Shown one piece after another: positions 1 through 23,010 of a DNA stretch of 23,010 nt. Source of the stretch: a virus; the IMG/VR virus record IMGVR_UViG_3300029319_008488, positions 1 through 23,010 of that record. One strand, 5' to 3'. The first letter of the stretch is position 1; every line of letters starts with the position of its first letter. The position numbers and the translations under genes were made by a program. The notes beneath the pieces are model-generated. The model was given only the letters and a program-made list of their open reading frames with translations, ran no database searches and was not told where the DNA came from.

Positions 1-1
1 T

Positions 2-460
2 ATAAGTGCAAACTATATCCAAGAACAAGATATAAAATCACACACCATTATCGAATTAAATGATGAAATATATGAAAAGGCAGTTAAGTGGGCAAAAGAC
101 AAACCAAATACAAAAATAGTTTCGGGTGATTGGAAAACCATAGAACTTGACGAAAAGTTTGACGCCATATTTTTTGACGCTTATGTTCAAGACAAATTAT
201 ATATGTTGTTTCCAATACACATACTGAAGTTTTGTAAAGTAGGAACTATATTAACTTTCTTTAATCATTTATGGAAACGAACTACATCTTGGTCAAAAGA
301 CTTTTTTACAGACGAGATAAAGTTTTATGAAATAGACGGACGAGTTCCAAAAGATAAACAAAATGGCTATGTTGAGGAACACGATATTTATCATTTGCCA
401 GAATGGATAATTAGAGAACAAGATACAGAGGAAAAGTATAGAAAATGTATTACAAGATAG
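2..460 (+). CDS. GAMT/RMT2-like SAM-dependent methyltransferase (5' partial)
   Basis: The reading frame is open from the left edge of the window, so the N-terminus, including the glycine-rich SAM loop, is missing. The visible part carries the second half of a class I methyltransferase fold: an acidic strand end (TIIELNDEIYEKAVKWAKD) that would bind the SAM ribose, then a SGDW segment, then FDAIFFDAY, then a strand like GTILTFFNHLW. This order and spacing resemble guanidinoacetate N-methyltransferase and fungal arginine methyltransferase RMT2 (IIECND, FDGILYDTY, GGVLTYCN). Family placement is by eye; the acceptor is unknown and could be an amidino group, an arginine side chain or something else. 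It overlaps the next gene by 16 bases, so the two are probably translated together. An ATG at 203 would be an internal start and is not preferred, because the homology begins before it. Confidence 0.6.
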   Translation: MSANYIQEQDIKSHTIIELNDEIYEKAVKWAKDKPNTKIVSGDWKTIELDEKFDAIFFDAYVQDKLYMLFPIHILKFCKVGTILTFFNHLWKRTTSWSKDFFTDEIKFYEIDGRVPKDKQNGYVEEHDIYHLPEWIIREQDTEEKYRKCITR

Positions 461-882
461 ATTTAAGTAATTATGAACCACGAAAGGTTCCAAAGTATCA
501 AGAGTTTACTAACTACAATGATATTAAATGGGCACAAATTGAGATGATATCTGAAGAGTTAGATAACTTTAAAGATTCATTTGGTAAACCTTGGAAAGAG
601 TGGACACTTACAGACTTACGAGATAGACTAAAAGATGGGTGGACATTTTATTTAGTTGAGGGTGGTTGGTGTTTTATTGATTGGAATAGAAAATATCCTT
701 ATTTATGTAATCGTTATGTAATGCCAGAACATAGAAATAAAGGATTGGGTAGTGATTTAGTATGGTTGAGATGTAATGAAATTAAACAACAAGGATACAA
801 AACTGCTATGATTAAGTTAGAGGATTGGAATAAACCAGCACTATCGGTTATGAAAGAAAATATCTTTACTAAAATGGACTAA
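445..882 (+). CDS. GNAT-family N-acetyltransferase
   Basis: This 145-aa protein has the GNAT acetyl-CoA signature at residues 93-103 (MPEHRNKGLGS), where the R-N-K-G-L-G loop binds the pyrophosphate of acetyl-CoA. It is preceded by a beta strand (YLCNRYV) and followed by the usual helix and a strand (TAMIKLED) and then WNKPALSVMKE, where GNAT proteins typically have N-x-x-A. The length fits a single GNAT domain. The first 70 residues are charged and not recognisable. The substrate cannot be read from the sequence. The ATG at 445 lies inside the end of the upstream methyltransferase gene, with GAGG at 428-431 as a possible ribosome binding site. The stop at 880-882 is followed by a 27-base gap before the next start. 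Confidence 0.75.
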   Translation: MYYKIDLSNYEPRKVPKYQEFTNYNDIKWAQIEMISEELDNFKDSFGKPWKEWTLTDLRDRLKDGWTFYLVEGGWCFIDWNRKYPYLCNRYVMPEHRNKGLGSDLVWLRCNEIKQQGYKTAMIKLEDWNKPALSVMKENIFTKMD

Positions 883-909
883 GTAGATATTTATTCTTAG
901 GAGAAAATT

Positions 910-2727
910 ATGTCAGTTCAAACAAAAGTAGAAAATTATTTAAATTACATTACAGGAAGTGGTGGTGGTTGGCCATCAAATACTAATATTGGTATTATGG
1001 CAGGTATAGATTATATCAAAGAGGAAACCACCAACAATATATACTTTCACGAAATGAATACTGCTTGTGGAGTTTATGGTTCATATGCCACACAAATGTC
1101 AGTATTTAATAAAATATCCGATTATGTAAATGAACAAGGTTGTTCAACTGCATATGTTTATGGACAAAATGATGTCAGAAAAAAGAATCCATCTACAATT
1201 CAACAACCATTAATTAGTGCAAGTTTTGCAAGACATAATATATCAGTAAACTTTGAATACAATGATAACACTTCAATAACTTACTTTTCACAAAGAGGAA
1301 ATACAGACCATTCAGATAAGTTTCACTTATTTATGCAAACACCTTGGTATAGTGATGATAATTTATTAGAGATTGTAAGTGGTTCATTTAACAAAATAAC
1401 ATTTAGAGGGATATTAAATTCGTCACCAGAAAGTTCAAGTGTAGTCCCACTATTTAATACGAGTTCATTTGTTTCATCAAACCCATATCATCCAGACTTT
1501 TTAGTAAAAACACCAACACAAGACGGAACTGCACACGGAGAAACCGGATTAGAGTTTTACAAATATGTTGATTCAAACGATACTTATCAAAATGCAGTTA
1601 GTAGTGGTTCTTATCTAATTGAAAAGTTTTTAGTTCCGAGTGGTAGCACATTAAATAATGTTGGGTATTTAATGACAAGAAAAATGAACTATTTAATGAC
1701 ACCAACAAAACAAGTTTTATTAGAAGATAAACAAGAGTTTGCCATAACCGAAGCACCTAAGTTTGTTTTGGATGGAGACGCGTGGCACCCTTCAAATTTT
1801 TTAATGTATTCAAGTATTAGTGGTAGTTCAATCGATATGTATGATGGTTCTACTAAACAAGTCCAAGACATCCAGATTGGAGATGTTGTCAAGTCTTATA
1901 AGCCGGTTGGTTTACCGGATGAATCTTTTTATAGGGATTGGGAATCTTATTCCACTTCAGACTTGAGTGGTTCAACAGCTTCTGGTTCAGTTGTAATTAG
2001 AACATTTAATAATAGTCATTTTGGACATTACTTGGTAAATGGTAATGTAAAGATACCAATAATGAATCAGTCAATGATGAAAGGTTCAAGATATTTTTTA
2101 AAACAAGGAGACAATTGGACATTTGCAAAACCATCAGAAATATCAGTAGGAGATTATTTATTTGATAAGAACGGAAATGAAGTTGAAATTACATCGGTTA
2201 GTGAGGTAGGTGAAGACAATACATTTTACTCTCTTGATGTAGAAGATATCGATACTTACTTTACTTCAGATGTTTTAGTTCATAATCTTCCACCAAGAAA
2301 ATGTTTTACAGGTGATACAATGATTACATTAGCAGACGGAACTTATCATAAAATCAAACACATTGAGTTAGGGGCTAAAATAAAAACCTATGATGTTGAG
2401 AAAGGTAAATTACAGAATTCAGTAGTCTTAGAGATTGTAAAAGTATTACACGACAATTTGGTAAAATATAAATTTGATGATAACACAGAAATTAAGGCGA
2501 CTGATGACCACCCATTTTATATCACGAGTGATTCATATATAGATTCAGATTACAGACCATTAGAGGTCGGTGATGAAGTTTTAAATGATGAGTTAAACAA
2601 AATTAAAGTAGTTAGTGTTGAAAAAATTGACGGACTTATAGAAACATACAACATTAATAAAACGGATAGTGGTAAAAACTATTTTGTAAATAAGGTTTTA
2701 GTATCAGATGAGTCAGAAGACACTTAA
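910..2727 (+). CDS. ATP-grasp-like protein with two tandem C-terminal Hint domains
   Basis: This 605-aa protein has three parts. Residues 1-60 include AGIDYI and, about 10 residues later, IYFHEMNT, which resembles the Mg-binding D and E-x-N motif normally at the C-terminal end of ATP-grasp enzymes. Residues 158-245 have a pre-ATP-grasp-like FNKITFRGIL, then DFLVKTPTQDGTAHGETG and YLIEKFLVPSG, which resemble the ATP-binding lysine, the flexible glycine loop and the acidic adenine-side strand. If this is right, the motifs are in permuted order. Residues 301-459 form a first Hint-like domain (ISGSSIDMYDGST, IGDVV, VLVHN) with Ser where Cys is usual. Residues 465-600 form a second one (CFTGDTMITLADGT, then TDDHPFYI) that begins with Cys but lacks a terminal His-Asn. 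ATG 910 follows AGGAGA (899-904). The Hint calls are firm; ATP-grasp is tentative, and a virion protein is an alternative. Confidence 0.6.
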   Translation: MSVQTKVENYLNYITGSGGGWPSNTNIGIMAGIDYIKEETTNNIYFHEMNTACGVYGSYATQMSVFNKISDYVNEQGCSTAYVYGQNDVRKKNPSTIQQPLISASFARHNISVNFEYNDNTSITYFSQRGNTDHSDKFHLFMQTPWYSDDNLLEIVSGSFNKITFRGILNSSPESSSVVPLFNTSSFVSSNPYHPDFLVKTPTQDGTAHGETGLEFYKYVDSNDTYQNAVSSGSYLIEKFLVPSGSTLNNVGYLMTRKMNYLMTPTKQVLLEDKQEFAITEAPKFVLDGDAWHPSNFLMYSSISGSSIDMYDGSTKQVQDIQIGDVVKSYKPVGLPDESFYRDWESYSTSDLSGSTASGSVVIRTFNNSHFGHYLVNGNVKIPIMNQSMMKGSRYFLKQGDNWTFAKPSEISVGDYLFDKNGNEVEITSVSEVGEDNTFYSLDVEDIDTYFTSDVLVHNLPPRKCFTGDTMITLADGTYHKIKHIELGAKIKTYDVEKGKLQNSVVLEIVKVLHDNLVKYKFDDNTEIKATDDHPFYITSDSYIDSDYRPLEVGDEVLNDELNKIKVVSVEKIDGLIETYNINKTDSGKNYFVNKVLVSDESEDT

Positions 2728-3325
2728 AGAAAATAATAACTGGCAGTGGTATATGTCAAGACCAAACTTCTTAACAAACGATGAGTGTGATGAGTTGGTT
2801 GAAACAATTAAGAATACTGAGAAAGGTGAACAAGGTTGTTTAGACGACCACATTGGAGACGACCATAATACAGACTTTAGAAATGTAACAGAGTGGTATT
2901 TACACAAAGATATGAGAGATTATGTCGTAGGTAATTATAGTTCTTTACAACAAAAATTATTTATTGCAGGTAAAGTTTGTAATCAATTGTCTTGGAACTT
3001 TGATATTCAACAAGTTGAGAATAATATTAAAATGATAGAGTATACACCTGGTGATTTTTTTACTTGGCATTCAGACTTTAACAATGGTAAAAGTTCCACA
3101 AGAAAACTCGCTATGATTATTCAGTTATCAGACCCAAAAGACTATGAGGGTGGTTCCACACAATTAGCAATCCAAGACCCAAAGACATTAGAATTTTATG
3201 AAATGCCAAAAGAAAAAGGAACACTATTAGTATTTTGTCCTTTATTGTTTCATAGAGTTACGCCAGTAGAAAGTGGTGTTAGATATTGTATTCAAGAGTT
3301 TATGTTGGGAGACACCTTTGTATAA
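2708..3325 (+). CDS. 2OG-Fe(II) oxygenase (prolyl 4-hydroxylase-like), copy 1
   Basis: This 205-aa protein has the double-stranded beta-helix signature of Fe(II)/2-oxoglutarate dioxygenases: iron ligands H121-x-D123 (TWHSDF) and H182 (FHRV), and R192 (VRYC) to hold 2-oxoglutarate. The N-terminal FLTNDECDELVETI, the YEGGS turn and GTLLVFCPLLFHRVTPV are typical of the prolyl-4-hydroxylase/PKHD branch. It would hydroxylate an unknown substrate using O2 and 2-oxoglutarate. The ATG at 2708 overlaps the end of the Hint gene by 20 bases; AAGG at 2692-2695 is a distant possible ribosome binding site. Two further copies follow at 3811 and 4404, and all three end in the same Gly-Asp-x-Phe-Val tail. Phage genomes from marine samples often carry such genes, but their targets are mostly unproven. 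Confidence 0.9.
   Translation: MSQKTLKENNNWQWYMSRPNFLTNDECDELVETIKNTEKGEQGCLDDHIGDDHNTDFRNVTEWYLHKDMRDYVVGNYSSLQQKLFIAGKVCNQLSWNFDIQQVENNIKMIEYTPGDFFTWHSDFNNGKSSTRKLAMIIQLSDPKDYEGGSTQLAIQDPKTLEFYEMPKEKGTLLVFCPLLFHRVTPVESGVRYCIQEFMLGDTFV
3307..3312 (+). promoter_or_regulatory. Ribosome binding site for a TTG start
   Basis: GGGAGA lies inside the Gly-Asp codons at the end of oxygenase copy 1 and sits five bases before TTG 3318. It decides the start of the SGNH-like gene, since no in-frame ATG exists near the beginning of the homologous region. Confidence 0.55.
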
Positions 3326-3818
3326 ATATTTATATGCAAATGGGTGTAGTTGGGTTGACGGAGACGAATTACAAGATAGAACTCAACAAAGATTTAGTAA
3401 ATTATTATCTAATGATTTAAATCTTACAGAAATAAATCAAGCTATTCCAGCTTGTAGTAATGAAACCATAATAAAAAACACTATGGATTGGATTTACAAA
3501 AATGAAAAACTTATCAATGAAACAATATTTATTATAGGATTTACAGCAGAAAGTCGTTCTAAGTTTGATTGGGATTTTTATGATATTATTTTGTTTCAAA
3601 GATTTTTAGAATCAATTGATGTAAATCACATATTATTTTTTTCATTTGGTAAATCACATAAAGATATTTTTTTAGATAACTTTACTGATAAACCATTTTA
3701 TGAAGTAGTATCAGAAAATATTAGTAAGATAGAAGATGCTTTTTGTGAAAATGGACATCCGAATGAAGAAAGTCACAAAAAGTTTACAGAATACTTAAAA
3801 GGATACATCGATGTATAA
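3318..3818 (+). CDS. SGNH/GDSL-like hydrolase
   Basis: From a TTG start this is a 166-aa protein beginning YKYLYANGCSWVDGDEL. G9-C10-S11 corresponds to block I of SGNH hydrolases (nucleophile serine in G-x-S-W-x-x-G-x-E-L), and HPNEESHKKF near the C-terminus (H153) corresponds to the block V histidine (H-P-N-x-x-x-H). A strand like ETIFIIGFTAESR lies between. Members remove or transfer acyl groups on glycans and lipids; a phage member could be an O-acetyl esterase or acyltransferase, but this is inference. The frame is open upstream to a GTG at 3273, which would overlap the oxygenase by 53 bases. TTG 3318 is preferred because it fits the ribosome binding site and puts the glycine-serine motif at the usual distance from the start. 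The gene lies between two oxygenase copies. Confidence 0.65.
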   Translation: MYKYLYANGCSWVDGDELQDRTQQRFSKLLSNDLNLTEINQAIPACSNETIIKNTMDWIYKNEKLINETIFIIGFTAESRSKFDWDFYDIILFQRFLESIDVNHILFFSFGKSHKDIFLDNFTDKPFYEVVSENISKIEDAFCENGHPNEESHKKFTEYLKGYIDV

Positions 3819-4407
3819 ACCAATAGATATGGATAGTCTAAAGTTAAATCAAAACTTTAGGTGGATAGTGGAGAAAAAAAACTTTTTCAGTCAAGAAGAA
3901 TGTGAAGAAATGAAAAAGTATATTGACGAGAACTCTAAAAGGGCGAGAGGACACGTTTCGGATTTAGAGGGAGACTCTATTAATTTCAAATGGGGTAAAA
4001 AAGATTGTGTTATGAATATTAGCACAAATGAAAGACAAGATATACTTGATAAATTTTGGACTACAATTAATGTTGCAAATCAACTATATTATCATTATGA
4101 TATAAAAGGAATTTATCATAATAGAATTCAAGCACATAGATATGATGTTGATGATACTTATAATCCACATTCAGACTTTCATAATTATAATTTATATAGT
4201 TCATTAAAACTTACATCAATAGTTTTTCTAAACGACCACACAGAATACGAGGGTGGAGAATTTATGTTGTTTGACGGAACAATTATAGAGCCAGAAGTTG
4301 GTAAGTTAGTCATACATCCGGCATTTGCAGGACACGGAGTGGCTCCAATAACCAAAGGACATAGATACTCTTGTGTTTGTTGGGCAGTAGGGGACACCTT
4401 CGTATGA
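3811..4407 (+). CDS. 2OG-Fe(II) oxygenase, copy 2
   Basis: This 198-aa paralogue of the 2708 gene carries the same fold: iron ligands H120-x-D122 (NPHSDFH) and H175 (GHGV), and 2-oxoglutarate-binding R185 (HRYS). The N-terminal NFFSQEECEEMKKYI matches NFLTNDECDEL of copy 1, and the YEGGEF turn and WAVGDTFV tail are conserved. It differs in the region before the HxD motif (residues 45-100), where substrate specificity usually lies, so it is probably not redundant. The start ATG overlaps the SGNH-like gene by 8 bases, with AAGGA just upstream (3799-3803). A second ATG six codons later (3829) is possible but has no better ribosome binding site. Confidence 0.9.
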   Translation: MYKPIDMDSLKLNQNFRWIVEKKNFFSQEECEEMKKYIDENSKRARGHVSDLEGDSINFKWGKKDCVMNISTNERQDILDKFWTTINVANQLYYHYDIKGIYHNRIQAHRYDVDDTYNPHSDFHNYNLYSSLKLTSIVFLNDHTEYEGGEFMLFDGTIIEPEVGKLVIHPAFAGHGVAPITKGHRYSCVCWAVGDTFV

Positions 4408-4973
4408 TACAAAATGACAACTTTAAATTCGTAGTTCATAGAGAGAACTTTTTATCAGTTAGTCAATGCCAGAAGCTAATGAGATACTTAGAAACAGGTG
4501 AACCAACTGAGTCAGAACTCGCAGGTAATTATGACGAGAATATTCTGAACAAAGAGGTTCGTGATAATAAAGAGGTAGTGATTAATAACAAACAATTAAA
4601 TGACAAACTACAAATGGTATTTGAATTGTCTAATCAATCTATTTGGAAATACAATATACAAGAAATGGAAAGGGTAAAAATACTAAGATATGAAAATGGT
4701 GGTAAATACAAGTGGCATACTGATTGTGGTTCAAAAGAAACTTCATTAAGAAAACTAACCGCTATTGTTCAACTATCAGATGAAACAAAATATGAGGGTG
4801 GTAATTTAGAATTTGGTATCACGGATGAGTCGGGTAAAAATAATTACACTGCACCAAAAACACGAGGAAGTATTATAGTCTTCCCATCATTCTTATCACA
4901 TAGAGTTACACCAATCACAAAAGGAAAAAGATATTCATTGATAACTTGGATGTTAGGAGATTGTTTTGTATGA
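4404..4973 (+). CDS. 2OG-Fe(II) oxygenase, copy 3
   Basis: This 189-aa protein is the third tandem member of the family. Iron ligands are H105-x-D107 (KWHTDCG) and H166 (SHRV); R176 (KRYS) would bind 2-oxoglutarate. NFLSVSQCQKLMRYL at the N-terminus, YEGGNLEF and the WMLGDCFV tail match the other copies. Copies 1 and 3 look closer to each other around the core (RKLAMIIQLSD against RKLTAIVQLSD) than either is to copy 2. The start at 4404 is an ATGA overlap with the upstream stop and is preceded by AGGGGA (4389-4394). An upstream in-frame TTG-type extension is possible but would add residues not shared by the paralogues. Confidence 0.9.
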   Translation: MIQNDNFKFVVHRENFLSVSQCQKLMRYLETGEPTESELAGNYDENILNKEVRDNKEVVINNKQLNDKLQMVFELSNQSIWKYNIQEMERVKILRYENGGKYKWHTDCGSKETSLRKLTAIVQLSDETKYEGGNLEFGITDESGKNNYTAPKTRGSIIVFPSFLSHRVTPITKGKRYSLITWMLGDCFV

Positions 4974-7033
4974 AAACAAAAATAGCACTTGTAATTTGTC
5001 CACAATGGTCAATTGAAACACCTTCTTACGCTTTAGGAAATCTTAAATCACATATCGATAGTTCAGATATCGAAGTAAAACAATTCGATTTGAATATGGG
5101 TAGTTATCACTACATCAAATCTACTGAACACTTTCATACTTTTATGGATTGGGGAAATGATATCCCTTGGAATGTAGAGTATAATGTCAAAAAAAATGTA
5201 ATGCCATTCTTTGAAGAGTATTGGGAACCAATCATAGAGGAGTTATCAACATTTGACATAGTGACTTTTACTACATACACATCCAATATCACAATTACAG
5301 ATTATTTTGCAAGATATATAAAACAAAAAAATCCAAAGATACAGATTTGGTATGGAGGCCCTTACTCTTGGTATGCTGAGTGTGCGGGTTTAGTGTCTAA
5401 AGGATACTATAAAGAGTTTGTAGACGCGACAACAGACGCAAACGAAGGAGAACAAGTCATTTCAAATTTAGTAAGTAATTATTTGAAAGACGGACATTAT
5501 GAAAATGTAAAGGGTATTTGGAGATGGGATAAACAAACACCGAGTTATCCAACTGCATTACCAAAGGGTCGTAGTGGTAGAAAACCAATATTTAATGGTA
5601 ATATTCCACCATCAAATCTTAACAAAGTAAAAAGTCCAAGTTGGGATAAAGAAATAATAGATGTGTATAAAGAAGTAGCAGAGAGTGAAAATATGTATCC
5701 AAAAGTTCCTATTCAGGGTTCAAGAGGGTGCACCTTTAAATGCACCTTTTGTCAAGAAACAAGAAGGTATAGATTTAAAGACTTTGATAATATTGTAGAT
5801 GATATGAAACAAGTCGTTAGAGAGACGGGTGTCACTGGTTTTTGGTTTACTGATTCATTGGTTAATGGTTCTATGTCTCAATTTACTAAATTTGTTGATA
5901 GATTAGAATATGAAAAAAATCATAATGATTTCAATATAACTTGGGGTGGTTATTTTAGAACACATAAAAAACTTGACGGAGAATTATTAGAGAAGGCAGT
6001 ATACACTGGCTTAGATTATATGAATGTCGGAACAGAAAATGGAACAAATAAGATTCTGGCATTGATGGAAAAAGGACAAACTTCTGATGATGTTAGTCAT
6101 TTTTTAAAGTCAGCATATAAAGCAAAAGCAATGTTTAACGCTAATTGGATACCAGGATTTCCAAAAGAAAACTATATGGACTTTATGATACAATTAAAAT
6201 TTTTATATGATAATAGAAAGTATTTTGAAAACAATGGTTTGGTAAACCTAATGAGGTCTACTGATATGTTAAACAATACACCATTAGAAGTTTATCGTGA
6301 TAAGTTTGATATATCTACTGATAACAAGTTATTTAATACTTGGGTGAGTGATGATAAAAGAAACTTTTTAGCAATCAGATATCTAAGGTCAAATTGTATT
6401 GAAGCTCTCTTAAATTGTATGGGTTTTACTAAGGACGCAGAGGGAAATGAAAAAGGATATTATCACATTGTAAAAGATAAAAAGTATGGTGGAACACCAC
6501 CTTATTATAGAGCAAGAGTTTTTGCAGACAAATTGTTTATAAAAAAGAATACTGCTAAACTAAGAAAAAGTGTCGATGATATATTTTTAAACTCAAGTTA
6601 TTTAGAGTATGAAAAAAGTGAAAACATAAATGACATCTTAAAAGAAGAATTGAATCAAACATACAAAACTTTTGTTTGGACAATTTTTAATTTATGTGAA
6701 AGTTCAGACATAGAATTTAGTTCATTTGATAAATTTGCAGGTTATAATATCAAGAACTCATATCTAAAATATGAGATAAAACTCAAAACAGATGAAGATA
6801 ATATTTTGTCTTCGTTTAAGTATGAATTACACATTGATAAAAGAGATAAAAAATTGAACGATGAAACAGACAATTCAGACATACACATTAATGAAGAATT
6901 AAATCTAAATTTAGTTGGTAAAAAGATACCAAAAGAAAAGAGTAAAAAAGTAAAAGAGGACTATTTAGATAGTAATAACTTTTACAAACATAAACTTAGT
7001 TTACCAAGAACGCAAATGACAAATCTATACTAA
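4970..7033 (+). CDS. B12-binding-type radical SAM protein
   Basis: This 687-aa protein has an N-terminal Rossmann-like region (KIALVICPQWSIETPSYAL to IQIWYGGPYS, about residues 1-140) typical of cobalamin-binding domains of radical SAM enzymes, though I see no DxHxxG motif, so a bound B12 would lack the usual lower-axial His. The radical SAM cluster motif is C254-x3-C258-x2-C261 (RGCTFKCTFC), followed by TDSLVNG and MNVGTENGT, which suit the TIM-barrel strands of the B12 radical SAM clade. The C-terminal 250 residues are charged and unrecognised. Related enzymes methylate, rearrange or couple unreactive carbons in natural products, lipids and peptides. The start at 4970 overlaps the stop of oxygenase copy 3 as ATGA, with GGAGA at 4955-4959. 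Substrate unknown. Confidence 0.85.
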   Translation: MKTKIALVICPQWSIETPSYALGNLKSHIDSSDIEVKQFDLNMGSYHYIKSTEHFHTFMDWGNDIPWNVEYNVKKNVMPFFEEYWEPIIEELSTFDIVTFTTYTSNITITDYFARYIKQKNPKIQIWYGGPYSWYAECAGLVSKGYYKEFVDATTDANEGEQVISNLVSNYLKDGHYENVKGIWRWDKQTPSYPTALPKGRSGRKPIFNGNIPPSNLNKVKSPSWDKEIIDVYKEVAESENMYPKVPIQGSRGCTFKCTFCQETRRYRFKDFDNIVDDMKQVVRETGVTGFWFTDSLVNGSMSQFTKFVDRLEYEKNHNDFNITWGGYFRTHKKLDGELLEKAVYTGLDYMNVGTENGTNKILALMEKGQTSDDVSHFLKSAYKAKAMFNANWIPGFPKENYMDFMIQLKFLYDNRKYFENNGLVNLMRSTDMLNNTPLEVYRDKFDISTDNKLFNTWVSDDKRNFLAIRYLRSNCIEALLNCMGFTKDAEGNEKGYYHIVKDKKYGGTPPYYRARVFADKLFIKKNTAKLRKSVDDIFLNSSYLEYEKSENINDILKEELNQTYKTFVWTIFNLCESSDIEFSSFDKFAGYNIKNSYLKYEIKLKTDEDNILSSFKYELHIDKRDKKLNDETDNSDIHINEELNLNLVGKKIPKEKSKKVKEDYLDSNNFYKHKLSLPRTQMTNLY

Positions 7034-7059
7034 AAAAAATACATTTTCAGATTATTAAA

Positions 7060-7077
7060 AGATACTTATTTGTATCT
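7060..7077 (+). promoter_or_regulatory. Hairpin before the clamp-loader gene
   Basis: AGATAC (7060-7065) and GTATCT (7072-7077) are perfect inverted arms around TTATTT. The hairpin directly abuts the AAGG ribosome binding site (7078-7081) of the gene starting at 7091, and lies in the only clear gap between regions 1 and 2. It could affect translation or mark a transcript end. The stem is AT-rich, has no T-run after it, and may be chance. Confidence 0.35.
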
Positions 7078-7090
7078 AAGGTTATTCACT

Positions 7091-7522
7091 ATGAAAACAA
7101 AATCACTATTTGACCATATAAAACAAATTACTAATGTTCAGAACCAATTGTATTGGGATAACATTACAGACGCAGACAAGAAAACTTGGTCTAATTATAT
7201 GGTGCATAGATTTTTATCAATGAAAACCGAATGGATAGAAGTTGTAAATGAAATACAACAATATTGGGAATTGAAACCGAAATCAGTTTACCAATTCTAC
7301 ACAAATATACTACCAAGAGGAAATACATATTTAAGATATACTAAATCTAAAAAGAAATCCAAGATAGAAAAGTGGGCTATGGATATATTATGTGATTACT
7401 TTCAAGAAAGTTCAGAAAATATTGAAAAAACACTTGACATTATGGGTAAAGATGTTGTATATTCAATTATATCAAAGTATGGTGTAGATGAAAAACAACT
7501 AAAAAAAATATGGAGTAAGTAA
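7091..7522 (+). CDS. DNA polymerase sliding-clamp loader small subunit (T4 gp62-like)
   Basis: This 143-aa protein matches what I know of the small clamp-loader subunit of T4-like marine phages. It has SLFDHIKQITN near the start, then ADKKTWSNYMVHRFLSM, then VNEIQQY, and then LPRGNTYLRYTKSKKK. In T4, gp62 joins four gp44 ATPase subunits to load the gp45 clamp on DNA for the replicative polymerase, and late transcription also needs the clamp. The large subunit is not in the window. ATG 7091 with AAGG at 7078-7081 is preferred over a TTG at 7070, which would start inside the hairpin. This is the strongest single piece of evidence that the window is phage. It overlaps the next start by one base (TAATG). 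Confidence 0.82.
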   Translation: MKTKSLFDHIKQITNVQNQLYWDNITDADKKTWSNYMVHRFLSMKTEWIEVVNEIQQYWELKPKSVYQFYTNILPRGNTYLRYTKSKKKSKIEKWAMDILCDYFQESSENIEKTLDIMGKDVVYSIISKYGVDEKQLKKIWSK

Positions 7523-7908
7523 TGATTAAAGACACACCTACAAAAGAACAAGTAGAGGCAGTAGATACACAAGATGTCGTAAGATATATGGAGAGAACTT
7601 ATCCTGAAATGACAGGTGAGTTTCTAAAAATACAATCAGAACAATATGAATTGTTTTGTAGAAAACAATATGATTATGGCCCACAGAATATTGCAGTGGG
7701 GACGATTCTAAAAACTAAAGAAGATGTCAAGTTATCATTGTTGGGTATTTGGTTCAGAATGAATGACAAGATAGAAAGACTAAAAACATTATTGATGAGA
7801 AACGGAGAGAATTCAGTTGAGGGAGAACCCGTAACTGATAGTTTTTCAGATGTATCAAATTATGGAGTTATGGCACAAGTAGTGGCGAGAGGTAAATGGG
7901 CAAAATGA
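7522..7908 (+). CDS. DUF1599-family protein (nucleotide-modification-associated domain 1)
   Basis: This 128-aa protein has the pattern of DUF1599: KQYDYG (48-53), a helix with GIWFRMNDKIERLKTL (75-90), and TDSFSDVSNYGVMAQV (105-120). Members are small all-alpha proteins common in phages, and the D-Y-G and dKieRl motifs recall MazG-like nucleotide pyrophosphatases, but no activity is proven here. The family has been linked by genome context to nucleotide modification, hence its name. It follows the clamp loader with a TAATG overlap and runs into the next small ORF through ATGA, so it is part of the replication transcript. Confidence 0.72.
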   Translation: MIKDTPTKEQVEAVDTQDVVRYMERTYPEMTGEFLKIQSEQYELFCRKQYDYGPQNIAVGTILKTKEDVKLSLLGIWFRMNDKIERLKTLLMRNGENSVEGEPVTDSFSDVSNYGVMAQVVARGKWAK

Positions 7909-8033
7909 GTAAACAATATACAATGAAATGTAGAGCAGGAGAATATTATTCAGAAGGATATTTCCAATTAGGTTGGGAGATATTCAAACATAGATGTTGG
8001 CATTTATGGAACCACGGTAAATGGATGGATTAG
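7905..8033 (+). CDS. Small Trp-rich hypothetical protein (42 aa)
   Basis: A 42-codon ORF begins with an ATGA overlap at the stop of the DUF1599 gene and ends at TAG 8031-8033, 13 bases inside the next gene. This tight fit between two real genes makes it likely to be translated. The protein is rich in aromatic residues (four Trp, four Tyr, two Phe) and has two Cys (C9, C31) plus H29, H33 and H37, which could bind metal, but no known domain is recognised. No membrane segment or signal peptide is seen. Function unknown. Confidence 0.55.
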   Translation: MSKQYTMKCRAGEYYSEGYFQLGWEIFKHRCWHLWNHGKWMD

Positions 8034-8866
8034 TGGGTAAGATAAGTTATAGTCAGTTCGCAATGTGGGACAAATGTCCTTACACTTGGAAAGCAAATTA
8101 TGTGGATAAAGCAGAGACTTTCAAGGGTAATATTTACACCTTGTTCGGTAGTGCTATTCACGAAACTATTCAAGCATATTTAGTTTGTTATTATGAACGA
8201 ACAATCAAAGAAGCTGATGAATTACCATTACACGATATTTTGATTTATCGTATGAAAGAATTATATAAAGAATCCAAAGAAAGATATGGTGATGAGTTTG
8301 AAGTAGACCAAAAAGAAATGATTGAGTTCACTAATGACGGATTTGCTATCATTGATGAGTTCTTAAAAAGAAAAGGTAGTCATTTCAAAAAGAAAGATAC
8401 AGAGTTAGTTGGTATCGAGATGAATCTAAATTACGACTTACCAAAAGATATGAAGTTTGTTGGTTATATGGATGTTGTTCTACACGACAAGAAAACAGGT
8501 AGAATGAAAATCATTGATATCAAATCATCTACTATGGGGTGGAACAAATATATGAAAGCCGACAAGAACAAAACTAATCAGTTATTGTTATATAAATACT
8601 TTATGGCAAAACAATTAGATATATCGATAGATAAAATAGATATTGAATACTTAATATTAAAGAGAAGATTGTATGAAAATATGATGTATCCACAAAAAAG
8701 AATTCAGGCGTTCTCGCCAGCAAGTGGAAAACCAAGTGTTAACAAAGTTATGAAAAGGTTAGATGAATTTATCAATGAGTGTTATGATGACAAAGGTAAA
8801 ATCATACCTAACGAATATGAAAAATGTGAGAAACACTTAAAGTGTAGAATGTGTAAGGATTTATAA
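8021..8866 (+). CDS. PD-(D/E)XK nuclease with Fe-S cysteines (Cas4/RecB-like)
   Basis: This 281-aa protein has the RecB/Cas4 nuclease layout. SYSQFAMWDKCPYTW holds C19, then GSAIHETI has the conserved His (H47), then GYMDVV gives D151, IIDIKSS gives D166-x-K168, and NQLLLYKY supplies the Q187 and Y191 helix. The C-terminal C269-x5-C275-x2-C278 together with C19 would bind a [4Fe-4S] cluster, as in AddB and Cas4. It is likely a 5' to 3' or end-resecting DNA exonuclease for phage recombination or replication. There is no Cas1 or repeat array nearby, so a CRISPR role is not supported. The ATG at 8021 overlaps the small ORF; an internal alternative is not needed because the SYSQF motif is close to the start. 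Confidence 0.87.
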   Translation: MDGLVGKISYSQFAMWDKCPYTWKANYVDKAETFKGNIYTLFGSAIHETIQAYLVCYYERTIKEADELPLHDILIYRMKELYKESKERYGDEFEVDQKEMIEFTNDGFAIIDEFLKRKGSHFKKKDTELVGIEMNLNYDLPKDMKFVGYMDVVLHDKKTGRMKIIDIKSSTMGWNKYMKADKNKTNQLLLYKYFMAKQLDISIDKIDIEYLILKRRLYENMMYPQKRIQAFSPASGKPSVNKVMKRLDEFINECYDDKGKIIPNEYEKCEKHLKCRMCKDL

Positions 8867-9327
8867 TGATTGTGCCAGTATTAAGATTAAAGTTATCAGA
8901 CTTTTTAGGAACAGACTATGAGAAAGAAGTTCTTGATAAACTTAGAGAGATAAACAATAAAGACTATATGCCACCATTTGAAATATATTTGTGGTATGAT
9001 AGAGATAATGACAAAGTTGATTTAAGTAGATTAAAAGATTTTATTGTTGATTGGGAAAGTAAAGGAGATTTCAAAAGTAGAACCATTATAGTTCCTGAAT
9101 TCTTTGATAGACCAGTTGACTTTATTTGGTATGATATAATACCAAGAGAGGTGTATGATAATCATCATATACAATATTCAAGATTTAGTTGGGTATACTC
9201 AAATGCAGAAACTGGCATTTTAGAGGGTTTAAAAGAATATATAAAAACCTTCGAGTTTATAATAACGGACAGACTACCGAGAAAACAAAAGAGAAACGAC
9301 TATGAAAATAGCAATCATAGGAAGTAG
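8866..9327 (+). CDS. Hypothetical protein
   Basis: I do not recognise this 153-aa protein. It has alternating strands and helices (FEIYLWYDRDND, SRTIIVPEFF, VDFIWYDIIPREVY, FEFIITDRL) and a basic, polar C-terminus (RLPRKQKRNDYENSNHRK). There is no signal peptide, membrane segment or cysteine pair. The start is a TAATG overlap with the Fe-S nuclease, and the end overlaps the SLOG gene by 26 bases, so it is co-translated with DNA-processing neighbours. A link to the nuclease is only inferred from position. Confidence 0.7.
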   Translation: MIVPVLRLKLSDFLGTDYEKEVLDKLREINNKDYMPPFEIYLWYDRDNDKVDLSRLKDFIVDWESKGDFKSRTIIVPEFFDRPVDFIWYDIIPREVYDNHHIQYSRFSWVYSNAETGILEGLKEYIKTFEFIITDRLPRKQKRNDYENSNHRK

Positions 9328-9700
9328 AACTTATACCAACAAAACAAAAATGAAAAACTTTATGTTCAGATTAAAAATGGAACATACAGATGTGGAGGTA
9401 GTTAGTGGTGGTGCCAAAGACGGAGCAGATAAATACGCGAAGAAATTTGCATTAGAATTTAAAATACCTTATAGTGAGTTTCCACCACAACATCAACCAC
9501 ACAATATGCATTGTGTAATGGAGGCATATAATTACGGAAAACCTTACAATGTAGGTTATTATCACAAAAGAAATAAAGATTTAGTAAAATATTCAGATAA
9601 AGTTGTGGCATTTTGTAAAGACGGAAACATAACTAACGGAACAAAGTCAGCATTAGAATATTGTAAAAAAATAGATAAAAAGTTTGTTATTTTAAGTTAA
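9302..9700 (+). CDS. SLOG / DUF2493-family nucleotide-binding protein
   Basis: This 132-aa Rossmann-like protein starts with IIGSRTYTN (5-13), has VVSGGAKDGADKYAKKFA (33-50), the YHKRNKDLVKYSDKVVAF stretch with R90-N91, and NGTKSALEYCKK (112-123). These are the usual elements of the YpsA/DUF2493 branch of SLOG proteins (related to DprA and lysine-decarboxylase-like proteins), which bind nucleotides or nucleotide-derived ligands. Phages carry many of these; roles in NAD or nucleotide-signal handling have been proposed for relatives but none is proven here. It is the last gene before a 36-base AT-rich gap. Confidence 0.82.
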   Translation: MKIAIIGSRTYTNKTKMKNFMFRLKMEHTDVEVVSGGAKDGADKYAKKFALEFKIPYSEFPPQHQPHNMHCVMEAYNYGKPYNVGYYHKRNKDLVKYSDKVVAFCKDGNITNGTKSALEYCKKIDKKFVILS

Positions 9701-9710
9701 AGTTGATATT

Positions 9711-9726
9711 TATATATACATATATA
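9711..9726 (+). promoter_or_regulatory. AT-rich inverted repeat before the RHH gene
   Basis: TATATA (9711-9716) and TATATA (9721-9726) flank TACA in the 36-base gap upstream of the RHH protein at 9737. It could be part of a promoter or an autoregulatory operator, since RHH proteins often bind such sites. AAGGA at 9727-9731 is the likely ribosome binding site. In sequence this AT-rich the repeat could be chance. Confidence 0.25.
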
Positions 9727-9736
9727 CAAGGACAAT

Positions 9737-9931
9737 ATGAAAGAAGAAAAATTAACATCAGTAAAAGTCATTGACGAACTCTATAAAAAGTTTAGAGAGA
9801 AATCTATTCGTGATGACTTTTCATTACAGAAATTAGTAAATCGTAGTTTGGATTTATTTGTTCACGATAAAGATTTCGCAAAAACAATTGTTGAATACGA
9901 AAACTTAGAAGAGAGTGGTTCAAAATACTAA
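9737..9931 (+). CDS. Ribbon-helix-helix DNA-binding protein
   Basis: This 64-aa protein begins with a strand (KLTSVKVIDELYKKF) followed by two helices (IRDDFSLQKLVNRSLDLFVHD), the shape of Arc/MetJ/CopG-type RHH proteins. In these the N-terminal strand pairs in a dimer and enters the major groove. The S-L-Q-K-L-V-N-R-S-L stretch matches the second helix of such phage proteins. It probably regulates transcription, possibly of its own operon or the glycosyltransferases that follow 18 bases downstream. Target and effect unknown. Confidence 0.7.
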   Translation: MKEEKLTSVKVIDELYKKFREKSIRDDFSLQKLVNRSLDLFVHDKDFAKTIVEYENLEESGSKY

Positions 9932-9949
9932 CAAATAAAAAAGGGTTGT

Positions 9950-11395
9950 ATGTCAGAATTAAAGTTACCAAAATTAAAAAAAGTAGAAGATATTGAATTT
10001 AAAAAAAGTGATAAGAAAAAGATATTACTATTATCAGATGATTTAAGAATGTCAAGTGGCGTCGGAACAATGTCAAGAGAAATTGTTATGGGAACTCTTG
10101 ATACATTTGATTGGGTTCAAGTCGGTGGTGCTATCAAACATCCTGATAACGGTAAAATAGTTGATATGAACCAAAGTGTTAGAGAAGAAACAGGTATTGA
10201 GGACGCTAATTTAAAAATTTATCCAGTAGATGGCTATGGAAGTCCAGAACTACTTAGACATTTACTATCAGTAGAAAAGCCGGACGCAATCTTACACTAC
10301 ACAGACCCAAGATTTTGGGGTTGGTTGTATCAAATGGAACACGAAGTAAGACAAAATGTTCCTATATACTATTACAATATATGGGATGACTTACCTTATC
10401 CAAGGTGGAACGAACCATACTATGAAAGTTGTGATTTGATTATGAATATTTCAAAACAAACACACAACATAGTTCAAAATGTATGTCAAGACAGACCAAG
10501 AACAGATTGGGATTCTACTTATGTTCCACACGGAATCAATGAGAAGTATTTTTATCCCGTAAAGAATGAAAAAGAAAGATTACAAATGAATAAGATGAAA
10601 TCTGAATTATTTCAAGGACAAGATATTGAGTTTTGTTTGTTTTATAATAATAGAAATATCAGAAGAAAAATGACTTCCGATACGATTATGGCTTTCAAAA
10701 CATTTGCAGACAAACTTCCAAAAGAAAAAAGAGATAAAGTTGCATTTGTTCTACATACTCAACCAATTGACCCAAATGGAACAGATTTACCAGCGGTTGT
10801 TCAAGAGTTGTGTCCTGATTTGAATATCATTTTTTCAACTGAAAAACTATCTAATGAACATTTGAATTACTTATACAACATTGTTGATGTTACGATTAAC
10901 ATCGCATCAAATGAAGGATTTGGATTAGGAACTTGTGAATCTCTAATGTGTGGGACACCAATCATTGTTAATGTTACAGGTGGATTACAAGACCAATGTG
11001 GATTCAAGATAGGAGATGAGTATTTAACTTATAAAGATTATGGTAAGATTGAATCTCTACATAATTGGAGAGATTGGGAAAACAACGAAGACTTAACTTA
11101 CGGCGAGTGGGTAAAACCAATATGGCCAAGAACTCGTTCAATGATGGGTTCACCACCAACACCATATATTATGGATGATAGATGTGATTGGTTTGAAGTC
11201 GCAGATAAAATTCAAGAGTGGTATGATATGTCAAAAGAGGAAAGAGATGAGTGTGGGTTCAAAGGACACGAGTGGGTTTGTGGAGATGACTCTATGATGA
11301 CGGCTCGTTGGATGTGTAAAAACTTTACAGACCATATGAACACTGCATTTGATAAATGGGAACCAAGAAAACCATATGAGGTATTTAAATTATGA
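9950..11395 (+). CDS. GT-B glycosyltransferase (GT4-like), KLPKLKK N-terminal tail
   Basis: This 481-aa protein has a GT-B fold. The N-terminal domain holds ILLLSDDLRMSSGVGTMSREIV (25-46), a GT4-type acceptor loop; VPHGIN (192-197) marks the domain linker; and NEGFGLGTCESLMCGTPIIV (321-340) is the C-terminal nucleotide-sugar site with the E-x7-E pattern of GT4 enzymes. It should retain the anomeric configuration; donor and acceptor are unknown. Residues 4-15 are LKLPKLKKVEDI, nearly the same peptide as at the C-terminus of the next enzyme. The ATG follows AAGGG at 9941-9945. The stop overlaps the next ATG as ATGA, so the two enzymes are made together. Confidence 0.88.
   Translation: MSELKLPKLKKVEDIEFKKSDKKKILLLSDDLRMSSGVGTMSREIVMGTLDTFDWVQVGGAIKHPDNGKIVDMNQSVREETGIEDANLKIYPVDGYGSPELLRHLLSVEKPDAILHYTDPRFWGWLYQMEHEVRQNVPIYYYNIWDDLPYPRWNEPYYESCDLIMNISKQTHNIVQNVCQDRPRTDWDSTYVPHGINEKYFYPVKNEKERLQMNKMKSELFQGQDIEFCLFYNNRNIRRKMTSDTIMAFKTFADKLPKEKRDKVAFVLHTQPIDPNGTDLPAVVQELCPDLNIIFSTEKLSNEHLNYLYNIVDVTINIASNEGFGLGTCESLMCGTPIIVNVTGGLQDQCGFKIGDEYLTYKDYGKIESLHNWRDWENNEDLTYGEWVKPIWPRTRSMMGSPPTPYIMDDRCDWFEVADKIQEWYDMSKEERDECGFKGHEWVCGDDSMMTARWMCKNFTDHMNTAFDKWEPRKPYEVFKL
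9966..9983 (+). repeat. 18-nt direct repeat, copy 1
   Basis: TACCAAAATTAAAAAAAG occurs here and identically at 12731-12748. It encodes the LPKLKK peptide at the start of the first GT-B enzyme. The next 11 bases (GTAGAAGATAT, 9983-9993) are also repeated near the second copy, but upstream of it, as expected if both come from a tandem unit. Confidence 0.85.
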
Positions 11396-12753
11396 GTAAA
11401 CCAACAATATTAGTAACTGCACCCGTAACAACAAGAAGTGGATATGGAAACCACTCACGAGATATTTGTAGAGCATTAATTGAATCAGATAAGTATGATG
11501 TTAAGATTAATCCTTGTCGTTGGGGAACAACACCTATGAACGCATTAGAAAAAGATAATCCACATCATCAGAAGATAAATGAAAGACTACTAAAGACACC
11601 AAATTTATCAGAACAACCTGATTTACACATTCACATTGTAATTCCAAATGAATTCCAACCAATAGGTAAAAAAAATATAGGCATTACAGCCGGTATTGAA
11701 CACACTCTACCACCAGCAGAGTGGATTATGGGAGTGAATCGTATGGACTTAACAATATGCACATCAGAGTTTTCAAAACAAGGATTTGTATCAACTTCAT
11801 ATGACCAAATTGATAACAACACAAATAAGGTAATGGGGGTTGTAAAGACTGAAAAGCCACTTGAAGTATTATTTGAAGGAGCAGACCCTGAAATATACAA
11901 AGAAACTAAAGAATTTTCTAAACAATTATTGGATGAATTTGAACAAATTGAAGAAGACTTTTGTTTCTTATTTGTAGGACATTGGTTAAGTGGTGGTCTT
12001 GGTGAAGACAGAAAAGATGTAGGTATGATGTTAAAAGTTTTTTATGAAGTATTTAAGAACAAGAAGAATCCACCAGCATTAATTATGAAAACAAGTAGTG
12101 CTGATTTTTCAATCATTGATAGAAGAACAATGATAGAAAGAATAGAAACTATCAAAAACTCTATCAAAGCAGATACTCTACCAAATGTATATTTATTACA
12201 CGGAGACTTATCTGATGAAGAGATGAATGATATGTATAATCACCCAAAAGTAAAAGCTCATTTGACATTTACACACGGAGAGGGATTTGGAAGACCATTG
12301 TTAGAAGCAACATTTAGTGGTAAACCAGTCATAGCACCTATCTCAACAGGTCAAGCAGATTTCTTAGATAAAGATTATAGTGTTGAGATACCACACACGA
12401 TGGCAAAAGTTCCACCATCTGCATTTCCAAAAGAGTATCAAAATCCAGAAGCACAATGGGCTAATGTAAATTATGGAATGGCTTCTAAAATTATAAAAGA
12501 TGTCTTTGAAAATTATAGTAAGTATCAGTTGAAAGCCAAAAAGCAGATGATTGTAAATACTGATATGTTCTCTCACGAAGCTATGAAGGAAAAGTTAGAG
12601 AAAATAGTTGATAAAATATTAGAGTCAATTCCACAAAAAGTTCAATTAACTTTACCAAAACTCGGGCAAGACAATGCACTAAGTAGGATTGGTAAAAAGA
12701 AAAGTGTAGAAAAGGTAGAAGATATAAAACTACCAAAATTAAAAAAAGGATAG
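11392..12753 (+). CDS. GT-B glycosyltransferase (GT4-like), KLPKLKK C-terminal tail
   Basis: This 453-aa enzyme has RSGYGNHSRDICRAL (15-29) in the N-terminal domain, EGADPEIY (162-169) at the linker and HGEGFGRPLLEATFSGKPVI (295-314) in the C-terminal nucleotide-sugar site, the E-x7-E signature of GT4. VPNEF and AGIEHT regions are consistent with other phage and bacterial GT4 proteins. After the catalytic part there is a tail of about 36 residues with two copies of an L-P-K-L motif: QLTLPKLG (418-425) and VEDIKLPKLKKG (442-453). The tail does not belong to the GT fold. Probably acts with the upstream enzyme; they share the tail motif and overlap by ATGA. Donor and acceptor unknown. Confidence 0.88.
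   Translation: MSKPTILVTAPVTTRSGYGNHSRDICRALIESDKYDVKINPCRWGTTPMNALEKDNPHHQKINERLLKTPNLSEQPDLHIHIVIPNEFQPIGKKNIGITAGIEHTLPPAEWIMGVNRMDLTICTSEFSKQGFVSTSYDQIDNNTNKVMGVVKTEKPLEVLFEGADPEIYKETKEFSKQLLDEFEQIEEDFCFLFVGHWLSGGLGEDRKDVGMMLKVFYEVFKNKKNPPALIMKTSSADFSIIDRRTMIERIETIKNSIKADTLPNVYLLHGDLSDEEMNDMYNHPKVKAHLTFTHGEGFGRPLLEATFSGKPVIAPISTGQADFLDKDYSVEIPHTMAKVPPSAFPKEYQNPEAQWANVNYGMASKIIKDVFENYSKYQLKAKKQMIVNTDMFSHEAMKEKLEKIVDKILESIPQKVQLTLPKLGQDNALSRIGKKKSVEKVEDIKLPKLKKG
12731..12748 (+). repeat. 18-nt direct repeat, copy 2
   Basis: This is identical to 9966-9983 and encodes the final LPKLKK of the second GT-B enzyme. GTAGAAGATAT at 12715-12725 repeats the bases at 9983-9993. The two copies lie about 2.8 kb apart and bracket the enzyme pair. 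Confidence 0.85.
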
Positions 12754-12754
12754 T

Positions 12755-13213
12755 ATGGCAGAAATAAAAATAACTTGTCCAAATTGTTTTAATGATGAAA
12801 AATGTTTTGAGGACAAATTGGAAATAGAAGAGTTTAGTTCTTTTATGTGTTTTAATTGTGGTTTCACAAGTAATTCACTATACAAAAATGATTCAGATAG
12901 TCTAAAGAAAGTTCAAGAATCATCAACAGAACTAATGAATGAAATCAGTATGTATGATTATGATAGAAAAATACATTGGTTTCCTTCTATTTTGAATATG
13001 GGTAAATTGGGAATCATATATCCCGAAGGAACAAAAGATAATTGGGTATGGAAATTTGCAGGTGTGAGAAAGTTATCACCAAAAGAAAGAAAAGACCCAC
13101 AATACAATGGGCATGAACATACATTAGATATGAAAAATGCCAGAGAGTATGGACAATATGAATTTCAACAAGCTTGTCAAGATATGGGAATCATTAGAGA
13201 TTTAGATAAATGA
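12755..13213 (+). CDS. Zinc-ribbon hypothetical protein
   Basis: This 152-aa protein starts with a four-cysteine zinc ribbon: C8-P-N-C11 and C32-F-N-C35, spaced as in rubredoxin-type knuckles. The rest has WFPSILNMGKLGIIYPEG and NWVWKFAGVRKLSPKERKDP, which I do not recognise. Zinc ribbons of this kind usually hold a protein's own fold together or touch nucleic acid, so a DNA or RNA role is possible but not shown. The ATG follows the stop of the glycosyltransferase by one base, with AAAGGA at its end as ribosome binding site. Confidence 0.7.
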   Translation: MAEIKITCPNCFNDEKCFEDKLEIEEFSSFMCFNCGFTSNSLYKNDSDSLKKVQESSTELMNEISMYDYDRKIHWFPSILNMGKLGIIYPEGTKDNWVWKFAGVRKLSPKERKDPQYNGHEHTLDMKNAREYGQYEFQQACQDMGIIRDLDK

Positions 13214-13713
13214 AAAACACAACTTGGACAAAAGTAGAATCAGGACAAATAGTTTCATTTTTATACAGAAGTAAAAACTCAACCAAAACTGAAAAAAGAA
13301 CGGTGTTGTGTATAGACCCATCATATACTTACAGAAAAAAGTCTACTGGTAGAAATGTTAAATTATTTGTAGGATTACAATTAGAAACAACTTTAAGAGG
13401 CCCAATTAATTCAGCAAAATTAGATAAGGTGATTAGACTACTTGGTGGTGTAAGACTTGATGACGGAGCAGTTGAGGTAGGAAATTTTACTGGTAGAGAG
13501 AGAATGCAAGATACTGATACAGAAAACCTTTTAGAAAAAGTAAGGGGACTAAGAAAATTTATACAAAAGAATGATGTATTTAGAACATACTTTTTACGAG
13601 AGTGTAGAAAAAGAAGAGTATTTTTAGTTGATGATTACCAAAGACTACCAAAAAAGCATACAGACAAGATAATACTTGAACAAAATTTGGAGAAATTAAT
13701 AAATGAAAATTAG
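13210..13713 (+). CDS. Hypothetical phage protein, small beta-barrel N-terminus
   Basis: I do not recognise this 167-aa protein with certainty. The N-terminal 60 residues (GQIVSFLYRSKN, KRTVLCIDPSY, VKLFVGLQL) look like a small beta barrel; similar short proteins with the pattern G-x-I-V-x-F-x-Y then V-L-x-x-x-P-x-Y then G-L-x-L are frequent in T4-like phage genomes. The C-terminal half is basic and helical (KVRGLRKFIQKND, RECRKRRVFLVDDYQRL), which would suit nucleic acid or protein binding. It starts with an ATGA overlap and ends 11 bases inside the next gene. Confidence 0.65.
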   Translation: MKNTTWTKVESGQIVSFLYRSKNSTKTEKRTVLCIDPSYTYRKKSTGRNVKLFVGLQLETTLRGPINSAKLDKVIRLLGGVRLDDGAVEVGNFTGRERMQDTDTENLLEKVRGLRKFIQKNDVFRTYFLRECRKRRVFLVDDYQRLPKKHTDKIILEQNLEKLINEN

Positions 13714-14359
13714 TTATGGTATAACGGTTTATAATGAACATAAGGAAATAGATAATTTATTATTTCATCTATCTAAACACATTAGAGAAGAAGATGAAGT
13801 GGTGGTTACACAAGATATATCAAAAATAGGAACAGGTGTTTTTGAACCTGAATTTCAAGCACTCGAAAAGGTGTTGGAAAAATATGAATATGGAACTTAT
13901 TTTAATAATTTAAAAGTAATATCATTTAATTTCAACAAAGATTTTTCAGCATTAAAAAATTATACAAAAGAACATTGTTCGGGTGATTATGTATTTCATA
14001 TTGACGCAGATGAGATACCAAATGAGACATTGATAAAACAACTACCAACAATATTAGAAATCAATGAAGCAGAATTAGTTTGGGTTCCAAGAATCAATAT
14101 TGTAAATGGTATTACTGACTGGCATTTGAATCATTGGAAATGGAGACAAACGGAAGAGGGTTGGATAAATTTTCCTGACTATCAGGCACGAATATTTAAA
14201 AATGTAAAACATATTAAATGGATTAAACCAGTTCACGAGATAATAGATGGAGCACAAACATATGCTCACTTACCACCACACGAAGAACTAACTCTAAAGC
14301 ATGAAAAAGATATCGTTAGACAAGAAGTTCAAAATAAACTATATGAGGACATAATATAA
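13703..14359 (+). CDS. GT-A family glycosyltransferase (GT2-like)
   Basis: This 218-aa protein has the GT2 layout: ISYGITVYNEHKEIDNLL (3-20) at the nucleotide-binding strand, KNYTKEHCSGDYVFHIDADE (85-104) with the D101-A-D103 metal site, and ARIFKNVKHIKWIKPVHE as the acceptor-side loop, with WHLNHWKWR between. At 218 residues it is a short but complete GT-A domain, of the type often called WaaE/KdtX-like. Its acceptor cannot be told. The ATG overlaps the previous gene by 11 bases. Its stop, TAA at 14357-14359, is directly followed by the region where the aldolase reading frame begins. Confidence 0.82.
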   Translation: MKISYGITVYNEHKEIDNLLFHLSKHIREEDEVVVTQDISKIGTGVFEPEFQALEKVLEKYEYGTYFNNLKVISFNFNKDFSALKNYTKEHCSGDYVFHIDADEIPNETLIKQLPTILEINEAELVWVPRINIVNGITDWHLNHWKWRQTEEGWINFPDYQARIFKNVKHIKWIKPVHEIIDGAQTYAHLPPHEELTLKHEKDIVRQEVQNKLYEDII

Positions 14360-14388
14360 TTAAAAAATTAACAGAGAATCTTAAGTCT

Positions 14389-15129
14389 TTGAAAAAAGTT
14401 GGTGTCATAGGTATAAAACAATCTTTCGAAGATGAGGGAGTTTTAGATAAAGATTTGGTTACAATCAGTCAATTATGTAAACTGACCGAGTTAGAGTTGA
14501 GTGTCAAGATTGGTGGTTGTGAAGCAATATCTGATATTTATAGGTGTGTAGACTTAGATGTAGATTCTATTGTCGCACCTATGATAGAGTCAACATTTGG
14601 ATTACAAAAATTTACCGAATCAATAACAAATAATCTCAATGAATATAACAAGTCTAATACAAAATATTTTATTAACATAGAGAGTAGACAGGCATTTGAG
14701 AATATTAATTCAATATTAGAATCACCTTCATCTAAAACACTTAATGGTATAGTAGTAGGTCGTTCTGATTTAACAAAGTCATTTGGGTATGGTAAACAAG
14801 AAGTTATGTCAGAGCATATATGTGAAGTGGTTAGAACAATATTAGAGAAAGCTAAAAGGTTAGGATTAAAAACATATATGGGTGGAAATATAGGTAAGTC
14901 GAGTGTAGAATTCATAAAAGACTTATTTGAAAAGGATTTATTAGATTGTATTGAAACAAGAAATGTTATATTAAAACTTAATAAAGATAATGTTAATAAC
15001 TTGTTTGAGACAATTAAATCTATGTTAAATTTTGAATCTGAGTGGTTAGAGTATAAACACAAACACTATTCAAAGTTTTCAAAGAGTTATTTAAACAGAA
15101 GTAAAGAAATAAAAAATAGATTAGTATGA
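14389..15129 (+). CDS. HpcH/HpaI-type aldolase (citrate lyase family)
   Basis: This is a TIM-barrel aldolase: VGVIGIKQSFEDEG at the start, LSVKIGGCEAISDIYRC, SIVAPMIEST, KYFINIESRQAF with the metal-binding Glu strand, and GIVVGRSDLTKSFG as the R-x-D-L loop. Members make or split carbon bonds with pyruvate or phosphoenolpyruvate-like enolates. Beside a CMP-sugar synthetase it could build a 3-deoxy-ulosonic acid, but that is inference. The shown start is TTG 14389 (246 aa). The frame is open back to ATT 14359, which overlaps the previous stop and has GAGGA at 14345-14349. That start would add IKKLTENLKS, which fits the family N-terminus better. The stop overlaps the next gene as ATGA. Confidence 0.78.
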   Translation: MKKVGVIGIKQSFEDEGVLDKDLVTISQLCKLTELELSVKIGGCEAISDIYRCVDLDVDSIVAPMIESTFGLQKFTESITNNLNEYNKSNTKYFINIESRQAFENINSILESPSSKTLNGIVVGRSDLTKSFGYGKQEVMSEHICEVVRTILEKAKRLGLKTYMGGNIGKSSVEFIKDLFEKDLLDCIETRNVILKLNKDNVNNLFETIKSMLNFESEWLEYKHKHYSKFSKSYLNRSKEIKNRLV

Positions 15130-16250
15130 CAAGACCAGAACAATTACAAGAACTACTTCACACAAATCAGTATTTTAAAATGATTTGTGGAGCAGGTAAT
15201 GAAGATACAGAAGAGGTTAGAAGACTTACTATGATTTATACATTAGCAGGTGCCAAAGGATTTGATATATCTGCGACACCCGAAGTGGTAAAGGCAGCTA
15301 TGAATGGTATCGATAGGGCATATGACATTTCAAGTAAGTTTAATATTGATATCGGTATTAGACCTTACATAATGGTTAGTGTTGGAATGCCAGGTGACCA
15401 TCACGTTAGAAAAGCACTAATAAATGATGACACTTGTATCAAGTGTGGTTTATGTGTTGCACCAGTTTGTCCAACGGAGGCAATAGAACCAATTCAAATC
15501 AGAGTAGAGACTGCTTTTGTTATAACTGAAAAGTGTATAGGTTGTGGTGCTTGTAGTGCGGTGTGTCCCATTGTAGAGTGTATAACATATAGTCATAATG
15601 ATAAGTTGTTAGAGGAACTACTTCCACATTGTATTGAGTTAGGTGCAGAAAATATAGAACTACATGCTGCAGTTGCAGAAACTGATGTCATAATGAAAGA
15701 GTGGGAAACCGTGGTAAAATCGAATCCAAATGGACACAATAGTATGTGTTTGGATAGATTACATATTGGGAACTTTGGACTAAAAGATAGGATTGAAAAA
15801 GCATTAGATATGACTAAAGACGGATTGATGATATTACAAGCTGATGGATATCCAATGAGTGGCGGTCAAGATGATTATAATACAACATTACAAGCAGTTG
15901 CAACAGCAGATGTTGTAAATAAAAACTTTAATATGAAACTACATAAAAAGACAAAAGAATTATTATACAAAAGAAGAAGAAAGATAAATGTGGTTTTGTC
16001 AGGTGGAACAAATACATTGACTTCAGACTTAGCAGTTCAGAGTAATGTAAGATTCCAAGGAGTTGCAGTAGGGACATTTGCAAGAAACTTAGTTTATAAT
16101 CACATCAAAGAGAAATATTCATATGAAGATAATAAATTCTATGATGATTATGATAATATAGAAGAAGCAGTCAAGATTGCACAAAACTTGGTAGATAGTA
16201 ATATAAATAAAGGTGAAAGTTATGTCGAAAACACTCGTATTTGCAGTTGA
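15126..16250 (+). CDS. LdpA-like iron-sulfur TIM-barrel protein
   Basis: This 374-aa protein has a TIM-barrel-like start (MICGAGNEDTEEVRRLTM, then LAGAKGFDISATPEVVKAA) and end (VVLSGGTNTLTSDLA, 289-303, then GVAVGTFAR). Inserted between them are two ferredoxin-type [4Fe-4S] motifs: C104-x2-C107-x2-C110-x4-C115-P and C137-x2-C140-x2-C143-x3-C147-P. The start (ICGA, LAGA, D-I-x-A-x-P-E-V-V) and the MVSV segment before the clusters resemble cyanobacterial LdpA, a redox-linked protein known for changing circadian period; similar proteins of unknown role occur more widely. It could be a redox enzyme acting on a sugar or acid intermediate. It overlaps the aldolase by ATGA, which suggests the two work together. 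A role in a host clock is not supported. Confidence 0.72.
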   Translation: MTRPEQLQELLHTNQYFKMICGAGNEDTEEVRRLTMIYTLAGAKGFDISATPEVVKAAMNGIDRAYDISSKFNIDIGIRPYIMVSVGMPGDHHVRKALINDDTCIKCGLCVAPVCPTEAIEPIQIRVETAFVITEKCIGCGACSAVCPIVECITYSHNDKLLEELLPHCIELGAENIELHAAVAETDVIMKEWETVVKSNPNGHNSMCLDRLHIGNFGLKDRIEKALDMTKDGLMILQADGYPMSGGQDDYNTTLQAVATADVVNKNFNMKLHKKTKELLYKRRRKINVVLSGGTNTLTSDLAVQSNVRFQGVAVGTFARNLVYNHIKEKYSYEDNKFYDDYDNIEEAVKIAQNLVDSNINKGESYVENTRICS

Positions 16251-16593
16251 TTTTGATGGTTGTTTGGTTGAGTTTGATTTTCCAAGAATAGGCGAACAGA
16301 CTGAAAAGCAAAAAGAACTGATGAAAGTTTTAAAAGAATTACAGAAAAAAGGACATAAACTAATTTTATGGACAAGTAGAGGTGAACCTGCATTACAAGA
16401 GTCAAAAGATTGGTGTAATGAACAAGGATTGAAGTTTGATTCTTTTCAAGTAAATCCATTTACAGAAAAGTTATCAGGTCCAAGTCCTAAAATAGTTGCA
16501 GACTATTATATTGATGATAAAGCATTAGAGTTTGGTAATGATGAGTCAAGAGACAGAACTCTACTTTTATTAGGGAGATTATTAGATGAATAG
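16222..16593 (+). CDS. HAD-superfamily hydrolase (BT0820-like phosphatase)
   Basis: This 123-aa protein has motif I VFAVDFDGCLV (D10 nucleophile, D12 acid), motif II ILWTSRG (T51 or S52), K90 before IVADYYIDDKA, and D98-D99 as motif IV. It lacks a cap domain and matches the small BT0820-type HAD phosphatases. In this setting it could remove phosphate from a sugar-acid phosphate, as KdsC does in Kdo synthesis, but such enzymes are also common as phage nucleotide phosphatases. ATG 16222 with AAGGTG (16210-16215) is preferred over the GTG at 16213. It overlaps the LdpA-like gene by 29 bases and the next gene by 8. Confidence 0.8.
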   Translation: MSKTLVFAVDFDGCLVEFDFPRIGEQTEKQKELMKVLKELQKKGHKLILWTSRGEPALQESKDWCNEQGLKFDSFQVNPFTEKLSGPSPKIVADYYIDDKALEFGNDESRDRTLLLLGRLLDE

Positions 16594-17266
16594 AAAAAAG
16601 ATAACGGCGGTAGTTCCTATAAGAAAAGGTTCTCAAAGAATAATAAATAAAAACTTTAAACCATTTGCAGAAAAGAATTTATTAGAAGTTAAATTAGATA
16701 CCTTAACTAAAATAGATACCATAGATGAGATTATTGTTAACACAGATTCACAAAGGGCTATGGACATAGCAGATAAGTATGGTGTTAGTAAAAAAGAAAG
16801 AGAACCATATTTTGCCAGTTCAGAGTGCACCAATAGTGAATTCTTTGAAAATATGGCAGAAACAACGGACACAGATTATTTAATTTATAGTCCTTGCACA
16901 GCACCATTGGTGAAAGAAAAAACCTATTATGATTTCATCAACAGATTTATTAATGGTATTGATAACGGATACGACAGTTTGACTACCGTAAATGTATTAA
17001 AACACCATATGTGGTTAAATGGAAAACCATTGAACTATGACCCAAAGAATTCACCAAATACACAAGATTTGCCAGACATATACAAATTAACTTATAGTAT
17101 TTCTATAATTGAAAGAAATGCTATGTTAGAACATAAAAATATAGTTGGTAATTCACCACATTTTTACGAGATTGATGATGTAGAGGGTGTTGATGTTGAT
17201 AACCAAATTGATTTTGATTTTGCAGAATTTCTATACAAAAGGTTGAAGAGTGAAAAATCTAACTGA
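16586..17266 (+). CDS. Acylneuraminate/KDO-type cytidylyltransferase (CMP-sugar synthetase)
   Basis: This 226-aa protein has the nucleotide-binding signature VVPIRKGSQRIINKNFKPF (9-27), a variant of P-A-R-x-G-S-x-x-I-x-x-K-N, then EIIVNTDSQ (48-56) and, near the end, DDVEGVDVDNQIDFDFAE (197-214), the Asp cluster for Mg and CTP. This is typical of NeuA, LegF and KdsB-like enzymes, which join CMP from CTP to a nonulosonic or 3-deoxy acid sugar. The exact sugar cannot be told. AGGGAG at 16572-16577 is the ribosome binding site for ATG 16586. The gene overlaps the HAD phosphatase and the DUF115 gene, so all are co-expressed. Supports a CMP-sugar product of the cassette. Confidence 0.85.
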   Translation: MNRKKITAVVPIRKGSQRIINKNFKPFAEKNLLEVKLDTLTKIDTIDEIIVNTDSQRAMDIADKYGVSKKEREPYFASSECTNSEFFENMAETTDTDYLIYSPCTAPLVKEKTYYDFINRFINGIDNGYDSLTTVNVLKHHMWLNGKPLNYDPKNSPNTQDLPDIYKLTYSISIIERNAMLEHKNIVGNSPHFYEIDDVEGVDVDNQIDFDFAEFLYKRLKSEKSN

Positions 17267-17948
17267 TTTATTTTGTAAGTATGAAGACCAAGATATATAT
17301 GTAATTACAGGTGGCCCTTCATTAAACTATATTGACAAGAGTTTCTTTGAGGGCAAAGTTGTAATAGGTGTCAATGATATATTCAGATACTTTAGATGTG
17401 ATTATGTTGTTGTAAAAGATTGTATGGAAGAACCAAGATTTACAAGACTGACAGAAGAACTAAAAGAAAAGGACATACCTTTAATTTATAGTGAGTATCA
17501 TAAGGGACACAGGTCAGAGGGACTAAATGAAATAGATAATCCAAATTCTTATATGTTTAAACATAATCCAAGAGAAGAAGGAAGAGACTTCATTGATGAG
17601 ATATCTGAATTAGAAGGTGATGAAATATTAGTTTCAAGGTCAACAATAACAAGTGCAATACATTTGGCTGCATATATGGGTGCAAAGAATATTATTTTAT
17701 GTGGACACGATGGTGGTGAAATAGATGGTGAACAATATTATAAGGGTTATGTTAAAGAAGATTGGAAGTCAGCTAGTAATTGGAGTGGATTGAAAGATTT
17801 TTTAGTAAAAGCAGAACAAGAGACAATGATTTTAAAAGAGGTATTGAAGAATCAAGGTATAGTCGTATGTTCTTTAAATCCATTTATCAATTTAAGATTA
17901 GAGGGTAATAAATTTGATACATACACAATATCGGAGTATAAAGTATGA
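17250..17948 (+). CDS. DUF115 / MptE-like protein (possible Maf-type or sialyltransferase-like)
   Basis: This 232-aa protein shows the DUF115 pattern: DIYVITGGPSLNYID (15-29), VVIGVNDIFRYF (37-48), YVVVKDC (52-58), SRSTITSAIHLAAYMGAKNI (129-148) and ILCGHDGGE (149-157). Archaeal MptE makes a pterin pyrophosphate, while bacterial Maf proteins with the same domain move pseudaminic or legionaminic acid from CMP to flagellin; GT42 sialyltransferases have a similar G-x-G-P-S-L start. Next to a CMP-sugar synthetase a transfer role is plausible, but not shown. The start is GTG 17250 with AAAAGG (17237-17242) before it, since no in-frame ATG precedes the GGPSL motif. It overlaps the PIG-L gene as ATGA. 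Confidence 0.72.
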   Translation: MKNLTDLFCKYEDQDIYVITGGPSLNYIDKSFFEGKVVIGVNDIFRYFRCDYVVVKDCMEEPRFTRLTEELKEKDIPLIYSEYHKGHRSEGLNEIDNPNSYMFKHNPREEGRDFIDEISELEGDEILVSRSTITSAIHLAAYMGAKNIILCGHDGGEIDGEQYYKGYVKEDWKSASNWSGLKDFLVKAEQETMILKEVLKNQGIVVCSLNPFINLRLEGNKFDTYTISEYKV

Positions 17949-18592
17949 ATATATTGGCAATAGGTTCACATCACGATGATGTAGAGTTTGGTTGTTTTGG
18001 AACACTAAGTAAACACAAAGAAAATGGAGACAATGTATATGTGGTTGTTATGTCTAATGGTTTGTTAAAACATACCGTGACCAATAAAATAATTAGAGAG
18101 GTAGAAACTACCACTAATGAAACAAAGTGTGCTATGAAAGTATTGGGGGTTGATTGGTTTCAATTGAATTTCCAAGATACTGAAGTTCCTTTTAATGTTG
18201 AGTCCATATCTAAAATAGAGAGATTAATTGATAAACTATCTATTGATACGGTTTACACTCATTGGGCAGGTGATACTCATCAAGACCACATCAATACTTT
18301 GAAGTCAACTTTATCTGCTTGTCGAGGTGTAGATAATGTATTGTGTTATGAACAAGTTCCATTACCAAGAGTTACGAATGTTTATCCAGTTGCAAACTAC
18401 TATGTAGATATTACGGGCAAACATTTTGATAAAAAAATAGAAGCATCTAAATGTCATAAGTCTCAAATTAAAAAATATGATGATGTAGGTTATGATGTAA
18501 TTGATGGATTAGAAGTTATGGCAAGATATCGTGGTAATCAATGTGGTGTTAAACACGCTGAAGCATTTGATGTTTTGAAAATGAAATGGTAA
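17945..18592 (+). CDS. PIG-L / LmbE-family deacetylase
   Basis: This 215-aa protein has the zinc motif at the start, AIGSHHDDVEFGCFGTL (5-21), a variant of A-H-P-D-D with H9 and D12 as ligands and D11 as base, and the second motif THQDHINTLKST with H112 and H115 (residues 111-122). Members remove N-acetyl groups from sugars such as GlcNAc-PI, mycothiol precursors or antibiotic amino sugars. Here it probably deacetylates an amino sugar made by the cassette. Length is normal for the family. It overlaps the previous gene by ATGA and the WbqC-like gene by 7 bases. Confidence 0.9.
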   Translation: MNILAIGSHHDDVEFGCFGTLSKHKENGDNVYVVVMSNGLLKHTVTNKIIREVETTTNETKCAMKVLGVDWFQLNFQDTEVPFNVESISKIERLIDKLSIDTVYTHWAGDTHQDHINTLKSTLSACRGVDNVLCYEQVPLPRVTNVYPVANYYVDITGKHFDKKIEASKCHKSQIKKYDDVGYDVIDGLEVMARYRGNQCGVKHAEAFDVLKMKW

Positions 18593-19164
18593 TAGGAATA
18601 CATCAACCAGAACACTTTCCATATTTGGGCTTTTTTCAAAAAATGTCTAAGTGTGATATATTTGTAATATTGGATAATGTAAAGTTCAAAAAGAATAATT
18701 TTCAGAATCGTAATAAATTTTTGAATCATAGAGGGGAAGAGGAGTGGTTTACCGTGCCAGTTGGTAAAAAGTCAAATAGTATGTTGATAAATGAAATTAA
18801 AGTTCAAGATGGTGTATGGAGAAAAAAGATTAAAAAACAATTATCACAGAGATTTCCTATGATTGATATTGAGCATGTATATGACCACGATACCTTAGTT
18901 AAAATTAATATGAGTAGTATTGGGTATTGTGCACTTAAATTAGGGATGAGTCCACCAACACTAATATATAGTTCAGATTTAGGTGTAGAGGGAACTAAAA
19001 CTGAACTACTATATAATATATGTAAAGAATTAAAAGGAACAAAGTATATTAGTGGTCAAGGTGGAATAGATTATTTAGATACTGACAACTATTTTAAAGA
19101 TATAGAATTAGAGATATTTAAACCAGAAGTAAAAGATTACTTCACAACACTACAACACATATGA
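18586..19164 (+). CDS. WbqC-like protein
   Basis: This 192-aa protein begins IGIHQPEHFPYLGFFQKM (3-20), followed by VILDNVKFKKNNFQNRNKFL and EWFTVPVGKK, and has ISGQGGIDYLD near residues 154-164. These are the marks of the WbqC family found in O-antigen gene clusters, thought to act on an acylated amino sugar in nonulosonate or related sugar pathways, though the chemistry is poorly known. It is slightly shorter than most. The ATG lies inside the end of the PIG-L gene, and its stop overlaps the next ATG, so it belongs to the same cassette. Confidence 0.87.
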   Translation: MVIGIHQPEHFPYLGFFQKMSKCDIFVILDNVKFKKNNFQNRNKFLNHRGEEEWFTVPVGKKSNSMLINEIKVQDGVWRKKIKKQLSQRFPMIDIEHVYDHDTLVKINMSSIGYCALKLGMSPPTLIYSSDLGVEGTKTELLYNICKELKGTKYISGQGGIDYLDTDNYFKDIELEIFKPEVKDYFTTLQHI

Positions 19165-20009
19165 TATTATACATACAAACACCAGCAACACCAAGAAGTG
19201 ATTTACACGATAAATGCATTAGACTTATGATGAAAGAGTTAGACAACTTAGATAGGTTTACACAAATTCGTTGGTTCGTAAATATAGATGTGATAGAAGG
19301 AAAAGCAGGAAATCATAAGTGGGAAGATTACAAAAATACTGAAGAAAACTTTTATGATATTTTAAAAGAACTTAATAAAACAGAAATGTTTGTCAATGTA
19401 TCTAATGAACCTTGTTTTTATCTGGCATTTAGAACTTTATTCAAAGGAGTAAGAAACGATATCATATCACAACAACTTAGTCAAGACAATTATTGTGTTA
19501 TGTGGTTGGAAGATGATTGGGAATTCACAGATTTAGATATGTTCAAAGATAAATTAAATGAATTTTTAGACAACGATATTTATCAAGTATTAACCTTAAA
19601 TGGAGCAGATGGAATACCTTCGACAGAACATAAAGGTAAACTTAATATGGGAGGAAATCCTGATATAATAAGAGGAGAAGTTTTTGAAATGTTTGATGAC
19701 TTGGATTGGGATAAAGGAAACAAGAGAGACCCTGAGTTCATTAGAAAAGAAGAAGTATTTTTTAAAAACATTTGGGAAGACCCATATCCAAATATGTCAG
19801 TTTCATCAAATCAGAAACTGAAAAGGGCGAATGAATCACAAGACGAGGTTGCTTATGGTTTAAACTATAAAGTGTTAACTTCTAATTGTGTTGATGGTGT
19901 TATTGGTGATGTTTGGAGAGAACGATTAAGAATACAAAAAAGTTGGGATTATAGTGAAAAAAGTGGTATTCTTGAAGATGAAAGTTATACTTATAAAAAA
20001 GGAGAATAA
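19161..20009 (+). CDS. GT-A-like glycosyltransferase
   Basis: This 282-aa protein has VMWLEDDWEF (113-122), where E117-D118-D119 is a typical metal-binding E-D-D site of GT-A enzymes, with YCV as the strand before it. NVSNEPCFYLAFRTLF comes before it, and YQVLTLNGADG after it. Proteins like this are found in sugar clusters of marine viruses, but the family is weakly defined. The C-terminal part (SQDEVAYGLNYKVLT, GDVWRERLRIQKSW) could close the acceptor site. Starts with ATGA overlap. Donor unknown. Confidence 0.62.
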   Translation: MILYIQTPATPRSDLHDKCIRLMMKELDNLDRFTQIRWFVNIDVIEGKAGNHKWEDYKNTEENFYDILKELNKTEMFVNVSNEPCFYLAFRTLFKGVRNDIISQQLSQDNYCVMWLEDDWEFTDLDMFKDKLNEFLDNDIYQVLTLNGADGIPSTEHKGKLNMGGNPDIIRGEVFEMFDDLDWDKGNKRDPEFIRKEEVFFKNIWEDPYPNMSVSSNQKLKRANESQDEVAYGLNYKVLTSNCVDGVIGDVWRERLRIQKSWDYSEKSGILEDESYTYKKGE

Positions 20010-20875
20010 TGGTTATGAAAAAGAATATATTAGTAACAGGTGGAGCAGGTTTTATCGGAACAAACCTAATCAAAAGGTTATTAAAAGACGGACACAATGT
20101 CGTAAGTCTTGATAACTATTCAACAGGTAAAAAAGAAAATGAACAAGAGGGTTGTGTATATCACGATGTAGATATCAGAGACGCAGTTGACTTTGACTTC
20201 TTTATGGAAAATCCAGATATCATTTATCATCTGGCAGCACTTCCAAGAATTCAACCATCATTTGAGTTTCCGGCATTGACTATGGAAATCGGTATGTTGG
20301 GAACTATGAATATATTAGAGTGGGCAAGAAACAAAGATTACAAACCTATGGTAATCTACGCTGGTTCATCATCAGTTCATAGTGGACATTATGAAAACCC
20401 TTACACTTTTTCAAAAGTAATGGGTGATGAACTTTGTATGGCATATAAAGAAATGTTTGGAGTTAATACCAAGATTTGTAGATTTTATAATGTATATGGC
20501 CCACATCAATTAACTGAGGGTGAGTATTGTACGGTAATTGGTATATTTGAAAGACAATATCAAGAGGGTGTAGAATTAACAATCACGGGTGATGGAACAC
20601 AAAGACGAGATTTTACACACGTCAATGATATCGTTGATGGATTGATATTGACATCTGAATCAGAAAGTTTTGAATTAGACTATGTCGAACTTGGTAGAGG
20701 ACACAATCACTCAATCAATGAGTTAGCAGAAATGTTTGGTTGTGGATACACATATATACCTAAAAGACCAGGTGAAGCAGAAGTAACACTTTGTGATATA
20801 TCACTTGCTAAAAAAGACATTGGATATGAACCAAAGGTAAATTTAGAAGACTATGTTAAGGAAGTTATAAAATGA
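20009..20875 (+). CDS. NAD-dependent sugar epimerase/dehydratase (extended SDR)
   Basis: This 288-aa protein has the Rossmann motif VTGGAGFIG (9-17), an acidic residue after the second strand (SLDNYSTG, 33-40), IYHLAALPRIQPS (72-84) and the active-site S121 with Y132-x3-K136 (PYTFSK). It resembles UDP-glucose or UDP-GlcNAc 4-epimerases and other nucleotide-sugar SDRs (RFYNVYGPHQ, DGTQRRDFTHVNDI). The exact reaction is not readable. The stop of the previous gene is fused to the start (TAATG), with AGGAGA (20000-20005) four to ten bases before the two possible ATGs (20009 and 20015). Confidence 0.9.
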   Translation: MVMKKNILVTGGAGFIGTNLIKRLLKDGHNVVSLDNYSTGKKENEQEGCVYHDVDIRDAVDFDFFMENPDIIYHLAALPRIQPSFEFPALTMEIGMLGTMNILEWARNKDYKPMVIYAGSSSVHSGHYENPYTFSKVMGDELCMAYKEMFGVNTKICRFYNVYGPHQLTEGEYCTVIGIFERQYQEGVELTITGDGTQRRDFTHVNDIVDGLILTSESESFELDYVELGRGHNHSINELAEMFGCGYTYIPKRPGEAEVTLCDISLAKKDIGYEPKVNLEDYVKEVIK

Positions 20876-21633
20876 AAAATGTAGTATTTATGACAGCGAT
20901 GGTTGATGCGCCAGATACATTGGAGTATACCGAGTGGTGTTATAAAACTTGGGAGTATTGGTGTAAAAAAAATGATGTAGAGTTGTTTATCTTGGAAGAC
21001 GAACTACAACCAAAGAAAAGTTCTAAAACAGAGATGGGTATGAAACCAACTTGGCAGAGATGGCATGTCCACGAAGTATTAGAAGCCAATAACATTGAAT
21101 ATGACCAAGTGGCATTAGTTGATGTTGATACTATGGTTCATTGGAATTGTCCAAACTTTTTCAATCAGACTAATGGTCAATTTAGTGCAGTCAGAGATAT
21201 TATCAATATTGGTTGGATACAACAAAGTATAGACGGATATCAAGATATGTTTCCAAATTTATTAGATTGGCCAGACTACTTTAATTGTGGATTCATTGTA
21301 ATGAGTAAAAAGCATAAAGAGTGGTGTAAATCAGTAACAGACTTTTATTACGAAAATGCAGATGAATTGAGAAGAAGACAACACGAGACGGTGAAGAAAG
21401 GTTCAGACCAAACACCAATCAACTATATGATAAGAAAAAGTGAACATAAAGTTAATTTACTCAATGAGAAATTTAATCATTCACATTTACATTTAAGGGG
21501 TGTATTACAAGATGACTTATTATGGAAAACAGGTTGGGTCTGGCATTTTAATGGATTTGAGAAATCACAAAGAACTAATGTTATGAAACAAATATGGGAA
21601 AGAATAGGAAGTAATTATGGTCTTAACCAATAA
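20872..21633 (+). CDS. GT8-like glycosyltransferase
   Basis: This 253-aa protein has VALVDVDTMVHW (80-91) with the D84-x-D86 metal site, YFNCGFIVMSKKH, and SDQTPINYMIR downstream, a layout seen in GT8/galactosyltransferase-like retaining enzymes such as glycogenin and LgtC relatives. The final part contains HLHLRG and WHFNG, which could be the metal-binding His and acceptor loop. Starts with ATGA overlap, AAGG upstream (20858-20861). Its acceptor and sugar are unknown. Confidence 0.75.
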   Translation: MKNVVFMTAMVDAPDTLEYTEWCYKTWEYWCKKNDVELFILEDELQPKKSSKTEMGMKPTWQRWHVHEVLEANNIEYDQVALVDVDTMVHWNCPNFFNQTNGQFSAVRDIINIGWIQQSIDGYQDMFPNLLDWPDYFNCGFIVMSKKHKEWCKSVTDFYYENADELRRRQHETVKKGSDQTPINYMIRKSEHKVNLLNEKFNHSHLHLRGVLQDDLLWKTGWVWHFNGFEKSQRTNVMKQIWERIGSNYGLNQ

Positions 21634-22621
21634 GTATGTTATAGGAACTCACGTGATGTGGTTTGAAATTGAGATGTATGAGGACTTTATTAAAGGTCTT
21701 GTAAATCTACTTGATACAAATATAGAAAATAAAAAAAATGTAACAATAGATTTGTGTTTTAATTTATTACAGCATTTTGAAAAAATTGATGAAGATATAG
21801 TAGATGAAGAATATTTAATGGTTCAATTTTTTAATGGTGTTCGTAAGATAGAAGATTTGGGTTTTGAAGTGATAACAAATGTAGTGAAAGGGGATGAGTT
21901 CTATTTTCACGCAGATTACAGAAGAGATTTGAATTACAATTATTGTAAGAAAGTGGACTATGTAATGTGGGGTGAAACAGATAGTTTCTTTCCTAAAGAA
22001 GCATTTTGGGGATTGGAGACATTATCAAAATATACTGAACAACAAAATATTCATAGATACATAGCATGTTTCGGTGATAGAAAAATGTGGGATAGTAGTT
22101 GGGACGCCACAGTTCATAATGATTATGTTGATGTAGAATTTGTTGATGATGACAAACAACACTTAAATCTAAACCAAGCAAAATCACCATTACCTATTGA
22201 AACTATGAATAAAATAAATGAAAAAGTAGAAGAATTTGATATAGGAATGATTCAATATCCAAAATTAGATGGTAGTTGTTTAGTAATATCATCAGACTTA
22301 ATAAAGTTTGGTGTTAATATACCACCTTGTATGATTTATAATGATGACCACGGATTATCAATAATGTCAGAAAAACTATTAGGTAAAGAATATAAACAAT
22401 TTGTATTTAAAAACTTATTAAAAGTCCACGCCAGAAGACATCCTAACAAAAGATTATATGTAATGGAGGAAGATAATCCAAATGCATTTGGAGATAAAAA
22501 GAATGAAAAGTTCAATACATTCAAAAACTTATCGGATAGAAATATACAGACTTTGATTAGTTCATCAAATGATAAGTTTTTTGAGTATAAAGATTTTAAA
22601 AAAATGACGGAGAAGAAATGA
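21617..22621 (+). CDS. Glycosyltransferase-like protein
   Basis: This 334-aa protein shows a GT-A-like arrangement: KYVIGTHVMWFEIEM at the start, DYVMWGETDSFFP (114-126) with a possible E-x-D metal site, then IPPCMIYNDDHGLSIMSEKLL and KVHARRHPNKR near the end, a metal-His pattern seen in such enzymes. The middle is not recognised. It overlaps the GT8-like gene by 17 bases and the gmd gene as ATGA. A weak family call; a glycan-related role rests mainly on the neighbours. Confidence 0.55.
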   Translation: MVLTNKYVIGTHVMWFEIEMYEDFIKGLVNLLDTNIENKKNVTIDLCFNLLQHFEKIDEDIVDEEYLMVQFFNGVRKIEDLGFEVITNVVKGDEFYFHADYRRDLNYNYCKKVDYVMWGETDSFFPKEAFWGLETLSKYTEQQNIHRYIACFGDRKMWDSSWDATVHNDYVDVEFVDDDKQHLNLNQAKSPLPIETMNKINEKVEEFDIGMIQYPKLDGSCLVISSDLIKFGVNIPPCMIYNDDHGLSIMSEKLLGKEYKQFVFKNLLKVHARRHPNKRLYVMEEDNPNAFGDKKNEKFNTFKNLSDRNIQTLISSSNDKFFEYKDFKKMTEKK

Positions 22622-23010
22622 AAAGAGCATTAATTACAGGTATTACAGGTATGGACGGAAGTCATATGGCAGATTTCTTATTGGAAAAGGGATATAAAGT
22701 ATTCGGTATGGAAAGACGCTCATCAACACCAAGACGAGATAATACCTACCACTTAGAAAATAATGAAAACTTTGAGTTTGTAAATGGAGACTTGACAGAC
22801 CAAAATTCAATATTTAGAGTATTGAGGGAAACCAAGCCAGACGAGGTATACAATTTAGGTTCTCAATCTTTCGTAGGAGAGAGTTGGAACACACCAGAAC
22901 AAACTGGTGATGTCACGGGTTTAGGAGCATTACGAGTATTAGAAGCAATAAGAGAGTATGGAGAGGGAATAAAGTTTTATCAAGCATCCACATCAGAAAT
23001 GTTTGGTAAA
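22618..23010 (+). CDS. gmd: GDP-mannose 4,6-dehydratase (3' partial)
   Basis: The first 131 codons are open to the right edge. They read LITGITGMDGSHMADFLLEK (5-24), the G8-x2-G11-x2-G14 NADP-binding loop, then ERRSSTPRR (32-40), the family-specific basic stretch, then DLTDQNSIFRVL, PDEVYNLGSQSFVGESW and QASTSEMFGK (122-131). This is clearly Gmd, which turns GDP-mannose into GDP-4-keto-6-deoxymannose, the precursor of GDP-fucose, GDP-rhamnose and GDP-perosamine. One residue in the usual GQDGSY loop is Met (GMDGSH). The catalytic Y-x3-K lies beyond the window. Confidence 0.93.
   Translation, partial: MKRALITGITGMDGSHMADFLLEKGYKVFGMERRSSTPRRDNTYHLENNENFEFVNGDLTDQNSIFRVLRETKPDEVYNLGSQSFVGESWNTPEQTGDVTGLGALRVLEAIREYGEGIKFYQASTSEMFGK

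Follow-up and report, generated by a model that had tools for sequence, protein, structure and literature searches.

A marine T4-like phage protein family with a predicted circularly permuted ATP-grasp domain and variable Hint arrays

The 23,010-nt window analyzed here (the whole stretch of DNA, from IMG/VR virus record IMGVR_UViG_3300029319_008488) contains at positions 910-2727, with AGGAG ahead of its ATG, an open reading frame (ORF) of 605 residues. In our best reading of the evidence, with a probability of roughly 0.6, this protein is a phage-encoded amide ligase whose BIL/Hog-like Hint cassettes can be removed, and it is the island partner of oxygenases. The family, with a compact ligase domain of ~300 aa, and its fusion to Hint domains both appear to be undescribed, and it is the undescribed family and its variable Hint array, not the permutation itself, that are unusual in this ORF.

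Table 1. Features of the ligase-Hint gene and its neighbors, with positions in the window
Feature	Position	Strand	Basis
GNAT acetyltransferase, upstream neighbor	445..882	+	Pfam E 1.4e-7
Circularly permuted ATP-grasp domain, predicted (residues 1-300)	910..1809	+	AF2 pLDDT 80, pTM 0.81; Foldseek/VIA to glutathione synthetase superfamily
D34, predicted Mg ligand (= ScGS Asp130)	1009..1011	+	Invariant in 47 N-domains; ScGS ligands from PMC2845819
E48-M-N50, predicted Mg-binding E-x-N (ScGS Glu146)	1051..1059	+	E and N invariant; top-scoring hhalign segment against glutathione synthetase
K162, predicted first ATP lysine, pre-ATP-grasp helix	1393..1395	+	Invariant; pattern as GS 'GTKKVQ', YgiC 'SNKALL'
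K200 to D205, predicted second ATP lysine and reduced G-loop/Mg position	1507..1524	+	K42/R5, D28/H19
E238, predicted hinge/adenine-side residue ('YLIEKF')	1621..1623	+	Invariant
Hint1 (residues 301-459), S301 for Cys1, no TxxH, H458-N459 kept	1810..2286	+	tblastn to phage NCTB intein-domain protein E 3e-11; Pfam second stretch; alignment
Linker LPPRK (residues 460-464)	2287..2301	+	Single-Hint homologues end naturally at equivalent VHNLPPK
Hint2 (residues 465-605), Cys465, T531-x-x-H534, C-terminal VSD for HN	2302..2724	+	Alignment; VIA
2OG-Fe(II) oxygenase, start overlaps ligase-Hint gene end	2708..3325	+	PHROG_61 E 3e-32
Second 2OG-Fe(II) oxygenase	3811..4407	+	PHROG_61 E 9e-34
Third 2OG-Fe(II) oxygenase	4371..4973	+	PHROG_61 E 2e-37
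B12-binding radical SAM protein, frequent neighbor	4946..7033	+	Pfam Radical_SAM E 7e-11

Predicted fold and motif order of the N-terminal domain

When the N-terminal domain was modeled with AlphaFold2 (residues 1-309, 42 sequences), one of five models reached a pLDDT of 80.1, with a pTM of 0.81, and the other four lay at 66-72; residues 148-159 were weakly modeled, and the domain was weaker in the full-length model. A β-rich virion fold had been named beforehand as the outcome that would speak against an ATP-grasp protein, and structure prediction gave a permuted ATP-grasp fold of the glutathione synthetase (GS)/YgiC type instead. All 17 Foldseek matches in the PDB at E<=1e-3 belong to this superfamily (glutathione and homoglutathione synthetases, nematode GS-like effectors and YgiC), the best being 1m0w at E 4.8e-7. 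The first 26 rows from VIA-align are likewise all GS/YgiC superfamily members (Z 11.5 to 7.8), and the next row is an unrelated fold at Z 5.3. The alignment to 1m0w covers 258 residues with an rmsd of 5.3, and across the superfamily, which also spans glutathionylspermidine and trypanothione synthetases, model residues 1-298 are matched end to end with sequence order kept. The non-permuted enzymes Ddl (D-Ala ligase) and PylC, by contrast, align only with model residues ~74-307, through their N-terminal ~208-296 residues and at Z ~4.4, as expected of a circular permutation. We hold with high confidence that residues 1-300 adopt a circularly permuted ATP-grasp fold; as modeled, the permutation is the same as the known one of glutathione synthetase, the human enzyme included (for the eukaryotic enzyme: Polekhina et al. 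1999, as cited in PMC2845819). BFVD gave no match at E<=0.001, a result that leaves room for relatives.

The motif order that first drew attention to this protein is present as described by the sequence-only reading, with AGIDYI at residues 31-36, IYFHEMNT at 44-51, FNKITFRGIL at 160-169, DFLVKTPTQDG at 196-206 and YLIEKFLVPSG at 235-245; the Mg motif lies ahead of the pre-ATP-grasp and ATP-lysine motifs, the reverse of the ordinary ATP-grasp order. In our proposal the chain would begin at the helix before the last β-hairpin of the fold, so that the Mg motif (D34, E48-x-N50) comes ahead of the half that binds the nucleotide (K162, K200, E238). Accordingly placed in the predicted structure, the last hairpin with its E-x-N is at the N terminus, and the domain has the residues conserved in the permuted superfamily, both the ATP lysines and the Mg ligands (D, E-x-N), position 200 being K or R. 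The C-terminal ATP-grasp part, earlier thought to be missing and replaced by Hint domains, therefore sits at the N terminus, and the Hint domains are additions. A circularly permuted ligase had also been thought unusual: structure comparison supports the permuted ATP-grasp fold, but permutation is not unusual per se, being known from GS and from glutathionylspermidine synthetase (GspS)/YgiC.

Sequence searches do not recognize this kinship. Pfam found Hint/intein-type domains but no ATP-grasp domain in the ORF, and Pfam and PDB sequence searches gave no confident ATP-grasp match. Profile matches from Pfam, PHROG and PDB near the E-x-N motif are treated as leads only; they include CPSase_L_D2 (E 0.0035, residues 30-63 of one homologue) and an S6-glutaminyl-transferase PHROG matched by five members (best E 0.0042). 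An hhalign comparison with a three-sequence GS alignment placed DYI..EMNT on DYM..EINT at E 0.094, a score equaled by 5 of 200 column shuffles, and a comparison with 15 GspS/YgiC sequences gave no signal against column-shuffle controls. This lack of a confident match is what would be expected if chance ATP-grasp-like motifs had arisen in an unrelated fold, or if the gene were a mosaic or an assembly artefact, which we regard as extremely improbable given the structure match, the same motif order in more than 100 marine viral homologues and purifying selection (dN/dS far under 1 for the N-domain and for both Hint1 and Hint2; N-domain dN 0.10-0.28, dS 0.65-0.99). An artefact is excluded by the homologues.

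The 47 distinct homologous N-domains, 46-100% identical to that of the window, all keep the motif order, and D34, E48, N50, T51, K162, R166 and E238 never vary among them. Four acidic Mg-site residues of yeast GS are Asp130, Glu146, Glu386 and Glu442 (PMC2845819); equated by motif order, on which all our residue equivalences to GS and YgiC rest, D34 and E48 would be the natural counterparts of the first two. Other positions are less constant: position 200 is K in 42 domains and R in 5, position 205 is D in 28 and H in 19, and the Gly-rich G-loop is reduced. These substitutions could mean that the fold is no longer catalytic and has become a domain for binding or scaffolding, as it might in a protein of the virion or of host interaction that is delivered together with its Hints. 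We consider this unlikely, since D34, E48, N50, K162 and E238 stay unchanged across 50% divergence, and R and H can still serve an ATP site. That residues 1-300 form an active ligase is, judging from the model and these residues, the outcome we favor, with modest confidence.

Comparison with characterized enzymes narrows what such a ligase might do. The eukaryotic-type glutathione/homoglutathione synthetases (1m0w, 2hgs, 3kal) share its chain order and permuted fold (Z 11-11.5 over ~257 residues), with the D..E-x-N-T Mg motif and first ATP lysine equivalently placed, but they are larger (~480 aa against ~300), have no Hint fusion, and possess a KPQREGGG G-loop and a GGVAAG A-loop that the phage domain lacks; the sequence match to GS is not significant. 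Glutathionylspermidine synthetase, YgiC/YjfC and trypanothione synthetase (PF03738) have the same permuted fold (Z 8-9.7) and the same succession of D..E-x-N, SNK lysine and K-P lysine, but the phage family has no Pfam match or hhalign signal to them and lacks the invariant R of R-x-D (R100 in the GspS/YgiC alignment). Matched through the D-Y and E-x-N-T anchors, the GS substrate arginine (HsGS Arg125, PMC2845819) falls at position 32, two residues before the Mg aspartate, which is G in 32 of the 47 N-domains, N in 12 and S in 3, and never R. By this arginine test the protein is therefore neither a glutathione nor a glutathionylspermidine synthetase, and γ-Glu-Cys is probably not its substrate. 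YgiC-like proteins, found in 136 phage records, form a distinct family.

Hint domains as a variable array

The two Hint domains reported behind the N-domain were recovered by Pfam as two stretches of PT-HINT (E 1.4e-10) and two of Intein_splicing (E 3.5e-10), and they differ in the residues that they keep. Hint1 directly follows the ligase in every ORF examined; it has S, T or I in place of Cys1, lacks TxxH, and invariantly retains H458-N459 followed by [IL]P. The middle Hints of longer homologues have Cys1, TxxH and HN, as do A-type BIL domains. For the most part, the last Hint retains Cys1 and TxxH but carries VSD at the place of HN. Neither Hint1 nor Hint2 has the C-terminal His-Asn, +1 Cys/Ser/Thr and C-extein that together characterize an intein, because Hint2 ends in VSD near the C terminus and Hint1 is without Cys1 and has L/I at +1. 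Hint2 instead shows the pattern of B-type BIL domains and of Hog, in which Cys1 and TxxH are kept and the C-terminal His-Asn is lost (PMC7765530), and VIA-align places it closest to Tetrahymena BIL2 of a ciliate BUBL locus (Z 21.8), followed by a C. thermocellum BIL (18.9) and the hedgehog Hint (18.6). The phage Hints differ from both BIL and Hog in standing in arrays of one to four behind a predicted amide ligase, and in the degenerate N end of Hint1.

In 67 distinct complete ORFs there is one Hint in 21, two in 27, three in 12 and four in 7, these being the complete ORFs found with a pattern that demanded FHLF and so missed carriers of FHLW or FHFF N-domains. Four-Hint homologues (L112, L124, L392, L396, L397, L399, L402 and L403) are about 895-925 aa long. 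Pairwise identity of the N-domain correlates at 0.90 with that of Hint1 but at 0.40 with that of the last Hint, and some pairs with ligases 95-98% identical have last Hints only 43-77% identical; ligase and Hint1 therefore behave as one unit, and later Hints as exchangeable. By these sequence comparisons Hint1 co-evolves with the ligase, whereas members exchange the last Hint among themselves. Homologues with a single Hint finish at VHN[IL]P(P)K/R, beside the end that cleavage at Cys465 is predicted to leave in the window protein (VHNLPPRK). They were considered as truncated genes and this was rejected, as no Hint2 remnant was found in any forward frame within 1.5 kb downstream.

We propose that Hint1, having lost Cys1 and TxxH and kept His-Asn, is a permanent partner of the ligase, and that the Hints after it are exchangeable self-processing cassettes. 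Since Hint2 keeps Cys465 and TxxH and has lost His-Asn, it should form a thioester at K464/C465; its removal by cleavage, or transfer to a nucleophile, would then leave ligase-Hint1-...VHNLPPRK, with nearly the C terminus of the single-Hint homologues. From the residues present, cleavage at Cys465 is slightly favored. The nucleophile might be a protein or small molecule, in which case the α-thioester of ligase-Hint1 would be aminolyzed and a target tagged. The structural closeness of Hint2 to BIL2 and its invariant Cys1 and TxxH without His-Asn are consistent with such conjugation, but plain hydrolytic cleavage explains the same residues, and with 21 of 67 members having no Hint2, conjugation by that domain cannot be essential to the family; we think conjugation quite improbable. 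More speculative, and very unlikely, is a self-processing ligase in which BIL-type cassettes, freely gained, lost and swapped, conjugate the ligase to a target via an α-thioester while the ATP-grasp core adds a second bond; if true, it would be the viral parallel to ubiquitin-BIL (BUBL) conjugation in ciliates, and it would act on a peptide product together with GNAT and 2OG-Fe(II) oxygenases.

Distribution and genomic setting

Scans of viral contigs with the N-domain, each wider than the last, found 13, 89, 128 and 147 encoding stretches (the lists overlap), with identity reaching down to about 46-50%. The same domain found no homologue among GTDB genomes or phage isolates (best E 0.6 in the latter). 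The carriers are marine T4-like phages. A literature search for phage, ATP-grasp and Hint domain jointly found nothing, a weak sign of novelty in a search whose coverage mostly leaves out subscription papers.

A 2OG-Fe(II) oxygenase gene lies downstream in 99 of 103 distinct loci, and the remaining four stop at a contig edge (99/99 testable); a GNAT gene lies upstream in 64 of the 85 loci uncut on that side. Further 3' lie additional oxygenases, frequently accompanied by a B12 radical SAM protein, and then a clamp-loader A subunit, and in a 73 kb relative the upstream genes encode an AAA clamp-loader ATPase and, as named from their translations, a probable sliding clamp and a DNA polymerase. 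The setting consists of T4-like replication genes and an accessory island; it is no structural module. A gp23 search of related contigs gave no match anywhere, a result that carries no weight.

This setting also bears on the non-catalytic alternative. Hint1 relatives in phage records are annotated as tail fibre or virion structural proteins, which would suit a delivered binding domain, but the gene stands among metabolic and replication genes, outside any structural module. A virion-fibre role was rejected, as the likeness to annotated virion proteins is confined to the Hint part and the genome position argues against it.

Several other genes were noted. A related virus (L422, IMGVR_UViG_3300020421_002453) encodes at 6772-9534 a 920-aa TonB-dependent receptor (CarboxypepD_reg and TonB plug, E 9e-15) within its T4-like replication region, between a ribonucleotide-reductase-like gene and DNA polymerase, which suggests a Bacteroidota- or Marinimicrobia-like host. 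The window itself encodes a small protein with a GCSW motif recalling SGNH hydrolases and no Pfam match (3273-3818), a YspA/cpYpsA-type SLOG protein (9302-9700, Pfam E 3e-9) and, in a phage sugar-gene cluster, a 4Fe-4S dicluster protein with an LdpA C-terminal domain (15126-16250), which adjoins an HpcH/HpaI aldolase (14389-15129).

Proposed activity and implications

We suggest that residues 1-300 would act as a compact carboxylate-amine (amide) ligase that depends on Mg-ATP and belongs to the GS-like permuted ATP-grasp superfamily: ATP would phosphorylate the carboxylate, and the amine would then attack the acyl phosphate. Beside the clamp-loader genes, the accessory island would combine GNAT, the ligase, two to four 2OG-Fe(II) oxygenases and often the B12 radical SAM protein, and together they probably make or alter a small peptide-like molecule or a protein of the host. 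A working parallel is the fungal pathway to E-64, where the GS-like ligase Cp1B, which has no detectable sequence identity to characterized ATP-grasp enzymes, acts after an Fe(II)/2OG oxygenase (PMC12568646). Cp1B (9cjn) is among our structure matches, at a Z of only 8.4; like the phage domain it is GS-like, unrecognizable by sequence and paired with an Fe(II)/2OG oxygenase (Cp1A), but it is fungal, its substrates are known and no Hint is reported.

On the amide-ligase reading, the family adds a compact, sequence-unrecognizable member to the circularly permuted ATP-grasp ligases and, within the searches made, is the first in which a ligase of this kind is fused to Hint domains. A single conserved enzyme that naturally carries from one to four Hints, the last of them swapped, presents BIL-like domains as mobile, removable C-terminal modules, and the conserved island, with its GNAT and 2OG-Fe(II) oxygenases, points to a modification of peptides or proteins that is directed by the phage.
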